Shown here piece by piece: positions 1 through 64,000 of a stretch of DNA of 64,000 bases. The position numbers and the translations under genes are program-made. This stretch comes from Nitrospirota bacterium. GTDB taxonomy: Bacteria; Nitrospirota; Thermodesulfovibrionia; Thermodesulfovibrionales; Dissulfurispiraceae. The notes beneath the pieces are model-generated. The model had not been told where the DNA came from and did not search any database. It saw nothing but the letters and a program-made list of their open reading frames with translations. Position 1 is the first letter of the stretch. Each line of letters opens with the position of its first letter. Location: contig JAMCVZ010000037.1 in assembly GCA_023476565.1 (NCBI GenBank), forward strand, positions 1 through 64,000, given 5' to 3'.

Positions 1-273
1 CCTCAACAGAAATAATCTGAAACTGCACGGGGGCAGAAATGCCCCCCTTAACACAAATGGGTCAGCTTAAAATGAAATGGTCAGAATAATCAGAAAAATT
101 AGGCCGGATTAATCCGAAAAACAACACCATGCTGAAGAATAGCAGAGTATTTTCTAAATGTCAATAGTTAAGTCTGACCCCATAAAGATTCCATTGACCA
201 TAAAGATTCCAGTACTTTTCATATATAATGAAGACGGAAGCTATACGGATGAAATGAGAGACATTTATAACGA
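1..273. other. Intergenic stretch with a hairpin and a REP-like scrap
   Basis: No convincing gene is seen in the first 273 bases. A GC-rich hairpin (GGGGGCA, GAAA loop, TGCCCCC) lies at 29-46. It could be a weak terminator for a gene to the left, but no good T-tract follows. The string AGTCTGACCCCA at 171-182 resembles motifs found in REP-type repeats near Y1 transposases, and a short word (taaagattcca) is repeated just after it (183-211). No transposase is present. Confidence 0.4.
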
Positions 274-1278
274 ATGAACATCTCAAGCTTTTTCAGTTCC
301 TTTTTCAATTCCTATTTGGGCATGTTTATGGCCCAGGCATTCTGCCATTCAATAATAGCCTTCATTGTCGTTGACAGGGCCGTGTATCTGTGGAGCATAA
401 ACAATCCGTTGATAAGGCAGAGATTTCATCTTATAGTAGTTTTGCTGCCTGTTTTCTCATTCCCTCTGTATCAAATAATAAACCCTGACAGGGGCTCCAT
501 ATCATTCAGGCTGGGGGCCCTTTTCGACATCAACAGGTGGCTAACCCTTGAACTGTGGGGGACTATTCCATTAGGATTATTCTTCATAACCATCATAATC
601 ATTACAACCATAATTTTTATCTTTCAGGAAATGCTCCCGATCTTAAAACACACCGTGGAGTCGAGAAGGTCAGACATCGAGGCTGAAGAGGCTGATGACA
701 ACTCTGTTGTGGGTCAGGCCATAGAAAATCTGCCTGTGGAAAAACCTGATGTCTTCGTACTGGACGATGACGATTATGTCCTGTTCTCGACAACAGGCAA
801 AAATGCCTCTGTATACCTATCCACAGGAATAATAAAAAAACTGAACGCAGAACAACTCCGGGCCGCCATTGCCCATGAGATAGCGCATATAATGAGGAAT
901 AAAAGGCCTCTGCTCATAGTCGTGTTTCTATTCAGGATGATCATGTTCTTCAACCTTGTGGTTCTTCTTGAATTCAGAAGGCTCGTTCAGGAAGAGGAAA
1001 AGATATGCGATGACATGGCAGTGGCTTTTACAAAAAATCCCCGTGCCCTGTCCGAAGCCCTTAAAAAGCTCTATCATAAAAATGAAAACAATAGCCCCCT
1101 GCAGTTGAAAAAACTCTCCGAGATGAAGGATTCCATTGAAGAATACAGCCATAATGTCCATATAGAGAACAGGATGCACAGACTGGAAAGCGGAGGAAGC
1201 CGCAAAACTGACGGAGAATGGTTCAAGCTCATACTCACGATCATTGTAATCACGGGAATAAATTATTTTGTTGTATGA
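274..1278 (+). CDS. Membrane zinc metallopeptidase, M48/M56 (BlaR1-like) family
   Basis: This 334-residue protein has hydrophobic segments near residues 20-40, 50-70, 95-117, 215-235 and 315-333. Between them lies a cytoplasmic-looking domain with the zinc motif HEIAH at 201-205. A downstream EEEKICDD segment fits the third, acidic zinc ligand of M48/M56 peptidases, and the topology resembles BlaR1/MecR1 or HtpX-like enzymes. There is no C-terminal penicillin-sensor domain, so a beta-lactam sensing role is not indicated. No partner repressor of the BlaI type lies nearby. It is followed 15 bases later by an unknown membrane-anchored protein, probably in the same transcript. The ribosome binding site is weak. 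The substrate is unknown. Confidence 0.75.
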   Translation: MNISSFFSSFFNSYLGMFMAQAFCHSIIAFIVVDRAVYLWSINNPLIRQRFHLIVVLLPVFSFPLYQIINPDRGSISFRLGALFDINRWLTLELWGTIPLGLFFITIIIITTIIFIFQEMLPILKHTVESRRSDIEAEEADDNSVVGQAIENLPVEKPDVFVLDDDDYVLFSTTGKNASVYLSTGIIKKLNAEQLRAAIAHEIAHIMRNKRPLLIVVFLFRMIMFFNLVVLLEFRRLVQEEEKICDDMAVAFTKNPRALSEALKKLYHKNENNSPLQLKKLSEMKDSIEEYSHNVHIENRMHRLESGGSRKTDGEWFKLILTIIVITGINYFVV

Positions 1279-1293
1279 TATACGGGGGAAATA

Positions 1294-1821
1294 ATGAATA
1301 AGAAATTTCTCGGCTTTTTTTATTTCGCATTGACTGTTGTAATACTCATTGCAGCATTGAAGATTGCCAACTACATTCCCACGGCGCTCCAGAAAGATAC
1401 CATGAGGAGGTATCACAGCATTGAAGATGTGAAGTCAAATTTAAACATCAGGGAAATCCTTGTCCCTTATTACTTCCCCCAGAGCTTTGTATGGCCTCCG
1501 TCAGAGATATTTGCACAGAACAAGCCCTTCACCGCAGTGGTAATGGAGTTTAAACATGCCCGGAATGGAGATGTTGCCCTCATTATATCCCAGGCAGACT
1601 CCAAAAACTTTAAAACCGATGAGAAGATAAAAATGGTTCAGATCAAAGAAAGAATCAGTTACCCTTTAAAGGGCAGGACTGTGGCTCTTGAGGCCGGCAT
1701 GTGCAAAAACGAAGAGCCGTGCAGCAGGATTGCATGGGATGAGGGGAAGTACAGGATAACTGTTACGGCAAAATCAAGCCCGCCTGAATTGCTCAAAATC
1801 GCAGAGAGCATGATTCGCTAA
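1294..1821 (+). CDS. Hypothetical membrane-anchored protein
   Basis: This 175-residue protein has an N-terminal uncleaved signal or anchor (about residues 6-22) and a soluble domain outside the membrane. I do not recognise a family. The soluble part contains one Cys pair (C, then four residues, then C, near residues 140-150), which could form a disulfide. A gggga-type ribosome binding site precedes the ATG. It starts 15 bases after the M48/M56-like peptidase stop, so the two are likely co-transcribed, and it may be that peptidase's partner or substrate. That link is inference from position only. Confidence 0.6.
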   Translation: MNKKFLGFFYFALTVVILIAALKIANYIPTALQKDTMRRYHSIEDVKSNLNIREILVPYYFPQSFVWPPSEIFAQNKPFTAVVMEFKHARNGDVALIISQADSKNFKTDEKIKMVQIKERISYPLKGRTVALEAGMCKNEEPCSRIAWDEGKYRITVTAKSSPPELLKIAESMIR

Positions 1822-1939
1822 TACGTGAAACGCTTGCTGTCAGCAGGTATGCATACGGCAGAAAGCCTTGCAAATGCACGATTGGATTTAAATAAATATA
1901 CAACTCTTTATCCACTCTCATACAACTTTCACCTCCAAA

Positions 1940-1976
1940 TAGGAAAAAATTCCTACCCGAAATAGGAAGTTCTTCC
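1940..1976. promoter_or_regulatory. Two adjacent palindromes upstream of small membrane protein gene
   Basis: TAGGAAAAAATTCCTA (1940-1955) is a perfect 16-base palindrome. GGAAGTTCTTCC (1965-1976) is a second dyad nine bases further on. They lie 75-110 bases before the start of the gene at 2052 and share the half-site GGAA/TTCC. A repeated dyad at this distance could be an operator. No regulator is identified. Confidence 0.35.
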
Positions 1977-2051
1977 AATTGTATTCCGTTTAATTATCGT
2001 TTATCCTGTAACCAGGTAAGGAAGAAAATTAGAGGAAGGAGGTGAACAAAA

Positions 2052-2303
2052 ATGCTGGCATACTACGAAGAAAATAAGAAAGGAAGAGGGCTCGGCGCAT
2101 TATTGCTGGGTCCGATTTTAGGGCTGGTATACGTGATAGCCCTGCCCTTCATCGCCATTGCAACAATAGTGACGTTAATCGGGAAAAAGGCGCTGGGCGG
2201 AATCCTCAACCTGCTGAGGAACCTCGTATCCTTTGGCTGGAGGCCTTCGGAAGCCTACCTGTCCGGCAAAAAGAAAAAGAAGACAACTACAAAAAAGAAT
2301 TAA
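2052..2303 (+). CDS. Small membrane protein, FGWRPSEAYLSGKK type
   Basis: This 83-residue protein has a strong ribosome binding site (ggaggtg, 7-8 bases before ATG). A hydrophobic stretch spans about residues 15-45, and the C-terminus is very lysine-rich (KKKKK...TTTKK). The segment FGWRPSEAYLSGKKK recurs almost unchanged at the C-terminus of the next gene product, so the two are paralogs or share a C-terminal module. I cannot assign a function. It sits 0.6 kb upstream of the cytochrome operon in the same direction, so a role near that membrane complex is possible but unproven. Confidence 0.6.
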   Translation: MLAYYEENKKGRGLGALLLGPILGLVYVIALPFIAIATIVTLIGKKALGGILNLLRNLVSFGWRPSEAYLSGKKKKKTTTKKN

Positions 2304-2311
2304 GGGGATTT

Positions 2312-2338
2312 CACAAGGGGGACGAAGTCCACCTTGTG
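2312..2338 (+). promoter_or_regulatory. Hairpin between two paralogous small genes
   Basis: CACAAGG at 2312-2318 pairs with CCTTGTG at 2332-2338, with an inner GGAC/GTCC stem and a GAA loop. It ends a few bases before the ribosome binding site of the gene at 2355. It has no T-tract, so it is more likely an mRNA processing, stability or translation-control element than a terminator. Confidence 0.4.
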
Positions 2339-2354
2339 CCCCGGGGAGGAACAT

Positions 2355-2753
2355 ATGCATACACTGTTCGATTTCATAACCCATATCAAGGGAGTGGAGT
2401 ACCTAGTAGCGCTTTCGGCCATCGGGCTTTATATGCTTTACTGGGAGCTGCTGAAGCCCAAACCCTTTAAGTCTGTAGTGGAAGCAAGCAGGGACGACTT
2501 ACACCATATCAGGAGAATGGGCTATGCCAACGCCGTGAAGACCATCGGCAAGGTGATGGCTGCTCCTTTTATCGGTCTTGCCTATATTATTGCCCTGCCC
2601 CTCGGCTTTGTATATGCACTGGGCTCGGCAGCGGTCAATGGCGTGCTCACCCTTGCAGGCAGAGAGGCATCCTTCGGATGGAGGCCCACAGAGGCATACC
2701 TCTCAGGAAAGAAAAAAGAAGGAGCAGAAAAGAAAGAGGATGAAGTCAAGTAA
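2355..2753 (+). CDS. Small membrane protein, paralog of the preceding gene
   Basis: This protein has 132 residues if it starts at the ATG at 2355, which has ggggagga just before it. A TTG start 21 bases upstream would lie inside a hairpin and is less likely. It has an N-terminal hydrophobic segment (about residues 12-30), a central hydrophobic stretch (about 70-95) and a charged C-terminus. FGWRPTEAYLSGKKK near the end matches FGWRPSEAYLSGKKK in the upstream gene, and the hydrophobic part before it (IGLAYIIALP) also matches LGLVYVIALP there. This indicates duplication, with an extra N-terminal helix in this copy. The function is not recognised. Confidence 0.6.
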   Translation: MHTLFDFITHIKGVEYLVALSAIGLYMLYWELLKPKPFKSVVEASRDDLHHIRRMGYANAVKTIGKVMAAPFIGLAYIIALPLGFVYALGSAAVNGVLTLAGREASFGWRPTEAYLSGKKKEGAEKKEDEVK

Positions 2754-2766
2754 TGTTCTTCACAGT

Positions 2767-2860
2767 GTCATTGCGAGGAGCAAGATGACGAAGCAATCTT
2801 ATTCCAAAAGGTGACAGCGAACAGACGAAAAAGAGATTGCTTCGCCCTGCTCGCAATGAC
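2767..2860. repeat. Imperfect inverted repeat, GTCATTGCGAG family, copy 1
   Basis: The left arm begins GTCATTGCGAGG and ends GACGAAGCAATCT (2767-2799). The right arm runs from AGATTGCTTCG to CTCGCAATGAC (2833-2860). The arms are near-complementary around a 33-base centre, giving a transcribed hairpin between two co-directed genes. Related copies are at 28356-28414 and 52885-52951. It looks like a non-autonomous palindromic element of the REP/MITE kind. An apparent upstream start for the next gene falls inside this element and was rejected. Confidence 0.75.
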
Positions 2861-2879
2861 ATATCAGGAGGAGGTATTA

Positions 2880-3341
2880 ATGAGAAAATCGGCAATCTTA
2901 ATTATTTTAACAATTATCTTCCTGTCAGCATCCCTCCACGCAGAAATCACAAATTCCAATCTATATTTCAAGCTGGACAGCATATCGGATAAATATGAGC
3001 CGGTAAAATTCAATCACTCAAAGCATATATCAATAGCAGGCAATTGCGGCACATGTCACCACCAGCACGGCAACAACAGTACACTGCCATGTAAAGACTG
3101 CCATTCAGTCGCTCCTTCCACATTCCGGAATTCGGTTGTGAACGGCTTTATGGCATGCAAAAACTGCCATAGCGCCTTCAACCCGGATATGCCCGGCATG
3201 CCCGGACTCAAAGTCGCATACCACCGCACATGCTTCCAGTGCCACAGGGATATGGGCAATGTGGGCAAAGACCCGAAGGGCTGTACAGAGATGTGCCATG
3301 CAAAGAAGGAACAGAAGGTAAGCATGAAATTTAAAAAGTAA
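2880..3341 (+). CDS. Periplasmic multiheme cytochrome c (class III/c7-like)
   Basis: This 153-residue protein starts at the ATG after a strong ggaggagg site and has a Sec signal peptide (about residues 1-21, ending SLHA). Canonical heme sites are CGTCH, CKDCH, CKNCH and CFQCH, plus one CTEMCH (CxxxCH) near the end. That gives four certain hemes and a possible fifth. A characteristic VKFNHSKH segment supplies a distal His, as in cytochrome c3/c7-type proteins. It is the first gene of an electron-transfer operon with a Tat-exported iron-sulfur protein, an NrfD-like protein, a 13-heme cytochrome and a cytochrome b. It probably shuttles electrons in the periplasm to or from that complex. Confidence 0.85.
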   Translation: MRKSAILIILTIIFLSASLHAEITNSNLYFKLDSISDKYEPVKFNHSKHISIAGNCGTCHHQHGNNSTLPCKDCHSVAPSTFRNSVVNGFMACKNCHSAFNPDMPGMPGLKVAYHRTCFQCHRDMGNVGKDPKGCTEMCHAKKEQKVSMKFKK

Positions 3342-3352
3342 GGAGGATTTTT

Positions 3353-4330
3353 ATGGATAAGATAATCAAAAATCCGGAAACAGAAGAGAAATCGAAACAG
3401 GAAAAGGAGGACTCAAAGATTAGCCGGAGGGGCTTCCTGACCGGAAGCGCAGCAGCCATCGGAGGCGCTGCACTGGTGGGAACCTACAAGGATGCATCGG
3501 CTTATAAAGAATTCTCAGGCTGGCCTGGCCGCTTCGGCTGCCTTACAGACCTGACTGCATGCGTGGGATGCAGAAGCTGCGAAAAGGCCTGCAATGAGGC
3601 CAACAATCTTCCGAAGCCGGATGTCCCCTTTGATGACAGCTCGGTCTTTAAGGAAATGAGAAGGCCCACTGCCCATGCATATACCGTGGTCAATCAATAT
3701 AAAAATCCGAAGGATGAAAACAAACCCCTTTACAGAAAAGTGCAATGCAACCACTGCAATGAGCCTGCATGCGCATCAGCATGCCCTATACATGCATACA
3801 CAAAGACCCCTGAAGGCGCTGTTCTCTACAACCCCGAGAAATGCTTCGGCTGCAGGTACTGCATGATAGCCTGTCCTTTTTATGTTCCGGCATACGACTA
3901 TGAAAGCGCGCTGGAGCCAAAGATCGTGAAGTGCGTTATGTGTTATGCCCGGATAAAGACCGGCGGTATTCCTGCGTGTGCGGATGCGTGTCCTGTGGGG
4001 GCCATAACCTTCGGCAAGAGGAGCGAGCTGATTAATGTTGCAAGGAAAAAAATAATGACCAACCCGGACAGGTATATCAACCACATATATGGAGAACACG
4101 AAGTGGGAGGGACAAGCTGGCTGTATATTTCCGGAGTCCCCTTTGAACACTACGGGTTCCCTGCAAACCTTCCAAAGAAGCCCCTTATCGAGGAGACAAA
4201 GGGATTCCTCGGAGCAGTGCCGGTCGTGTTCACTGTATGGCCTGCGCTTTTCGGGACTATTTATGCAAGCCTGAGACACAGGGAGGACATGGAAAAGCAA
4301 AAACATGGCGAAGAGGAGGAGAAAAAATGA
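3353..4330 (+). CDS. Tat-exported 4x[4Fe-4S] ferredoxin subunit, HmcB/DsrO-like
   Basis: This 325-residue protein carries a Tat signal (SRRGFL, Arg25-Arg26) followed by a hydrophobic stretch. Four cysteine clusters follow: CVGCRSCEKAC (about 70), CNHCNEPACASAC (about 130), CFGCRYCMIAC (about 165), and CVMC with CADAC (about 197-218). This is the pattern of periplasmic four-cluster subunits such as HmcB, DsrO and NrfC. A C-terminal hydrophobic helix (about 283-303) would anchor it, as in HmcB. It relays electrons between periplasmic cytochromes and the quinone-reactive NrfD-like subunit encoded next. Its stop codon overlaps that gene's start (ATGA), which points to tight translational coupling. 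Confidence 0.9.
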   Translation: MDKIIKNPETEEKSKQEKEDSKISRRGFLTGSAAAIGGAALVGTYKDASAYKEFSGWPGRFGCLTDLTACVGCRSCEKACNEANNLPKPDVPFDDSSVFKEMRRPTAHAYTVVNQYKNPKDENKPLYRKVQCNHCNEPACASACPIHAYTKTPEGAVLYNPEKCFGCRYCMIACPFYVPAYDYESALEPKIVKCVMCYARIKTGGIPACADACPVGAITFGKRSELINVARKKIMTNPDRYINHIYGEHEVGGTSWLYISGVPFEHYGFPANLPKKPLIEETKGFLGAVPVVFTVWPALFGTIYASLRHREDMEKQKHGEEEEKK

Positions 4331-5559
4331 GCAACGGAACAAGAACCGAAAATTTCAGATCATGGTTTATGGACAAGCTTCTCATGGGCATGTCATGGCC
4401 GGAATACAGCAGAAGACTCATAACTCCCTTCAATATGGTTGCAGCGATTATACTGAGCATAGGGATCCCTCTCATGGCTATTCGTTTCGTATACGGCCTT
4501 GCTTCTGTTACGCACGCATCAAACGAATATCCGTGGGGAATCCTGCTGGGCTGGGGGCTTTTTGGAGGCGTCCCCCTGTCGGCCACCGGATTCGTAATGG
4601 GAACAGCCTATTACATATTCGGCTTCAAGGGATACAAGCCCCTCGTCAGGCTCGGAATCCTCACAGGCTTCCTGGGCTATCTATTCGCAGTAATTTATCT
4701 GATGACCGACCTCGGAAGGCCCTGGCGCATTTACTATCCCATGATAATAGGCTTCGGAACGGCATCTGTCCTGTTCCTTGTGGCATGGCATGTAGCAACC
4801 TATCTGACAGTGCAGTTCATCGAATTCAGCGAGGCCATACTCGAATGGCTCAAGTCGCGAAGGGTCTACAAATGGGCGACCATGATAGTCATAGGCATGA
4901 CCATAGCGGGCATAATACTCTCGACACTCCACCAGTCGGCACTGGGCGCATTATTCCTCCTTGCTCCCGGAAAGCTGCATCCCTTATGGTATTCATCCTA
5001 TCTGCCGCACCTCTTCCTGAGTTCGAGCATATATGCCGCCCTCGCTATGGTAATAGTCGTGAGCACCCTTGTTGCAAAATTTCTCCCGGGCGCAGCAGAC
5101 AATAACTTCCTCAGAAACTTAGACAGGCTTACAGTCGGTCTTGGAAAGGGCGCATGTGTGGGAATGTTTGTCTATTTTGCATTGAAGCTGGTGGGAGTTG
5201 CCCATGACAACAACTGGTATCTCCTCGGTACGCCATACGGGGAATGGTTCCTTTTAGAGATACTGGGGTTTGTCCTGCTGCCGGCCATGATGCTGACATA
5301 CGGCGTTAAGAATTCCAGCCCCGGCATTGTGAGATTCGGGGCATTCTATGCTGTTATAGGCGTTGTATTGAACAGGATCAATGTCTCCATAATCGCATTC
5401 AACTGGAATCTGCCGGACCATCTGCACCACATTATTCCGCCGTGGCAGGAATTCGCCATTGTTGCTGCAATAGCCATGATACATATGCTTATCTTCAGGT
5501 GGATAGTAAACCGCATGCCGGTTGTACGGGAAGAGCCCGAATATAAGGAACTCCACTGA
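4327..5559 (+). CDS. NrfD/HmcC-like integral membrane subunit
   Basis: This 410-residue protein is predicted to have about nine to ten transmembrane helices and matches the NrfD/HmcC/DsrP type of quinone-interacting subunit. The start is the ATG at 4327, which overlaps the upstream stop. A longer open frame to the left only reads through the previous gene. Together with the four-cluster ferredoxin it forms the standard membrane module that exchanges electrons between menaquinone and periplasmic carriers. Conserved-looking features include the paired Trp/Gly-rich loops near residues 60-70 and the HQSALGALFLLAPGKLHPLW segment near 205-220, typical of the HmcC/DsrP branch. Direction of electron flow cannot be told from sequence. 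Confidence 0.88.
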   Translation: MSNGTRTENFRSWFMDKLLMGMSWPEYSRRLITPFNMVAAIILSIGIPLMAIRFVYGLASVTHASNEYPWGILLGWGLFGGVPLSATGFVMGTAYYIFGFKGYKPLVRLGILTGFLGYLFAVIYLMTDLGRPWRIYYPMIIGFGTASVLFLVAWHVATYLTVQFIEFSEAILEWLKSRRVYKWATMIVIGMTIAGIILSTLHQSALGALFLLAPGKLHPLWYSSYLPHLFLSSSIYAALAMVIVVSTLVAKFLPGAADNNFLRNLDRLTVGLGKGACVGMFVYFALKLVGVAHDNNWYLLGTPYGEWFLLEILGFVLLPAMMLTYGVKNSSPGIVRFGAFYAVIGVVLNRINVSIIAFNWNLPDHLHHIIPPWQEFAIVAAIAMIHMLIFRWIVNRMPVVREEPEYKELH

Positions 5560-5582
5560 AATGTATTCCGAGGGAGGTATCC

Positions 5583-7022
5583 GTGAAGGGGCGGAAAAAA
5601 ATAATTTTTGTATTGGCAGCCTTTTTATGGATGTGCGTGGTTCTGCCCGCACAAGCCGGGGATGTGGACATTTCGGACGAGGCGCAGAAATGCCTGGGAT
5701 GCCATGCCAAACACGGCCTGATGAAGACCTTTGAAAACGGCGACTCCATAAAGGCATATGTGGATGCCGAAAAATTCAGGGCATCGGCCCATAATTCACT
5801 GAGATGCTCCGGCTGCCATACCGATTTTGCAGGGGACAAACACCCGAAAAGGAGATTCAGAAGCAAGGAACAATACAAGATAAAGGCATCACTTGCCTGC
5901 AGGACATGCCATACATGCGACCAGATCAGGGCAAGGTCCATACATGCAAAATTATTAAATGAGGAAGAGTCCGGCAAAGCCCATCCCTGCACCAACTGCC
6001 ACGGTTCCCACGCCGTAATGCCTGTAGGCAGAAAGGCATATAAAAACGAGAAGCAATACTGCCTTAAATGCCACGGATATAAATTGGGCATGGAATTTAA
6101 AAATGGGGAAAAGCTTTCACTGAAAATGGACTTAGCCCTGCTCCAGAGTTCGGTGCATAAAAAGCTCAGTTGCTCGGACTGCCACTTTGGTTTCTCTAAT
6201 TCCCAGCACCCGCAGAGGAATTTCAAAAGCCTGCGCAACTTTTCCATAGCCAATTCCGAGATATGCAGGCGCTGCCATTTCGACAAATACACAAAGACCA
6301 TGGAGAGCATTCATTATACAATGTTCAGTCAGGGAAACCTTAATGCACCCGCATGCACGGACTGCCACGGCTCTCATTCCGTACTCCATTTCGGAAAAGA
6401 GAGGAAGCTCATAGCACAGAGGTGCAGGAAATGCCATGCCGGGGTATATGAGATATACGCAAACAGTGTGCACGGCAAGGCCCTCTTCGATGAGCACAAC
6501 CAGGATGTGCCTGTGTGCATAGACTGCCATACGGCCCACGATATTAAAAACCCCCTCACACTGGATTACAGGGAGAGGATACCGGATATGTGCAGCAAGT
6601 GCCACGCCAATAAGTCAGTGGTCAGCAAATATGGACTCTCAACGGATGTGGTGGAGACCTATCTTTCGGATTTCCACGGGGTGACGCTGAGCTTCTACAG
6701 AAAACAGAGGGAGGAGTTTAACAAGCCTGCGAGGCTGATAGCAGTATGCACAGACTGCCACGGCACCCATAACATCATCAGCACCAGGAGCACGGACCCG
6801 GCAATAGTTAAGGCCAATCTCGTCAAGAGGTGCCGGCAGTGCCACAAGGATGCCGCAAAAAACTTTCCCGATGCATGGCTTTCCCATTACGAGCCGACCC
6901 TGGCAAATGCACCGCTGGTCTTCATCGTGACGCTGATATATAAGATATTTACGCCAATTATGGCCATAGGCATTATTCTCCAGATTATTTTGCATATATG
7001 GAGATATGCGGTAAATAGATGA
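5583..7022 (+). CDS. Thirteen-heme cytochrome c with C-terminal membrane anchor
   Basis: This 479-residue protein starts at GTG after gggaggt and has a signal peptide (about 1-25). I count 13 CxxCH motifs, in order CLGCH, CSGCH, CRTCH, CTNCH, CLKCH, CSDCH, CRRCH, CTDCH, CRKCH, CIDCH, CSKCH, CTDCH and CRQCH. Several CTDCHGSH/CTNCHGSH repeats suggest internal duplication of a NapC/NrfH- or doubled octaheme-like unit. A single hydrophobic helix at about 445-470 anchors it to the membrane. Encoded between an NrfD-like protein and a cytochrome b, it is probably the large periplasmic electron conduit of the complex. A catalytic role is also possible, but no CxxCK active-site heme is present. Confidence 0.9.
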   Translation: MKGRKKIIFVLAAFLWMCVVLPAQAGDVDISDEAQKCLGCHAKHGLMKTFENGDSIKAYVDAEKFRASAHNSLRCSGCHTDFAGDKHPKRRFRSKEQYKIKASLACRTCHTCDQIRARSIHAKLLNEEESGKAHPCTNCHGSHAVMPVGRKAYKNEKQYCLKCHGYKLGMEFKNGEKLSLKMDLALLQSSVHKKLSCSDCHFGFSNSQHPQRNFKSLRNFSIANSEICRRCHFDKYTKTMESIHYTMFSQGNLNAPACTDCHGSHSVLHFGKERKLIAQRCRKCHAGVYEIYANSVHGKALFDEHNQDVPVCIDCHTAHDIKNPLTLDYRERIPDMCSKCHANKSVVSKYGLSTDVVETYLSDFHGVTLSFYRKQREEFNKPARLIAVCTDCHGTHNIISTRSTDPAIVKANLVKRCRQCHKDAAKNFPDAWLSHYEPTLANAPLVFIVTLIYKIFTPIMAIGIILQIILHIWRYAVNR

Positions 7023-7031
7023 AAGGACTAT

Positions 7032-7769
7032 ATGTCGGACAATAACAAAATAAGAAGGTTCAGCGCCTTCCGCATTGCCGAACACTGGGTGTTCATGATT
7101 ACCTTCAGCATACTCGTTATAACAGGGCTCTCACAGAAATTCTATTCCCTGGATCTTTCCATGTGGCTTATCTTCCATCTGGGTGGAATCGATTATGTAA
7201 GACTGATCCACAGGTATACAGGCATTATATTTTTAATCGCAACATCCATGCATGTTATAACAGGGATAATAGGCATTGCGTTCAGGAGATGGCAGCCGTC
7301 CATGGTTATAAACAAAAAGGATTTCAGCGACGCCGTACACAATATAAAATACTACCTCGGCATGGAAGACCATCCGGCAATCTGCGACCGCTACGGCTAC
7401 AGGCAGAAATTCGAATACTGGGGCGTCCTTATAGGCTCTATCATAATGGTCTTCTCCGGACTTATACTCTGGTTCCCTGTATCAGTCACGCGGTTCCTCC
7501 CCGGAGAGATTATCCCGGCGGCAAAGGTGCTGCACACCAATCAGGCGCTTTTGATATTCGCCGTTATCGCCCTGTGGCATATCTACAACTCCATATTCAG
7601 TCCGGAGATATTCCCCCTCGATAAAGGCATTTTTACAGGCACCATATCGCGGGAAAGGATGGCGCTGGAACATCCCGTCGAACTTGCGAGGATCGAAAAC
7701 AAACCCGTTGAGGAGATCTTAAGTGCACACAGGGAAACAGAGCGCCATGAAAATTCAGAAGTCAATTAA
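7032..7769 (+). CDS. Cytochrome b561/formate dehydrogenase gamma-like membrane subunit
   Basis: This 245-residue protein has four transmembrane helices, with histidines placed as heme-b ligands: H17-W in helix 1, HRYTG then MHV in helix 2, and HTNQALL then LWHIY in the last two helices. This matches the Ni/Fe-hydrogenase/formate dehydrogenase cytochrome b superfamily. It starts 9 bases after the 13-heme cytochrome stop and closes the operon. It probably carries electrons across the membrane between quinone and the cytochrome. The pairing of a multiheme cytochrome with a cytochrome b also recalls the Ohc-type complexes of sulfate reducers. Confidence 0.85.
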   Translation: MSDNNKIRRFSAFRIAEHWVFMITFSILVITGLSQKFYSLDLSMWLIFHLGGIDYVRLIHRYTGIIFLIATSMHVITGIIGIAFRRWQPSMVINKKDFSDAVHNIKYYLGMEDHPAICDRYGYRQKFEYWGVLIGSIIMVFSGLILWFPVSVTRFLPGEIIPAAKVLHTNQALLIFAVIALWHIYNSIFSPEIFPLDKGIFTGTISRERMALEHPVELARIENKPVEEILSAHRETERHENSEVN

Positions 7770-7782
7770 CCCCTGTCCGTTG

Positions 7783-7822
7783 TTGTATTTTTCGATTATT
7801 ACTATATAATCTAAATTATATA
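7783..7822 (+). promoter_or_regulatory. Sigma-70-like promoter with a dyad over the -10 box
   Basis: TTGTAT (7783-7788) and TATAAT (7805-7810) are spaced 16 bases apart, 32 bases before the kinase start. A perfect 8-base inverted repeat, TATATAAT-CTAA-ATTATATA (7803-7822), covers the -10 box, so a repressor or the operon's own regulator could act there. It separates the cytochrome operon from the two-component genes. Confidence 0.5.
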
Positions 7823-7841
7823 TGGGGCAGGGAGAGGGAGT

Positions 7842-9671
7842 TTGCGAAAGAGAATAACCCTGGCAGTAATGCTGGGCATGTCCATAATATTGTTGAGCCT
7901 TGGAATTGTAAGCTACTACATCATCCAGGAAAACATAGAGGACTCCCTGAATAAAAAACTCGCCCTCGCCCGCCTGATCCGGACCAATATAGACAATATC
8001 ATAAAGGACAACGTAAACCGCCTCTACGACATATCCCTATCAGGCAGCGTAAACCTCGAAGATAATGATTTAACCCCTGAAAGGGAAGCCCTCAACACGG
8101 CATACAGGTATTCCATATTCACGGACGGGATATTCCTTCTGGATAGAGAGGGCAATGTCATCTTAAATTATCCCGAAAAGATACCCTCTACCGACATCAA
8201 TCTTTTGAGCATCGAGCCCATAGGCAGGATGATTGCCACCGGGAAGCCTGTTGTATCAAATGTCTATGTCACGGAAACGGCAAAGAGAAAGGTGCTTTTT
8301 GTGCTTGTGCCCCTGAAGGACAAAAACGGCAGCCCTGTGGGAATCGCCGGGGGAGAGATAGACCCCACAAATCCCAATCTTACCAATATGCTCAAGCATA
8401 CCGATATAGGACAAAATACCTTCATAGACATCATCGATTCCAACGGCATAGTCATTGCTTCATCAAGGCCCTCACGGACGCTCACATACTGTGACTACAA
8501 TAAATTCTTCAGCGCCATAATAAGTTCAAAAAAGGAGCGGGTGGCAACCTGCCATCAATGCCATGATTCGGAAAAGAGGAAGAAATCAACAAACATTGTA
8601 GCATTTGTTCCCCTTGAGATGGCGCCGTGGGGGGTATCCATACAGGAACCCAGGGATGATGTCTTTGCATCCTCCATACAGTTGAAAAAAGCCTTTGCCG
8701 CCCTCGGTATAATCTTCATAGGGACAGCATTCATACTGGCCATAGGTATAAGCAGGAGCGTGGTAAACCCCATAAAAGAGGTCATAAAGGCAACAGACCG
8801 CATAGCAAAGGGGGATTTATCGAAACCTGTTACTGTACAGGCCAGTGATGAGATCGGTGTTTTAAGCCAGAGTTTTGAAATCATGAGGGGCAAGCTTGCC
8901 GAATCCATCGAGAGCATAAGAAATTACAACCTGGAGCTTGAAAACAGGGTCAGAGAAAGGACAAGGAAGATAAAAGAAAGCCGGCAGATGATACAGAATT
9001 TGCTCAACAAAATAATTTCGAGCGAGGAGGAGGAGAGGAAGAGGATCGCCAGAAACCTCCATGATGAAACCATCCAGGATCTATCAGCCCTTCTCATGAA
9101 GATCGATATGTGCAAACTCTATCCGGAACAAATCTCTGCAAATAAGATTGATGATATCAGGAAGATCGTTATTAATACGCTGGACGGCCTGAACACAATA
9201 ATACAAAATCTGCGGCCTTCGCTTCTGGACGACCTCGGGCTGGAGGCCGCAATAAAATGGCTCCTTAATATACATCTCGGAGAGAAGGGGATAAATGTCT
9301 TCTACAATATCATCGGAGCCGACAATAAAAGATTCAGCCCTGAAATAGAAATAAGGCTTTTCAGGATCATACAGGAAGCGATTGCAAACATATCGCGCCA
9401 TGCAAATGCCCTGAATGTCTTTGTAATTCTTAAGGCTGACAACAATTATATCAGCGTGGATGTGGAGGATGACGGAGATGGATTCGACGTCAATACCCTG
9501 TTTCAGCAGACCGTTCATGCAAGAAAGGACTTCAGGGGCCTGGGGCTTTTAGGCATGAAGGAAAGGGCATCCCTTATGGGAGGAAGCATGGAGATACATT
9601 CAGCGCCGGACTGCGGCACAAGGGTAAGTCTTAAAGTTCCAATGAAAGCGGAGGGAGAAGAAGATGTCTGA
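7842..9671 (+). CDS. NarX-type sensor histidine kinase with periplasmic CxxCH heme site
   Basis: This 609-residue protein starts at TTG behind a gggag site. It has an N-terminal transmembrane helix (about 5-28) and a periplasmic sensor region of Cache type (about 30-280). A CHQCH motif at 237-241 should bind heme c covalently, since the domain is outside the membrane. A second transmembrane helix (about 282-305), HAMP, coiled coil, HisKA_3 (phospho-acceptor His407 in ARNLHDE) and HATPase_c follow. It overlaps the next response regulator gene by 8 bases. A heme-bearing sensor directly after a multiheme cytochrome operon suggests redox or gas (NO/CO/O2) sensing that controls that operon. The ligand is inference. 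Confidence 0.88.
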   Translation: MRKRITLAVMLGMSIILLSLGIVSYYIIQENIEDSLNKKLALARLIRTNIDNIIKDNVNRLYDISLSGSVNLEDNDLTPEREALNTAYRYSIFTDGIFLLDREGNVILNYPEKIPSTDINLLSIEPIGRMIATGKPVVSNVYVTETAKRKVLFVLVPLKDKNGSPVGIAGGEIDPTNPNLTNMLKHTDIGQNTFIDIIDSNGIVIASSRPSRTLTYCDYNKFFSAIISSKKERVATCHQCHDSEKRKKSTNIVAFVPLEMAPWGVSIQEPRDDVFASSIQLKKAFAALGIIFIGTAFILAIGISRSVVNPIKEVIKATDRIAKGDLSKPVTVQASDEIGVLSQSFEIMRGKLAESIESIRNYNLELENRVRERTRKIKESRQMIQNLLNKIISSEEEERKRIARNLHDETIQDLSALLMKIDMCKLYPEQISANKIDDIRKIVINTLDGLNTIIQNLRPSLLDDLGLEAAIKWLLNIHLGEKGINVFYNIIGADNKRFSPEIEIRLFRIIQEAIANISRHANALNVFVILKADNNYISVDVEDDGDGFDVNTLFQQTVHARKDFRGLGLLGMKERASLMGGSMEIHSAPDCGTRVSLKVPMKAEGEEDV

Positions 9672-10323
9672 AATAAAGGTCCTTATAGCGGACGACCATG
9701 CCCTTGTGAGGGAGGGCATTACAGCCTTTTTGAAAACATGCGACGACATCGAGGTGGTTGCCGAGGCGTCTGACGGGCTTGAGGCCATAGAAAAGACGAA
9801 TAAGTTCCGTCCGGACATAGTTATAATGGACATAAACATGCCGAAACTGGGAGGGTATGAGGCAACAATAGAGATGAAAAAGATAAGTCCGGATATAAAA
9901 ATACTCGTGCTTACACAGTATGAGGACAAAGAGTACATATCCAGATTTCTGAAGGCAGGGGTTTCCGGCTACCTGCTGAAAAAGGCGGTGGGAAGCGACC
10001 TGATTACGGCATTGCGGGCCATTAATAAGGGAGAATCGTATCTCCACCCCTCCATTACGTCCGAGGTGGTTGCAGGTTATCTGGGCAAGGACAAACAGGC
10101 AGCAATGGAGGATCCATACGAAAAACTCACTGACAGGGAAAAACAGGTTCTGAAACTGATAGCAGAGGGATACACGCACAAAGAGATAGCCGATATGCTG
10201 AATATCAGCGTAAAGACCGTAACAGCCCACCAAACCAATATCAGCGAAAAGCTCGGCATACACGCGCGTGCGGGGCTCATCAAGTTTGCCATTCAGAGGG
10301 GAATCATAAAGATAGGTTCTTAA
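9664..10323 (+). CDS. NarL/FixJ-family response regulator
   Basis: This 219-residue protein has a receiver domain (phospho-acceptor Asp56 in VIMDINMP, acidic pair near residues 9-10, Lys in LLKKAVG) and a C-terminal LuxR-type HTH (LTDREKQVLKLIAEG, about 150-215). The start overlaps the kinase gene, so kinase and regulator are translationally coupled. By context it should transduce the heme-kinase signal. Likely targets are the cytochrome operon or the kinase operon itself. No terminator is obvious downstream. Confidence 0.92.
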   Translation: MSEIKVLIADDHALVREGITAFLKTCDDIEVVAEASDGLEAIEKTNKFRPDIVIMDINMPKLGGYEATIEMKKISPDIKILVLTQYEDKEYISRFLKAGVSGYLLKKAVGSDLITALRAINKGESYLHPSITSEVVAGYLGKDKQAAMEDPYEKLTDREKQVLKLIAEGYTHKEIADMLNISVKTVTAHQTNISEKLGIHARAGLIKFAIQRGIIKIGS

Positions 10324-10431
10324 GCTGCTGCCGCGTGCTCTATCAATCGTGCTCTTCATTCATTTATTCTGAAATTTTACAGGTGTTCTGATAAAATTAT
10401 TGGAATGAAGGTTTTTATACAAAGGAAATAA

Positions 10432-11784
10432 ATGCATTCCCTTCTGGAACTGTTCAGAAATTTTGCTCAAAGGGAGGACTTAGCCGGTACGGCTTTCATT
10501 GTAGGCGGGGCTGTGCGGGATATTATTCTGGGCAAGGAGCTCAGGGATATTGATATAGCGCTCAAGGGAGACGCACCCGGTATAGCAAAAAGGTTTGCAC
10601 ATGACATCAACGGCTCGTTCGTCTTCCTGGACAGCGATTTCGGTACCGCCCGTGTTGTAAAAGGCGATCAGTTTATGGACCTCTCGGTCCTCAGAGGCGA
10701 CTCCATTTACACCGACCTTGCAGGCCGTGATATAACTATCAATGCCATGGCAATTCCCCTTAAAAGCAGTAACAAGTTACAAGTAACAAGTGAAGAGTTT
10801 AAGAATAAAAACTTCAAAAACTCGTTACTTGTCACCCGTTACTCGTCACTGGATGTAATCGATCCTTTCAATGGGCAGAACGACCTGCTCGACGGGATTA
10901 TCAGAATGGTATCGGAAGAAAATCTCATACAGGATCCCCTGAGGCTTCTTCGCGTATACCGCTTCGCCGCTGCATTGCATTTCTCAATCGAAAAGCATAC
11001 GCTCGGCGCCGCCAGAAAACATGCGGTAAGGATAAATTCGGCAGCCGTTGAAAGAATTGCTGATGAGCTGAGGCATATCCTGAGACTCAACGCTTCATAT
11101 GACACCATCAACGGTATGGTTAATGCCGGTCTCCTGCCCTCAATATTCCCTGAGGTTGGAAAAGATGCATGGGAACGCGTGCTCCCGTTGTATGGAAAAG
11201 TCGAGGAGATTCTGGACAACCTTGCTGTTTATTTCCCCGGATATTCCGATGATATCTCAAACTACTTTCATGTGGATTACAGGAGGGTATGCTTAAAATT
11301 ATCCACTCTCTTTTCTAACTCCGAAGCAGCCGGGAATGCCGCGTTAAGGTTAAAAATGTCGGGGAAAGAGGTGGAATTTATATATCCGGCGGCATCCGGG
11401 AGCCGTCGAATCCCGGATTTATATGATGAAAGTAAAAGTTCCGATAAGAAAGCCCCCATCGCTTTTTTGAAGAAATTTCAAAATGACATTTATCCTTTGA
11501 TCATTCTTGGCATCGCCCATGCCGGGCTCCTGTCCAACGAGGCTGAGATACTCTCCTTCTGCCGGAAACTCCTCTCATTCTATCACGAGGAGATAAGGCC
11601 GAGAATGGAAATGATGCCCTTGATCACCGGCAATGACCTTATCAGGGAGTTTCACCTGACACCCTCTCCCCTCTTTAAAAAGATACTCACGGAGATCGAG
11701 GACAGAACCCTGGCGGGTGAGATAAGCTCCGGGGAGGAGGCCCTGAAGGCAGTCAGGGGAATGCTTAAGCAGGGAAAAGAATGA
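10432..11784 (+). CDS. cca: CCA tRNA nucleotidyltransferase/poly(A) polymerase family
   Basis: This 450-residue protein has the class II nucleotidyltransferase head: VGGAVRDIILGKELRDIDIAL (about 22-42, with the two catalytic Asp residues) and a neck region with EENLIQDPLRLLRVYRFAA (about 160-178). It adds or repairs the 3' CCA of tRNA, or polyadenylates RNA; sequence alone does not separate these. Residues about 110-142 form an unusual low-complexity insert between the INAMA motif and the DPFNGQ motif, where relatives run on directly. The DNA behind it is an imperfect palindrome listed separately, and the frame stays open. The C-terminal half resembles an HD-less alpha-helical body. Confidence 0.88.
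   Translation: MHSLLELFRNFAQREDLAGTAFIVGGAVRDIILGKELRDIDIALKGDAPGIAKRFAHDINGSFVFLDSDFGTARVVKGDQFMDLSVLRGDSIYTDLAGRDITINAMAIPLKSSNKLQVTSEEFKNKNFKNSLLVTRYSSLDVIDPFNGQNDLLDGIIRMVSEENLIQDPLRLLRVYRFAAALHFSIEKHTLGAARKHAVRINSAAVERIADELRHILRLNASYDTINGMVNAGLLPSIFPEVGKDAWERVLPLYGKVEEILDNLAVYFPGYSDDISNYFHVDYRRVCLKLSTLFSNSEAAGNAALRLKMSGKEVEFIYPAASGSRRIPDLYDESKSSDKKAPIAFLKKFQNDIYPLIILGIAHAGLLSNEAEILSFCRKLLSFYHEEIRPRMEMMPLITGNDLIREFHLTPSPLFKKILTEIEDRTLAGEISSGEEALKAVRGMLKQGKE
10768..10850. repeat. Palindromic element inserted in frame in cca
   Basis: The left part carries repeated GTAACAAGT words (10768-10791). The right part carries the complementary CTCGTTACTTGTCACC and GTTACTCGTCACT words (10820-10850). 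An inner GAGTTT/AAACTC pair closes the hairpin. The element falls between two conserved blocks of the nucleotidyltransferase and keeps the reading frame, adding about 28 residues. Confidence 0.7.
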
Positions 11785-11828
11785 CGGTAATCATATATTT
11801 ACGCCTGCGGCTGATATAGAATAAGGAC

Positions 11829-12827
11829 ATGGAAAGGATCAACCGCTCATACATCAGGAAGATACGCTACGCTGTCCAGTGGTCCGTATTCTTTATGGTC
11901 ATATATGCGGGCGTCAGCTTTTATTTCTTTGTGCGGGAGATTGAGCACGGCGCAATACCGTCCGTATCGCGGGCGCCCTCTGTTGAGGGCTTCATGCCCA
12001 TAGGCGCCCTGATGGCGCTCAAGCTCTGGGTTACGGAAGGGATTTTCGATCCCCTGCACCCGGCAGCGCTGGTCATTTTTCTTGCCGCGATAGTCCTTGC
12101 GGCCCTTCTGAAAAAGTCTTTCTGCGGGTGGATATGCCCCGTAGGAACACTGTCGGATGCCGTATGGAAGGCGGGCGGGAAAGTATTCGGGAAAAATTTT
12201 ACGATCCCCAAATATTTCGACTATCCTTTGAGGTCGATCAAATATATCCTCACAGCCTTCTTTTTATATATAATCCTGATAAAAATGCCGGCAGCGCAGA
12301 TAACGGGATTTCTCAGCAAGCCTTACTGGAAGGTTGCCGATATAAAGCTCCTGAAATTTTTCACGGAGATGTCCACGACCACCCGAATAGCGCTGGTGGG
12401 CCTGTCCGGTCTCTCGCTCTTTTATAAAAATTTCTGGTGCAGATATCTCTGTCCGTACGGCGGGCTGCTGGGGCTTTTGAGTTTCATCAGTCCCGTAAAA
12501 ATAAGGAGGACCTCACATTGCACCCAGTGCGGATTATGTACAAAAAACTGCCCTTCCCTGCTCCCTGTCGATAAAAAAGAGAGTATCCGGTCACCCGAAT
12601 GCACGGGCTGCCTTACATGCGTCAGCTACTGTCCGGCAAAGGACGCGCTGGATATCTCGCTTGCGGGCGGAAAGGCTGTAAAGCCTGAAATCTTTATCGC
12701 TGCCGTTGCAGCCGTGTTCTCCGGCTTTATTCTGCTTGCCAGGATTACGGGGAAATGGCATTCATCCATTACTTACGGGGAGCTCTATAATCTCGTGCCG
12801 TTCATCAGGTCCTTTTCGCACCCGTAG
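11829..12827 (+). CDS. NapH/CcoG-like membrane polyferredoxin
   Basis: This 332-residue protein has about five transmembrane segments. It carries the CGWICPVGTLSD (about 97-108) and CRYLCPYGGLLG (about 204-215) motifs typical of NapH/NosR/CcoG membrane iron-sulfur proteins. Two [4Fe-4S] sites follow in CTQCGLCTKNC (about 235) and CTGCLTCVSYC (about 259). Such proteins pass electrons from quinol or ferredoxin to periplasmic redox partners, or take part in cytochrome oxidase assembly. It stands alone after cca, so its partner is unknown. The last helix (about 283-303) follows the ferredoxin domain, which is therefore enclosed between helices. Confidence 0.85.
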   Translation: MERINRSYIRKIRYAVQWSVFFMVIYAGVSFYFFVREIEHGAIPSVSRAPSVEGFMPIGALMALKLWVTEGIFDPLHPAALVIFLAAIVLAALLKKSFCGWICPVGTLSDAVWKAGGKVFGKNFTIPKYFDYPLRSIKYILTAFFLYIILIKMPAAQITGFLSKPYWKVADIKLLKFFTEMSTTTRIALVGLSGLSLFYKNFWCRYLCPYGGLLGLLSFISPVKIRRTSHCTQCGLCTKNCPSLLPVDKKESIRSPECTGCLTCVSYCPAKDALDISLAGGKAVKPEIFIAAVAAVFSGFILLARITGKWHSSITYGELYNLVPFIRSFSHP

Positions 12828-12837
12828 GACACGGGAA

Positions 12838-12880
12838 CGAAGGACAGACTTATTCCATGTATTTCTGAAACCCCACACTA
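12838..12880. repeat. Dispersed repeat, copy 1 of 2
   Basis: A 38-base stretch (12843-12880), starting GACAGACTTATTCCATG and ending AACCCCACACTA, is identical to 52949-52986. With one mismatch the match extends left to 12838. Both copies lie between genes. The identity over 40 kb suggests a recently spread element or a conserved site. Confidence 0.8.
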
Positions 12881-12910
12881 AGATAATAACCGTTATTTCG
12901 CCGGGGGAGA

Positions 12911-12940
12911 TAAAAAAGGGTGGGGAACAGCCCCACCCTT
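12911..12940 (-). terminator. Rho-independent terminator of the HU gene
   Basis: AAGGGTGGGG (12916-12925) and CCCCACCCTT (12931-12940) form a 10-bp stem with an AACAG loop. Read on the minus strand, the stem is followed by six T residues (12917-12912). It lies 59 bases beyond the HU stop codon. Confidence 0.9.
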
Positions 12941-12998
12941 CCTCGTATAACAGTTTAGGAACAATCACTGCCGAATGATTGATCCTGTTATGGTAGAA

Positions 12999-13271
12999 TC
13001 ATCGGACAGCATCCCTGAATATTTTCCCCGCGCTGAACTTCGGCACTTTTGCTGCAGGGATTTTAATTGTCGCTCCGGTCCTCGGATTACGTCCCTGTCT
13101 GGCTTTCCTCTTTGAAACGGAAAAAGTTCCGAACCCCACCAGGGTCACTTTCTGTCCTTTTTTCAATGCCCCCTTGACTGCTGCAATCATCGTATCCAGC
13201 GCCCTGCCGGCCTCGGCCTTTGTCATCTTCGCACCGGATGCGACCTTTTCAATCAACTCTCCTTTGGTCAT
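12999..13271 (-). CDS. hup: HU-family DNA-binding protein
   Basis: This 90-residue histone-like protein has the HU/IHF signature in [20 protein letters not shown] and the DNA-arm motif [20 protein letters not shown]. It bends and compacts DNA. The ATG at 13271 was chosen because AAGGAGG lies just before it; a start seven codons upstream has no such site. Transcription begins at a promoter near 13600 and runs through a 300-base structured leader containing a cyclic-di-GMP riboswitch. Expression of this nucleoid protein is therefore probably tied to c-di-GMP. A strong terminator follows, making it a single-gene transcript. Confidence 0.95.
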
Positions 13272-13292
13272 GTAGCCTCCTTTTAATCTCAT

Positions 13293-13475
13293 GGTTCTTA
13301 ACTGAAAAGTATCAGGACCACAGTTAAACCCCGAGCTTTCGCTCTTTTACTGATTACACCCCCTTTCATTGTTGTTCCGGGAACATCGGATGCGTTGCCG
13401 CATATCATAATGGCGTACGAGCAGAGATATCTCTCGAAGGGATTGAAAATATGTGGAGCTGCAATATGTCATCGA
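13293..13475 (-). other. Structured leader between riboswitch and HU gene
   Basis: These 183 untranslated bases hold at least three small hairpins on the minus strand: ATGCG-GCAA-CGCAT, TGTTCC-C-GGAACA and GAGC-GAAA-GCTC. An AACTG/CAGTT pair sits close to the HU ribosome binding site. Together they could be the expression platform of the riboswitch. No open reading frame with a credible start and ribosome binding site is seen. Confidence 0.5.
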
Positions 13476-13568
13476 CCCTTTTCGGTAACCCTGCCACCAT
13501 AGGCTGCATCCTGCCCTTAGGTTGTCGGCTTTGCGTCCCACCCTTTCGGATGGTTTGCCTTTTCGATA
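13476..13568 (-). ncRNA. Cyclic-di-GMP-I (GEMM-I) riboswitch in the HU leader
   Basis: Reading the minus strand, the hallmarks of the GEMM-I aptamer occur in order: GGCAAACC (13559-13552), a CCGAAAGGG hairpin, GGGACGCAAAGCC, CCTAAGG, a second stem around TGCAGCC...GGTGGC, and closing GGGTTACCG (13491-13483). This closely follows the Vibrio Vc2 aptamer layout, including the GAAA tetraloop and its receptor. The HU start is about 205 bases downstream. The stretch between contains further GNRA-capped hairpins (ATGCG-GCAA-CGCAT, GAGC-GAAA-GCTC) but no clear terminator, so control may be at translation or RNA stability. Confidence 0.93.
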
Positions 13569-13595
13569 AGGACTACTGCTTTTTAAAACTGGATA

Positions 13596-13625
13596 ATTGT
13601 ATTATTTTGTTTTTTTCTTTGTCAA
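13596..13625 (-). promoter_or_regulatory. Sigma-70-like promoter for the riboswitch-HU transcript
   Basis: On the minus strand, TTGACA (13625-13620) and TACAAT (13601-13596) are separated by 18 bases of AT-rich DNA. The predicted transcript start, near 13588, is about 20 bases before the riboswitch aptamer. No other gene lies between this promoter and HU. Confidence 0.75.
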
Positions 13626-13646
13626 TAAAAAAGTCGTCTCTGCCCC

Positions 13647-14357
13647 CTACAGATTTGCCCTTTCCCATACCGTCGCCTTCTCATAATCCCTGAAGAGCCG
13701 CTCCCTCCTCTTGAATTCCTGAGAATGCACTATGTTCCTGCCGGCCTTCTTTCCGACGCCGATAGCAGCATGGAGCATTTCATGATATATAATGAATTCC
13801 ACAAAATAGAGGGGAACGGTCCTTTTGTCGAGGACCGGGTTTATCCGTATGGTATTGGTATGCACACTGTAGCTGCCCAATGTCCTTCTCCTCGCAGCCC
13901 TCTTTGTGCCCCTTGCGCCCCAGGTTATCGAGGCGGTAACCCTGCCTTCAAAATAATCCCTGTTTATTGCCTCATAGAGATGCCCGAGATTATGATACCT
14001 GCCCTGAAGAACGGCATGGACCGCCCTGGGGGGCTTGTTCCTCAGGCAGGTGCTGTTCTTTTTAATAAACTCCCTGAGGAGCGGCGTCCTTCTGCTCTTC
14101 GCCTTTATGAATTCCGCTATCTCGGCTATGATATCGATGCCCGCATTCAACAGCATTCTGTGGAACCTGATATGAACAACCCCGCTCTTTATTCTTGCTG
14201 AAAGGATACTGGTGGAATTATCCGTAAGGATAAGGGAGACCGGCTTTCCTGTTTTTTTCCGGAAATACTCTGTTATGAACCTCTCATCATGCCCGGAAAA
14301 GAGACTCAACTGCGTATTGAACTCGGGACGCGGCATGCTTAAATATACCATAAACAT
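13647..14357 (-). CDS. SprT-like zinc metallopeptidase
   Basis: This protein has 236 residues if started at the ATG at 14357, which follows a GAAAGAG site; a TTG nine codons upstream is less likely. The C-terminal half carries YHEMLHAAIG, the HExxH zinc motif, and a later H in VHSQEFKRRERLF, as in SprT/Spartan-type peptidases. A short YFEGRV...ITWG segment before it is also typical of the family. The N-terminal 100 residues, with repeated hydrophobic strands, are not recognised. No zinc-ribbon tail is present, unlike many SprT proteins. The role is probably protein cleavage, but the substrate is unknown. It ends only 21 bases from the HU promoter region. Confidence 0.8.
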   Translation of the reverse strand: MFMVYLSMPRPEFNTQLSLFSGHDERFITEYFRKKTGKPVSLILTDNSTSILSARIKSGVVHIRFHRMLLNAGIDIIAEIAEFIKAKSRRTPLLREFIKKNSTCLRNKPPRAVHAVLQGRYHNLGHLYEAINRDYFEGRVTASITWGARGTKRAARRRTLGSYSVHTNTIRINPVLDKRTVPLYFVEFIIYHEMLHAAIGVGKKAGRNIVHSQEFKRRERLFRDYEKATVWERANL

Positions 14358-14444
14358 AACTCTTTCAAGATATGCTAATATCAATAGTGATTCGTTTCAA
14401 ATAGTTCCGGATAGCGCATTCCCGGAGATTTGAGGAGGTATGGC

Positions 14445-15452
14445 ATGCCTGAGCTGAGGATGAACCTGATAACGCGGGAATGGGTCATTTTCGCAATGGA
14501 AAAAGGAAAGAGGCCGCAGGATTTCATAGGGGCCAGGGAGAAAAAGAGGCACCCTGAATTTGTAGAGACCTGCCCGTTCTGTCCGGGAAATGAAGCAAAG
14601 AGCCCTGATGAGCGGTACAGGATCAACGGGGAAGAAGGGTGGAAGGTAAGGGTCATACTGAACAAGTTTTCGGTGCTCTCGCGGGACGGGGAGAAAGTAA
14701 GGACGAATTCCGGTCTGAGAAAGGTTGTAAACGGTGTCGGCATTCACGAGATAATAATCGACACCCCCGTTCACAACCACACAACGGCCGTCATGCCCGC
14801 TGATCAGATAGAGGACGTCTTGCAGACATACAGGGGCCGTTTCACCGAGGTCTACAAGGATCCGAGAGTTGAATATGTGATTATATTCAAAAACAGCGGC
14901 CACGACTCCGGGACTTCCATCGAGCATTCGCTCTCACAGGTCGTAGGCATGCCTATAACGCCCCGCCAGGTGAGGAACAGGACCGAGGGCGCCATGAAGT
15001 TCTTCGACGATACAGGCGAATGCCTGATGTGCAGGATCATCAATGATGAATTGAGCGACGGCTCAAGGGTCCTGTTTAACACAAAGCATTTCGTATCGTT
15101 CATTCCCTATGCCGCGGTATCGCCGTTCCACGTCTGGATATTCCCCAAAAGGCATTCCGGCTCCTTTGCCGATGCCAGACCCGGGGAACTGCAGGACCTT
15201 GCGTCAAATCTCAAAGCAGTAATGTCGAGGCTCTACTACGGCCTGGCAAATCCCGATTTCAATTATATCATCAAATCGGGGAAACCGTCCCATACCGACT
15301 CGGAATATATCCACTGGTATCTGACGATCGTGCCCCGCGTCGCTATGACCTCGGGCGTTGAGATGGGCTCCGGCATGTTCATAAACCCCCTTGCTCCCGA
15401 GGTAAGCGCGGATTTCCTGAGGAATATACGGGTACCTGAATATGGCCGGTGA
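14445..15452 (+). CDS. GalT-like nucleotidyltransferase with altered active site
   Basis: This 335-residue protein belongs to the galactose-1-phosphate uridylyltransferase family (HIT superfamily). The ATG at 14445 follows gaggagg. The N-terminal zinc site CPFCPGNE and the HNHTT segment are present. The C-terminal HIT-like half (CLMCRI..., FHVWIFPKRHSG, HWYLTIVPR) also fits GalT or ADP-glucose-phosphorylase-like enzymes. The catalytic block, normally HxHxQ, reads H161-S-L163-S-Q165 here, so the nucleophilic second His is Leu. Unless the base is an error, the protein may be inactive in uridylyl transfer or use another mechanism. Its last 11 bases overlap the next response regulator gene. Confidence 0.8.
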   Translation: MPELRMNLITREWVIFAMEKGKRPQDFIGAREKKRHPEFVETCPFCPGNEAKSPDERYRINGEEGWKVRVILNKFSVLSRDGEKVRTNSGLRKVVNGVGIHEIIIDTPVHNHTTAVMPADQIEDVLQTYRGRFTEVYKDPRVEYVIIFKNSGHDSGTSIEHSLSQVVGMPITPRQVRNRTEGAMKFFDDTGECLMCRIINDELSDGSRVLFNTKHFVSFIPYAAVSPFHVWIFPKRHSGSFADARPGELQDLASNLKAVMSRLYYGLANPDFNYIIKSGKPSHTDSEYIHWYLTIVPRVAMTSGVEMGSGMFINPLAPEVSADFLRNIRVPEYGR

Positions 15453-16131
15453 GAAAATCCTCATAGTAGAGGACGAGAAAAAGATCTCCGATATTGTGAA
15501 GTCGTATCTCGAGAGGGATGATTTCAAGGTCACTGTTGCACAAACAGGGGAAGCGGCGCTGCGGCAGATCAAAAACACTTACGACCTCGTTATCCTCGAT
15601 TTAATGCTTCCCGATATCGACGGTGAAGATATCTGCAGGGCCATAAGGGAATTCTCAGATGTCCCCATAATAATGCTGACCGCGAAGAGCTCCGAAGATG
15701 AGCGGGTCAAGGGTCTCTGTATAGGCGCCGACGATTACGTTGTAAAGCCTTTCAGTCCCAGGGAACTCGTTGCGAGGGTCAATGCGCACCTCAGGAGGAC
15801 GAGGAAAGACGAGAAAAAAATCCTCTCCTTCAACGGCGGGCTCCTTAAAATAGATACTGCTTCCATCGAGGTCCTCAAGGCCGGGGCAACCATTCCCCTG
15901 ACGACTACCGAATTCAGGATACTCCTCATGCTTGCGGAGAAACCGCAGATGGTCTTCAGCAGGCTCCAGATCGTCAATGCGGTACAGGGATATGATTTCG
16001 AGGGATATGACAGGGTCATCGATGCGCACATCAAGAACATAAGGCAGAAGATAGAGGACAACCCGCACAAGCCGGTATTCCTGAAGACCGTTTACGGCGC
16101 CGGGTACAAATTCATAGGCGTCCCTGATTGA
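15442..16131 (+). CDS. OmpR/PhoB-family response regulator
   Basis: This 229-residue protein has a receiver domain (DE at about residues 10-11, phospho-acceptor Asp53 in VILDLMLPD, Thr and Lys in the MLTAKSS and VVKPFSP blocks). A C-terminal winged helix follows (about 130-228), ending GAGYKF. The start overlaps galT by 11 bases. The matching histidine kinase follows after a 211-base gap filled by a large inverted repeat. Targets are not evident. Confidence 0.93.
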   Translation: MAGEKILIVEDEKKISDIVKSYLERDDFKVTVAQTGEAALRQIKNTYDLVILDLMLPDIDGEDICRAIREFSDVPIIMLTAKSSEDERVKGLCIGADDYVVKPFSPRELVARVNAHLRRTRKDEKKILSFNGGLLKIDTASIEVLKAGATIPLTTTEFRILLMLAEKPQMVFSRLQIVNAVQGYDFEGYDRVIDAHIKNIRQKIEDNPHKPVFLKTVYGAGYKFIGVPD

Positions 16132-16151
16132 GAACAAAAGTGGGTAATCGT

Positions 16152-16287
16152 ATGCAGGGGGACAGAGTATGTTCGACTTCATTCTCAGATGGCATCCAGC
16201 CATCTTCCGAGGCTACGATAGCCCGCTCCGCCCTCCATGGCTGCTCTTGGGCTATCGAAGCCGCTCACATACTCTGTCCCCCTGCAT
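16152..16287. repeat. Complex inverted repeat with 21-base perfect arms
   Basis: The arm starting ATGCAGGGGGACAGAGTATG (16152-16172) is perfectly complementary to 16267-16287. Inside are two more dyads: AGATGGC-ATCCA-GCCATCT and CGATAGCCC...GGGCTATCG. The unit is a 136-base multi-hairpin element lying between a response regulator and its kinase. No coding potential is seen. Confidence 0.85.
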
Positions 16288-16342
16288 CCTACTGAGAGAG
16301 GCCCTTAATTTATTTGCCGCGAACAGTTAAAATAATAAGGTT

Positions 16343-17743
16343 ATGAAAACCAAAATATTCCTGGCATTTATTGTCGTCATATTCGCCGCGCTCCTTTCAA
16401 ACTTTATCTTTGAATGGTTGATAATGCGGGATTTCGGCAATTACGTCAAGGGCGTTAAGGAAGACCAGTTCTACTGGATACTGGCCTCCGTGGAAGGCGG
16501 TTACGCGGGCGGCAGATGGGATAAAGAGGCGCTCTCCGAATCCATGCACTGGTCAATGATGATGGGGCTTGATATAAAGATCCTCGACAACAGCGGCCAG
16601 GAAGTGCTCTCATCGCACGAGGCCATGCAATCCCTTTCCGGCGCCATGATGTCGCGCATGGAAGGGCTCTTCCATATTCATGAGACAGGCGGCAAGTTCG
16701 ACGAATATCCGCTTTACATGAAGAGCGAGAGGATCGGAACCTTATTGGCGCGGCCGTTCCAGAAAGAAGAGATCAAGGAAAAGGAATTCATATTCAAGCG
16801 GAGGGTCAAGAGTTTTCTTTATGTATCTTTTGCAATCGCGGGCTGCGGCTCATTATTGATAGCGCTGCTCTTCAGCCAGTATTTATCAGGGCCCATAACC
16901 AGCCTGAAAAAGGCTGCTGAAAAAATTGCGCACGGTGACTTCGGCGTGCGGATAAGCCCGAAATCCGATGACGAGGTCGGCAAGCTGTCCGAAGCCTTTA
17001 ACGCCATGGCCGAATCCCTGCAAAAAGAGGAACAGTTAAGGAAGCACCTCATGTCGAACATTGCCCATGAACTGAGGACCCCCCTTACCATCATGAAGAC
17101 CCATGTAGAGGCGATGGCTGACGGGATAATTGAAGATAAGGAGAAAGGACTGGATAATATCGCCGGAGAGATCGACAGATTGATCAAACTGGTAAAAGGC
17201 ATTGAGGATGTAACGGTAGCGGAGGCGAGCTTTTTTACAAAAGCGGAAATGGTGGAAATCAACCTCAGAGAGTTTATATCAGGCATTGCAGACGACCTGC
17301 TGCCGGCGTTCAGAGACAAGGGGCTCGAATTACAGGTATCAAAGGAAGATGACCTGCCGGTCATCACCGATGTCGACAAACTTGAGAAAATACTGCGCAA
17401 TATCATCTCCAATGCCCTCAAGTATACGGAAAAGGGCGGGGTAACCATCGATTACGGTATTGATTACGGCAGCGTGAAGAATACCTTTTTTATAGCAATA
17501 AAGGATTCCGGGAAAGGCATTCCCGAAAATGAGATACCGCTCATATTCAACAGGTTCTACAGGGTGGAAGATAACATCTCCCCCTTCCCCTCTTTTCCAA
17601 AGGGGGGTGAGGGGGGATTGGGGCTTGGACTCGCCATTGTAAAGGAACTGGTCGATGTCATGGGAGGGAAGATAACGGTGGAAAGCAGGATCGATCACGG
17701 GACGGTATTCAGGATATATCTGCACCCGGGAGGGCAATCATGA
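16343..17743 (+). CDS. Sensor histidine kinase (HAMP, HisKA, HATPase_c)
   Basis: This 466-residue protein has a transmembrane helix at about 5-25, a periplasmic domain of about 125 residues with several Trp and Met residues, and a second helix (about 155-178). HAMP (about 178-232), HisKA (His242 in NIAHELRTPL) and HATPase_c (N box near 353, GLGLGLAIVKE near 430) follow. It probably phosphorylates the OmpR-type regulator encoded upstream. Near residues 413-425 the ATP-lid loop contains a proline/glycine-rich insert encoded by a palindromic element. The stop overlaps the following amidase gene (ATGA). The stimulus is unknown. Confidence 0.9.
   Translation: MKTKIFLAFIVVIFAALLSNFIFEWLIMRDFGNYVKGVKEDQFYWILASVEGGYAGGRWDKEALSESMHWSMMMGLDIKILDNSGQEVLSSHEAMQSLSGAMMSRMEGLFHIHETGGKFDEYPLYMKSERIGTLLARPFQKEEIKEKEFIFKRRVKSFLYVSFAIAGCGSLLIALLFSQYLSGPITSLKKAAEKIAHGDFGVRISPKSDDEVGKLSEAFNAMAESLQKEEQLRKHLMSNIAHELRTPLTIMKTHVEAMADGIIEDKEKGLDNIAGEIDRLIKLVKGIEDVTVAEASFFTKAEMVEINLREFISGIADDLLPAFRDKGLELQVSKEDDLPVITDVDKLEKILRNIISNALKYTEKGGVTIDYGIDYGSVKNTFFIAIKDSGKGIPENEIPLIFNRFYRVEDNISPFPSFPKGGEGGLGLGLAIVKELVDVMGGKITVESRIDHGTVFRIYLHPGGQS
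17578..17620. repeat. Palindromic element in frame in the kinase ATP-lid region
   Basis: CTCCCCCTTCCCCTCTTTTCC is followed by its imperfect complement AAAGGGGGGTGAGGGGGGA. It encodes a stretch rich in Pro, Phe, Lys and Gly between the RFYRVEDN and GLGLGLAI blocks, where kinases are variable in length. This kind of CCCCCTT/AAGGGGG palindrome is common as an intergenic repeat in related genomes (recalled, not checked here). Confidence 0.65.
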
Positions 17744-18531
17744 AAGCGGCTCTTATACAACTGAACACCGCGTGGGAATCGAAAAAGGCTAATTTTGAAC
17801 GGGCGGATTTCTTTGTCAAAAAAGCCGCGGAGGAAGAATGCACTGTAATTGTATTTCCGGAAATGTTCAGCACCGGTTTCTCAATGAATATCCATACCGT
17901 TGCGGAAGAGGGATACGGCGAGACAGCCTCGCTGCTCGCGGGGCTGGCAAAGAAAAACAATATAAACATAATTGCCGGGTTCCCCATTAAGGCGCCGGGA
18001 GCTGAAAAAGCACGGAATATGGCCGCAGTGTTCAACAGGAGAGGACTGCCCCATGCCACCTATACCAAAATTCACCCCTTTTCGTATGCCGGTGAGGATA
18101 AGTACTACATTGCAGGAACCGATACGGTCGTTTTTGATATCGACGGCATGCCGTCCAGCGTTTTCATCTGCTACGACCTGCGGTTCCCCGAGGTGTTCAG
18201 GAAAGTCGCCGGAGAGGCACACGCGATATTTGTAATCGCCAATTGGCCGTCGGAGAGGAAGGGACACTGGGAGACCCTGCTTAAAGCCCGTGCCATTGAG
18301 AACGAGTGCTTTATTATCGGCGTCAACCGGACAGGCACTGACGGCAACGGCATTCATTATCCAGGGGCATCCTGTGTTATCGGTCCGGCAGGAAATGTCA
18401 TCTGGTCGGGAAATGAAACGGATGAGTTTACGACCTGCGAATTCGACCCTGACGAGGTCGATAGAATACGCTCACAATTTCCCTTTCTTGACGATATGAA
18501 GTATCCCGAGGCGACTTCATGTACTCCGTAA
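17740..18531 (+). CDS. Carbon-nitrogen hydrolase (nitrilase/omega-amidase family)
   Basis: This 263-residue protein has the Glu-Lys-Cys triad of the nitrilase superfamily: Glu in FPEMFSTGFS (about 41), Lys in YTKIHPF (about 108) and Cys144 in FICYDLRFPE. The FPEMFSTGF and CYDLRFPE wording is that of omega-amidases (YafV/Nit2-like), which hydrolyse alpha-ketoglutaramate or alpha-ketosuccinamate. The start overlaps the kinase stop, so the two are coupled in one transcript. It ends 5 bases from the convergent cysteine synthase gene. Confidence 0.85.
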   Translation: MKAALIQLNTAWESKKANFERADFFVKKAAEEECTVIVFPEMFSTGFSMNIHTVAEEGYGETASLLAGLAKKNNINIIAGFPIKAPGAEKARNMAAVFNRRGLPHATYTKIHPFSYAGEDKYYIAGTDTVVFDIDGMPSSVFICYDLRFPEVFRKVAGEAHAIFVIANWPSERKGHWETLLKARAIENECFIIGVNRTGTDGNGIHYPGASCVIGPAGNVIWSGNETDEFTTCEFDPDEVDRIRSQFPFLDDMKYPEATSCTP

Positions 18532-18536
18532 TATCT

Positions 18537-19475
18537 TCACATACAACTGCCGGCCCGGCAAAACAGTCCTGTGCTGAGGTATCTGTCTCCCCTGTCCGGG
18601 AAAATTACAACCACCCTTTCCCCCTTGCCGAGCCGTCCGGCCACCCGCAGCGCTGCCCACATCGCCGCCCCTGATGATATGCCGGCCAGTATCCCCTCTC
18701 TTAACGCAAGCTGCCGCGCGGTTTCCGCAGCATCACTGTCGGTAACAGGAATGACTTCATCGTATATTTTCGCATTCAAAACGCCGGGGGAAAAACCGGC
18801 CCCAATCCCCGCTATTTTGTGCTTTCCAGGCTCTCCGCCCGACAGCACAGGCGATCCCGCGGGCTCGACGGCGGCAATCATGATACCGGGTCTCTTTTCC
18901 CTGAATACCTCTCCGCTGCCGGTTATCGTACCTCCTGTCCCGACTCCGGCAACAAAGGCGTCGGGAACAGAACCGAGGTCACGAATTATTTCGAAAGCCG
19001 TCGTCTTTTTATGGGCCTCGGGATTCGCGCGGTTCTCGAATTGCAGGGGCATGAAGAACCCGGGATTATCCCTGCATATCATTTCAGCCCTGTCCCATGC
19101 CCCCATCATGCCCTGCTCACCCTGAGTCAAGATAAGCTCGGCGCCATAAGCCTGAAGCATCTGCCTTCTTTCCAGCGACATGGTATCAGGCATGGTCAGG
19201 ATAAGCCGGTACCCTTTCACAGCGGCAACCAGCGCAAGCCCGATTCCTGTATTGCCGCTCGTGGGTTCTATTATGGTCCCGCCGGGTTGTAACGCGCCCT
19301 CTCTTTCCGCATCCTCGATCATAAAGAGCGCTATCCTGTCTTTCACCGACCCCCCGGGATTGCACCCCTCAAGCTTCGCCCATATTTCGGCGCTGTTGTT
19401 ACCCCCGTACATCTGCGTAATTTTCACTAGGGGCGTATTCCCGATAAGGCTTAAAATATTTTCATGCACGCGCAT
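18537..19475 (-). CDS. cysM: Cysteine synthase (O-acetylserine sulfhydrylase)
   Basis: This 312-residue PLP enzyme has the lysine in CNPGGSVKDRIA (about 43), the TSGNTG loop (about 72) and the glycine loop GVGTGGTITG (about 175). The end, DRGDRYLSTGLF, is that of the CysK/CysM family. It makes cysteine from sulfide and an activated serine; the CysM label is a best guess between the two paralogs. Two ATGs are adjacent and the second (19475) has better spacing from AGGAGG. It starts 12 bases after the sigma-54 activator on the same strand, which may control it or share its transcript. Confidence 0.9.
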   Translation of the reverse strand: MRVHENILSLIGNTPLVKITQMYGGNNSAEIWAKLEGCNPGGSVKDRIALFMIEDAEREGALQPGGTIIEPTSGNTGIGLALVAAVKGYRLILTMPDTMSLERRQMLQAYGAELILTQGEQGMMGAWDRAEMICRDNPGFFMPLQFENRANPEAHKKTTAFEIIRDLGSVPDAFVAGVGTGGTITGSGEVFREKRPGIMIAAVEPAGSPVLSGGEPGKHKIAGIGAGFSPGVLNAKIYDEVIPVTDSDAAETARQLALREGILAGISSGAAMWAALRVAGRLGKGERVVVIFPDRGDRYLSTGLFCRAGSCM

Positions 19476-19486
19476 CATGCCTCCTT

Positions 19487-20857
19487 TTAATTAAGACCCA
19501 TACCGAGCTTTTTCCTGAGCGTCAGCCTGTTTATACCGAGAATGCGCGCGGCCTCCGACTGGTTTTCCTTTGTGTAGGACAAAATATAATCAAGCAGGGT
19601 TTTGTCGACCTCTTTATGCAATCTCTCGTAAATATTATACTCTCCTCTCTCAAGCGCCTCTTTCAAATAGGGGACAATAGCAGATGAAAGAGAATCAGGG
19701 AGACTTGTTTCCGGCTTCGCCGTGGAATGCCTGCCCAGTTCCTTCAGTTCATATGTGGTAAGGTAAGGGGTCTTGCTCAGGGCGATAGCGGAGCGAATTA
19801 CATTCTGCAGCTCCCGGATGTTCCCCGGCCAGCCGTGCGAATGCAACTTCTTCAGAAATGCTTTGGTAATCCCCTTTATTGGCCTCTGGACGGTATCACG
19901 ATACCGGTAAATAAAAAAATTGACAAGGGAAAGAATATCTTTTTTGCGCTCACGAAGAGACGGCGCATGGATCGTTGCAACGCTCAATCTGTGGAACAGG
20001 TCCTCCCTGAATCTCCCCTCAAGCACCATCCGCGACAAATCCCTGTTCGTAGCGGATATGACCCGCACATTGACCTGGACCTCCTTTGTGCTCCCTATGG
20101 GATAAAACGTCTGCGTCTGGAGGAAACGGAGGAGCTTGCCTTGAAGCGCGAGCGGCAATTCCCCGATCTCGTCGAAAAAGACGCACCCCTCGTCGGCGAT
20201 CTTTAACATGCCCTCTTTCGGCGCAAAGGCGCCCGTAAAAGCCCCTTTCTCAAAACCGAACAGTTCGGACTCGAGGAGGGCTTCGGGAACGGCCGCGCAA
20301 TTTATCATTACAAAGGGTTTCCCGAAGCGTGATGAAAGCTGGGCAATAGCTTCAGCGACAAGTTCTTTACCGGTCCCCGTCTCACCGGTAATGAGCACAG
20401 GGACCTCAACCTGTGCAAGCTGTGCAAGCCTCTTGCATACATCCATTATGACCGGCGAGCTTCCGACTATCGCGCAGGTTGCCGTCAACGGGAGGTTTTC
20501 CTTTGAAACAGGGATGATATCATCCAGTTCAATGCTCAGGTTTTGCAATTCTTCCATAATTCCGGATACGGCCTCTCCCTTCAGAGGCCGCTGGATTACT
20601 TCATAGGCCCCGAAAGTTGCAGCCTCCATTACCGGTTCGGTTCTTTTCTGTTTCGTTACAGCCACGACGAATGCCCCGGCGCTCAGTTCTTTTATAAGGC
20701 CGGCGCTGAAGGTGTCGATGTCGATAAAAACAATACGCCCCTTGGGAATATCCGGGGGGACTGCCTTGTGCACAGCGAGCTTTACCCCTTTGGGAAGAAC
20801 AGAAGCCAACTCCTGCTTCATCTGATGGTCCTTTGTAATCAGATCGATTCTGTGCAT
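19487..20857 (-). CDS. Sigma-54-dependent transcriptional activator (NtrC-type)
   Basis: This 456-residue protein has an N-terminal receiver-like domain (about 1-115) that is poorly conserved. Its central AAA+ domain has Walker A GETGTGKE (about 162), the sigma-54 contact loop GAFTGA (about 232) and Walker B VFFDEIGELP. A Fis-type HTH lies at the C-terminus (ENQSEAARILGINRLTLRKKL). The receiver lacks the usual acidic pair, so it may respond to something other than phosphorylation. It lies immediately upstream of cysM. The divergent cluster starting at 20973 could be its target, but no -24/-12 promoter was found by eye. Confidence 0.9.
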   Translation of the reverse strand: MHRIDLITKDHQMKQELASVLPKGVKLAVHKAVPPDIPKGRIVFIDIDTFSAGLIKELSAGAFVVAVTKQKRTEPVMEAATFGAYEVIQRPLKGEAVSGIMEELQNLSIELDDIIPVSKENLPLTATCAIVGSSPVIMDVCKRLAQLAQVEVPVLITGETGTGKELVAEAIAQLSSRFGKPFVMINCAAVPEALLESELFGFEKGAFTGAFAPKEGMLKIADEGCVFFDEIGELPLALQGKLLRFLQTQTFYPIGSTKEVQVNVRVISATNRDLSRMVLEGRFREDLFHRLSVATIHAPSLRERKKDILSLVNFFIYRYRDTVQRPIKGITKAFLKKLHSHGWPGNIRELQNVIRSAIALSKTPYLTTYELKELGRHSTAKPETSLPDSLSSAIVPYLKEALERGEYNIYERLHKEVDKTLLDYILSYTKENQSEAARILGINRLTLRKKLGMGLN

Positions 20858-20972
20858 ATCGGGCGCCCCTTTGTTGATTGTTTATGCATATTGTATATTT
20901 TCTAATCATTAATATCCAGATATTGTTTTCAGATTTCATATTTCCTTCAAAATTAAATGCTATTCTGGGATC

Positions 20973-21290
20973 ATGAAAAAAGGGATATTGCCGGTTGTTT
21001 TTTTCATTTTCCTCGGTTCGAGTGCTTATGCAATCGCCGCTGAAAGGGAACCCGTCACCCCCTACGGGGATTCATGCCCCCTGTGCGGCGACTACGGATA
21101 CTGCAATAAACAGCCGACCCATAAGAAGGCTGTTGCCGCATTGGAGGAATACTACCGGGAAAAAGGACTGCACGTAACGGTAAAGAAACAGGATGGCCGT
21201 TTTTTAGAGGCTGAGGTCTATAAGGACAAAAAGATGGTCGACAGGATTTTGCTCGATCTCAAAACCGGACTGATAAGGTCCATTAACTAA
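20973..21290 (+). CDS. Hypothetical secreted protein with CxxC...C motif
   Basis: This 105-residue protein has a signal peptide (about 1-22). The mature part begins with a cysteine group, CPLCGDYGYC, followed by a PepSY-like sized alpha/beta segment (YYREKGLHVTVKKQDGRFLEAEVYKDKKMVDRILLD). I do not recognise the family. It is the first gene of a five-gene run with a Gly/His/Met-rich protein, an FMN-binding-like protein and a polyferredoxin. A periplasmic redox or metal role is therefore plausible. Confidence 0.6.
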   Translation: MKKGILPVVFFIFLGSSAYAIAAEREPVTPYGDSCPLCGDYGYCNKQPTHKKAVAALEEYYREKGLHVTVKKQDGRFLEAEVYKDKKMVDRILLDLKTGLIRSIN

Positions 21291-21301
21291 GGGAGGTTTT
21301 T

Positions 21302-21763
21302 ATGAAACGGATAGTGCTTGCAAGTATTCTCGTTATCGCTTTAACGGCAGGTTACAGCTACGCCATGATGGGCATGATGGGTGGTGGCATGATGGGCGGA
21401 CACGGAGACCATGATGACAGCAAAAGATCAGGGAGCGGTCACGGAGGCGGTCACGGCGGAATGATGGGCGACAGCGGGCACGGAGACAGCAGTGGCACGG
21501 GAGACGGTTCAACAGGCGGTCACGGCAGCCACGGCGATTCAGGCGGTGACATGATGGGTGGCAGCCGGAGCGGAATGGGACAGCAGACTATGGACAGCCA
21601 TCAGGGGCACACGGACCACGACGGCTCACAGGGAAATCAGATGATGAAAGATAATTCTTCAGAAAGTGCGCCTCAGGACGATAACCAAAGAGATACCGCT
21701 TCAGGTACGCAAACTCATAACATTGATACTCAAGGAAGCATGCAAAAATGGCAAGGTATGTGA
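21302..21763 (+). CDS. Gly/His/Met-rich secreted low-complexity protein
   Basis: This 153-residue protein has a signal peptide (about 1-21). The mature part is nearly all Gly, His, Met, Asp and Ser, with repeated MMGG, GHGG and GDSGHG units up to about residue 105, then a Gln/Asp/Ser-rich tail. A ggaggt site precedes the ATG. Such His/Met-rich stretches bind Cu, Ag or Ni in known periplasmic metal chaperones, so metal buffering is a reasonable guess, but no defined domain is present. The gene overlaps the next one by 16 bases. The biased composition is also the kind that expands by DNA slippage. Confidence 0.65.
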   Translation: MKRIVLASILVIALTAGYSYAMMGMMGGGMMGGHGDHDDSKRSGSGHGGGHGGMMGDSGHGDSSGTGDGSTGGHGSHGDSGGDMMGGSRSGMGQQTMDSHQGHTDHDGSQGNQMMKDNSSESAPQDDNQRDTASGTQTHNIDTQGSMQKWQGM

Positions 21764-22344
21764 CAGCACTGCAAGACAAAAAATTCAAGGGGATAGCGGC
21801 CATAACTATGGCTGCTCTTTTATTCCTTTTCGCTGCACATTCCTTTGCCCATGATCTTGTCTGGCCCGGCGAAAAACTGAAAATCCTTTTTCCCCAGGCG
21901 GAATCCTTCGAACAGAAGAACCTGTATGTTTCCGATGAACAGCGCTCACGGATTGAAAAAGCATTGGGGAGCAGATTGCCTGAGGAGGATATGAAGCCTT
22001 CCCTATACCTTGCTGTGGTAAGGAGCGGCCCTGACACACCGCTGCGCAAGGCTGCGGCGATGCTGTTCATCGACGCTTACGGTGAGGGCGGAAAGATCGA
22101 GATGGGTGTAGTGGTAAGCGGCAAGGGCGACCTCATGAAAGTGCATGTTTTTGAAAACAAGGAACCGCAGAAGATAGTCCGGCAATCATTTCTTAAGCAA
22201 TTCGAAGGGAAAAAGGCCTCCGATCAGTTCAAGGTAGGGGCTGATATTACTGCTCCGCCGGGCGGTGAGAAATCCGCGCAGGCAATAGCCTCAGGCGCAC
22301 GGAGGGGATTGCTCATCATCAACGAGATGTTCAAAAAGAGATGA
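21748..22344 (+). CDS. Periplasmic FMN-binding-domain-like protein
   Basis: This 198-residue protein has a signal or anchor (about 14-34). The body resembles the FMN-binding domain of RnfG/NosR-type proteins in its order: a FINDAYGEGGKIEMGVVVSGKGD-like central strand pair and a C-terminal AIASGARRGLLIINEM helix. The usual covalent-FMN motif (SGAT or similar) is replaced by a GADITAPPGGEKSA stretch, so flavinylation is doubtful. The stop overlaps the next gene (ATGA). With the following NosR/NapH-like polyferredoxin it probably forms a split NosR-like electron-transfer unit. Confidence 0.55.
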   Translation: MARYVTALQDKKFKGIAAITMAALLFLFAAHSFAHDLVWPGEKLKILFPQAESFEQKNLYVSDEQRSRIEKALGSRLPEEDMKPSLYLAVVRSGPDTPLRKAAAMLFIDAYGEGGKIEMGVVVSGKGDLMKVHVFENKEPQKIVRQSFLKQFEGKKASDQFKVGADITAPPGGEKSAQAIASGARRGLLIINEMFKKR

Positions 22345-24392
22345 AAAGGATACGCGCAGGACTCTTCGCAATAGTATTGTGTATCGCCATAAGCGGCGCA
22401 GCCTACGGAAGTGAGGGGCATAATGCCCCGGCTGCTATGCGCGAGTTTCGCATAGGCGCTGCAAAGGTTAAACTGGAACTGAAGCCGGAGGTATTCATAA
22501 ACGGCAACCCGTCCGAGGCAGTGGTAACCCTGACCGATTTCATGTCAGGGAGCCCCATCCTCGATGCCGGGATATATCTCCTCTTTGAAAAAGCAGGGCC
22601 GGCAGGTATGCCTTCCGGGCACATAATGGCCGCCCCATCAAGCGGAGCCCCAGCCGTGGACTCAGGGCTTGATTTCGGAGAATCTCCGCAAATGCCCGCC
22701 GGTATCGACCTTTCCGCTTTCAAAAGACTTCTGCCCCAACAGAAAGCCGGGGTCTTTGCGGCAAGCTACCCTTTATCAAAAGGGGAGCATACATTTACCC
22801 TCGCAGTAAAATCCCTCGGCGGCAAGAAATTTGCCGAGCCCCTCATATATGGCGGCACACTTTCATATGCAGAGGCGTCGAAGGCCCTCTTTTACAGGAT
22901 GCTCTTTACTATAAGTATTATCATTCTAAGCGGCCTGGCAGGAGCGTGGGTAATTGCCCAGAGGAAATCAGCGACCGCCAAAGCCGGGCAGAAGGTCAAC
23001 CTCCTCGAGATCCCCTGGATAAAAGGATTTATGAAATCCGCATGGTTCCAGCCCGTGTTCCAGGTCCCTGTACTGGTCTTCTTTGTTATCATTATCGTTG
23101 CGGGCCTCTTTGATATCCAGAAGGGTGACCGGAATATCGCGACCATACTGATGTGGACAATATGGTGGGCGGCCATAATCTTCACCTTTGTGTTTGTCGG
23201 AAGGGTCTGGTGCATGATGTGCCCCTTCGGCGCTGCACAGGACTGGATAGGAAGACTGGTGAGCTCTGGAAAAGACTTCCCAAAGCCCTTGAGGAACATA
23301 TGGCTTTCCAGTTTCATTTTCTTCGGCCTGACCTGGTGGGACAGTTTCAGCGGTATTGTGAACAAGCCCGCCCTTACCGCCTGGCTTCTGATAGGTTTCT
23401 TTACTGTCGCGGCGGGCATGGCAATCACTTTCAAGGGGAGGTCGTTTTGCAGGTATGTATGCCCGATAGGAGGGCTCATAGGCCTTTACTCCATGTTCAG
23501 CCCGGTGGAGCTCAGAAACAAATGCCTCGAGGTATGCAGGGACCATAAGAAAAAAGAATGTATCAAGGGAACTGAAAAGAGCCGCCCTTGTCCCATGTTC
23601 GTGACCCCGATGACACTCGACAGGAATAATTACTGCAATTTCTGCAGCGAGTGCATAAAATCCTGCTCACAAGGTAATATCACTATCCGTTTCAGAAGCT
23701 TTGCAAAGGACCTCTGGGTCTCCACCAGGGGATACATGGATGAGGCATATCTCGCGCTTGTGATCGTAGGGGTATCGATAGTCGTAACAGGTGAAATGGT
23801 CGGGCCCTGGCACAGGTGGATGGATGTTGTCGGAAAGCTTATTCCTTTTGATGCATTGGGCCTAGCCGCTCACGCGGCCAGGGAAAAAACGATATTCCTG
23901 CTGGTGATGACAGCGGGCTCCCTTATTATCCCGCTGCTGCTGCTCACTTTTGCCGCCCTGGTCGTAAGAAAGCTCACAGGACCTGATTCACCGCTGGGTC
24001 TCAAAAATACGGCAATCCAGTTTGCCTATATGTTTATTCCCGTCGGGCTTTCAATGCACCTTGCCCACAATATCTCGCATTTGTTCAAAGAGGGGCCGGG
24101 GATCATCCCCGCTGCCCAGAGGGTGCTCAATGATTACGCCGGCTTGAAACTGGGGGAGCCCGAATGGAATGCAGCGCCTTTGATGGGACCTGAGTCCATA
24201 TTCTGGCTCCAGATGCTTATCCTTATTGCACTCAATCTCTTTTCGCTTTATGCCGGATACAGGATAGCCGCCAGATATTATGGAGACAAGGCATTGAGGG
24301 CGTTCATTCCCATGGCGGCGCTTGCCGTATTCTTTATGATCATCAACACATTTATCCTCGGACAGCCGATGGCGCTGAGGCATACCCACTGA
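22341..24392 (+). CDS. NosR/NapH-like membrane polyferredoxin with periplasmic N-domain
   Basis: This 683-residue protein has a signal peptide (about 1-23) and a periplasmic beta domain of about 160 residues (YtkA/FixH-like in feel, Met/Pro-rich loop). About eight transmembrane helices follow. The membrane core has the paired motifs WCMMCPFGAAQDW (about 290) and CRYVCPIGGLIGLY (about 370), then CLEVC...C and CNFCSECIKSC (about 430), as in NosR, NapH and CcoG. Extra C-terminal helices contain His pairs (GPWHRW, HLAHNISHLF) that could bind heme b or copper. It likely moves electrons across the membrane to a periplasmic acceptor. It is larger than NapH. Confidence 0.8.
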   Translation: MKRIRAGLFAIVLCIAISGAAYGSEGHNAPAAMREFRIGAAKVKLELKPEVFINGNPSEAVVTLTDFMSGSPILDAGIYLLFEKAGPAGMPSGHIMAAPSSGAPAVDSGLDFGESPQMPAGIDLSAFKRLLPQQKAGVFAASYPLSKGEHTFTLAVKSLGGKKFAEPLIYGGTLSYAEASKALFYRMLFTISIIILSGLAGAWVIAQRKSATAKAGQKVNLLEIPWIKGFMKSAWFQPVFQVPVLVFFVIIIVAGLFDIQKGDRNIATILMWTIWWAAIIFTFVFVGRVWCMMCPFGAAQDWIGRLVSSGKDFPKPLRNIWLSSFIFFGLTWWDSFSGIVNKPALTAWLLIGFFTVAAGMAITFKGRSFCRYVCPIGGLIGLYSMFSPVELRNKCLEVCRDHKKKECIKGTEKSRPCPMFVTPMTLDRNNYCNFCSECIKSCSQGNITIRFRSFAKDLWVSTRGYMDEAYLALVIVGVSIVVTGEMVGPWHRWMDVVGKLIPFDALGLAAHAAREKTIFLLVMTAGSLIIPLLLLTFAALVVRKLTGPDSPLGLKNTAIQFAYMFIPVGLSMHLAHNISHLFKEGPGIIPAAQRVLNDYAGLKLGEPEWNAAPLMGPESIFWLQMLILIALNLFSLYAGYRIAARYYGDKALRAFIPMAALAVFFMIINTFILGQPMALRHTH

Positions 24393-24399
24393 GGTGCAT

Positions 24400-25236
24400 A
24401 TGAAAACGAAAATCTTTCTGCTGCTCCCTCTTTTATTATCTATCCCTGTATCTCCATCATTTGCTGAACTCGATCTCGATCAGGAAGTGCTCATTATCCC
24501 CGATACCCACAACGAGAAGCCGTATATATGGCATGTGCTGAAGAGCCCGAAGGACTTTGAGCTCGTTATGGATTATCCCGGCGCAACTGCCGGAAAGGAT
24601 ACCGCATATACATTCGGCATCAACCGGAAGCAAGGAGAGGACATAAGCGATATGCATGTGTTTATCACGGATGACGACCTGCATGCGTACAAGCACGTTC
24701 GCCCTGAGGCTGCAGGCGAAAACTATAAGTTCGTTTATAATGCGCCATGGGCCGGCAAATACCGTTTTGAGATCGTTTTTAAAACACCGAAGGGATGGGT
24801 AAATTTAAGGAAGGACATCAGGATCAAGGGTGAGAGAAGGAAGGAAGACAGTGAAGGGAAAGAGATAGATGAGGGGTATGGAATAAAGGTCAAACTCATC
24901 CCTGAAAAAATATACTCGGAACATGTAGGCACAGTGCTCTACGAGATAAGTTATCAGGGGAAGCCGTTAAAAGAACTGGAAAAGATAGACGGTCTCGATA
25001 TGCAGGCCGCAGCGTGGGATGAAGATCTCAAGGAGTTTATCTATGCAATTCCCAGGCAAAATCTCGGCGGCCCGGAAGTCGCAGTGAGCTTTGTATTTAT
25101 GAGGCCCGGAAAACATGCGATTTTCGCGGAATTCAAGCATAACGGGAAGTTGCGAAAGATTGACATGGTCGTAGACGTCCTTGAAGAGCTGAGAGTGGAC
25201 CCCAATTCGATTGAGAATATCAAGCCTTCCGAATAA
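24400..25236 (+). CDS. Hypothetical periplasmic protein, YtkA-like beta domains
   Basis: This protein has 278 residues from the ATG at 24400 (gaggt just before it; a GTG two codons earlier is less likely). A signal peptide spans about 1-21. The N-terminal half (about 35-145) reads like an immunoglobulin-type YtkA/FixH domain, with SDMHVFITDDDLHAYKHVRPE (Met, His and Asp potential metal ligands) and WAGKYRFEIVFKTPKGW. The second half has a similar pattern ending with GKHAIFAEFKHNGK. It follows the polyferredoxin by 7 bases and closes the cluster. It may be a metal- or redox-carrier partner, but no exact family is assigned. Confidence 0.55.
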   Translation: MKTKIFLLLPLLLSIPVSPSFAELDLDQEVLIIPDTHNEKPYIWHVLKSPKDFELVMDYPGATAGKDTAYTFGINRKQGEDISDMHVFITDDDLHAYKHVRPEAAGENYKFVYNAPWAGKYRFEIVFKTPKGWVNLRKDIRIKGERRKEDSEGKEIDEGYGIKVKLIPEKIYSEHVGTVLYEISYQGKPLKELEKIDGLDMQAAAWDEDLKEFIYAIPRQNLGGPEVAVSFVFMRPGKHAIFAEFKHNGKLRKIDMVVDVLEELRVDPNSIENIKPSE

Positions 25237-25561
25237 AAGCTGCAAGATACCGGTAATCTCTTCCGTCATGGGGGCATCAGCCGGCCATCTTTTATTTCAC
25301 CCGTATGCAACGCCTGGATGTTCCCTTAAGAATATTGCCGAGGGTGGAAAAAACTTCAACAGCAAGATTTCATGTTTCCGTGAAGTAAAGAAAAAGAAAA
25401 GGACCGGGTGAACTCCCCGCCCTTTTGGACAGGAAGTTCAACGGTCGCACTCAAAAACAGAGGGAGCCTTTAGCTGCGGAAGCGCACAGGACAATGAACA
25501 CATCGTCCGTACCGGGTTGAGCTCTTTGCGTAGCAGATTGGCCCAATGCCTCAATCATTTT
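25237..25561. other. Convergent intergenic region with a bidirectional terminator
   Basis: This 325-base gap lies between convergent genes. A hairpin (AAAAGG...CCTTTT with inner GGG/CCC, 25397-25426) has T residues on either strand and may end both transcripts. The T-rich tail is better on the minus strand. No coding sequence with a plausible start is seen. Confidence 0.5.
25397..25426 (-). terminator. Probable terminator between convergent genes
   Basis: AAAAGG-ACC-GGG pairs with CCC-CG-CCCTTTT around a TGAACT loop. Read on the minus strand the stem is followed by TTTTCTTTTTC, which fits termination of the osmC transcript 136 bases after its stop. On the plus strand only four T residues follow. 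Confidence 0.6.
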
Positions 25562-26092
25562 CTACACGACCTCCAAAATGCTCTCAATCTTCACCGGCCT
25601 TGCCAGGGTTATGCCCACAGGAGATGTGCCGACGATATGCTCATGGAGAGCCCTGAGTGTCTTTTCGTCTGCATCCGCCTTGACCTTTACCTTAGCAGTG
25701 ATAGTCTTGAAACCGGGCAATTTATCCATATGGAGCTTTTCAGGCGCCTCGAGCCCGAGGAAGCCCGGAAGGTCTATTTCACCCTCAAGATCGATTTTGA
25801 TATCGTTAAGCTTTATGCCCCGCACTGCAGCGTTCATGGCGTACCCTATGGTGAGGCATGCGCCATAAGCCTGGAGGACCATCTCAACCGGATTGGCTGC
25901 TGTATTGGTCCCGCAAAGCATTTCAGGCTCGTCTGCAAGCAAGGTAAAATCCCGGGAACAGGTCTCGACCTTAAACCCCCCTTTCCATGCGGTTGAGGCC
26001 TTCCATACTGTCCTGCCTACCTCCCAATTCTGTTTGACCGTGTCGACAACCTTTAAAAGCTTTTCGATTTCCAAACCGTTTACCACTGCCAT
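25562..26092 (-). CDS. OsmC-family protein
   Basis: This protein has 176 residues when started at the ATG at 26092 with GGAGG in front; an upstream extension of 18 residues lacks a ribosome site. It has the OsmC/Ohr fold signature: an early basic-aromatic strand region, then LLADEPEMLCGTNTAANPVEMVLQAYGACLTIGYAMNAAVRGI with the two cysteines (in MLCG and GACL) expected for thiol peroxidase activity. The DPxGxxxL-like middle and the final ISPVGITLARP strand also fit. The role is probably detoxification of organic hydroperoxides or reactive sulfur compounds. Confidence 0.85.
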   Translation of the reverse strand: MAVVNGLEIEKLLKVVDTVKQNWEVGRTVWKASTAWKGGFKVETCSRDFTLLADEPEMLCGTNTAANPVEMVLQAYGACLTIGYAMNAAVRGIKLNDIKIDLEGEIDLPGFLGLEAPEKLHMDKLPGFKTITAKVKVKADADEKTLRALHEHIVGTSPVGITLARPVKIESILEVV

Positions 26093-26270
26093 ACTCGTTA
26101 CCTCCATCTTTTTTTTGTAATCATAGAGCAATTTACCTGCCAACAAATTGGAGGCCCTCGAAGTGTTTAGATATTTATAGTATATTCAAATACTTAATTA
26201 AATATCCCTCAATTAAACGACGATGATAATGCTTTTGGGGAAGTCGTCATGCTTCTTCTGCGAAGCTAAG

Positions 26271-26371
26271 GATTGCAAATTGCATAGCGGCAACTTGATT
26301 TAAAAAGGTATTGAATGAAAAGTTCTTTAATTTTATAGGTTTTTTGAAAAAAGCTGTGATTGCAAATTGCA
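26271..26371. promoter_or_regulatory. Two copies of GATTGCAAATTGCA
   Basis: The 14-base word GATTGCAAATTGCA occurs at 26271-26284 and 26358-26371, 87 bases apart. The region lies between the osmC start and the end of a sigma-54 activator gene. Each copy contains two TTGCAA-type half sites. They may be binding sites for an activator acting on osmC. The second copy directly follows the activator's stop codon. Confidence 0.35.
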
Positions 26372-26372
26372 A

Positions 26373-27884
26373 TTATTGCTGATAGGTTTTTAGCTTTCGC
26401 CACAAGGTAGAGGTATCCAAACCGAGGAGCTTTGCAGCCTTCTTTTTATTGCCTCCCGCAATTTTCAGAATTTTAAAGATATACTCCTTCTCTATCTTTT
26501 CAAGTGTCCAGTCCTTTTTATAATCAAAATTAATTGTAGAAACCTCTACCGGCAAGTCTTCCCTGAGTATCTCATCTGTTTCAGCAATAACAACAGCTCT
26601 CTCTATGGTATTTTCAAGCTCCCTGATATTTCCGGGCCAGGGATAATTTATCAATGCCTCCAGAGCATCATCTGAAATTTTTCTTATGTTTTTCTCCATT
26701 CTCTTGTTGAATTTATTGAGAAAGTACCTGACCAGCAAGTGAATGTCCTCTGCTCTTTCCCTGAGCGGTGGAAGTTCAATCCTTATTACGTTCAACCGGT
26801 AATAAAGGTCCTCCCTGAACAGCTTTTCTTTTACTGCATCTGCAAGCCTCTGGTTAGTAGCGGCAATGATCCTTACATCAACGGTTACGGGCTGTGTGCC
26901 TCCGACCTTTAAAAATGTCCTGTCCTGAAGAACCCTTAGAAGCTTTACCTGCAAGTTTTTTGTCATAGCTTCGACTTCGTCGAGAAAGATGGTGCCGTTA
27001 TCTGCTGCCTCGAAAAGCCCCTTCTTATCAGTGTTTGCACCGGTGAAGGCGCCTTTTAAATACCCGAAAAGTTCTGATTCCAGCAGGCTTTCAGGCAATG
27101 CGGCGCAATTGACTGCAAGAAAGGGCTTTCCCCGTCTTATGCTGTTAAAATGAATTGCCCGTGCGATGAGTTCTTTGCCTGTACCGCTTTCTCCGTATAT
27201 CAATATACTTGATGGGACGTCCGTTATCTTTTTTACCGTATCGAGGATAGTCGTCATTTCAGGACTGTTCGCGATTATCCCCTCGAAGTTGTAGTATCTC
27301 CCTGTTGCTTCTGCTTCTTTTCTCGTATTTTCAAATATGAGTGCGTTTTCAATTGCAAGGCCGATGGGCAGGGTTGCGGCCCGGAGTATATCCAGGAGCT
27401 CCTGGTCAGGAGTATATGGGGTATGGGTAATAACACATAAAACGCCGACCACCTTCCCTTTTGCCTTCAAAGGCAGGCCCGCGTAAAACTCCATGTCCTC
27501 TTTTTTGAGAAGTCCCCGGGTGAATCTCGGGTCCGAGGAGGCCTTTTCAAAGATGACTACCTCTTTATTGCATTGCGCAATGTTGCCGCACATGCATTCA
27601 CCAACCCTGACTCTGTTTTCACTGAGATCTTTTACCACTTCGTCAGAGAGGTTTTTAAAAGATACGGGAACCATCTCCAGGGTCTTCTCATCAATCACAT
27701 AGATGACCCCCGCATCAACGCCCATGAAGTTCATTACCCTTTCGAGGACATTGTCAAGAATTGTCTTTAAATCAAGAGACTTACCGACAGTTATAGCAAT
27801 TTCGTACAGAATGGAAAGTTTCTTGTTATGTTTTTCCGCTGTCTGTGACATTAACGGATTTTCATTCATTATCCATTGTATCAT
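26373..27884 (-). CDS. Sigma-54-dependent activator with GAF domain
   Basis: This 503-residue protein has an N-terminal GAF domain (about 25-170). Its AAA+ core has Walker A GESGTGKE (about 225), the contact loop GAFTGA (about 295), and Walker B TIFLDEVEAM. A Fis-type HTH lies at the end (GNKKKAAKLLGLDTSTLWRKL). This is the NorR/FhlA/NifA layout. The GAF domain holds two cysteines in GECMCGNIAQCNKE, a pattern known in GAF sensors that bind metal or an Fe-S cluster (inference). It probably senses a redox signal and activates nearby promoters; osmC downstream on the same strand is a candidate. Confidence 0.88.
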   Translation of the reverse strand: MIQWIMNENPLMSQTAEKHNKKLSILYEIAITVGKSLDLKTILDNVLERVMNFMGVDAGVIYVIDEKTLEMVPVSFKNLSDEVVKDLSENRVRVGECMCGNIAQCNKEVVIFEKASSDPRFTRGLLKKEDMEFYAGLPLKAKGKVVGVLCVITHTPYTPDQELLDILRAATLPIGLAIENALIFENTRKEAEATGRYYNFEGIIANSPEMTTILDTVKKITDVPSSILIYGESGTGKELIARAIHFNSIRRGKPFLAVNCAALPESLLESELFGYLKGAFTGANTDKKGLFEAADNGTIFLDEVEAMTKNLQVKLLRVLQDRTFLKVGGTQPVTVDVRIIAATNQRLADAVKEKLFREDLYYRLNVIRIELPPLRERAEDIHLLVRYFLNKFNKRMEKNIRKISDDALEALINYPWPGNIRELENTIERAVVIAETDEILREDLPVEVSTINFDYKKDWTLEKIEKEYIFKILKIAGGNKKKAAKLLGLDTSTLWRKLKTYQQ

Positions 27885-27965
27885 TTCCCGCCTTGCAAAA
27901 GAAAACAGGATGGTCTGATTCTTGCTGGATGAATAAGCAAAATCTCATGGGTGAAGGAGTAAGGT

Positions 27966-28202
27966 ATGTATAGTAATGAGGCGAATATCATTCTCGATGT
28001 CAAAGGGCTCCATTGCCCAATGCCGGTCTTAAAAACAAAAAAAGCGATAGATGCACTGGAGCCTGAGCAGGTACTTGAGGTGCATGCCACCGATCCTGCT
28101 TCAAAGGCTGACATCCCTGCTCTCCTGAGCAGGTTGGGGCACCAGCTTGTCGGGCTGAAAGAAGAAGAGGGCGTACTTTCCTTCCTGATTAAAAAGAAAT
28201 AA
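27966..28202 (+). CDS. TusA/SirA-like sulfur carrier
   Basis: This 78-residue protein has the TusA signature LDVKGLHCPMPVLKTKKAID, in which the Cys of CPMP carries a persulfide. The remaining beta-alpha-beta fold and length are normal for the family. It may deliver sulfur in tRNA thiolation, molybdenum cofactor synthesis or oxidation of sulfur compounds; context does not decide. It is transcribed away from the GAF sigma-54 activator and stands alone. Confidence 0.88.
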   Translation: MYSNEANIILDVKGLHCPMPVLKTKKAIDALEPEQVLEVHATDPASKADIPALLSRLGHQLVGLKEEEGVLSFLIKKK

Positions 28203-28596
28203 TTGAAGATTTTTTGCAGGTGAGGGATGAGGCCCGGCATATTGGTCAATACCGGCGCTTATTAATTGCTCCATGCAGAAAAGTACAGGCCATCCGCAAG
28301 CATTCAATTTTGAATATTTCATGAAAAGTTCTTCCCGAATCCAGCGATAAAAATTGTCATTGCGAGGGAAACGAAGCAAGCTCGCCTTTTCCGATAAGAT
28401 TGCCACTCAATGACAGCAATAACAATAACAATATGTTGATTCAGTTATTGCCGGATTTGGGTTCTTATGGTCTCCATTGAACAAAAACCGCCCGAAAAAA
28501 ATACGGGAATCTTCATATTGTTTTCAAGATTGTGCTATAGAATAGGCGTCAGGAGGCAACCGGACTGCCCTGATATTTTCGAATGGAGGTGATGGT
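28203..28596. other. Intergenic region with GTCATTGCGAG-family repeat
   Basis: In this 394-base gap, positions 28356-28414 hold a degraded copy of the GTCATTGCGAG inverted repeat, and a TATTG/CAATA dyad lies near 28240. A CTATAGAATA stretch near 28536 could be a -10 region for the metal operon. A good -35 is not clear. No gene is seen. Confidence 0.45.
28356..28414. repeat. GTCATTGCGAG-family inverted repeat, copy 2
   Basis: GTCATTGCGAGGGAAACGAAG opens the element and an imperfect complement (AGATTGCCACTCAATGAC) closes it at 28414. The inner part has diverged compared with the copy at 2767-2860. Confidence 0.65.
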
Positions 28597-29034
28597 ATGA
28601 GGCCGTATGGTCGCAATTTACTTATCATTGCAACAGTTATGCTTTTCTCAGTAAGCACGGGTGAAGCAGCGTCACAGAAAACTGGAAAAGGCATAAGCTC
28701 TTCAAAAGATGTTCATGCTCAGAAAGATGAGTCCCTCAGAAAAGGAGAGCGGAGGGCCACTCTTGACCCCGGGCTTTTTAATGAGCCGCGCATCAGGCGG
28801 GCATATCAGATTGCACAAGAGATCCCGTGGGTGCTGGACAGTATTCATTGTTACTGCATGTGCGCGGAATCTCCTGTTTTTAAACATAAGAGCTTACTGA
28901 GCTGTTATGTTGACACCCATGCGGCAGCGTGAGATATTTGCCTGGGGGAGGCCCTGCGGGCCTTCGAGCTTTACAAAAAAGGGTATTCCGTCAGGATGAT
29001 ACGTGATACCGTGGAAAAGGAATTTAAAAGGTGA
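28597..29034 (+). CDS. CYCxC/PCYCGC-family protein, probable selenoprotein (UGA at 28930)
   Basis: Read through one UGA, this is a 145-residue secreted protein with a signal peptide (about 1-25). It carries the family signature HCYCMC (about residues 87-92) followed by HKSLLSCYVDTHAA. At that point relatives continue with Cys-x-Ile-Cys. Here the codon is TGA (28930-28932, residue 112), and the frame continues with D-I-C115-LGEALRAFELYKKG and ends at TGA 29032-29034, the expected length and ending. A hairpin (28947-28965, 8-bp stem with UGC loop, G at loop position 2) begins 14 bases after the UGA, within the range for a bacterial SECIS element. The result would be a U-x-x-C redox motif. It heads a metal-efflux operon. 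A nonsense mutation is the alternative. Confidence 0.72.
28947..28965 (+). promoter_or_regulatory. Candidate bacterial SECIS hairpin
   Basis: GGAGGCCC and GGGCCTTC pair (one G-U wobble) around a UGC loop. The loop starts 22 bases after the UGA at 28930-28932. Stem length, distance and a G in the first two loop positions fit the rules reported for bacterial SECIS elements. High GC content alone could also give such a hairpin. Confidence 0.5.
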
Positions 29035-29084
29035 AATTCAGTGCAATTCAGATTCAACTATTGTAGAATGGAAGGAGAAAAAAC

Positions 29085-29474
29085 ATGAAGACCTCAGCTC
29101 TGTTTATGTTAGCCCTGCTGCTCATGGCAGGCGTTGTGTATGCAAAGGATTTTGAAGTAAAGAAAAAGGTCGGAGAGTACGATATGATTGTAATGATCGA
29201 CAAGAATCCGCCTATCACCGGGGACAACAATATGGCTGTCAGAGTCAGGGACGCAGCGGGCAAAGATATCACCGATGCAAAAGTGAAAGTCGAATATTCG
29301 ATGCCTGCAATGCCGGGGATGCCCCCGATGATTTATAAAGCGGATGCCGCATTGAGCGGGAGCGAGTACAGGACAAAAGTGAACTTTCCGATGTCCGGCT
29401 CATGGAATGTAGTCATAAAAACCGCCCGGAGCGGAAAAACTGCAGCGGCGAAACTTACTGTCGATGTACGATAA
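29085..29474 (+). CDS. YtkA-like periplasmic protein
   Basis: This 129-residue protein has a signal peptide (about 1-20). The mature domain has the YtkA/FixH-like immunoglobulin fold pattern, with VRDAAGKDITDAKVKVEY and a methionine-rich loop MPAMPGMPPM (about 72-81) that could bind copper(I) or silver. It lies directly before the outer membrane factor of the CusCBA-type pump. It may act like the small CusF chaperone, although the fold is different. Confidence 0.7.
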   Translation: MKTSALFMLALLLMAGVVYAKDFEVKKKVGEYDMIVMIDKNPPITGDNNMAVRVRDAAGKDITDAKVKVEYSMPAMPGMPPMIYKADAALSGSEYRTKVNFPMSGSWNVVIKTARSGKTAAAKLTVDVR

Positions 29475-29507
29475 AATTATTTTAATGCATTAAGGAGGAT
29501 ATGCGTA

Positions 29508-30818
29508 ATGATTAAAGGGAAAAAAGAGCCGGTGACGGGGCTTGTTATTCATTGCGCACTCCTCACGGCGTTGCTCCTCGGCTTTATCGGTAACGCCCGT
29601 GCTGCGGACGGCGCCCTGAGCCTTCAGGATCTGATCAACGAGGTGGAGAACAACCATGAAGTCCTCTCCTCCGAAGCACGGGCACTGGCCTCCACCTACC
29701 GGGTCCCGCAGGCCGGGAGCCTTCCTGACCCGATGTTCATGTTCGGCTACCAGAATGAGGGATGGAAACAATATACCTATGGAAAAGCGCAAGGCGCCCA
29801 GTGGATGTATTCCGCGTCCCAGATGTTCCCTTTTCCGGGGAAGCGGGCGCTCAAGGGAGAGATGGCCTCAAAGGATGCCGAAAGCCTCGGGGCGCTGCAT
29901 AACGCCGCAAAGCTAAGGATCATCGCCCGGGTCAAAGAGCTCTACTACGACCTTTTCTTTACATATAAAAACATCGACCTCATTAAAGACAGGACGATAC
30001 TTTTCTCACGGGTTGAGGATGCGGCCCTTGCCAGATACTCGACAGGGATGGCCCCGCAGCAGGAAGTCATCATGGCGCAGACGGAGAAGTACATGCTCCT
30101 CGAAAAAGAGGAGATGCTGAAACAGAAAGTACAGTCGCTGGAAGCCATGCTTAACGCCACCGTGGGGAGGGACGTGAATGCCCCCCTCGGAAGGCCTGCT
30201 GAGGTGCTTGCCGCTCCGTACGCCCGCAGTATGGATGAATTGATTCACCTGGCATACCTGAATTCCCCCGAGATCCGCTCCAGGGAGAAGATGGCCGCCT
30301 CGGCGGAAGTGAAGGTAAAGATGGCGCAAAAGGAGTATTATCCCGACTTCACCGTTGCTGCAAGCCTCTTTAAAAGGAAAGGGGAATTCGAAGACATGTG
30401 GAGCCTTACCACCACCATTAACATCCCCCTCTACTACAGGACGAAACAGCGGCAGGCCGTCCATGAGGCCGAGGCGTCCCTTTCCGAGGCGAGGCATGAG
30501 CTTGAGGGGGCCCGCTCTATGCTCTCCTCAAGCATACGGGATAATTTCTCCATGTTCAAAACAACAGAGAGGCTTATGGATTTATATAAAAGCGGTCTGA
30601 TCCCCAAAGCATACCAGGATTTTGAACTGGCGCTTTCAGGATATGTAACGGGCAAGGTTGAAGCCATAACGACGATATCGCGGCTCAAAACGATCCTCGA
30701 CCTGGAGATTTCATACTGGAATCAATTTGCGGAAAGGGAAAAGGCGATTGCACGGCTTGAGGCGTTAACAGGAATAACAGACTCCACATCAGGGGATAAC
30801 AAAAATGAAAAGAAATAA
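29508..30818 (+). CDS. Outer membrane efflux protein (CusC/TolC family)
   Basis: This 436-residue protein has a signal peptide (about 1-30) and two OEP repeats of long helices (about 60-220 and 235-420), as in the outer membrane channels of RND pumps. SLPDPMFMFGYQNEG near residue 70 is typical of heavy-metal CusC/CzcC-type members. It starts after AAGGAGG. It overlaps the adaptor gene by 14 bases, so channel, adaptor and pump are coupled. Confidence 0.88.
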   Translation: MIKGKKEPVTGLVIHCALLTALLLGFIGNARAADGALSLQDLINEVENNHEVLSSEARALASTYRVPQAGSLPDPMFMFGYQNEGWKQYTYGKAQGAQWMYSASQMFPFPGKRALKGEMASKDAESLGALHNAAKLRIIARVKELYYDLFFTYKNIDLIKDRTILFSRVEDAALARYSTGMAPQQEVIMAQTEKYMLLEKEEMLKQKVQSLEAMLNATVGRDVNAPLGRPAEVLAAPYARSMDELIHLAYLNSPEIRSREKMAASAEVKVKMAQKEYYPDFTVAASLFKRKGEFEDMWSLTTTINIPLYYRTKQRQAVHEAEASLSEARHELEGARSMLSSSIRDNFSMFKTTERLMDLYKSGLIPKAYQDFELALSGYVTGKVEAITTISRLKTILDLEISYWNQFAEREKAIARLEALTGITDSTSGDNKNEKK

Positions 30819-32052
30819 TCTGATAATCGGCGCCGCATTGGTTTTGATTTCAGCACTCCTCTTTTTCAGCTTTTCGAAAGCAGGTTCCGGTCTGCTGCAA
30901 AAGTTTTCAAAAGACAAGTCCTCACCGGTGGCGCAGGCGCAAACAGCCCCGGGCGGACATGCAGGCCATGGGGGTGGCGCCCCCCCTCCACCCCAGCCGG
31001 AGACAAAGCCCGAGGCTAAGCCGGAGCAGACAGCCGAAGAAGCGCCGACAGTCGAGATCCCGTCTGACAAGCAGCAGTTGATAGGGGTCAAAATTGCTAC
31101 GGCAGCGGTGCGGCCTCTTCGGAAGATCATCAGAACAGTAGGACGTATCGAGTACGATGAGAAAAAGCTTGCCACTGTCAACACCAAGATTGAAGGCTGG
31201 ATCGAAAAGCTCTATGTGGATTATACGGGCAAGTATGTAAAAAAAGGTGAGCCGCTTGCTGAAGTTTACAGCCCCGAGCTCTATGCTACCCAGCAGGAAT
31301 ACCTCAACGTAGTCAAATGGACGCAGCAGAGCAAGAGTGTAAAAGAAGAACGTGTGAGCGCACTGCTCTCCAAAGATGCGGAAGCGGTGCTCGAGGCGGC
31401 AAAGCAGAGGCTGAAACTCTGGGATATATCGGAGTCCCAGATCAAGAAGATAGAGGAAAGCGGAAAGCCCATCAGGACTTTGACGCTCTACAGCCCGGTA
31501 AGCGGGTATGTCCTGCAGAAAATGGTGGTGCAGGGGATGCGGGTGATGCCCGGAGAGAAACTCTTCGACGTTGCCGACCTCTCGACAATATGGATCATTT
31601 CCGATATCTATGAATATGAGCTGCCGCTGATAAAGCCGGGGCAGACGGCAATGATCAGCCTGAGCTATTTCCCCGGCAAAGAATGGGCGTCCCGTATCGA
31701 TTATGTCTACCCTACCCTTGCAGGCGATACAAGGACGGCCAAAGTACGGTTCACCATCCCCAATCCGGGGGGGCAGCTCAAGCCCCAGATGTTCACCAAC
31801 GTTGAGGTAAAGGTCAATCTCGGCAGCAGGTTGGCCGTCCCTGAAGAGGCTGTCATCGACACAGGGGTCCGCCAGATAGTCTATGTGGACAAGGGCGATG
31901 GATATTTTGAGCCGCGGGAGGTTACTGCCGGCGTCAGGGCCGATGGCATGGTGGAAATCACAAAGGGATTGAAGGCCGGGGAGAAGGTCTCATCCGCAGC
32001 CAACTTCCTCATCGACTCGGAATCACGGCTGAAAGGCGTTGTAAAGCAATGA
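30805..32052 (+). CDS. cusB: Periplasmic adaptor of HME-RND pump (CusB-like)
   Basis: This 415-residue protein has an N-terminal anchor (about 5-24). A linker rich in His, Gly and Pro (HAGHGGGAPPPP) follows, then the CusB-type core: IGVKIATAAVRPLRKIIRTVGRIEYDE, the barrel-sandwich lipoyl halves (IEGWIEKLYVDYTGKYVKKGEPL), the helical hairpin (about 150-195) and GMRVMPGEKLFDVADLSTIWI. It connects the inner membrane pump to the outer channel. The stop overlaps the pump start (ATGA). The metal is likely Cu(I)/Ag(I), by similarity. Confidence 0.9.
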   Translation: MKRNNLIIGAALVLISALLFFSFSKAGSGLLQKFSKDKSSPVAQAQTAPGGHAGHGGGAPPPPQPETKPEAKPEQTAEEAPTVEIPSDKQQLIGVKIATAAVRPLRKIIRTVGRIEYDEKKLATVNTKIEGWIEKLYVDYTGKYVKKGEPLAEVYSPELYATQQEYLNVVKWTQQSKSVKEERVSALLSKDAEAVLEAAKQRLKLWDISESQIKKIEESGKPIRTLTLYSPVSGYVLQKMVVQGMRVMPGEKLFDVADLSTIWIISDIYEYELPLIKPGQTAMISLSYFPGKEWASRIDYVYPTLAGDTRTAKVRFTIPNPGGQLKPQMFTNVEVKVNLGSRLAVPEEAVIDTGVRQIVYVDKGDGYFEPREVTAGVRADGMVEITKGLKAGEKVSSAANFLIDSESRLKGVVKQ

Positions 32053-35000
32053 TCGCACGGATAATCGAGTACAGCGCCAGGAACAAGTTCATCATCTTCC
32101 TGCTGGTTTTTTTCCTTGCTGCCTGGGGGATATATGCGCTAAAGAGGACTCCGCTTGACGCTATCCCGGACTTAAGCGACACCCAGGTAATCATCTATAC
32201 GGAATGGCCGGGCAGGAGCCCTGATCTTGTCGAAGACCAGATAACCTACCCTATCACCTCGACCCTCCTTGCAGCGCCCAAGGTACAGGCCGTGCGCGGA
32301 TTCTCCTATCTCGGCAGCTCGTTCATTTACGTCATCTTCGAAGAAGGCACGAATATCTACTGGGCCCGGAGCAGGGTGCTCGAATACCTCCAGTCGGTCA
32401 GGAGCAAGATACCCGCTGACGTCAATCCGGTGCTCGGCCCTGATGCCACGAGCGTCGGCTGGGGTTTCAGCTATGCAGTGGTGGATGAAACAGGCGGGCA
32501 TGACCTTTCGCAACTGCGCTCCATCCAGGACTGGAACCTGAAGCTCGCCATCGAGAGCGTCCCCGGCGTCTCCCAGGTCGCCAGCATCGGCGGCTTTGTA
32601 AAACAGTACCAGATAACGCTCGACCCCAACCGGCTCCTGGCATACAACATCCCCATCACAAAGGTAATGGAGGCCATTCGAAAGAGTAACAAGGACGTCG
32701 AAGGCAGGGTGCTCGAGTTTTCGGGTATCGAGTACATGGTAAGGGGCAGGGGCTACATCAAGGATATAAAAGACATCGAGAATGTCGCGGTCGGCACAAA
32801 TGGAAACGGCACTCCTATCCTCATCAGGGACATAGCAAACGTGCAGCTCGGCCCCGAGATAAGGAGGGGGCTTGCGGAGCTTGACGGCAAAGGCGAAGTT
32901 GCAGGAGGCATTGTCGTTATCAGGTTCGGGGAGAATGTCCTCAATGTTATAGAAAAGGTCAAAGAGAAGATCAAAAACAATATCACGCCGAGCCTTCCCA
33001 AAGGGGTAAAGATCGTGACCACCTACGACAGGTCGGACCTGATACACCGCTCGATCGACACCCTCAAGGAAGAGATTCTAAGGCTCTCGATAGCGGTAAG
33101 CGCGGTCTGCATCATCTTTCTTTTCCATCTGCCGAGCGCCCTTGTGGTCATCCTTACATTGCCGATCGCGATCCTCATATCGTTTATCATGATGTATTAC
33201 ATCGGCGTGACCTCGAATATCATGAGCTTAAGCGGCATCGCCATCGCCATCGGCGCTATGGTGGACGCCTCGATCATCATGGTCGAAAACGCGCACAAGA
33301 AGCTGGAGGACTGGGAACACCACGGCAGGCCCGGCAGACGTATTGATGTCATCATCGATGCGGCCAAAGAAGTGGGGCCGTCGCTCTTTTTCTCCCTGCT
33401 GGTCATCACGGTCGGCTTCCTTCCGGTGTTCACGCTGCAGGCGCAGGCCGGCAGGCTCTTCAAACCGCTGGCTTATACGAAGACCTTTGCCATGCTGTTT
33501 TCATCGTTCCTCGCCGTAACGCTGACCCCGGTGCTTATGACACTTTTTATTCATGAAAAGACGCCGTTTTTAAGCAGGATACCCGTTATCAAGTACCTCT
33601 TTACCGTATACCCGGAGGAGCGGCACCCGGTAAGCATGCTGCTCCATAAGCTCTACGAGCCGGTGGCAAGGTTCGCCTTGAGATTCAAGTGGGGGGTTAT
33701 CATTGCTGCGCTCATTGTCATGGCGCTGACCGCCTATCCGTTTTTAAAACTCGGCTCCGAATTCATGCCGCCCCTCTATGAGGGCACGCTCTTTTACATG
33801 CCGGTGACCGTTCCCGCGGCCTCCATCACCGAGGCTGCGCAGCTCCTTAGCCTCCAGGACAAGATTCTCAAGAAAATCCCCGAAGTCTCCCAGGTCTTCG
33901 GGAAGGCTGGCCGCGCCGAAACAGCCACCGACCCCGCGCCCCTTGAGATGTTCGAGACCGTGGTCAACCTCAAGCCCGAGTCCCGGTGGCGACCGGGAAT
34001 GACCGTCGAAAATCTTAAAAACGAAATGAACGACGCGCTCACCATACCGGGGGTGGCAAACTCGTTCACCATGCCCATCAAAGCGCGTATCGACATGCTC
34101 TCCACGGGGATAAGGACCCCGGTCGGGATCAAGGTCCTGGGGCCGAACCTCGATGAGATCGCAAAAATCGGGGAAGGGATAGAAAACGCGGTCAAGGATA
34201 TCCCCGGCACAAGGAGCGCGTATGCGGAAAGGGTGACAACCGGCTATTTTCTGGACATTGCCGTAAAGCGCGAAGAAGCCGCCCGGTACGGCCTGTCTGT
34301 CGATGATGTCCAGGAAGTGATACAGTCCGCCATCGGGGGGATGAACCTCACCGTTACCGTTGAAGGAAGGCAGCGCTACCCGGTCAATGTGAGGTATGCG
34401 AGAGAGCTCAGGAGTGACATCGACAGGCTCAAAAGAGTGCTCGTGCCGGTCATGATGGGAAGCGCCCAGCCCGCCGGAAGCGGGGGCATGCCTGCCGGCC
34501 CCGGCAGAGACCCCGGGTCTACAAGCCCCATTTCGTTCGCCTCCTCACAGTCTGTGCTGCAGGTGCCTCTTGAGGAGCTTGCCGATATCAGGATCGTCAG
34601 GGGCCCCACGGGAATCAAGAGCGAAGAGGGCCTCCTCACCGCGTATGTCTATGTCGATTTCTCGGGCAGGGACGTGGGCGGTTATGTGGCTGACGCCAAA
34701 AAAAAGGTCGCCTCGCTGAAAATCCCCGAAGGCTACCGTCTTTCGTGGAGCGGTGAATACGAGTACCTCGTCAAAACATACGAACGGCTGAAGTTCGTAA
34801 TCCCGCTGACTGCGCTTATCATTTTTGTGCTCATCTTCATGAACACAAAATCGGTTACCAAAACGATCATTGTGCTCCTTGCTGTTCCGTTCTCCCTCGT
34901 AGGGTCGTTCTGGTTCCTCTATTTCCTCAATTACAACATGAGCATTGCCGTATGGGTGGGCATAATCGCCCTTGCGGGCCTCGATGCGGAAACAGGCGTG

Positions 35001-35306
35001 GTCATGCTCCTCTATCTTGAGCTGGCCCATGAGAAATGGCTGAAAGAGGGCAAGCTGAACAGCATCAATGCCCTCAAGGAATCGATCATGTACGGCGCTG
35101 TCAAAAGAATACGTCCGAAGATCATGACAGTAAGCGTCATCCTTGCAGGTCTTATCCCCATCATGTTCAGCCACGGAGCCGGTTCGGATGTTATGAAGAG
35201 GATTGCAGCGCCCATGGTCGGAGGGGTCGTCACGTCAACAATCCTTGAACTGATAATCTACCCGGCGATTTACATGATATGGAAAGGAAGGGAGTTCAAG
35301 CAATAA
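32049..35306 (+). CDS. cusA: Heavy-metal efflux RND transporter (CusA/CzcA family)
   Basis: This 1085-residue protein has the RND layout of 12 helices with two large periplasmic loops. HME signatures include the N-terminal TPLDAIPDLSDTQVIIYTEWPGRSP block, AIGAMVDASIIMVENAHK (about 405) and GLDAETGVVMLLYLELA (about 980). It expels monovalent copper or silver (or divalent cations) with proton import. About 35 extra residues rich in Gly, Ser, Pro and Met (about 800-835) sit in the second loop just before the PLEELADIRI strand, where relatives have a short turn. It is the core of the operon. Confidence 0.93.
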   Translation: MIARIIEYSARNKFIIFLLVFFLAAWGIYALKRTPLDAIPDLSDTQVIIYTEWPGRSPDLVEDQITYPITSTLLAAPKVQAVRGFSYLGSSFIYVIFEEGTNIYWARSRVLEYLQSVRSKIPADVNPVLGPDATSVGWGFSYAVVDETGGHDLSQLRSIQDWNLKLAIESVPGVSQVASIGGFVKQYQITLDPNRLLAYNIPITKVMEAIRKSNKDVEGRVLEFSGIEYMVRGRGYIKDIKDIENVAVGTNGNGTPILIRDIANVQLGPEIRRGLAELDGKGEVAGGIVVIRFGENVLNVIEKVKEKIKNNITPSLPKGVKIVTTYDRSDLIHRSIDTLKEEILRLSIAVSAVCIIFLFHLPSALVVILTLPIAILISFIMMYYIGVTSNIMSLSGIAIAIGAMVDASIIMVENAHKKLEDWEHHGRPGRRIDVIIDAAKEVGPSLFFSLLVITVGFLPVFTLQAQAGRLFKPLAYTKTFAMLFSSFLAVTLTPVLMTLFIHEKTPFLSRIPVIKYLFTVYPEERHPVSMLLHKLYEPVARFALRFKWGVIIAALIVMALTAYPFLKLGSEFMPPLYEGTLFYMPVTVPAASITEAAQLLSLQDKILKKIPEVSQVFGKAGRAETATDPAPLEMFETVVNLKPESRWRPGMTVENLKNEMNDALTIPGVANSFTMPIKARIDMLSTGIRTPVGIKVLGPNLDEIAKIGEGIENAVKDIPGTRSAYAERVTTGYFLDIAVKREEAARYGLSVDDVQEVIQSAIGGMNLTVTVEGRQRYPVNVRYARELRSDIDRLKRVLVPVMMGSAQPAGSGGMPAGPGRDPGSTSPISFASSQSVLQVPLEELADIRIVRGPTGIKSEEGLLTAYVYVDFSGRDVGGYVADAKKKVASLKIPEGYRLSWSGEYEYLVKTYERLKFVIPLTALIIFVLIFMNTKSVTKTIIVLLAVPFSLVGSFWFLYFLNYNMSIAVWVGIIALAGLDAETGVVMLLYLELAHEKWLKEGKLNSINALKESIMYGAVKRIRPKIMTVSVILAGLIPIMFSHGAGSDVMKRIAAPMVGGVVTSTILELIIYPAIYMIWKGREFKQ

Positions 35307-35319
35307 AAGGAGGATAAAG

Positions 35320-35739
35320 ATGTTTAAAAAAACAGCAGTCGTTCAAATTGCAGTGGTAGCTGTCTTCGGGACAAGCAGTCTCTCCTTTGCTGTGATGCAT
35401 GAGGAGAGTAATAATCAGCATAGTAGTAATCAGGAGGCAACCCACCAGGAACACAACGACAACAGGACAGTACCCGAACAGGCAAACACTGCCGGGCAAG
35501 GGAAAAGGGTAGAGGAGGTTGGGAATAAAGTCTGTCCGGTAAGCGGCGAAACGATTGATGAAAAGGCCAAAGAAACGTACGAATATAAGGGAAAAATCTA
35601 TAACTTCTGCTGTCCTATGTGTATTGAAGAATTCAAGAAAGACCCCGGGAAATATATTGAGAAAATGGAAAAAGAAAAAGCGGAAGAAAGCAAACACGAG
35701 CATTCAACTCAGGAAGAACACCACCATCACACTCATTGA
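35320..35739 (+). CDS. Secreted YHS/TRASH-type metal-binding protein
   Basis: This 139-residue protein has a signal peptide (about 1-22) and a His/Gln/Asn-rich linker. A YHS-like domain follows (about 68-115: KVCPVSG...YEYKGKIYNFCCPMCIEEFKKDPGKYI), then a His-rich end (HEHSTQEEHHHHTH). The Cys residues CP, CC and CPMC suit Cu or Zn binding. It directly follows the CusA gene and is probably a periplasmic metal chaperone or sensor for the pump. Confidence 0.85.
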   Translation: MFKKTAVVQIAVVAVFGTSSLSFAVMHEESNNQHSSNQEATHQEHNDNRTVPEQANTAGQGKRVEEVGNKVCPVSGETIDEKAKETYEYKGKIYNFCCPMCIEEFKKDPGKYIEKMEKEKAEESKHEHSTQEEHHHHTH

Positions 35740-36015
35740 TGGTAAGATGGTCTGCCGGCAGATGTTTGTACCAATGTTGAGAAACAAAACCGGGCAAAAG
35801 AATCTGAAACCGGAAATATTCATGATGCGGGAGAGCGTTTTCGCGGCACGGTAAGCCGCCGGGATAGCGGCGCTCTTTCCCCGGGGGATACGTATGCGTT
35901 CTTCGCTTCCAGCAAAGATCAGGTTGCCGGATTCTGGACCCCCATTAAATTTCTGATGTTATGCATACTATTTTTATTCTGTGATAGGGTTTAAGAAAAA
36001 GGGGAGGTAAAGGCT
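35740..36015. other. Intergenic region with a possible gene remnant
   Basis: In the same frame as the YHS gene, after TGA-TGG-TAA, an open stretch of about 80 codons continues to 35993 with protein-like composition (for example GALSPGDTYAFFASSK). It has no start codon with a ribosome site. It may be the remains of a lost gene. It is not assigned to any family. The last 20 bases hold the gggaggt site of the following gene. Confidence 0.3.
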
Positions 36016-36243
36016 ATGCATTGGGATGGAGGATACTACGGATGGGGGTGGGGAATGGGTATTTTTATGGTTCTTTTCTGGGTGCTGGTCATTTTGGGCA
36101 TCGTATATCTTGTCAGAGCGCTTATCGGAGCTGAAAGAAGGGGAACAAAGGAGGATTCGCCCCTGGATATCCTCAAAAAGAGATACGCCGGCGGTGAAAT
36201 AAGCAAGGAGGAATTCGAAGAGAAGAAAAAAGATCTTCAGTAG
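36016..36243 (+). CDS. SHOCT-domain small membrane protein
   Basis: This 75-residue protein has a Trp/Gly-rich start (GGYYGWGWGMG), one hydrophobic helix (about 15-37) and a C-terminal SHOCT motif (DILKKRYAGGEISKEEFEEKKKDL). Proteins of this shape are common near metal-resistance genes and often act as small membrane or oligomerisation factors. The role here is unknown. It ends the metal cluster. Confidence 0.8.
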   Translation: MHWDGGYYGWGWGMGIFMVLFWVLVILGIVYLVRALIGAERRGTKEDSPLDILKKRYAGGEISKEEFEEKKKDLQ

Positions 36244-36638
36244 AAAAGAGAGGGCGGACTTCCTTATGAAATGACGTCGGATAGACTTCATTGCTCAGCG
36301 ATTAGCCGGATAATGCCTCCTCGTAGAGTACAAGTGTAATCCTGATAAAAACTCCGAAAGTCCACATTATGAATAAAGGACGGCTTCCCTCTCGGGAATA
36401 CGGACAATTCCTCTGACTTACTGAATACCTTCAGAATGAATTTGAATTATTGCTACATGAGCCGTCTGGACGAAATAGACGGGTCTCTAAGGAGTACATC
36501 TGCAAATGTTGAGAAAACGAAGAGCCTACATTTTGCGAATTATCTGATTGGCAGATGTGCACAGCACTAAACGTTCCTTTCCTGGTCTTCTCATTTGAGG
36601 GGAAAAAGGAAGAAATGGTATAGTGACATAAGGGTCAT
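36244..36638. other. 395-base intergenic region, no gene seen
   Basis: I see no open frame with a start and ribosome binding site on either strand, and no strong repeat. A word GCAAATGTTGAGAAA near 36501 resembles CCAATGTTGAGAAAC in the region after the YHS gene (35772-35786). This hints at a small shared sequence. Confidence 0.35.
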
Positions 36639-38597
36639 ATGAAGGATCTCATAAAAAAACGTTTGCCGAATAACACACTTCTGCACATCGTCTGCCTGGT
36701 CGTTCTCATTCTCACCATCTATGTCAATACCCTTAGTGCACCATTCCAGTGGGATGAGGATGAGTATATTGTCAATAATCCCATTATAAAGGACCTCCAT
36801 TATTTTGTAAGCCCCCAGGATGCACAAGGGTTTAAATACTACAATTTCCTCATACTCCGCTATATCGGCTACCTCACCTTTGCACTCAACTACAAGATAC
36901 ACGGCTTATCAGTGACGGGCTACCATATGATCAATATTGCCATCCATATGACAAACGCCATTTTGGTATATTTCCTCGTACTCCTGACATTCAGGACGCC
37001 GTTTCTGAAGACATCGGTATTAAAACGGCACGCTCGTTCTGTTGCGTTTTTCTCAGCGCTGCTTTTTGCCTCACACCCCCTTCAGACAGAGGCAGTGACC
37101 TATGTGTTTCAGCGGTTTGCCTCTCTTGTTGCGTTGTTCTATCTTGTTTCCCTCACCGCCTATATTAAGTCAAGATTAACTAAAGACAGGCAGGGGCGTC
37201 TCTTTTTCTATTGCATCGCATTCTTTTCAGCAGTGCTGGCGATGAAGACAAAGGAGAATGCCTTTACCCTTCCCCTTGTGATTACCATGTACGAGTTCTT
37301 CTTCTTTAGTGACACTCTGAAAAGGAGGGTGATTCACCTTGTCCCCATGCTCCTTACCCTGAGCATCATACCGCTCACACTTATGAGTCTGACGGGAACT
37401 GCAGGAGGTAGACAGCCACTTCCCGGCTCATATGGGGCAGGGATGTTCTCTCGGGGAGAATATCTTTTCACCCAGTTCAGGGTCATTGTCACATATTTGA
37501 GGCTGCTGTTCTTCCCGGTAAACCAGAATCTCAATTATAACTACCCCGTCTCTCATTCTTTCTTCGATCCCCAGGTAGTACTGTCCTTTCTGGTTCTTGC
37601 GGCGCTCTTTGGCTTGGGGGTATATCTGGTGGTGAGATCGCAATCCAACCCTCACCTTCGACTAATGGGATTTGGGATACTGTGGTTTTTTATCACCCTC
37701 TCTGTGGAGTCAAGCATCGTCCCGCTCGACAGGCTCATCGATGAGTATCGCGTCTATTTGCCTTCAGTGGGAGTAAGTATTGCTGTAGTGACAGGGGTAT
37801 TTCTGATCAAGGAAAAGATGCGTTCATCGAAGACCGGAAGGAGTATACTGGTGATGCTTGTCCTTGTGACAGGAGTACTGTCAGTTGCAACGCATCTGCG
37901 GAATGCAATGTGGGAAGACGGCATAAAACTATGGGAGGATACTGTTAAAAAATCTCCGGTAACCGCAAAAGCACATTATAATCTTGCCATCGCCTATCAA
38001 GATCGTAACATACCTGACAAGGCTATAGAGCAGTACCTTATTGTCATTAAGCTGAACCCTAATAACGTGAAGGCACACTATAATCTTGCCGTTGCCTATC
38101 GAAATCTCAATATGCCTGATAAAGCTATAGAGCAGTATTTGACTGCCGTTAGGCTGCAGCCTTACAATGAGAAAACACATTATAATCTTGGCCTAATTTA
38201 TTGTGAGCAAGGTCGTGATATAGAGTGCACATATGAAATTAATACTGCGTATGCAATAAATCATTATAGTAGAGGAGTAGCATACACCGAACACGGTTCT
38301 TTTGAAAAGGCAGTTGAGGAATTTCAGACCGCCATTAAGCTGAAGCCTGATTTAGCGGAGGCGCATAGTAATCTTGGCTTTATCTATGAAAATCTCAACA
38401 TGCCGGATAAGGCCATAGAACAATATCTGATTGCCATTAAGCTGAAGCCTGATTTTGCGGAGGCGCACTTTAATCTCGGGACTATCTACTATAAGATGGG
38501 GCAAATAGAAAAGGCGCAGAGGGAATTAGCGGTAGGATTAAAGATAAAGCCAGATGATCAAAAAGCCCAACAATTGTTGAAAGTGGTCTCACGCTGA
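36639..38597 (+). CDS. Multi-pass membrane protein with C-terminal TPR repeats (TMTC-like)
   Basis: This 652-residue protein has an N-terminal membrane part (about 12 helices to residue 430) like the PMT/TMTC mannosyltransferase-related proteins. It includes the FQWDEDEYIVNNP motif near residue 36, where GT-C enzymes carry acidic residues. The C-terminal 220 residues hold about five tetratricopeptide repeats (AHYNLAIAYQDRNIPDKAIEQY and similar). It may transfer sugar from a lipid carrier to proteins. A GT2 family polyprenyl-phosphate glycosyltransferase is encoded convergently next door, which could make such a donor. The pairing is inference. Confidence 0.75.
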   Translation: MKDLIKKRLPNNTLLHIVCLVVLILTIYVNTLSAPFQWDEDEYIVNNPIIKDLHYFVSPQDAQGFKYYNFLILRYIGYLTFALNYKIHGLSVTGYHMINIAIHMTNAILVYFLVLLTFRTPFLKTSVLKRHARSVAFFSALLFASHPLQTEAVTYVFQRFASLVALFYLVSLTAYIKSRLTKDRQGRLFFYCIAFFSAVLAMKTKENAFTLPLVITMYEFFFFSDTLKRRVIHLVPMLLTLSIIPLTLMSLTGTAGGRQPLPGSYGAGMFSRGEYLFTQFRVIVTYLRLLFFPVNQNLNYNYPVSHSFFDPQVVLSFLVLAALFGLGVYLVVRSQSNPHLRLMGFGILWFFITLSVESSIVPLDRLIDEYRVYLPSVGVSIAVVTGVFLIKEKMRSSKTGRSILVMLVLVTGVLSVATHLRNAMWEDGIKLWEDTVKKSPVTAKAHYNLAIAYQDRNIPDKAIEQYLIVIKLNPNNVKAHYNLAVAYRNLNMPDKAIEQYLTAVRLQPYNEKTHYNLGLIYCEQGRDIECTYEINTAYAINHYSRGVAYTEHGSFEKAVEEFQTAIKLKPDLAEAHSNLGFIYENLNMPDKAIEQYLIAIKLKPDFAEAHFNLGTIYYKMGQIEKAQRELAVGLKIKPDDQKAQQLLKVVSR

Positions 38598-38637
38598 AAC
38601 TGAAATGTGCTTCTCTATCGACAGGCTCTTAAATTTT

Positions 38638-38660
38638 AAGGGGGGCCTCAAGCCCCCCTT
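38638..38660. terminator. Bidirectional terminator between convergent genes
   Basis: AAGGGGGGC and GCCCCCCTT form a 9-bp stem with a CTCAA loop. It is flanked by TTTGATTGTTGTT on the right and by an AT-rich AAATTTTAAG on the left. It serves the TPR membrane protein gene (plus) and the GT2 gene (minus). Confidence 0.75.
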
Positions 38661-38731
38661 TGATTGTTGTTACATACTCTTCAATTGATTTATTAAGAAC
38701 AAAACAATAGGTTATTGAACATAGGTAATGT

Positions 38732-39700
38732 CTATGTACTCTGTGGCTCATCCTCTGTGTGTTGGTAATCATTACAATTGACGGTCTCCTCTATGATGTA
38801 AAGCGGTCTGCCTTTGGCTTCATTGTAGATCCTGCTGATATACTCTCCGAGAATGCCGATGGTAATGAGCTGCACGCCTCCCAAAAACAAGATCGATACC
38901 ATAATGGACGCATAGCCAGGCAGTGTGTAGCCCAAAAACTTCTTAATGAGCACCACAACGATATACAAGAGAGCAAGAAAGGAAGTAAAAAATCCAAGCC
39001 ATGTGGCAAGTCTCAGCGGAAGATTGGAAAAGCTCACGATGCCATCCAGAGCAAAGAGGAGCATTTTCTTTAGAGGATACTTTGTTTCCCCCGCAATACG
39101 TGGAGGCCTGTCATACTCTATGCCGACCTGATTGAATCCAATCCAACTGAGCATGCCCCTTAGAAATCTGTCCTTTTCGCCCAGACGATTGAACGCATCC
39201 ACCGCTCTGCGACTTAGAAGCCTGAAGTCCCCCGTATTCTGAGGAATAGGAGTTGAGGAGAGCCTATTGAGTGTCTTATAAAACCATGAAGCCGACTTTC
39301 TCTTAAAAGAAGTCTCACCTCTTCTTTCTCTTCTCACTGCATAGACGATATCATAGCCTTCCTGATACTTACTGAGCATGTCCACAATAAGCTCCGGGGG
39401 GTCCTGGAGGTCAGCGTCCATGACAACCACCACATCGCCTCTGGCGTGTTCAAGTCCCGCGCTGAGTGCGACCTGATGGCCGAAATTGCGGGAAAAGCTC
39501 AGAATCTTCACATTGTGGTGCCTTTCAGCTATTCCTTTCATCATGGTCAACGACCGATCAGAGGAGCCGTCATTGACCATGATGAATTCAATACCATAGC
39601 CGTCTATGCGCTGCTTGAGAAGCCGCAGTCTCTCCCAGAGTGCGTCAATACACTTTTCCTCGTTATAGATGGGCAGTACGATCGAGAGAACTTTTCGCAT
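38732..39700 (-). CDS. GT2 glycosyltransferase, polyprenyl-phosphate (GtrB/DPM1-like)
   Basis: This 322-residue protein has an N-terminal GT-A domain (VLPIYNEEKCI, then VVMDADLQDPPELI with the metal-binding Asp residues near 95) and two C-terminal transmembrane helices (about 235-260 and 270-295). This is the layout of GtrB and ArnC-like transferases, which attach a sugar to undecaprenyl phosphate. The product may feed the TMTC-like GT-C protein next to it, or O-antigen or lipid A modification. Confidence 0.9.
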   Translation of the reverse strand: MRKVLSIVLPIYNEEKCIDALWERLRLLKQRIDGYGIEFIMVNDGSSDRSLTMMKGIAERHHNVKILSFSRNFGHQVALSAGLEHARGDVVVVMDADLQDPPELIVDMLSKYQEGYDIVYAVRRERRGETSFKRKSASWFYKTLNRLSSTPIPQNTGDFRLLSRRAVDAFNRLGEKDRFLRGMLSWIGFNQVGIEYDRPPRIAGETKYPLKKMLLFALDGIVSFSNLPLRLATWLGFFTSFLALLYIVVVLIKKFLGYTLPGYASIMVSILFLGGVQLITIGILGEYISRIYNEAKGRPLYIIEETVNCNDYQHTEDEPQST

Positions 39701-40273
39701 AAAAGTTAGTACAGTCCCTTACCTGAGCGTTGCATAACTGAATATCTTAGATGAGGAGCCAGAAATGCAATTGCCTTCCGTTTGGTTTAATGTGGCACCC
39801 CGTGCCTTTATTTCGTCTTCTGGATTTTTGCACAACCTTATTGTATCCAAGCTGGAAGCCTTTTCACAAGGCTCCATTTCCTTTTATATATCTGGTGGTT
39901 TCCTCAATAAACTGGAAGTTGTCCTATTTGCGGTATGGCACTTGAGCCAAAATCCGCCCTTGAGGAAGAAGAAAACCCTGAACTTATTGATATGACTGCG
40001 GGCATTCTTTATCCATTCTGGGGCATCCTGCTCAGTCCTATTTTTGCTGCTGCTGCAATGAGCTTCAGTTCGGTGTCGGTTGTGGGAAATGCACTCAGGT
40101 TGCGAAGGGCGAAGATATGAAGACCAAACACATTATCCCAACAGTTGTCCTCCTGCCTTGGGGAAAAACTTTGAAAGAAGGACAAATCTGAACCGTTTAC
40201 GCTTTTTAAACATGCTCAATATTTTATCATGTTTAAAGATGCTTTTACACGTGAGGATAACGCCTTCAGCCCT
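39701..40273. other. Gene-poor region containing a copA remnant
   Basis: This 573-base stretch has no intact gene. The only recognisable part is the C-terminal end of a copper ATPase (39992-40120), listed separately. Short open frames at 39751-39995 have no family resemblance and no ribosome binding site. The stretch looks like decayed DNA after loss of a metal-transport gene. Confidence 0.6.
39992..40120 (+). pseudogene. C-terminal remnant of a copper P-type ATPase (copA)
   Basis: About 42 residues match the last two transmembrane helices and tail of CopA-type ATPases: [38 protein letters not shown]. The [17 protein letters not shown] end is a hallmark of the family. The rest of the gene (about 700 residues) is missing, and the sequence upstream in this frame does not resemble it. 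It is a relic near the Cus-type efflux locus and indicates past loss or rearrangement. Confidence 0.88.
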
Positions 40274-40867
40274 CTATACCCCTGCATGCAAGGGGATTGC
40301 CGAGTACGGCTCTGCGCGGCGGGTCCACTCGCTCCGCGGGAATCCCGTTTTGAGCGTATCATATGCCCTGCGCAGGGCCGACGCATCGTGTGCACTCTTG
40401 TACTCAGCCACCCCAAGATAAAAGACCGCCTCAGGAGTTGGTCCTGCATCGGGATACAGATCGATAACGGTCTCGAGGGCCTTGATAGCCTCCCTGAAGC
40501 GATTCCTGTCAAAAAATACCTTTGCCCTGCCAAGACCGAGGTGCGGGAGCATATCATCAACAGGGACGTATCCCACCATCCTGTGGTGCTCCCTGCCCTC
40601 TTTGTCATGGATAATGAGGGTCGGGGTCCATGTGATAATAAACTGTCTCATGAGCTCGGTCGGTTTATCAAAAAAGCACCGGCTTTTCACAGGAATAAAA
40701 TAGTCCTCTATAAACTTCTGCACTCTCTCATTCGAATACGGACCCGCATTCATCGCTGCGCAGCCCGTTCACCCCTCTAACCAGAAATCCTGGTAAATCG
40801 GCTTGCCCTCGTTCTTTGCCCTCTTTATTGCCTCGTTGAAATCTCTTTCCCATTGTATCTCCGCCAT
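40274..40867 (-). CDS. Thioredoxin-like protein, probable selenoprotein (UGA at 40771)
   Basis: Read through one UGA, this is a 197-residue protein starting at ATG 40867 behind AAGGAGGT. The N-terminus is a thioredoxin-like fold of the DsbD-C/YyaL type: FNEAIKRAKNEGKPIYQDFWLEG, then the redox motif. The first Cys of CxxC is a TGA codon (40771-40769, residue 33), giving U33-T-G-C36. The chain continues in frame with AAMNAGPYSNERVQKFIEDYFIPVK and a cis-Pro region (TWTPTLIIHDKEG). The C-terminal 80 residues look like a TPR pair. A hairpin (40751-40734, 7-bp stem, GGUC loop) begins 17 bases after the UGA, as expected for a SECIS element. A second start at 40753 would lack the redox motif. Confidence 0.8.
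40734..40751 (-). promoter_or_regulatory. Candidate bacterial SECIS hairpin
   Basis: On the minus strand GAATGCG and CGTATTC pair (one G-U) around a GGTC loop. The loop starts 24 bases after the UGA. A GGU in the apical loop is also the key feature of the Escherichia coli fdhF SECIS. A longer competing hairpin (11 pairs with one bulged G, loop GCGATGAA) starts right after the UGA. Confidence 0.6.
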
Positions 40868-40992
40868 AGCCGTATACCTCCTTTTGATTTTTACCGCCTA
40901 CCTTTCTTTATCATGAAAAAGAGGGGAAGTCAAATGTAGCCGGGAAAAACAGTCCGGGAAGTGCGGAAGTACAAAAAAGCGGAAGATTAATT

Positions 40993-42219
40993 TTAGAAAA
41001 TGGTCTGGGCGGTTACCACCTGATCGCGCCCCCCGGCTTTAGCGCTGTAAAGAGCCGAATCCGCTGCGCGAAGGATGGCCTCTGAAGTCGAACCATGCTC
41101 GGGAAAGCCGGCCGCCCCCAGTGATAAGGTAATTGCTCCAAGCGCTTGCCCGCGATAGCTTATAGCAAGTTGCCCGACATCTTTCCGCAATTTTTCCGCC
41201 CTCTGAAGTGTGATCTCCAGCGGGGTTTCAGGCAGTATTATCACGAATTCCTCGCCTCCGTAACGGCAGGCGAAATCCTCGCCCCTGATGTTCTTCTGAA
41301 GAAAAGCGCCCAGTTCGCGGAGTAGAGCGTCACCTGCCTGGTGGCCGAAGGTATCGTTGAACTTTTTGAAATGATCGAGATCGAGCATGATGATTCCCAA
41401 AGAACGGCCTTTGCGGGCCATTCTATGCAGTTCCCGGTCAAGGGTCTCTTCCATATTGCGGCGGTTAAAAAGGCCGGTAAGGGGGTCATGTGTAGATTGA
41501 ATATAAAGTGTCTCATGCAGCTTGAGATTCGCGAGCGAAAAGGCGATGTTTTCCGCCACGGCCATGGCCAGCGGCTGTTTGTGCTCTTCCAATATCCTTT
41601 GCAAATCTTCAGGACGGCCCGCCCGGTCCGGGTTGAACTGCAGGTGCAGCAGTCCGAGCATCTCGCCTTGCGCCATCATGGGCACGCATATATACGCGCT
41701 TGGCAAAGGGCTGCTTAAGTGATAGCAGAGCAGTTCCAAGCCGGGGTTGGTCACCATGTGCGTCCTGCCGCGCCGCAGCGCCCAGCAATCGCTCGGCGGA
41801 AGCGCATGTTCATCGGGCTGAAAGCCTCCCCATGCAGTAACGGCCTCCAGACTGTGCCGCAAGGTATTGAACGTATACACCGCGCCCGATTCGGAAGAGA
41901 ATAATTGCTGGACTGATTGCGCGACGACAACATAAACTTCACCGGCGGTAAGGCAGGTCTGGAGCAGGCCGCCCATTTCACTCAGGAGGGATATCTCCTG
42001 ATTGCGCCGTTCAAGCTCATCCACCCATCGGGTAAGTTTTTCATTGGCCTGCTGCAGCGCCTCTTCCGCCTCCCTGCGCTCTTTGAGCGCGCCTTCGAGT
42101 CTTATCAAGGGGTCTGCTATGGTTCCGGCGAGGAGATATCCGAGGACCGAAGAAAGGGAGACCGCGAGCAGGACCGAAAGGATGGCATTAAGGCCGAGCA
42201 GGCAGATTATGGCAGCCAT
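40993..42219 (-). CDS. Membrane diguanylate cyclase with GAF domain (GGDEF)
   Basis: This protein has 408 residues from the ATG at 42219, with a transmembrane helix (about 5-32), HAMP-like and coiled-coil segment (about 35-85), GAF domain (about 85-230) and a C-terminal GGDEF domain with intact CRYGGEEF. It makes cyclic-di-GMP. No inhibitory RxxD motif is obvious before the active site. The frame continues upstream to a CTG (42267) preceded by GGAGT, adding 16 residues (TIRKKLIAGFIGVSS) that look like the normal start of such proteins. The true start may therefore be CTG. It may supply the signal for the GEMM riboswitch elsewhere in the window. Confidence 0.9.
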   Translation of the reverse strand: MAAIICLLGLNAILSVLLAVSLSSVLGYLLAGTIADPLIRLEGALKERREAEEALQQANEKLTRWVDELERRNQEISLLSEMGGLLQTCLTAGEVYVVVAQSVQQLFSSESGAVYTFNTLRHSLEAVTAWGGFQPDEHALPPSDCWALRRGRTHMVTNPGLELLCYHLSSPLPSAYICVPMMAQGEMLGLLHLQFNPDRAGRPEDLQRILEEHKQPLAMAVAENIAFSLANLKLHETLYIQSTHDPLTGLFNRRNMEETLDRELHRMARKGRSLGIIMLDLDHFKKFNDTFGHQAGDALLRELGAFLQKNIRGEDFACRYGGEEFVIILPETPLEITLQRAEKLRKDVGQLAISYRGQALGAITLSLGAAGFPEHGSTSEAILRAADSALYSAKAGGRDQVVTAQTIF

Positions 42220-42306
42220 TGAGGAGACCCCGATAAAACCGGCAATCAGTTTCTTTCGTATAGTCAGTGCCCACTCCTCTTACAGGCAGGTATTTATTTC
42301 TATAAC

Positions 42307-43221
42307 TTATAAATAGTATATCTTTGTATTTTCCAATATCTCCTGCTTATTTATCAAGTAGAACCTTTTCGGGTTTTCGGGGGGCGCCGGTCGGGCACAC
42401 GACTGTCCGGACAGGCTGCAAGCGCCGCAGTGCAGCGAGCTGCATACTCCTGAAATGCCCTGATGGCACAGCGCAAAGTCATATTTGAGGGGGTCTTCAG
42501 GGTCAAGTAATTTCAACGCACCGGTTATCTCTTCAGCCATCTTCCAGTCCTGGGAGGCCCTTTTCGTAAAGCCGAGGCAGCGCGCTATCCGGGCTATATG
42601 GGTGTCGAGGGGGATGATCAATTTGTTTTTGGGAATATCTTTCCATATGCCGAAATCGATGTCCCTGTCCCTGACCATCCAGCGCAGGAAAAGATTCATC
42701 CTCTTGCAGGCGCTGCCTTTAACCGGAGAGGGGAAGAACTGGAGAAAGCCGTAGGCTTTGGCGTTCCCGCCGCACACAGCAGGCGTATCCAGAAGGGCGT
42801 CGACCATCCCGGCGAGCCCGCTGCCGATATCAGCGTCGCTCTCCCTGTAATGCCCTTTGAACAGGGATTCCATGGAGCCGTATTTCCTGAGCGTCCCGCC
42901 GAGCACATGGAGCAGGCATATAATGTCCGCATTCCTGTTGAACCTGTATTGTATCCCTTTCAGCAAAGGGCCTTGTTTACCGGGATTGAAGCCCAGCAGG
43001 AATTCATAAGGGCTTTCGCCCATTGCGCCGATTATCGTCCTTACTACGGGCTTGAATAAGTCCACCCTGCCGTACGCGAAACAGGATGCGATGAAGCCGG
43101 CAACCTCGATATCTTCCGGTCTTTTATATTGATGCGGGAACTCTATCGGATCAAACGCTATTCTGCCCTTGAAGTCATACTCTTTATAGAATTTATCGAG
43201 GGTCCTTTTTAACGCTTTCAT
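42307..43221 (-). CDS. TIGR02757-family protein (DUF2400)
   Basis: This protein has 304 residues from the ATG at 43221. The sequence follows the TIGR02757 family (Bacteroidetes and other anaerobes): DPIEFPHQYKRPEDIEVAGFIASCFAYGR, LNRFLRWMVR-like LFLRWMVRDRDIDFGIW, and LDTHIARIARCLGF, which resembles helix-hairpin-helix DNA glycosylases. Near the C-terminus four cysteines (CSSLHCGACSLSGQSC) could bind an Fe-S cluster or zinc. The role is probably in DNA repair but undefined. It is encoded between the diguanylate cyclase and RNase R. Confidence 0.85.
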   Translation of the reverse strand: MKALKRTLDKFYKEYDFKGRIAFDPIEFPHQYKRPEDIEVAGFIASCFAYGRVDLFKPVVRTIIGAMGESPYEFLLGFNPGKQGPLLKGIQYRFNRNADIICLLHVLGGTLRKYGSMESLFKGHYRESDADIGSGLAGMVDALLDTPAVCGGNAKAYGFLQFFPSPVKGSACKRMNLFLRWMVRDRDIDFGIWKDIPKNKLIIPLDTHIARIARCLGFTKRASQDWKMAEEITGALKLLDPEDPLKYDFALCHQGISGVCSSLHCGACSLSGQSCARPAPPENPKRFYLINKQEILENTKIYYL

Positions 43222-43311
43222 AATAAAACAAGCTCCAAACCGCAAATTACAAACTATAGAATACAGGCCCCGGTCACAATTCCTTTTTCGGGATTTGAAA
43301 TTCAGCCTCGC

Positions 43312-45414
43312 TCAAAGGCCCAGGATTATTTCCCGCTCCTCCATATCCACCCGCTCAATCCTGACATTCATCTTTTTGCCTATGCTGAATCTCTTTTTTT
43401 TGTTGAGCCCGGAGAGGCTCAGATCTTTTTCGTCATACTGATAGAAATCATCGGTCATGTATGATACATGGAGCAGTCCCTCTACATAGTAGTCCTTCAA
43501 GCGCACTTTCAGCCCGTACGGCATAACCTTGACCACTCTTCCTTCGAATACCTCTCCCACCTTGTCTCTCATGAACCAGACCCTCATTGCGCCCAGGACA
43601 GCCCGTTCGGCCTCATCGGCCCTTCTTTCAGTCATCGATGAGTGAAATGCGATATCAGGCAAGGTGGAGTCGAGCTCCCTGGTTCTCTTATCAGTAAGGC
43701 GCCCTCCCGCAACAACCGTCCTGAGTATCCTGTGAACAACCAGGTCGGGGTATCTCCTTATAGGTGATGTGAAATGCGTATAGCTTTCGGAGGCCAGCCC
43801 GAAATGCCCGACATTGATGGGAGAGTATCTCGCCTGTTTCAGGCTCCTCAATATTATGTGATGCACAATTTCCTCTTCCGGTGAACCGGCTATCTGCTTC
43901 AGCAGATCTGAGAAATCCTTCGGCCTTACTGTCTTTCTGTTTTTCAGCACTCCGAGGTTATTGATGACCTTCATCAAGTATTCGAGCTTCATGGGATCGG
44001 GCTCTTCGTGCACGCGGTAAAGGCTCGGCACATCAAGGCCCTCGAGGCGCCCGGCAACCGCCTCATTGGCCGCGATCATGAATTCCTCGATTATCATATG
44101 CGCAAAGTTCCGCTCTGCCTTTATGATGGCTTCGGGATTTCCCTGCACGTCCAGGAGCACCTCGGGCTCCGGAAGGTCGAAATCAAGGCTTCCCCTCCTG
44201 AGCCTGCCCGTTTTCAAGACATTACACAGCTCTCCCATGAGTTCGAAGTCATTCAGGAGATACTCGTATCTCGCCCTTTCTTCGGAATCCCTGTCGACAA
44301 GGATTTTCCTTACGGAGGTATAGGTCATGCGCTCGTTGCTTTTGATCAGGCTGGGATAGAACTTCGCACAGAGCCTCTTCCCATGCCTGTCGAATTCCAT
44401 TTCAACAGTAAAGGAGAGCCTTTCGACCCCGGGCTTCAGACTGCACAAATCTTCCGACAGCTCTTTCGGAAGCATGGGAATGACCCTGTCGGGGAAATAA
44501 ACGCTCGTCCCCCTTTTCCGCGCTTCAAGATCGATGGGAGAATCCCCTTTGATATAGTACCCTACATCGGCAATATGCACCCATAACCTGTACACCTCGC
44601 CTGCTTTCTCAATGGATACGGCATCGTCAAAATCCCGCGCCCTTTCACCGTCGATGGTCACTGTCGCGAGATTGCGCAGATCTTTTCTCTTTTTGTCCCT
44701 GTGCCCTGCACTCCGGGCCTTTTCATAAAGCCTGTCGGCCTCCCCGGTAACATCGTGGGGGAATTTCCCCGGAAGGTTAAATTCATCTATAATGCCCTCC
44801 ACCTCATCAACAGGGCTCCCGGGCTTCTTGAGCACTTTTATCACGCGGCCCGCAGGCGGCCTTTTGTCCGTCGGATAACTCACGACTTCGGCGATTACCG
44901 TATCGCCCTCCTTTGCCTTTCCCCTGTCTTTGGGAGCTATATAAAGGGAAAAGGGCACGAACTTGTTTTTCGGCTTTACAGAGAACACCGTCCTGTTGAC
45001 CTCCAATGTTCCCATAATCCTGGTATGCGCCCTTTCGAGTATCCTGATGATCCTGCCTTCTCTCCGCTGCCTGTTCTCAACCCTGGCGATAACCCTGTCA
45101 TTGTCCATTGCCCCTGAGGTCGCCTTTGCGGGAATAAAGATGTCCCTTTCACCTGGCTTTTCGAGCACAACGAACCCGTAACCATCCTTGTGTGCCTCGA
45201 AAAAGCCTGTGACAAGGCTCATCTCTTCGGCGGGCCCGTAGAGTCCCTTTCTCGTCCTGACGATATCGCCCCCGCTGACCATCTCCCTGAGAATTTTTTT
45301 GAGTTTGCGCCTTTCCGGCGGGGAGAGATTAAGCATAAAGACAATACCGTTAAAGCTGACCGGCTTTGTGATCTTCTCTCTGAACAGGGCTATCAATGAA
45401 TCTTTCGTAATCAT
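43312..45414 (-). CDS. rnr: Ribonuclease R
   Basis: This 700-residue 3'-5' exoribonuclease of the RNB family has an N-terminal winged-helix/cold-shock region (about 1-200) and a catalytic RNB domain with RDFDDAVSIEK and DIGYYI-like HIADVGYYIKGDSPID (about 260-300; Asp residues for Mg). A C-terminal S1 domain follows (about 620-700, VGEVFEGRVVKVMPYGLKVRL). It degrades structured RNA and acts in trans-translation and rRNA quality control. It lies upstream of the TIGR02757 gene on the same strand, with a 90-base gap. Confidence 0.95.
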   Translation of the reverse strand: MITKDSLIALFREKITKPVSFNGIVFMLNLSPPERRKLKKILREMVSGGDIVRTRKGLYGPAEEMSLVTGFFEAHKDGYGFVVLEKPGERDIFIPAKATSGAMDNDRVIARVENRQRREGRIIRILERAHTRIMGTLEVNRTVFSVKPKNKFVPFSLYIAPKDRGKAKEGDTVIAEVVSYPTDKRPPAGRVIKVLKKPGSPVDEVEGIIDEFNLPGKFPHDVTGEADRLYEKARSAGHRDKKRKDLRNLATVTIDGERARDFDDAVSIEKAGEVYRLWVHIADVGYYIKGDSPIDLEARKRGTSVYFPDRVIPMLPKELSEDLCSLKPGVERLSFTVEMEFDRHGKRLCAKFYPSLIKSNERMTYTSVRKILVDRDSEERARYEYLLNDFELMGELCNVLKTGRLRRGSLDFDLPEPEVLLDVQGNPEAIIKAERNFAHMIIEEFMIAANEAVAGRLEGLDVPSLYRVHEEPDPMKLEYLMKVINNLGVLKNRKTVRPKDFSDLLKQIAGSPEEEIVHHIILRSLKQARYSPINVGHFGLASESYTHFTSPIRRYPDLVVHRILRTVVAGGRLTDKRTRELDSTLPDIAFHSSMTERRADEAERAVLGAMRVWFMRDKVGEVFEGRVVKVMPYGLKVRLKDYYVEGLLHVSYMTDDFYQYDEKDLSLSGLNKKKRFSIGKKMNVRIERVDMEEREIILGL

Positions 45415-45484
45415 GGCTTACACTTTTAAATAGATTTGCGCAGGGTTTGCAGTAATTCAGGCGTACACGGCCGCCTGTAAAAAC

Positions 45485-46555
45485 TTAACGATCGGAAGGC
45501 TCGGAGGTTTTCAGCTCCGTTGGCTCAGGCCGGCTGTTTGAGCCTTCGCCAGAATCTTTCTTCTTATCCGGTGCAGGCTGCTGGATCTTTACTGCAGGGA
45601 AGCTCAGGTTGACCACTTCACCTTCTCCCCCGAGGTCTTTTATTTCCTTTCCATCATATTTCAGTGCTACCCCTGCGGCATTGCCTATTTTCAGAATGAT
45701 ATTTTTATCGGCCCCGAAATTTACCTTTTCGCCGGGATTCAACGTCATCTCCCTTTTTTCAGAGCCGTCTATAATCACCCGGATCCAGGACTTGCCCGTA
45801 GCAGCGATATAAAGGCTGTGCTTCTTCGGCGCCGTGGTATTCTCTTTCTGCTCCGCGCCCCTGGCAGGGGCCTTTTCGTTTCCGCTTGCAGCGGGACTCT
45901 TCGCTGCTGTGTTGCTATCAGGTTTGGCAGGTGTACCCTGCGGGGGCCTGGGCGCCGTCTCATTCGAGCCCTTTGTTTCCGCCCGGCCTTTAGCCGCCTG
46001 TTCTCCGGGATTGTTTAAAGCAACCGGAGGGTTCTGCGCCCCGGGAGCTTTGGCCTGCTGCTCCTGCAAAGGAGTAGGAACCGGCGGCGGCGCGCTCTCC
46101 TGCCGCGGGATAAGCGCATAAACACCGATAGCAGCTACAACCAGAAGGAAGACCCATACTATCTTCCCCGGGAGAATACTTTTGCGGGGCTCCTCTTCAG
46201 ACGGAAATTGAGTTTCATCGCTTTCACCCGAGATAATTTTCTTTATGAGCTCCAGATCATCATGGCTCTCTTGAGCGGAGATAAATACCGATGATTTCTC
46301 CACAGGCTCCTTCCCTTTGGCAGCCCTCTTATTTTCGAGGTACCGTTCATAAGGATTGAGTGCCGTATCAGATGGAATTCCAAGAAATTCGGCGTATTCC
46401 TTGATATAGCCTCTTGTATATACCTCGACAGGGAGCTTCCCGTAGTCTTCTTCCTCTATCGACCTCAGGTAACTGCCTTTGATCCGCGTCACCTGGGCGA
46501 TCTCGCGGATGTCCCTGCCGAGCGCTTCCCTTCGTTCTTTAAGTATACAAGACAT
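45485..46555 (-). CDS. RodZ-like HTH membrane protein
   Basis: This 356-residue protein has an N-terminal HTH_25 (LKERREALGRDIREIAQVTRIKGSYLRSIEEEDYGKLP) and a single transmembrane helix (about 128-147). A Pro/Ala/Gly-rich periplasmic linker (150-245) leads to a C-terminal DUF4115 domain (about 250-320, HSLYIAATGKSWIRVIIDG). It probably binds MreB and shapes the cell wall. The gene starts about 80 bases from the divergent fabF gene, separated by a shared promoter region. Confidence 0.9.
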   Translation of the reverse strand: MSCILKERREALGRDIREIAQVTRIKGSYLRSIEEEDYGKLPVEVYTRGYIKEYAEFLGIPSDTALNPYERYLENKRAAKGKEPVEKSSVFISAQESHDDLELIKKIISGESDETQFPSEEEPRKSILPGKIVWVFLLVVAAIGVYALIPRQESAPPPVPTPLQEQQAKAPGAQNPPVALNNPGEQAAKGRAETKGSNETAPRPPQGTPAKPDSNTAAKSPAASGNEKAPARGAEQKENTTAPKKHSLYIAATGKSWIRVIIDGSEKREMTLNPGEKVNFGADKNIILKIGNAAGVALKYDGKEIKDLGGEGEVVNLSFPAVKIQQPAPDKKKDSGEGSNSRPEPTELKTSEPSDR

Positions 46556-46602
46556 AATTATAAGTTACCACAACTCCCTTAATAAATAAAAGATATAAGC
46601 AC

Positions 46603-46634
46603 TTGTAAACCATCTATGCTATCATAGTTTACAA
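46603..46634 (+). promoter_or_regulatory. 8-base inverted repeat at the fabF start
   Basis: TTGTAAAC (46603-46610) and GTTTACAA (46627-46634) are perfect complements, 16 bases apart. The right arm ends on the first base of the ATG. A repressor bound here would block both the promoter and translation. The layout recalls lipid-synthesis operators, but the protein is unknown. Confidence 0.45.
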
Positions 46635-47941
46635 TGAGACGCGTTGTAATTACAGGCATTGGTGCGGTTACTCCGCAGGCAAATAATTTCTCCGGTTCAT
46701 GGGATCTCATTAAAAGAGGCATGAGCGGTCTAAGCGCCATTACAAGGTTTGATGCCACCGGCCTGCCCTGGAAGATTGCAGGAGAGGTCAAAGGATTCAA
46801 TGCCGCTTTGTACCTGGATGCAAAAGAGCGATTAAGGCTTGATCCTTTTGTACATTACGCCGCTGCCGCTGCTCTCATGGCTGCGGAAGACGCAGGATTG
46901 TTAAGACAGCCGGCAGTCCCCTGTCTACAGTCTCCGGTCAACAGCCTCAAACCTGTAAGCTCCGGTTACAAAAAGACTACGGACCGGGGACCGGGGACAG
47001 AGGACCGAAAGTTACTTGATTCTGCCGGGGTCATCATCGGTTCCAGTCGAGGCGGGATAACCACAATCGAAAGAGAGGCGGAAAAACTAAGCGCCAAATC
47101 CCGCATCTCGCCCTTCCTCATGCCTTCAACAACAATCATCATGGCAGCATCATACAGCGCCCGGAAGTTGGGCATTAAAGGGCACTGCCTCGGTATATCC
47201 AACGCATGCGCCTCAGGCACAAACGCACTGGGAGAGGCCTTCAGGCTTATAAAATACGGGCACGCGGAGAAAGTGCTCGCAGGGGGAACAGAGGCCCCTT
47301 TGTGCAGGCTCTGTGTCGGGGGATACGGGGTATCGGGTGCGCTTTCAAAAATAAATGATATCTCTGCAAGCAGGCCGTTCGAGCGCAAGCGACGCGGATT
47401 TGTTATTGCTGAAGGCGCTGCTGTCATGGTGCTTGAAGAATACGAATCCGCGCTGCGGAGAGGCGCAAGAATATACGCTGAAATTGCCGGATACGGCAAT
47501 ACTACGGACGCATATCACATGACAAAGCCCGACGTCGGGGGTGAAGCAAGGGCAATGTATGCTGCACTTGAAGATGCGGGCATTTCACCTGAAGATATCG
47601 ATTATATCAATGCACACGGCACATCGACAGTGCTCGGTGACAAGGCTGAAACGGAAGCGATCAAAATGGTTTTTAAAGACAGGGCAGGTGAAATTCCTGT
47701 AAGCTCGGTTAAGTCTATGACAGGCCATATGCTCGCGGCATCAGGCGCATTTGAAGCGGCATGCACTGCCATGAGCATTAAAGAGGGTGTGCTCCCTCCA
47801 ACGATCAACCTCAAAGAAAAGGACCCTGAGTGCAATATCAATGTAATCACTGAAAAGCAGAAGGCACGAATCAATTTCGCCATTTCCAACTCATTCGGCT
47901 TCGGCGGTGTAAATGCAGTGCTTGTTTTGAAAAAGTGCTGA
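46634..47941 (+). CDS. fabF: Beta-ketoacyl-ACP synthase II family
   Basis: This 435-residue enzyme elongates acyl-ACP by Claisen condensation. The active-site Cys lies in ISNACASGTNALGEA (about 197). The two His residues are in NAHGTSTVLGDKAE (about 324) and SVKSMTGHMLAASGA (about 361). The frame contains an unusual insert at about residues 93-127, between the LMAAEDAGLL and GVIIGSSRGG blocks, encoded by a palindromic element. The enzyme lies next to a probable sphingolipid operon (convergent), which uses acyl chains. Confidence 0.92.
   Translation: MRRVVITGIGAVTPQANNFSGSWDLIKRGMSGLSAITRFDATGLPWKIAGEVKGFNAALYLDAKERLRLDPFVHYAAAAALMAAEDAGLLRQPAVPCLQSPVNSLKPVSSGYKKTTDRGPGTEDRKLLDSAGVIIGSSRGGITTIEREAEKLSAKSRISPFLMPSTTIIMAASYSARKLGIKGHCLGISNACASGTNALGEAFRLIKYGHAEKVLAGGTEAPLCRLCVGGYGVSGALSKINDISASRPFERKRRGFVIAEGAAVMVLEEYESALRRGARIYAEIAGYGNTTDAYHMTKPDVGGEARAMYAALEDAGISPEDIDYINAHGTSTVLGDKAETEAIKMVFKDRAGEIPVSSVKSMTGHMLAASGAFEAACTAMSIKEGVLPPTINLKEKDPECNINVITEKQKARINFAISNSFGFGGVNAVLVLKKC
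46908..47010. repeat. Palindromic element inserted in frame in fabF
   Basis: GTCCCCTGTCTACAGTCTCC (46916-46935) and its near complement GGGGACCGGGGACAGAGGAC (46986-47005) form an imperfect palindrome. Between them lie smaller ones (AACCTGTAAGCTCCGGTTAC). The encoded residues (about 93-127) are foreign to FabF proteins and keep the frame open. Confidence 0.7.
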
Positions 47942-47952
47942 AGATCGGAAGC

Positions 47953-48024
47953 GCGGGAGATGTCGCGTTTATCGTTTCGTATCTCTTTCACCTTGTAAAT
48001 GCGAAGGCTTTTTAAATCTCCCGC
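47953..48024. repeat. Inverted repeat between convergent genes
   Basis: GCGGGAGAT (47953-47961) and ATCTCCCGC (48016-48024) are perfect complements around a 54-base centre that itself has small dyads. It lies just after fabF and right at the end of the acyltransferase gene. It could act as a transcription end for both or be another small palindromic repeat. Confidence 0.5.
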
Positions 48025-48025
48025 T

Positions 48026-49144
48026 CTATTGAATGTTCTTCTCATAAATCCTGTATCTCTTATACAACGGGGCGCCGAACATTTCTGCAATCCTTATGAC
48101 CGATATATTATTCTCAAGAACCCACGAGAATTCTATCTTCCTGTAGCCGCCCTTCATGATGCCTTTGAAGCCCTCTTTAAAGAGCAGCGCATCGACGCCC
48201 CTGTTCCTGTATTCCGGTTTGATCCCGTACAGAAGCAATCTGAGGGAGGTGATCTTCCTCGAATAGTAGAGCGCCTTCAGTATCGTGACCGGGTTCAGCT
48301 TGCCGCCCATCTGTTTCAGGACAAAATTAAAATCAGGGATCAGTCCCAGAAACCCTATCGGTTTACCATCCTTTTCAGCGATAAGCGTCAATTCCGGTAC
48401 GACGAGCGGTTTCAGCCTTCCGGCGCTGTATACAAGTTCCTCGTCGGGAATCGGGATAAATCCCCAGTTTTCTTTCCACGCCGAATTGTAGATATCCTTA
48501 AACACCATCATATCGGCCGTAAAATCTTTTTTACTTACCGGTCTGACCTTGATCCCCTTTTTCTCAGCCAGTGCTGCAACGCGCAGGACCTTATCCGGCA
48601 GACTGTCCTTGAAGTCATAGAGAAACGCGAGCAGGTCCTTTGACTTCACCAGCCCCAGGCCGTTCATCTGATCGTTGTAATACGGCTTGTTGTAAGGGGT
48701 CATGAGCATCGGCGGTTTGTCAAAACCCTCTATCAGGAACCCGCACTCCTCATTGGTCGAAAAGTTCATCGGCCCGCGCATGATCGTCATCCCGTGGTCT
48801 TTCAGCTCATCATGCGCCCTGTTCATCAGGGCGCCGGCAACTGCCGATTCATCGATGCACTCGAAAAAACCGAAAAAACCCGCCTTTTCATTGTGGATTT
48901 TTATATGCTGCCGGTCGATGACGGAAGCTATGCGGCCAACAACCCTGCCGGCCTTTATTGCAAGAAAGAACTTGACATCCGCGTGCCTGATAAAGGGATT
49001 TTTCTCGCTGAAATGGACCATCATATCCCGGGTCAGTTGGGGAACATAGAAATCATCACCGGAATAGAGCGACAGGGGAAACTCTGCAAATGCACGGAGG
49101 TCCTGCTTTGTCCTGGCCTCTTTTATAGCAACGGCCGGTCCCAA
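48026..49144 (-). CDS. GNAT-like acyltransferase, candidate bacterial ceramide synthase
   Basis: This 372-residue protein of the GNAT-related type has an N-terminal acceptor half (FAEFPLSLYSGDDFYVPQLTRD) and a C-terminal GNAT half with an acyl-CoA-binding-like block (GIKPEYRNRGVDALLFKEGFK, about 310-330). Homologs lie with serine palmitoyltransferase genes and form an N-acyl bond on sphinganine derivatives in alphaproteobacteria. It is followed on the same strand by Spt and a CerR-like epimerase, so the order acyltransferase, Spt, reductase is preserved. The function is inferred from family and context; a different acyl acceptor is possible. Confidence 0.65.
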   Translation of the reverse strand: MGPAVAIKEARTKQDLRAFAEFPLSLYSGDDFYVPQLTRDMMVHFSEKNPFIRHADVKFFLAIKAGRVVGRIASVIDRQHIKIHNEKAGFFGFFECIDESAVAGALMNRAHDELKDHGMTIMRGPMNFSTNEECGFLIEGFDKPPMLMTPYNKPYYNDQMNGLGLVKSKDLLAFLYDFKDSLPDKVLRVAALAEKKGIKVRPVSKKDFTADMMVFKDIYNSAWKENWGFIPIPDEELVYSAGRLKPLVVPELTLIAEKDGKPIGFLGLIPDFNFVLKQMGGKLNPVTILKALYYSRKITSLRLLLYGIKPEYRNRGVDALLFKEGFKGIMKGGYRKIEFSWVLENNISVIRIAEMFGAPLYKRYRIYEKNIQ

Positions 49145-49178
49145 AAAAAGAGCTCTCAGGATTTTTTCGGACGAACGA

Positions 49179-50369
49179 TCATATCAGGCCTATGGCCTTC
49201 CCGACTTTCTTGAATGCCTCGAGCACCTTGTCCAGATGATCATCAGTGTGGGTAGCCATATAACTCGTCCTGATAAGGGCCTTCCCCGGAGGCACTGCAG
49301 GAGAGACCGCAACATTGGCGAAAACGCCCTCCTCCTGGAGCATGATGATCATTTTGAATGCGACCTCATCCTCCCCGACGGTAATGGGTATTATGGGCGT
49401 CCGGCTCGGCCCGATCTTGAAGCCGAGCTCTTTAAACCCCCCCAGCATTTTATGGGTATTCTTCCAGAGCATTTCCAGCCTCTCCGGCTCGTTTTCTATA
49501 ATATCCACTGCCGCACTGACTGCGGCTACCGAAGCGGGCGGCGGGCTCGCGCTGAATATCAGGGCCCGTGCAAAATGCTTTATATAATGAATGACGTCAT
49601 CGTCTCCTGCAATGAAACCGCCGATAGAGGCCAGGGACTTGCTGTAAGTACCCATAATAAGGTCGACCTCATCCTCAAGCCCGAAGTGTTCCGCAGTCCC
49701 CCTGCCGGTCTTCCCCAGAACACCGATCCCGTGGGCATCATCAACCATAAGCCGTGCACCGTGCTTTTTTGTCACTTTCAGCGCCCCGGGCAGATCTATG
49801 ATATCGCCCTCCATGCTGAAGACCCCGTCAACGACGACGAGCTTCCCCCTGCCGTTGATTTCGGTGAGTACCCTTTCGAGGTCGGCCATATCATTATGCT
49901 TGAATCTCTTCACTTCTCCGTAAGACAGCCTGCATCCGTCGACAATGCTGGCGTGGTCCATCTTATCCATGATAACGATATCGTCTTTTCCGACAAGGGC
50001 GGATATCACTCCGAGATTCACCTGAAACCCCGTGGAAAACACCAGTGCGGCCTCTTTCCTCATAAAGCGGGCGAGCTTCTCTTCCAGTTTGACATGGATA
50101 TCGAGTGTGCCGTTGAGAAACCTTGAGCCGGCGCAGCCCGTGCCGTATTTTTTTACTGCTTCAATAGCGGCCTCTTTCACCTTCGGATGATTCGTCAGTC
50201 CGAGATAATTATTCGAACCGACCATAACCATCTTTTTGCCGTTTATGAATACCTCGGGGTCCTGAGCGCTTTCTATGACCCTGAAGAACGGATAGACCCC
50301 GGCTTCCTGCAATTGCCTGGCAGTATTGAATTTAAAGCACTTCTCGAATATATCGGTAGTTCCCGTCAT
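49179..50369 (-). CDS. spt: Alpha-oxoamine synthase, probable serine palmitoyltransferase
   Basis: This protein has 396 residues from the ATG at 50369, which overlaps the stop of the upstream gene as ATGA. It is a PLP enzyme of the alpha-oxoamine synthase family with [10 protein letters not shown] (about 220) and the PLP lysine in [12 protein letters not shown] (about 250). The [10 protein letters not shown] and [13 protein letters not shown] segments look more like bacterial Spt than BioF or KBL. It joins serine and acyl-CoA to 3-ketosphinganine. Context supports Spt: a CerR-like epimerase precedes it and a GNAT-like acyltransferase follows. Confidence 0.78.
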
Positions 50370-51328
50370 AGCCACTGATGGATCCTGTACCAGTCTGCCG
50401 TCCATTTCGCTCCTTCCTTCATTTTCACCTTCGGCTCAAACTTCAGCTTCGCCATCGCCTTTGATGTATCGCAAATCCAGTGTGAATGTCTCATTTCCCT
50501 GATCTTGTCGCTGTTTATTATGCTCACGCCCTTTATTCTTTCTGATATAAAACCCAGGACCGGCATGACGAACCTGGGGATGCTCAGCCTGACCGGCCGC
50601 TTCTGGACCGCTTCGGATATCGCATCGATAATATCATCCGTAGAGTAGATATTACCATCAGACATGAAAAAAATCTCCCCTTGGGCATTTTCATCCGATG
50701 CGGAGAGTATTATACCATGTATCAGGTCCTCGACATAGAGAAAAGAATAAGAGCCTTTCCCCCAGTAGGGGATCACCCCTGACTTCACCATCCTGAAAAA
50801 TACCAGCACATCCCTGTCGCGCGGGCCGTATACGGCAGGGGGCCTGATGATCGTTACCGGTAATTTCTCCCTGCATCCATATACTATCCTTTCACCTTCC
50901 AGTTTAGTTTTGCCGTAAACGGAAACAGGCGCCGCCGTGCAGTCTTCCTTCAAGGGTTCCCCGTCTGCGCTCGGACCCGCTGCAGCAAGACTGCTCAGAT
51001 AAACGAAGCGCCTGATACCGGGGTTATACTCAAGCACGGCTTTCAGTATATTGTCCGTACCTTTGACGTTGACACCGAAAGAATCGGCCTCGCAGCAGGC
51101 CTTTGTCAATCCTGCCAGGTGGAAAATATAATCAACGTCTTTAACGGCAGCAGACAGCGATTCCTTTTCAGTGCAATCGCCCCTTACAAGCCTGACCGGC
51201 AAATCTTCAATATAATGCAGTTTCGACGTACCCCTTACAAGACAGGTAACATCGAAGCCCTCTCTTACAAGGGCGTCGACAAGATGGCTTCCGATAAATC
51301 CGGTTGCTCCTGTGACAAGGGCTTTCAT
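50366..51328 (-). CDS. NAD-dependent epimerase, candidate ceramide/ketosphinganine reductase
   Basis: This 320-residue extended SDR protein has the Rossmann motif [12 protein letters not shown] (about 4-15), with YGKTKLEGE supplying the Tyr-Lys pair (about 150). Members encoded next to Spt (CerR in Caulobacter) reduce the 3-keto group of the sphingoid precursor. The gene is first in the three-gene set, and its stop overlaps the Spt start. Hydroxysteroid-dehydrogenase-like wording ([11 protein letters not shown]) agrees with that subgroup. Confidence 0.75.
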
Positions 51329-51365
51329 AAATAGTGTCTATTGTATGTAAGGTCAGGCATTTTTT

Positions 51366-52715
51366 TCAAGAAGTCCGAAGCTCCTTCACCTTGACTTTTA
51401 AGCCTTTGACCTCTTCCACGACAACCCGTGCGCCTTTCCGTATGACGTCATCCGCGTACGCGGACCAGATCTCACCGTGCACAAAAACCATGCCCCCGTC
51501 CGGAGTGACATCCGTTTTTGCCACACCCTCAAGGCCGACAAGACCCTCAGTTCCGGTAACGGGCTTTCTCCTGTATGCCTTGTAAGCAAGCCTGAAGGTG
51601 AAGATGAAAAACAGGGCCGTAACAAGAGCCGCGGGAAGGACTATGGCAAGGGAGAGTTTATAGAACGGCGCCGATGATTCAAAAAGCATCAGCGAGCCGA
51701 GTACAAGCGATGTTATGCCGCCGATCGTCAGTAAACCGTGGGAAATTATCTTTACCTCGAGAACGAAGAGGATAATCCCGAGGACAATCAAAAGGAGGCC
51801 GGCATAGTTGACCGGAAGCGTCTGTAGCGCATAGAACCCGAGGATAAGGCAGATGCCGCCGACAACTCCGGGGAAGATCGCTCCGGGATTGGTCAATTCG
51901 AAAAACAGGCCGTAGAATCCCAGGAGCATGAGTATGTAAGCGACGTTCGGATTGCTGATCAGATCGAGGATTTTATCCCTGATGCCCATTTCATGCTCGA
52001 TGATTTTGGCGTGGGCTGTTCTGAGGACTTTTTCTCCGGATGCTGTTTTCACCGTTCTACCGTCCACCCCGGAAAGCAACGAGCCCGTATCCCGTGCGAT
52101 CAGGTCGATAACATTCTGCTTGAGCGCTTCCGTATCCGTTATGGAAACGCTCTTCCTTACCGCCTCTTCGGCCCATTCGGCATTCCGCCCGCGTTCATGC
52201 GCGATCGACCTTATATAGGCCGCCGCGTCATTCGTCGCCTTATCGGACATCACCTTATCCATCTTCCCGCCCATTGAAACGGGATGCGCGGCGCCTATGT
52301 TCGTTCCGGGGGCCATCGCGGCAACATGCGCTGCCATGGTGATAAAGACCCCCGCCGATGCCGCCCTGGCGCCGCTCGGCGCAACGAAAACAATGACCGG
52401 CACACCCGAGCTGATGATGCCCCTGACAATATCCCTCATCGATGTATCGAGTCCTCCGGGGGTATCGAGTTTTATAACCAGGGCTTCAATGCGCTCACGA
52501 GTTTTTTTGCCCTGAAGCTTTGCGGCGTTTATTTCGTCTGCCATTCTGATCGAGGCGCCGATATACTCCGCTGCAACAGGGTTGATGATGCCGTTGACCG
52601 TAATGACCATAACCTCCCTCTTCTCCGGAAGGTTGTCTGAGGGCACTGCCGGCAGGCATGGTGAACTGAGAAAAGCCGGAAATATGAAGACAAGAAAAAT
52701 CAGCCTTTTATGCAT
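51366..52715 (-). CDS. NfeD-type membrane serine protease
   Basis: This 449-residue protein has a signal peptide (about 1-25) and a ClpP-like protease domain (about 30-230) with the nucleophile in SGARAASAGVFI and the general-base lysine in AVRKSVSITDTEAL. Four transmembrane helices (about 240-370) and an NfeD OB-fold tail (about 375-445) follow. This is the long, NfeD1b-like form. Such proteins often occur with a stomatin/SPFH gene (not present here). The role is probably membrane quality control. Confidence 0.9.
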   Translation of the reverse strand: MHKRLIFLVFIFPAFLSSPCLPAVPSDNLPEKREVMVITVNGIINPVAAEYIGASIRMADEINAAKLQGKKTRERIEALVIKLDTPGGLDTSMRDIVRGIISSGVPVIVFVAPSGARAASAGVFITMAAHVAAMAPGTNIGAAHPVSMGGKMDKVMSDKATNDAAAYIRSIAHERGRNAEWAEEAVRKSVSITDTEALKQNVIDLIARDTGSLLSGVDGRTVKTASGEKVLRTAHAKIIEHEMGIRDKILDLISNPNVAYILMLLGFYGLFFELTNPGAIFPGVVGGICLILGFYALQTLPVNYAGLLLIVLGIILFVLEVKIISHGLLTIGGITSLVLGSLMLFESSAPFYKLSLAIVLPAALVTALFFIFTFRLAYKAYRRKPVTGTEGLVGLEGVAKTDVTPDGGMVFVHGEIWSAYADDVIRKGARVVVEEVKGLKVKVKELRTS

Positions 52716-53006
52716 ATGGCATTATAACACAACAAACAATCTTGAAAATGTAGGCAAAAACAGTGTCAGTGTTTAGTGTCAGTGTCAGTGAAGAGTGCCA
52801 TTCCCATCTCTTTAGAAGCCCTTCGATGATATCCGAGGTGATTTTTTCTCGTCGTGTCTCGGGGACAGTCCCCTCGGTGTTGCTGTCATTGCGAGGGAAG
52901 GATTCCCGAAACAATCTCACGGCAAGCTTCTTCGCTTCGCTGCCGAATGACAGACTTATTCCATGTATTTCTGAAACCCCACACTATGCGCTTTGTCTTT
53001 AAAGAA
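52716..53006. repeat. Repeat-rich intergenic region
   Basis: In order: tandem AGTGTCAGTG words (52762-52790), GGGGACAGTCCCC (52861-52873, near-palindrome), a GTCATTGCGAG-family inverted repeat (52885-52951), and the second copy of the 38-base dispersed repeat (52949-52986). The last two abut, sharing three bases. No gene is seen. Confidence 0.75.
52949..52986. repeat. Dispersed repeat, copy 2 of 2
   Basis: These 38 bases are identical to 12843-12880. This copy directly follows a GTCATTGCGAG-family element, while the first copy lies alone. This suggests the two were once one larger element that has lost its left half at the first site. Confidence 0.8.
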
Positions 53007-55673
53007 TTATACATAATTTTGCTTGTTCTGTATCAGGCCGGGCGAGGGTATGCCGATGTGATACCCCTGAGCATAACCGATGCCTGCTGTTTTTACAGTG
53101 TTTAACATATCAGCATTTTCAACATGCTTTGCTATTGTCTTTATATTGAATTCACCGGCCAAGGCCACCATTGAACGAACAATAGCCATGTCTTTTTTGT
53201 CCATCGCCATGCTTCTTATAAACTCACCCGATATCTTTACATAGTCTATCGGGAAACGCTTGACATAATAGAAACACGAAAACCCTGAACCAAAGTCGTC
53301 TATAGCAAACTTAAACCCCGAAAACTTAAGATTATCCACAAACTTTTCAAGCAGCGTTATGTTCTTCAATGTGTCCCTTTCGTTCATTTCTAAAACAATC
53401 CTTGCGGGGTCAATACCGTATTCCCTTACCAGCTTGATAATATTAGGGATAAACTCATTCAAGACAAGGGACTTTGATGAAAGGTTAATGAACAAAAGCC
53501 CGCTGTATCCGTCATTCTTTATCTTTTCAAAAGCGTTTTCCAAAAGGATAAGGTCGAGCCTGCTGATTATCCCCAGCTTTTCAGCAATCTCTATGAATTC
53601 CGCCGCAGCCGTTACTCCCCTGTCGGTCTCTATCCTGCTGAGAACCTCATAACATTCTATATTTCCTGTCGCTGTGCTCATTGTCGGCTGGAAATAAGGG
53701 ATTATCTTCCCCTGTTCGACGGCATTGGTAATTGCAAGTGTCTTTTCGCTTATCTGCTTAAAGGCATCAATGATATCTCTTTCGGTCGGGACGGCTATCT
53801 TGTTCTTGCCTTCCGACTTTGCCTTATACATCATGTTGTCCGCAAATATGAACAGGTCCTGGGCATTGTCAGCATGGTCGGGGGAAACAGCCATTCCAAT
53901 AGATACTGTAGCCCTTACGGGTGTCCCGTCAGGCGCTGGAAGTGATAGCTTCCCCATATTTTCTATGATCCTGTCTGCAACAAGGTATGCCTGTTCTCTA
54001 TCAGCCTCCGGAAGCACAACAACAAACTCGTCTCCGCCGTATCTTGCAAGGATGTCGCCTTGTCTTAAGGAGCCCCGTATTTCTAAGGCGAATTCCGACA
54101 AAAATTTATCTCCGAAGGCATGTCCATAAGAATCGTTGATATTTTTAAAATTGTCGAGGTCTATCACGAGAAGAGAAAATTTATAACTGTGTCTTTCCGC
54201 CCTGCTTATTTCATAACCCAGCAGCTCCCAGAATATCCTCTGGTTATAAAGGTTTGTCAAAGGGTCTCTCGTCGCATAGTATTCGAGGTCCTTTGTGAAT
54301 TTGGATATGGCCTTTACAGAACCGACTACATTTAAAAGAGTCGATAAAATACTGTCCACTACAAGGGAGCGTATTGGGTCAGCCGCTGACTTGGACTGTA
54401 CGCCTATACCTACGACGCCTCCTATCTTAGGAGCATCAAGAATCAATGATTTCGTCTGAAGTTCCAGGTCTTCTTCTTTAAGTTCGCATAAGGCCCTGGA
54501 AGGGTCGGCAACATTATGAATGACCTTTAAGTTGTTATCCTTAAACCTTATATTCTCCTTCGATATCCTCTGCCTGACTATCTTTTCAACCCTTGCCTTT
54601 GTAGTTTCAGACGGCTCGTTTATCCAGAATATCTCAAGGTCGTAAAGGTCTTCGTCAATCTTAAATATCGAAAAAAGCGTATAAGCCTCCATGACTTTAT
54701 TCACTTCAAGCAAAAGGGCGCTTATATATTCCTTCCAGTCCCTGACCACCTCGGATGTGATTACAAACTTTTCCAATACCTTTATCTCAAATTCAAGGAT
54801 GTCTTTATCAACGGCAAGTCCCCTGATTTTTCCGGCAAGCTCCCTGACTTCTGATAGGGTCTCGTTGAATTCAGCAAATCCTGTCCCGGTAATATTAAAA
54901 TTGTTAAGTTTTGTTAAATCCCTGACGCTGTTAATTTCCCTGACCTTTTCATGAAAAGATCCGGTAGAACGCTTTATTCTTGCGTTCAGGAATGTGGCTA
55001 CCGCCCCTGCCATTATAAATGGAATGGGCAGAAGGATGAGAAAAAATATATTAAACCTTCTTTTTGCCTCGTTAATTGCCGGGCTTATATCCTGCTGGAT
55101 TTTTATCACGCCGAGGACTTCCCCGACCCGCGTATGCATATGGCACTTCAGGCACCTGTCCTCTGCCTTAATAGGGTAAACATTTATAACAATGGGGTCG
55201 GCCTTATAGGTGACGGCATCGCCGGTCCGGAACGCATCCTTGATATTCCTGCCCATTTCGGGCTGCTCTATCCGGCCGTAATCCCTTTCAACCGCTTCTC
55301 CCCTGAATATTCCCACCTTGTAAGGGAACTGGGTGCGCCCGCTTTTTACAGATTCAAGAAACTTGTTTAGCTCCTCCCGTGTCCAGCCCCTCTCCATAAG
55401 CTGGAGCATAGAATTGAACATCTGCTGCGATATGGCATCAGAGACCTCATCGGCATTTTTAATGAAAGCATGCCGGTAAATGGATGATACAACCAGATAT
55501 GTGGCGTTAAAACTTATATATGACACTATCAAAACAGCAACGCAGACGAATGATTTCAAGCGGAACTGTGCGCTGACCAGTTTCCTGACAACAGGTAATT
55601 TTTCGAGCGCCTTAAGGAACGTTTCCCCTATCTTTTCGGACATGTCTAAAATCGCCTCCTCCATCCGGTTCAT
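53007..55673 (-). CDS. GGDEF/EAL protein with periplasmic heme-c sensor (DUF3365-like)
   Basis: This 888-residue protein has a transmembrane helix (about 42-60), a periplasmic domain with a CLKCH motif (174-178, likely covalent heme c) like Tll0287/DUF3365 proteins, and a second helix (about 208-230). A GAF-like region (about 275-455), GGDEF domain (ARYGGDEF intact, about 545) and EAL domain (about 640-880) follow. The EAL signature reads EVLSR, with IDDFGSGF present; the ELTE-like site reads LEMNERD. Phosphodiesterase activity is possible but altered residues make it uncertain. It probably reads the redox state and changes c-di-GMP. Confidence 0.88.
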   Translation of the reverse strand: MNRMEEAILDMSEKIGETFLKALEKLPVVRKLVSAQFRLKSFVCVAVLIVSYISFNATYLVVSSIYRHAFIKNADEVSDAISQQMFNSMLQLMERGWTREELNKFLESVKSGRTQFPYKVGIFRGEAVERDYGRIEQPEMGRNIKDAFRTGDAVTYKADPIVINVYPIKAEDRCLKCHMHTRVGEVLGVIKIQQDISPAINEAKRRFNIFFLILLPIPFIMAGAVATFLNARIKRSTGSFHEKVREINSVRDLTKLNNFNITGTGFAEFNETLSEVRELAGKIRGLAVDKDILEFEIKVLEKFVITSEVVRDWKEYISALLLEVNKVMEAYTLFSIFKIDEDLYDLEIFWINEPSETTKARVEKIVRQRISKENIRFKDNNLKVIHNVADPSRALCELKEEDLELQTKSLILDAPKIGGVVGIGVQSKSAADPIRSLVVDSILSTLLNVVGSVKAISKFTKDLEYYATRDPLTNLYNQRIFWELLGYEISRAERHSYKFSLLVIDLDNFKNINDSYGHAFGDKFLSEFALEIRGSLRQGDILARYGGDEFVVVLPEADREQAYLVADRIIENMGKLSLPAPDGTPVRATVSIGMAVSPDHADNAQDLFIFADNMMYKAKSEGKNKIAVPTERDIIDAFKQISEKTLAITNAVEQGKIIPYFQPTMSTATGNIECYEVLSRIETDRGVTAAAEFIEIAEKLGIISRLDLILLENAFEKIKNDGYSGLLFINLSSKSLVLNEFIPNIIKLVREYGIDPARIVLEMNERDTLKNITLLEKFVDNLKFSGFKFAIDDFGSGFSCFYYVKRFPIDYVKISGEFIRSMAMDKKDMAIVRSMVALAGEFNIKTIAKHVENADMLNTVKTAGIGYAQGYHIGIPSPGLIQNKQNYV

Positions 55674-55871
55674 ATCAATGCCTCCGGCCTGTTTGCTGCT
55701 ACAACCCTGTTTCTCCCCTTGAGGATGTCCATTAGTGTCAATAATGCCATTGTTTTTTGAGAAATTGCAATGGAGTTATCTTACCCGGCAGGGTGATGGG
55801 GTCTGATACGGTTGCCTTGCATTGTAAGTATGCAGGTTGACACTGTATTTTGTTACTGGTATATTCTTACA

Positions 55872-57125
55872 ATGAAAAAGAACAGCACGGGAAGAACCAT
55901 CAGAGATGTGCTTGCAATCGTGCTTGCAGGCGGCAAGGGCGAGCGGCTGCACCCGCTCACCATACACAGGGCAAAACCAGCCGTGCCCTTCGGCGGCAAG
56001 TACAGGATAATTGATTTCGCCCTCAGCAACTGCATCAATTCCAATATCAGAAAGATAAGCGTCTTCACGCAGTACAAGTCGCTCTCTCTCGACAGACACC
56101 TCGCCCTGGGATGGGAGAGGCTCTCCAACCCCGAGCTCGGCGAATTCATTCTCACCATACCTCCCCAGCAGAGGATCGATGAGAGATGGTACGAGGGGAC
56201 AGCCGACGCCGTTTATCAGAACATTTATTTTATCGAGAAAGAGGCGCCCCCCTACCTGCTCATCCTGTCCGGAGACCATATCTATAAAATGGACTACTCG
56301 GAGATGCTCTCCTTTCACCTCGAAAAGGGGGCGCTCGGAACTGTTGCGGCAATCGAGGTCGATAAAGGGGCATCGTCCTCCTTCGGGATCATGGAGGTCG
56401 ATGGTGATTGGAGAATTACAGGTTTCGAGGAAAAACCCAGAGACCCGAAAACACTGCCGGGCAGCGATAAACAGTGCCTTGCGTCCATGGGGGTATACCT
56501 GTTCAACACGGAAGCGATCATCGAAGAGCTGAAAACGGATGCCGCAAAATCGTCGGCCCATGATTTCGGCAAAGACATCATACCGGACATGCTCAAAACC
56601 GGAAGACTCTTTGCCTTCAACTTCAGGGATAAAAACAAGAAGGAGGCGAAATACTGGAGGGACGTCGGGACAATAGACGCCTACTGGGAAGCGAATATGG
56701 ACATCATCTCGGTCGACCCCCTGCTGAACCTCTATGACAGCGAGTGGCCGATAAGGACTTATCAATGCCAGAATCCCCCTGCCAAATTCGTATTCGCCCA
56801 GGAATATAAAGGCGGAAGGCTCGGCACCGCACTGGATTCCATTGTATGCGACGGCTGTATCCTCAGCGGCGGCAGGGTGCAGAATTCGGTCCTTTCTCCC
56901 AATGTCAGGGTAAACAGTTGGGCATCCGTAAAGGATTCCGTTCTTATGGAAAACGTTGAAATAGGGAGGTACGCGAAAATTAAACAAGCGATTATAGACA
57001 AGGATGTGTACATCCCGCAGGACACGATGATCGGCTACAACCGGGAAGAAGACAGGAAGAGATTCGATGTAAGCCCAAAAGGCATTGTCGTCATCCCCAA
57101 AGGAACTGACTTCAGAAAGCTGTAA
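55872..57125 (+). CDS. glgC: Glucose-1-phosphate adenylyltransferase
   Basis: This protein has 417 residues from the ATG at 55872 (an earlier start adds 20 unlike residues). The signature LAIVLAGGKGERLHPLT, GTADAVYQN, YLLILSGDHIYKMDY and the C-terminal left-handed beta helix (about 290-400) match GlgC. It makes ADP-glucose for glycogen or trehalose synthesis. The convergent panC gene follows. The GalT-like protein at 14445 is not linked. Confidence 0.93.
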   Translation: MKKNSTGRTIRDVLAIVLAGGKGERLHPLTIHRAKPAVPFGGKYRIIDFALSNCINSNIRKISVFTQYKSLSLDRHLALGWERLSNPELGEFILTIPPQQRIDERWYEGTADAVYQNIYFIEKEAPPYLLILSGDHIYKMDYSEMLSFHLEKGALGTVAAIEVDKGASSSFGIMEVDGDWRITGFEEKPRDPKTLPGSDKQCLASMGVYLFNTEAIIEELKTDAAKSSAHDFGKDIIPDMLKTGRLFAFNFRDKNKKEAKYWRDVGTIDAYWEANMDIISVDPLLNLYDSEWPIRTYQCQNPPAKFVFAQEYKGGRLGTALDSIVCDGCILSGGRVQNSVLSPNVRVNSWASVKDSVLMENVEIGRYAKIKQAIIDKDVYIPQDTMIGYNREEDRKRFDVSPKGIVVIPKGTDFRKL

Positions 57126-57217
57126 TTATCAAGGAAAGACGGTCTTGCGGTAACACAGGCCCGGTAAGTATGAGCGCCGGTGATTCCAATACGCCTGAGG
57201 AGGACCGGACGAGCGCA

Positions 57218-58069
57218 TCATAAATCTACCATCACATTGTCGATCAACCGCGTATCCCCGATTTTTACGGCCAGGGCAAAGAGGTTCTGCCGTTTGAACT
57301 CAGGCAGCTCTTCCAGTGTCGCAGGATCATAAGCCCCCGCATACTGTATCTCGGAGATAAGCTGTTCGCCCTTCAGTGCGGCAATGAGATGATCTTTTAT
57401 ATCCGGCGGTCGTGCGGAGGAGCCGGCTTTTGCCGTTTCCGCTGCAGACAGGAGCGCCCTGTACAGAGCGGCCGCCGCTTTCCTCTCAGCGGCATTCAGG
57501 TATGCATTTCTCGAACTCATCGCAAGGCCGTCACTCTCCCTGACCGTAGGGCAAACGACCAGCTCCAGGTCCATGTTCAAATCCTCCGTCATTCTTCTGA
57601 TTACGACGGTCTGCTGGAAATCCTTCTGTCCGAAGTACGCCCTCGTAGGCTTCACACTGTTGAAAAGCTTGCAGACAACCGTAGCGACACCGGCAAAATG
57701 GCCCGGTCTGAAGGCGCCGCAGAGCCTGTCGGACAATCCCCCTACAGTAACAGTGGTGGAAAATCCTTCAGGGTACATGGCTTTGACATCGGGTATGAAC
57801 AGGATATCGGCGCCCTCTTTCTTAAGCTTCTCCATATCCCCTTCCCTGTCCCTTGGATATTTGTCGAAGTCCTCATTCTGACCGAACTGGATAGGGTTCA
57901 CGAATATGCTTACGACAACAACATCGTTTTCGTTCTTTGCTCTCTTGACGAGACCGAGATGTCCTTTGTGCAGCGCCCCCATGGTAGGGACGAGGCCGAT
58001 GGTTTTTCCTTGAAAAAGGCGCCTTTTCGAGGTCTCCTGCATTATTCTCAATGTCCGGATAGACTCCAT
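57218..58069 (-). CDS. panC: Pantothenate synthetase
   Basis: This protein has 283 residues when started at the ATG at 58069 (MESIRTLRIMQ matches the usual start; an ATG eight codons earlier and a longer frame from 58189 are less likely). It has VPTMGALHKGHLGLVKRA with the HIGH-like motif, FGQKDFQQTVVIRRM and AMSSRNAYL. It joins pantoate and beta-alanine. No panB or panD is seen nearby. Confidence 0.93.
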   Translation of the reverse strand: MESIRTLRIMQETSKRRLFQGKTIGLVPTMGALHKGHLGLVKRAKNENDVVVVSIFVNPIQFGQNEDFDKYPRDREGDMEKLKKEGADILFIPDVKAMYPEGFSTTVTVGGLSDRLCGAFRPGHFAGVATVVCKLFNSVKPTRAYFGQKDFQQTVVIRRMTEDLNMDLELVVCPTVRESDGLAMSSRNAYLNAAERKAAAALYRALLSAAETAKAGSSARPPDIKDHLIAALKGEQLISEIQYAGAYDPATLEELPEFKRQNLFALAVKIGDTRLIDNVMVDL

Positions 58070-58168
58070 GCTTAATCTATATAATATTTCCATAGGACCG
58101 GTCAAGGAAAAAGAAATATAACCATTGGCCAGGGCGGCAAAAACGTAATCAAAGGCTTTAATGGCGCT

Positions 58169-58181
58169 GGGGACAGTCCCC
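58169..58181. repeat. GGGGACAGTCCCC near-palindrome
   Basis: The same 13-base word occurs at 52861-52873, and its 11-base core (GGGACAGTCCC) at 58635 and 58692. Here it is followed by short words CTCATTACTCATAACTCGTGTTAC, similar in type to the element in cca. Confidence 0.6.
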
Positions 58182-58262
58182 TTACTCATTACTCATAACT
58201 CGTGTTACCAATATGCCGCGGCATGAGGGCATATCATCGGACCTGCCTTTTTTTGCGCATGG

Positions 58263-58291
58263 TTGACATCGTTCCCTTTTGGGTGTATAAG
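58263..58291 (+). promoter_or_regulatory. Sigma-70-like promoter for the GYD-domain gene
   Basis: TTGACA (58263-58268) and TATAAG (58286-58291) are 17 bases apart. The gene starts 41 bases downstream, with AAGGAGG in front of its ATG. Confidence 0.75.
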
Positions 58292-58332
58292 GAAAATAGG
58301 AGTAAATTTCCACTATCCAAGGAGGAGTAACC

Positions 58333-58617
58333 ATGGCATATTATGTAATCCTCAGCAAATTGACGGACGAAGGGAGAAAGACCATTAAACAGAAACCTGA
58401 AAGGATGTTTGAGGTCAACAAAGAACTGGAATCGATGGGCGTAAAGGTTAAAGAGCAGTTCGCAGTCCTTGGCCCGTATGATTTCGTCAATATAGTAGAG
58501 GCTCCCGATAATGATACGGTAATGAGGATGTCCGTGGAGCTGGGGGCAAGGGGATCAGTGCAACTCCTCACACTGCCCGCCGTTTCAGCAGAGGATTTCG
58601 TCAAGAAAATGAAATAG
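58333..58617 (+). CDS. GYD-domain protein
   Basis: This 94-residue protein belongs to the GYD family (ferredoxin-like fold): YYVILSKLTDEGRKTIKQKPER, VKEQFAVLGPYDFVNIVEAPD and VQLLTLPAVSAEDF are family-typical. The biochemical role is unknown. It has its own strong promoter and ribosome site and is a single gene. Confidence 0.88.
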   Translation: MAYYVILSKLTDEGRKTIKQKPERMFEVNKELESMGVKVKEQFAVLGPYDFVNIVEAPDNDTVMRMSVELGARGSVQLLTLPAVSAEDFVKKMK

Positions 58618-58956
58618 CAAGTACGTTATGTCTCGGGACAGTCCCTATTCTACGACTTCGTCCGTGGTAAACCACCTACTGTTGGTAAATAGGGACAGTC
58701 CCCCGGTCCGGAATATCTGTCCTGGCAGTATTCACATCCGGGTGTGCATCAACCCATCTGCACAAGCGGCCCTCCTTTTTCAGATGAATTTTCATATTAC
58801 TCTATTGTAAAATATACATTCACACTTCACAACGAATCCCTGTTTATGATATGGTGTATATCAAAATGCAGGTTTCCGGTTTACGGTTACAGATTCAAGA
58901 GTATAGCGTCAATCTGCAATCATAAATCATCAATTTAAAATCCGTCGGGAGGTTAC
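58618..58956. other. Intergenic region upstream of argG with an inverted repeat
   Basis: In this 339-base gap, positions 58635-58702 hold an inverted repeat (listed separately). The remainder is AT-rich toward argG. I do not see an arginine-type operator or riboswitch with confidence. Confidence 0.45.
58635..58702. repeat. Inverted repeat with GGGACAGTCCC arms
   Basis: GGGACAGTCCCTATT (58635-58649) and AATAGGGACAGTCCC (58688-58702) are complementary except at the central base. An inner GTGGT-AA-ACCAC hairpin lies at 58664-58675. It is the fullest copy of the GGGACAGTCCC family in the window. Confidence 0.8.
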
Positions 58957-60162
58957 ATGGCGAGCAAGATTGTACTGGCATACTCGGGCGGTCTCGATAC
59001 ATCCATTGTCATAAAATGGCTGATAGAGACATACAATGCCGAGGTGATAGCCTTCTGTGCAGACCTCGGCCAGGGGGAGGATCTGAATGCCGTAAACGAT
59101 AAGGCCCTGAAGACAGGGGCCTCAAAGGCGTATGTAGAGGACTTGAGGAACGAGTTCATCAGGGATTACCTATTCCCCATGTTGAGGGCAAACGCGCTTT
59201 ATGAAGGCACTTACATGCTGGGGACATCCATCGCACGGCCGCTCATAGCAAAGAAGCAGATCGATATAGCGCTCAAAGAGAACGCGGATGCGGTCGCGCA
59301 CGGGGCAACGGGCAAAGGGAACGACCAGGTGAGGTTCGAGCTGACCTATTATGCCCTGAAGCCGGATATAAAGGTTATTTCGCCGTGGCGGGAATGGTCG
59401 TTCGACTCAAGGCAGTCCCTTATCGATTATGCTGAAAAGCACGGCATCCCCGTGCCTGCTACAAAGGAAAAACCGTACAGCACCGACCGGAATATTTTTC
59501 ACATAAGCTACGAAGGCGGAATACTCGAAGACCCCTGGGCGGAACCGACCGCGGATATGTACACCATGATGGTAGCTCCTGAAAAGGCCCCCGATAAACC
59601 CGTGTACATAGAAATAGATTATAAGGAAGGGAATCCCGTAGGGCTCGACGGGAAGCCGCTCCCGCCGGTCGAGCTCTTCGAAAGACTCAACAGGATTGCA
59701 GGCGGGAACGGCATCGGAAGGGTCGATATAGTCGAGAACAGGTATGTGGGGATCAAATCAAGGGGCGTTTATGAAACTCCGGCCGGGACCGTTCTTCACA
59801 GCGCACACAGGGCCCTGGAATCCATTACCCTGGACAGAGAGGTATTCCATCTCAGGGACTCCCTCATTCAGAAATATGCGGAGCTTATTTATAACGGATA
59901 CTGGTTTGCACCCGAAAGGGAAATGCTCCAGACAACCATGGACACCATACAGAAAGATGTTACCGGCACCGTGCGGCTGAAACTGTATAAAGGCAACTGC
60001 ACCATTGCGGGCAGGAAATCACCGAGGTCCCTGTACCATCCCGAACTTGCAACCTTTGAGGCGGAAAAGGTATATAATCAGAAGGACGCAGAGGGTTTCA
60101 TCAAGCTCAATGCACTCCGGCTGAGAGTAAACAGCATTTTAAGGGGCACACAGGCCCGATAG
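58957..60162 (+). CDS. argG: Argininosuccinate synthase
   Basis: This 401-residue protein starts [21 protein letters not shown], the ATP-binding P-loop of the family, and has [14 protein letters not shown] and the FVVAP-type ends in place. It makes argininosuccinate from citrulline and aspartate. No other arg gene is adjacent. The dprA-smg-topA set follows with an 18-base gap. Confidence 0.95.
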
Positions 60163-60180
60163 GCCCGGAGGCTCGCATTT

Positions 60181-61320
60181 ATGAGAAAGCAGACGCTATC
60201 CGGTCAGGACAACGACCTTAGATATTTACTTGCCCTGTCATTCATAAAGGATATAGGGCCGGTAACGGCAAAGCGCCTCCTTTCGGCATTCCGCTCGCCG
60301 CGCAGGATATTTGAAGCAAGCCTCGCCGAACTTGCCGATGTCGAAGAGGTAAGGGAATCGAGGGCAAAAAGAATACATCAATTCGATTCATGGGACAGGA
60401 TCGATGAGGAAATAGAAGCAGCACGGCAGCGGAATATAAAGATAATTAAATACACCGATGAAGAGTATCCGGAGCCGCTCAAGCAGCTTGCCGATGCCCC
60501 GACGGTCCTGTATGCCAGAGGGAATTTCATAAAGGAAGACGGGTACGCAGTGGCCATTGTCGGCTCAAGGAGGATGACGGAATACGGCAGAAGTATTACT
60601 AAAACCATAGCATACGACCTGGCATCATGCGGGTTTACCATTGTGAGCGGCATGGCTCGCGGAATAGATACCGTAGCACACAGGGGTGCCCTCGAAGCGG
60701 GAGGACGCAGCATCGCCGTTCTGGGCTGCGGTCTTGACCGGCCCTACCCCGCTGAAAACGATGCCCTTCTTGAAGCCCTGTCCGGTTCCGGATGTGCGAT
60801 AAGCGAATTTCCTCTGGGCACCCCGCCGAACAGGGAGAACTTCCCGAGGAGAAACAGGCTGATAAGCGGGCTCTCCCTCGGTGTGCTTGTGGTAGAGGCA
60901 ACCATCAAAAGCGGCTCGCTCATAACAGCCCATTATGCGCTGGAGCAGGGCAAGGATATCTTTGCCGTCCCGGGGAGCATCGCCTGCCGGAACTCGGAAG
61001 GGACAAACGCCCTCATCAAGAAAGGGGCAAAGCTTGTGCAGAAAGCTGAAGATATACTGGAAGAGCTGTCGCCGGTTATAAAAGGCCTCCTGCACTCCCG
61101 GAAAATCTCCGGGGAAAAGCTGGATCAAAAACTGGACAGACTTGAAATAAATGACGAAGAAAGGGCAATATGTAGTTTTTTGGGCGACAGCGCAAAACAC
61201 AGGGATACGATTTCAAGAGAACTCAGGATAGCGCCTGCGAGGCTTTCGGGCCTGCTGCTCAACCTTGAGATTAAAGGCGTGGTAAAACAGACAGACGGGA
61301 ATAATTTTTATATACTTTAG
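60181..61320 (+). CDS. dprA: DNA processing protein DprA
   Basis: This 379-residue protein has an N-terminal helix-hairpin-helix region (about 15-75), a Rossmann-like core with VGSRRMTEYG and GLDRPYPAEN, and a C-terminal winged-helix domain (about 315-375). It loads RecA on incoming single-stranded DNA. The order dprA, smg, topA is widespread. Confidence 0.93.
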   Translation: MRKQTLSGQDNDLRYLLALSFIKDIGPVTAKRLLSAFRSPRRIFEASLAELADVEEVRESRAKRIHQFDSWDRIDEEIEAARQRNIKIIKYTDEEYPEPLKQLADAPTVLYARGNFIKEDGYAVAIVGSRRMTEYGRSITKTIAYDLASCGFTIVSGMARGIDTVAHRGALEAGGRSIAVLGCGLDRPYPAENDALLEALSGSGCAISEFPLGTPPNRENFPRRNRLISGLSLGVLVVEATIKSGSLITAHYALEQGKDIFAVPGSIACRNSEGTNALIKKGAKLVQKAEDILEELSPVIKGLLHSRKISGEKLDQKLDRLEINDEERAICSFLGDSAKHRDTISRELRIAPARLSGLLLNLEIKGVVKQTDGNNFYIL

Positions 61321-61335
61321 TAGGAGGAGAATAAT

Positions 61336-61620
61336 TTGGCCAGGAGATTGATAGATGTTCTGAGAGTTCTTGCCAGAGAGCTCATCGAAAAAGGCTATGA
61401 CGCCGACGATATGCTGAAAAAAGTCAGCGCCTTTGATATAGATTTTTTAACGGTAAAGGAAGAACTTATGACCCTTGAGTTGACAAAGCACATCGATGAA
61501 ACCGAACTCGACACGATAAGGGCCCTACTGGCTTACATTCTTATGAAAGATACGGAACTCGAGACCGAAGAGATATACGCTTTCATCTTCGGCAGGGGCC
61601 GCCAGATAATCTGGAATTAA
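61336..61620 (+). CDS. smg: Smg/DUF494-family protein
   Basis: This 94-residue protein starts at TTG after aggagg. The acidic helical sequence (LTKHIDETELDTIRALLAYIL) fits DUF494 (Smg), which usually has about 150 residues; this is a short form. It is found between dprA and topA in many genomes. The function is unknown. Confidence 0.6.
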   Translation: MARRLIDVLRVLARELIEKGYDADDMLKKVSAFDIDFLTVKEELMTLELTKHIDETELDTIRALLAYILMKDTELETEEIYAFIFGRGRQIIWN

Positions 61621-61635
61621 AGGAGGATTCGAGCA

Positions 61636-63999
61636 TTGAAGTCTCTCGTTATAGTTGAATCGCCTGCAAAGGCAAAGACCATAAATAAAATACTCGGCAA
61701 GGAATTCGGGGTAAAGGCATCCATAGGCCATGTAAAGGACCTCCCCAAAAAAGAGCTGGGTATCGATATCGAAAACAATTTTTCCCCTCATTATGTCACC
61801 ATCCCTGGCAAGGAGAAGGTGCTCAGGGATTTGAAGAGCGAAGCCAAAAAGGCCGAGACGATATATATCGCGACAGACCCCGACAGAGAGGGAGAAGCCA
61901 TAGCGTATCATATAGCCGAGGACATAAAGCCCTCCAGGAATTCGAAAAAGATATACCGCGTCACCTTCCACGAAATTACCGAAAGGGCGGTCAGGGAAGC
62001 GATGCAGCATCCCGGTGAAATAGACATCAATAAGGTCGAGGCGCAGCAGGCGCGGAGAATACTCGACAGGCTTGTGGGGTACAATCTCAGCCCGTTCCTG
62101 TGGAAAAAGGTCAGGAGAGGTCTGAGCGCGGGAAGGGTGCAGTCCGTTTCGGTAAGGCTCATCGTCGAAAGGGAAAGAGAGATCGGGGCCTTCAAGAAAG
62201 AGGAATACTGGACCATCGAGGCGCTCATGCAGCCGTATTTAAAGGATGAAGGAGAAAGGTTGAGGGGTGAGCCTTCAGCCTTCAACCTTCAACCTTTTCC
62301 GGCAAGGCTTTATAAATATAACGATTCCCTCGTAATCGACCGTGATGCACAGGAGGGCCGGAGATTTCTCATCACCAACGAGGAGAAAGCCCTCGGTGTT
62401 ATTGATGACATTAAAGACAAGGACTTCTTTCTCGCCAAGAGAGATATAAAATTAAGGAAGAGGTCCCCTGCCCCGCCGTTCATAACAAGCACGCTCCAGC
62501 AGGAGGCGGCGAGGAGACTGCGGTTCCCCGCAAAAAAGACCATGATGGTCGCCCAGCAGCTCTATGAGGGCATAGAATTGGGGACAGAGGGTTCGGTCGG
62601 CCTCATCACCTATATGAGAACCGATTCGTTCAGGACGGCGCCCGAGGCGCAGAAATGGGCGCGGGACCTCATAAGCCTGAAATTCGGAAAGGACTATCTT
62701 CCCGAAAAGCCGCCCCATTATAAAAGCAAAGGGAACGCCCAGGAGGCGCATGAGGCGATAAGACCCACCTACCCCGACAAGGCCCCGGATGCCGTTAAAC
62801 ACTTTCTGGGCAAGGACCAATATAATCTTTACAGCCTGATATGGAACAGGTTCATCGCGAGCCAGATGAGCCCGGCCCAGCTTGAACAAACCACGTTTAT
62901 CATCGGCCTGAAAGAAAACGGGAGCGAAATAAAAGGGACCGAACTGAGGTCTTCCGGCACGGTCATCAAATTCCCCGGATTCATGGCGCTCTATACCGAG
63001 AGCAAAGATGAAATCGAGGAGGAGGAAGGCGGCATCCTGCCCTCAATCAGAGAGGGGCAGCCCCTCGATCAGCGCGACATGAAGCCCGTGCAGCATTTTA
63101 CGCAGCCGCCGCCGCGCTATACTGAGGCGACACTGGTCAAGGCGCTGGAAGAGAAAGGCATCGGCAGGCCGAGCACCTACGCCTCGATCCTCTCCACTAT
63201 CCAGGAAAGGAAGTATATCGAGAAAAATGACGACAGGAGATTCTTCCCTACAGAGCTGGGCATGGTTGTCAATGATCTCCTTGTGGAGAAATTTCCCGAA
63301 CTGATCGATATAGGATTCACCGCAAAAATGGAAACCGAGCTCGATGAGATCGAAAATGCTACACGGAAATGGGCCAGGGTTGTAAAGGACTTCTATACGC
63401 CTTTCAACCGTGACCTGAAAGAGGCCTCCAAAGATATGGGAAAAGTGAAGCCCCAGGACATACCCACAGAGGAAGTATGCGACAAATGCGGCTCCCCCAT
63501 GGTCATCAAATGGGGACGCCACGGGAGGTTCCTTGCGTGTTCCGGGTACCCTAAATGCAAAAACACGAAGCCCCTTGAGGGTGAGCAGCCGTCCCAGAAC
63601 GCGGAGCAGGTCGTCACCGATGAAACCTGTGAGAAATGCGGCTCCCCCATGGTTATAAGGACAGGCAGGTTCGGCAAATTCATGGCCTGTTCGAAGTATC
63701 CCGAGTGCAAAACTACCAAGCCGATTCCAACCGGGGTGAAATGCCCGGAGGACGGAGGGGACATCGTCGAACGGAAGTCGAAACGCGGCAAGTCCTTCTG
63801 GAGCTGCAGCAATTACCCCAACTGTAAATTCGCGCTCTGGTACAAACCCTCTGCAAGGCAATGCCCCAAATGCAATGCTCCCTTCCTTGTGGAGAAATGG
63901 AGCAAGGCCGGCGCTTTGTTCCTTGTGTGCCTGAACAAAGCGTGCAATTACATGGCTGAAGAAAAGATAGAGGAGGCTCCGGCAGCACCGGAAGTCTGA
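61636..63999 (+). CDS. topA: DNA topoisomerase I
   Basis: This 787-residue protein starts at TTG behind aaaggagg. It has a Toprim domain (LVIVESPAKAKTINKIL and DPDREGEA), the catalytic Tyr in LITYMRTDS (about 320), and four C-terminal zinc ribbons (CDKCGSPM..., CEKCGSPM..., CPEDGGDI..., CPKCNAPF...). The third has a single Cys at its start (CPEDG). Residues about 202-225 hold a foreign insert encoded by a palindromic element. It relaxes negative supercoils. The stop lies just inside the window end. Confidence 0.95.
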   Translation: MKSLVIVESPAKAKTINKILGKEFGVKASIGHVKDLPKKELGIDIENNFSPHYVTIPGKEKVLRDLKSEAKKAETIYIATDPDREGEAIAYHIAEDIKPSRNSKKIYRVTFHEITERAVREAMQHPGEIDINKVEAQQARRILDRLVGYNLSPFLWKKVRRGLSAGRVQSVSVRLIVEREREIGAFKKEEYWTIEALMQPYLKDEGERLRGEPSAFNLQPFPARLYKYNDSLVIDRDAQEGRRFLITNEEKALGVIDDIKDKDFFLAKRDIKLRKRSPAPPFITSTLQQEAARRLRFPAKKTMMVAQQLYEGIELGTEGSVGLITYMRTDSFRTAPEAQKWARDLISLKFGKDYLPEKPPHYKSKGNAQEAHEAIRPTYPDKAPDAVKHFLGKDQYNLYSLIWNRFIASQMSPAQLEQTTFIIGLKENGSEIKGTELRSSGTVIKFPGFMALYTESKDEIEEEEGGILPSIREGQPLDQRDMKPVQHFTQPPPRYTEATLVKALEEKGIGRPSTYASILSTIQERKYIEKNDDRRFFPTELGMVVNDLLVEKFPELIDIGFTAKMETELDEIENATRKWARVVKDFYTPFNRDLKEASKDMGKVKPQDIPTEEVCDKCGSPMVIKWGRHGRFLACSGYPKCKNTKPLEGEQPSQNAEQVVTDETCEKCGSPMVIRTGRFGKFMACSKYPECKTTKPIPTGVKCPEDGGDIVERKSKRGKSFWSCSNYPNCKFALWYKPSARQCPKCNAPFLVEKWSKAGALFLVCLNKACNYMAEEKIEEAPAAPEV
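62243..62301. repeat. Palindromic element inserted in frame in topA
   Basis: GGATGAAGGAGAAAGGTTGA followed by CCTTCAGCCTTCAACCTTCA is an imperfect palindrome made of repeated short words. It encodes about 20 extra residues in a surface loop between the EEYWTIEALMQP block and the ARLYKYN block. The frame is kept. Confidence 0.65.
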
Positions 64000-64000
64000 A

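Follow-up and report, generated by a model that had tools for sequence, protein, structure and literature searches.

A thioredoxin-fold gene of Nitrospirota with an in-frame UGA very probably encodes a selenoprotein with a TPR-like C-terminal part

In selenoproteins with a thioredoxin fold and a UxxC motif, selenocysteine (Sec) is the attacking residue and cysteine the resolving one. Such proteins are already known, among them a thiol:disulfide interchange selenoprotein with a PF13098 domain and a UxxC motif (Kryukov and Gladyshev 2004), which is included in a recent catalogue (PMC13188914). The VPGUxxT selenoproteins, described by the profiles NF041382 and NF041383 of 287-349 positions, instead carry UxxT. 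The thioredoxin fold is also found in the gamma domain of DsbD, which forms the periplasmic terminus of a membrane protein, and in CnoX (YbbN), in which an SXXC or CXXC thioredoxin domain without Sec is followed by TPR helices.

The locus described here lies in a window of 64,000 nt, the whole stretch of DNA analysed, taken from a draft metagenome-assembled genome (MAG) of a Nitrospirota bacterium. The same window contains a c-di-GMP-I riboswitch at 13481-13569 on the minus strand (68 bits) and, on the plus strand at 29508-35739, an apparent heavy-metal efflux cluster consisting, by ORF reading, of an outer-membrane factor, a membrane-fusion protein, a CusA-like RND pump and a small CPVSG/CCPMC protein. 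The features of the gene under study are as follows.

40274..40867, minus strand: probable selenoprotein gene, 197 aa with Sec33, plus stop (read-through translation; alignments of full-length homologues)
40876..40883, minus strand: ribosome-binding site AAGGAGGT (sequence; a similar GGAGG-type site in most relatives with an aligned start)
40769..40771, minus strand: UGA codon read as probable selenocysteine, residue 33 (TGA at the same codon of full-length homologues; TGC in family f24)
40760..40771, minus strand: U-T-G-C at residues 33-36, the redox motif (TGA being written as C, positions 33 and 36 do not vary across 27 homologues)
40734..40751, minus strand: bacterial SECIS-like hairpin of 7 bp with a GGUC loop at 40744-40741 (pairing, recoding, covariation)
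40544..40858, minus strand: thioredoxin-fold domain, residues 4-108, with conserved Trp-Thr-Pro at 80-82 (Pfam PF13098 and PF03190 over cut-off; AF2 model; PDB fold matches; Pro82 invariant)
40298..40531, minus strand: TPR-like helical C-terminal part, residues 113-190 (Pfam TPR_16, TPR_2 and TPR_6 below curated cut-off; AF2 helices)

It is very likely that the in-frame UGA33 encodes Sec and that the gene is a selenoprotein gene, because there is coding on both sides of the UGA, the codon is conserved, Cys replaces it in some relatives, the downstream hairpin covaries, selA, selB and selD are in the genome, and the predicted fold is appropriate. The same evidence, together with the conserved redox context, supports the preliminary description of the gene as a probable selenoprotein, and from the sequence we infer actual insertion of Sec at residue 33. 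The frame from ATG 40867 to TAG 40274 has a single break, the TGA at codon 33 (40771-40769), after which it continues with T-G-C. Sequence and translation therefore confirm the proposal that this frame, with its ribosome-binding site in front, meets TGA at that codon, as well as the proposal that ordinary annotation starts at 40753 and drops the redox motif, the table 11 ORF from that start being 159 aa long. A 183 aa antisense open frame at window positions 40229-40780 on the plus strand exceeds the gene's longest unbroken frame, and gene callers may choose it instead; L018 and L084 are similar.

The read-through product scores 41.9 bits against the Pfam Thioredoxin_2 family (PF13098; cut-off 27), also matches DUF255/DsbH (PF03190) over cut-off, and has matches to TPR_16, TPR_2 and TPR_6 below the curated cut-off, with E-values down to 4e-6. 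An AF2 model built from 27 homologues (pLDDT 96.2, pTM 0.90) has a thioredoxin fold over approximately residues 1-108, followed by TPR-like helices at 113-190. The term 'thioredoxin-like', as originally applied, is incomplete as a description of the protein, which has the TPR-like part as well. Trp6, the UGA residue, Cys36, Pro82 and Gly99 are invariant over the 27 homologues, and the combination of the PF13098 score, invariant C/U33, Cys36 and Pro82, and the modelled fold is that of a PF13098 oxidoreductase. The best PDB match by sequence is of the DsbD gamma/DsbH type (4.8e-7). No signal peptide is visible by eye, which suggests a cytoplasmic location and hence a reductase.

SelB carrying Sec-tRNA-Sec would read UGA33 owing to the hairpin 17 nt downstream, yielding a putatively cytoplasmic enzyme of thioredoxin fold whose active site is Sec-x-x-Cys. 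The selenolate of Sec33 would attack a disulfide or an oxidised thiol and Cys36 would resolve the resulting selenenylsulfide, with Pro82 predicted to line the site, while the C-terminal TPR-like helices would probably hold a client or partner protein. A role as a thiol-disulfide reductase acting on partners held by the TPR-like part is somewhat favoured, both the reductive direction of catalysis and the function of the helices being predictions. Gene neighbourhoods contained no conserved neighbour or partner, and a promoter scan was uninformative.

A variant of this function, which leaves the selenoprotein reading itself unchanged, is that of a Sec-dependent chaperedoxin: by analogy with CnoX, a holdase with its TPR part bound to unfolded clients might protect or reduce their cysteines and pass the clients on to GroEL or DnaK. 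The best PDB fold matches over both domains are indeed YbbN/CnoX structures (3qdn and 3qou), with thioredoxin and TPR parts in the same order, and the Caulobacter CnoX is both a CXXC reductase and a holdase (PMC8129009). However, the TM-scores are 0.40/0.29 at an rmsd of 11 Å, indicating a different domain arrangement, and the thioredoxin domain fits DsbD-gamma better (TMt about 0.76, rmsd 2.1); the TPR part is far shorter than that of CnoX, and a conserved gene neighbour is, as noted, lacking. In a PDB sequence search 3qou was absent at E<=1, and the NCBIfam matches included no YbbN/CnoX model. The protein has not been classed as a chaperedoxin because its domain angle, length and sequence differ from those of YbbN/CnoX; by sequence it is not CnoX, and it is at most chaperedoxin-like in action, a function that appears improbable.

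Among the genes for Sec insertion to which the preliminary description had pointed, selA, selB (split by one frameshift) and selD are present in the genome, and the 73 contigs of the draft yielded no selC, the gene for tRNA-Sec. The selA match scores 614 bits. The two adjacent frames of selB share 84% and 78% identity with selB from a member of the same genus (G362), and the break falls at a run of 10 C at about 1444-1460 of L010 (G000:C47); it may be a homopolymer error or else a genuine slippery or phase-variable site, selB being one open frame in the six relatives examined. The selD gene (L021 1492-2538, G000:C40) is a selenoprotein gene itself, having its own in-frame TGA in the motif CAGUASK, followed by a hairpin of approximately -12 kcal/mol. 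The searches for selC used Rfam (150/269 candidates scored), a pattern and similarity to the G362 gene. Rfam tRNA-Sec matches at 47 bits in the same genome are really tRNA-Ser(UGA), and a tRNA-Cys predicted within selA is spurious. An overlap of selC with selB, reported in some Nitrospirae (PMC8124441), was looked for and not seen. As tRNA-Sec is clear in G362 and in most UGA-bearing relatives, and as several of the 73 contigs end in tRNA genes, the missing gene is likely to reflect an assembly gap.

The coincidence of a missing selC and a split selB in one assembly could also mean that the lineage once inserted Sec but is now losing the machinery, with the protein truncated in this organism alone. 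Against this, neither selA nor the UGA-bearing selD is damaged; selB is broken by a change in the length of a C10 run, as is typical of sequencing error, and each half keeps about 80% identity to its counterpart in the genus relative; and the MAG is 96% complete, with several of its tRNA genes at contig ends, where assemblies break. Such a loss is therefore very unlikely. Across the phylum, selA is found in 174/396 genomes; it accompanies the full-length UGA form in 16/20 genomes and the full-length Cys form of f24 in none of five (p = 0.002, kinship ignored). One of the four UGA-bearing genomes without a selA match, G142, has tRNA-Sec.

The absence of tRNA-Sec from the draft and the frameshift in selB would also suit an ordinary thioredoxin-like gene with CxxC in which the UGA arose by nonsense mutation or through an assembly error; the ORF from 40753 would then be what is left of a pseudogene, or encode a truncated protein. 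Yet two homologues, 65% and 53% identical and from other Nitrospirae MAGs, have TGA at the same codon, and a full-length homologue, with thioredoxin and TPR parts and TGA at this codon, occurs in 20 genomes among 396 of the phylum at approximately 30-66% identity, a distribution that spans several families and classes of independent MAGs with no further internal stop. A search of the order (176 genomes) found exactly one TGA in each of the 20 full-length matches, leaving aside one Cys paralogue in G130, and all full-length homologues found in the Nitrospirota have the single in-frame TGA at this codon, save that paralogue and family f24, five genomes of which have TGC. Purifying selection is evident before the UGA as well as after it, with dN below dS on each side and dN/dS <0.4 where dS could be estimated, dS being saturated upstream in two pairs. 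The recurrence of the codon in the order-wide matches and in divergent homologues of the phylum, along with a hairpin exceeding both slid positions and synonymous recodings, upholds the earlier argument that a chance nonsense mutation is unlikely; we regard mutation or error as hardly credible.

Cys stands in place of Sec in some homologues. On a tree of 44 rows, the distribution of the Sec/Cys label takes three changes, of which at least two are forced by well-supported branches, whereas shuffled labels need 12. The genome G130 has both a Sec protein and a full-length Cys paralogue with CPVC (L103, G130:C10). A shorter, thioredoxin-only subfamily of approximately 115-125 aa (L048, L049, L050, L052, L104-L108) has UGA at the same codon, mostly as SPT-U-x-A-C, and its UGA members have a hairpin similar to that of the full-length form. 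A clade nested within it carries Cys (TGC; CEAC/CEPC), and several genomes with this Cys form, such as G136, G186, G288, G366 and G388, keep selA; the Cys form is therefore not always a consequence of loss of the machinery.

The hairpin GAATGCG-GGTC-CGTATTC (40751-40734, minus strand) comprises 7 bp including one G-U. It was found as first described, with its GGUC loop, 17 nt past the UGA and with the loop 24 nt away, a geometry that complies with the bacterial SECIS rule as quoted in PMC13188914. In isolation it folds to -7.7 kcal/mol, while the minimum-free-energy fold of a 45-nt window is another structure (-15.5 kcal/mol); this competing fold, we infer, pairs bases just past the UGA that the ribosome would cover. 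The position is fixed among the homologues at +21 to +38 from the UGA, with the loop 24 nt away and starting GG or GU. At least 6/7 pairs form in 23/25 TGA members, compared with one to five in Cys members, and the mean over the 25 TGA members is 6.16/7 at this position, as against 4.4 or less at slid positions and 3.2 in TGC members. Pair 22-37 is AU in nine sequences and GC in seven, and pair 24-35 is variously UA, AU or GU; neither the covariation score nor the percentage paired was reached in any of 500 shuffles, in which kinship is not fully removed. Synonymous recodings, to which the same caveat on kinship applies, averaged 4.16 pairs with a maximum of 5.04 in 2000 draws and so stay below the observed pairing, which means that the hairpin is not explained by protein coding alone. 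In L045-L047, UGA members with PG/PD-U-G-G-C, the standard hairpin forms poorly or not at all, and a GGC(U)-GGA-(A/G)GCC hairpin closer to the UGA, seen by eye and in folds, may serve as the SECIS. A variant code or a suppressor tRNA by which the UGA is decoded as Trp, Gly or Cys would fit read-through by itself but can practically be dismissed, given that other genes of the genome are open over their full length under table 11, where UGA is a stop, that homologues have Cys at the position, and that a SECIS-like hairpin, selA, selB and selD are present.

Read as a selenoprotein, the window protein resembles each of the described systems in part. With the PF13098 UxxC selenoprotein it shares the Thioredoxin_2 domain and the motif, but the catalogue names no TPR part for that protein, whereas the present one is a 197-aa combination of thioredoxin and TPR-like domains from Nitrospirota; this comparison is by description only. 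The N-terminal 60 residues align with the VPGUxxT selenoproteins, at 31 bits for the window protein and no more than 44 bits in its family, and many of its homologues likewise have PGU. It is not a member of that family, however, scoring 30.9 bits against a cut-off of 275 and 25.8 against 350, and has UxxC and another C-terminal part. The order of domains is that of CnoX/YbbN, but the thioredoxin domain is DsbD-gamma/DsbH-like; unlike DsbD gamma, with which it has the fold in common, the protein is soluble and combines Sec with TPR helices. A search of plasmids returned one distant thioredoxin. None of the 119 families in the 2026 catalogue (PMC13188914) is a TPR-bearing selenoprotein, no NCBIfam model reaches its cut-off, and no report of a selenoprotein with thioredoxin and TPR domains was found in the open literature, although overlap with the PF13098 family of 2004 is possible. 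A doubtful extension is that a Sec redox centre and a TPR client-holding surface are united in one small chaperedoxin, with Sec the older state in Nitrospirota and changed repeatedly to Cys later; that combination is absent from the listed known selenoproteins. The locus appears to represent a conserved and apparently uncatalogued selenoprotein family, whose redox site routine annotation misses in many Nitrospirota genomes. Its natural set of Sec and Cys enzymes, separated by at least two, or three, switches, bears on why selenium is kept, and its short, position-fixed SECIS, covarying while also coding, is well suited to testing SECIS rules beyond the bacteria that have been studied closely.
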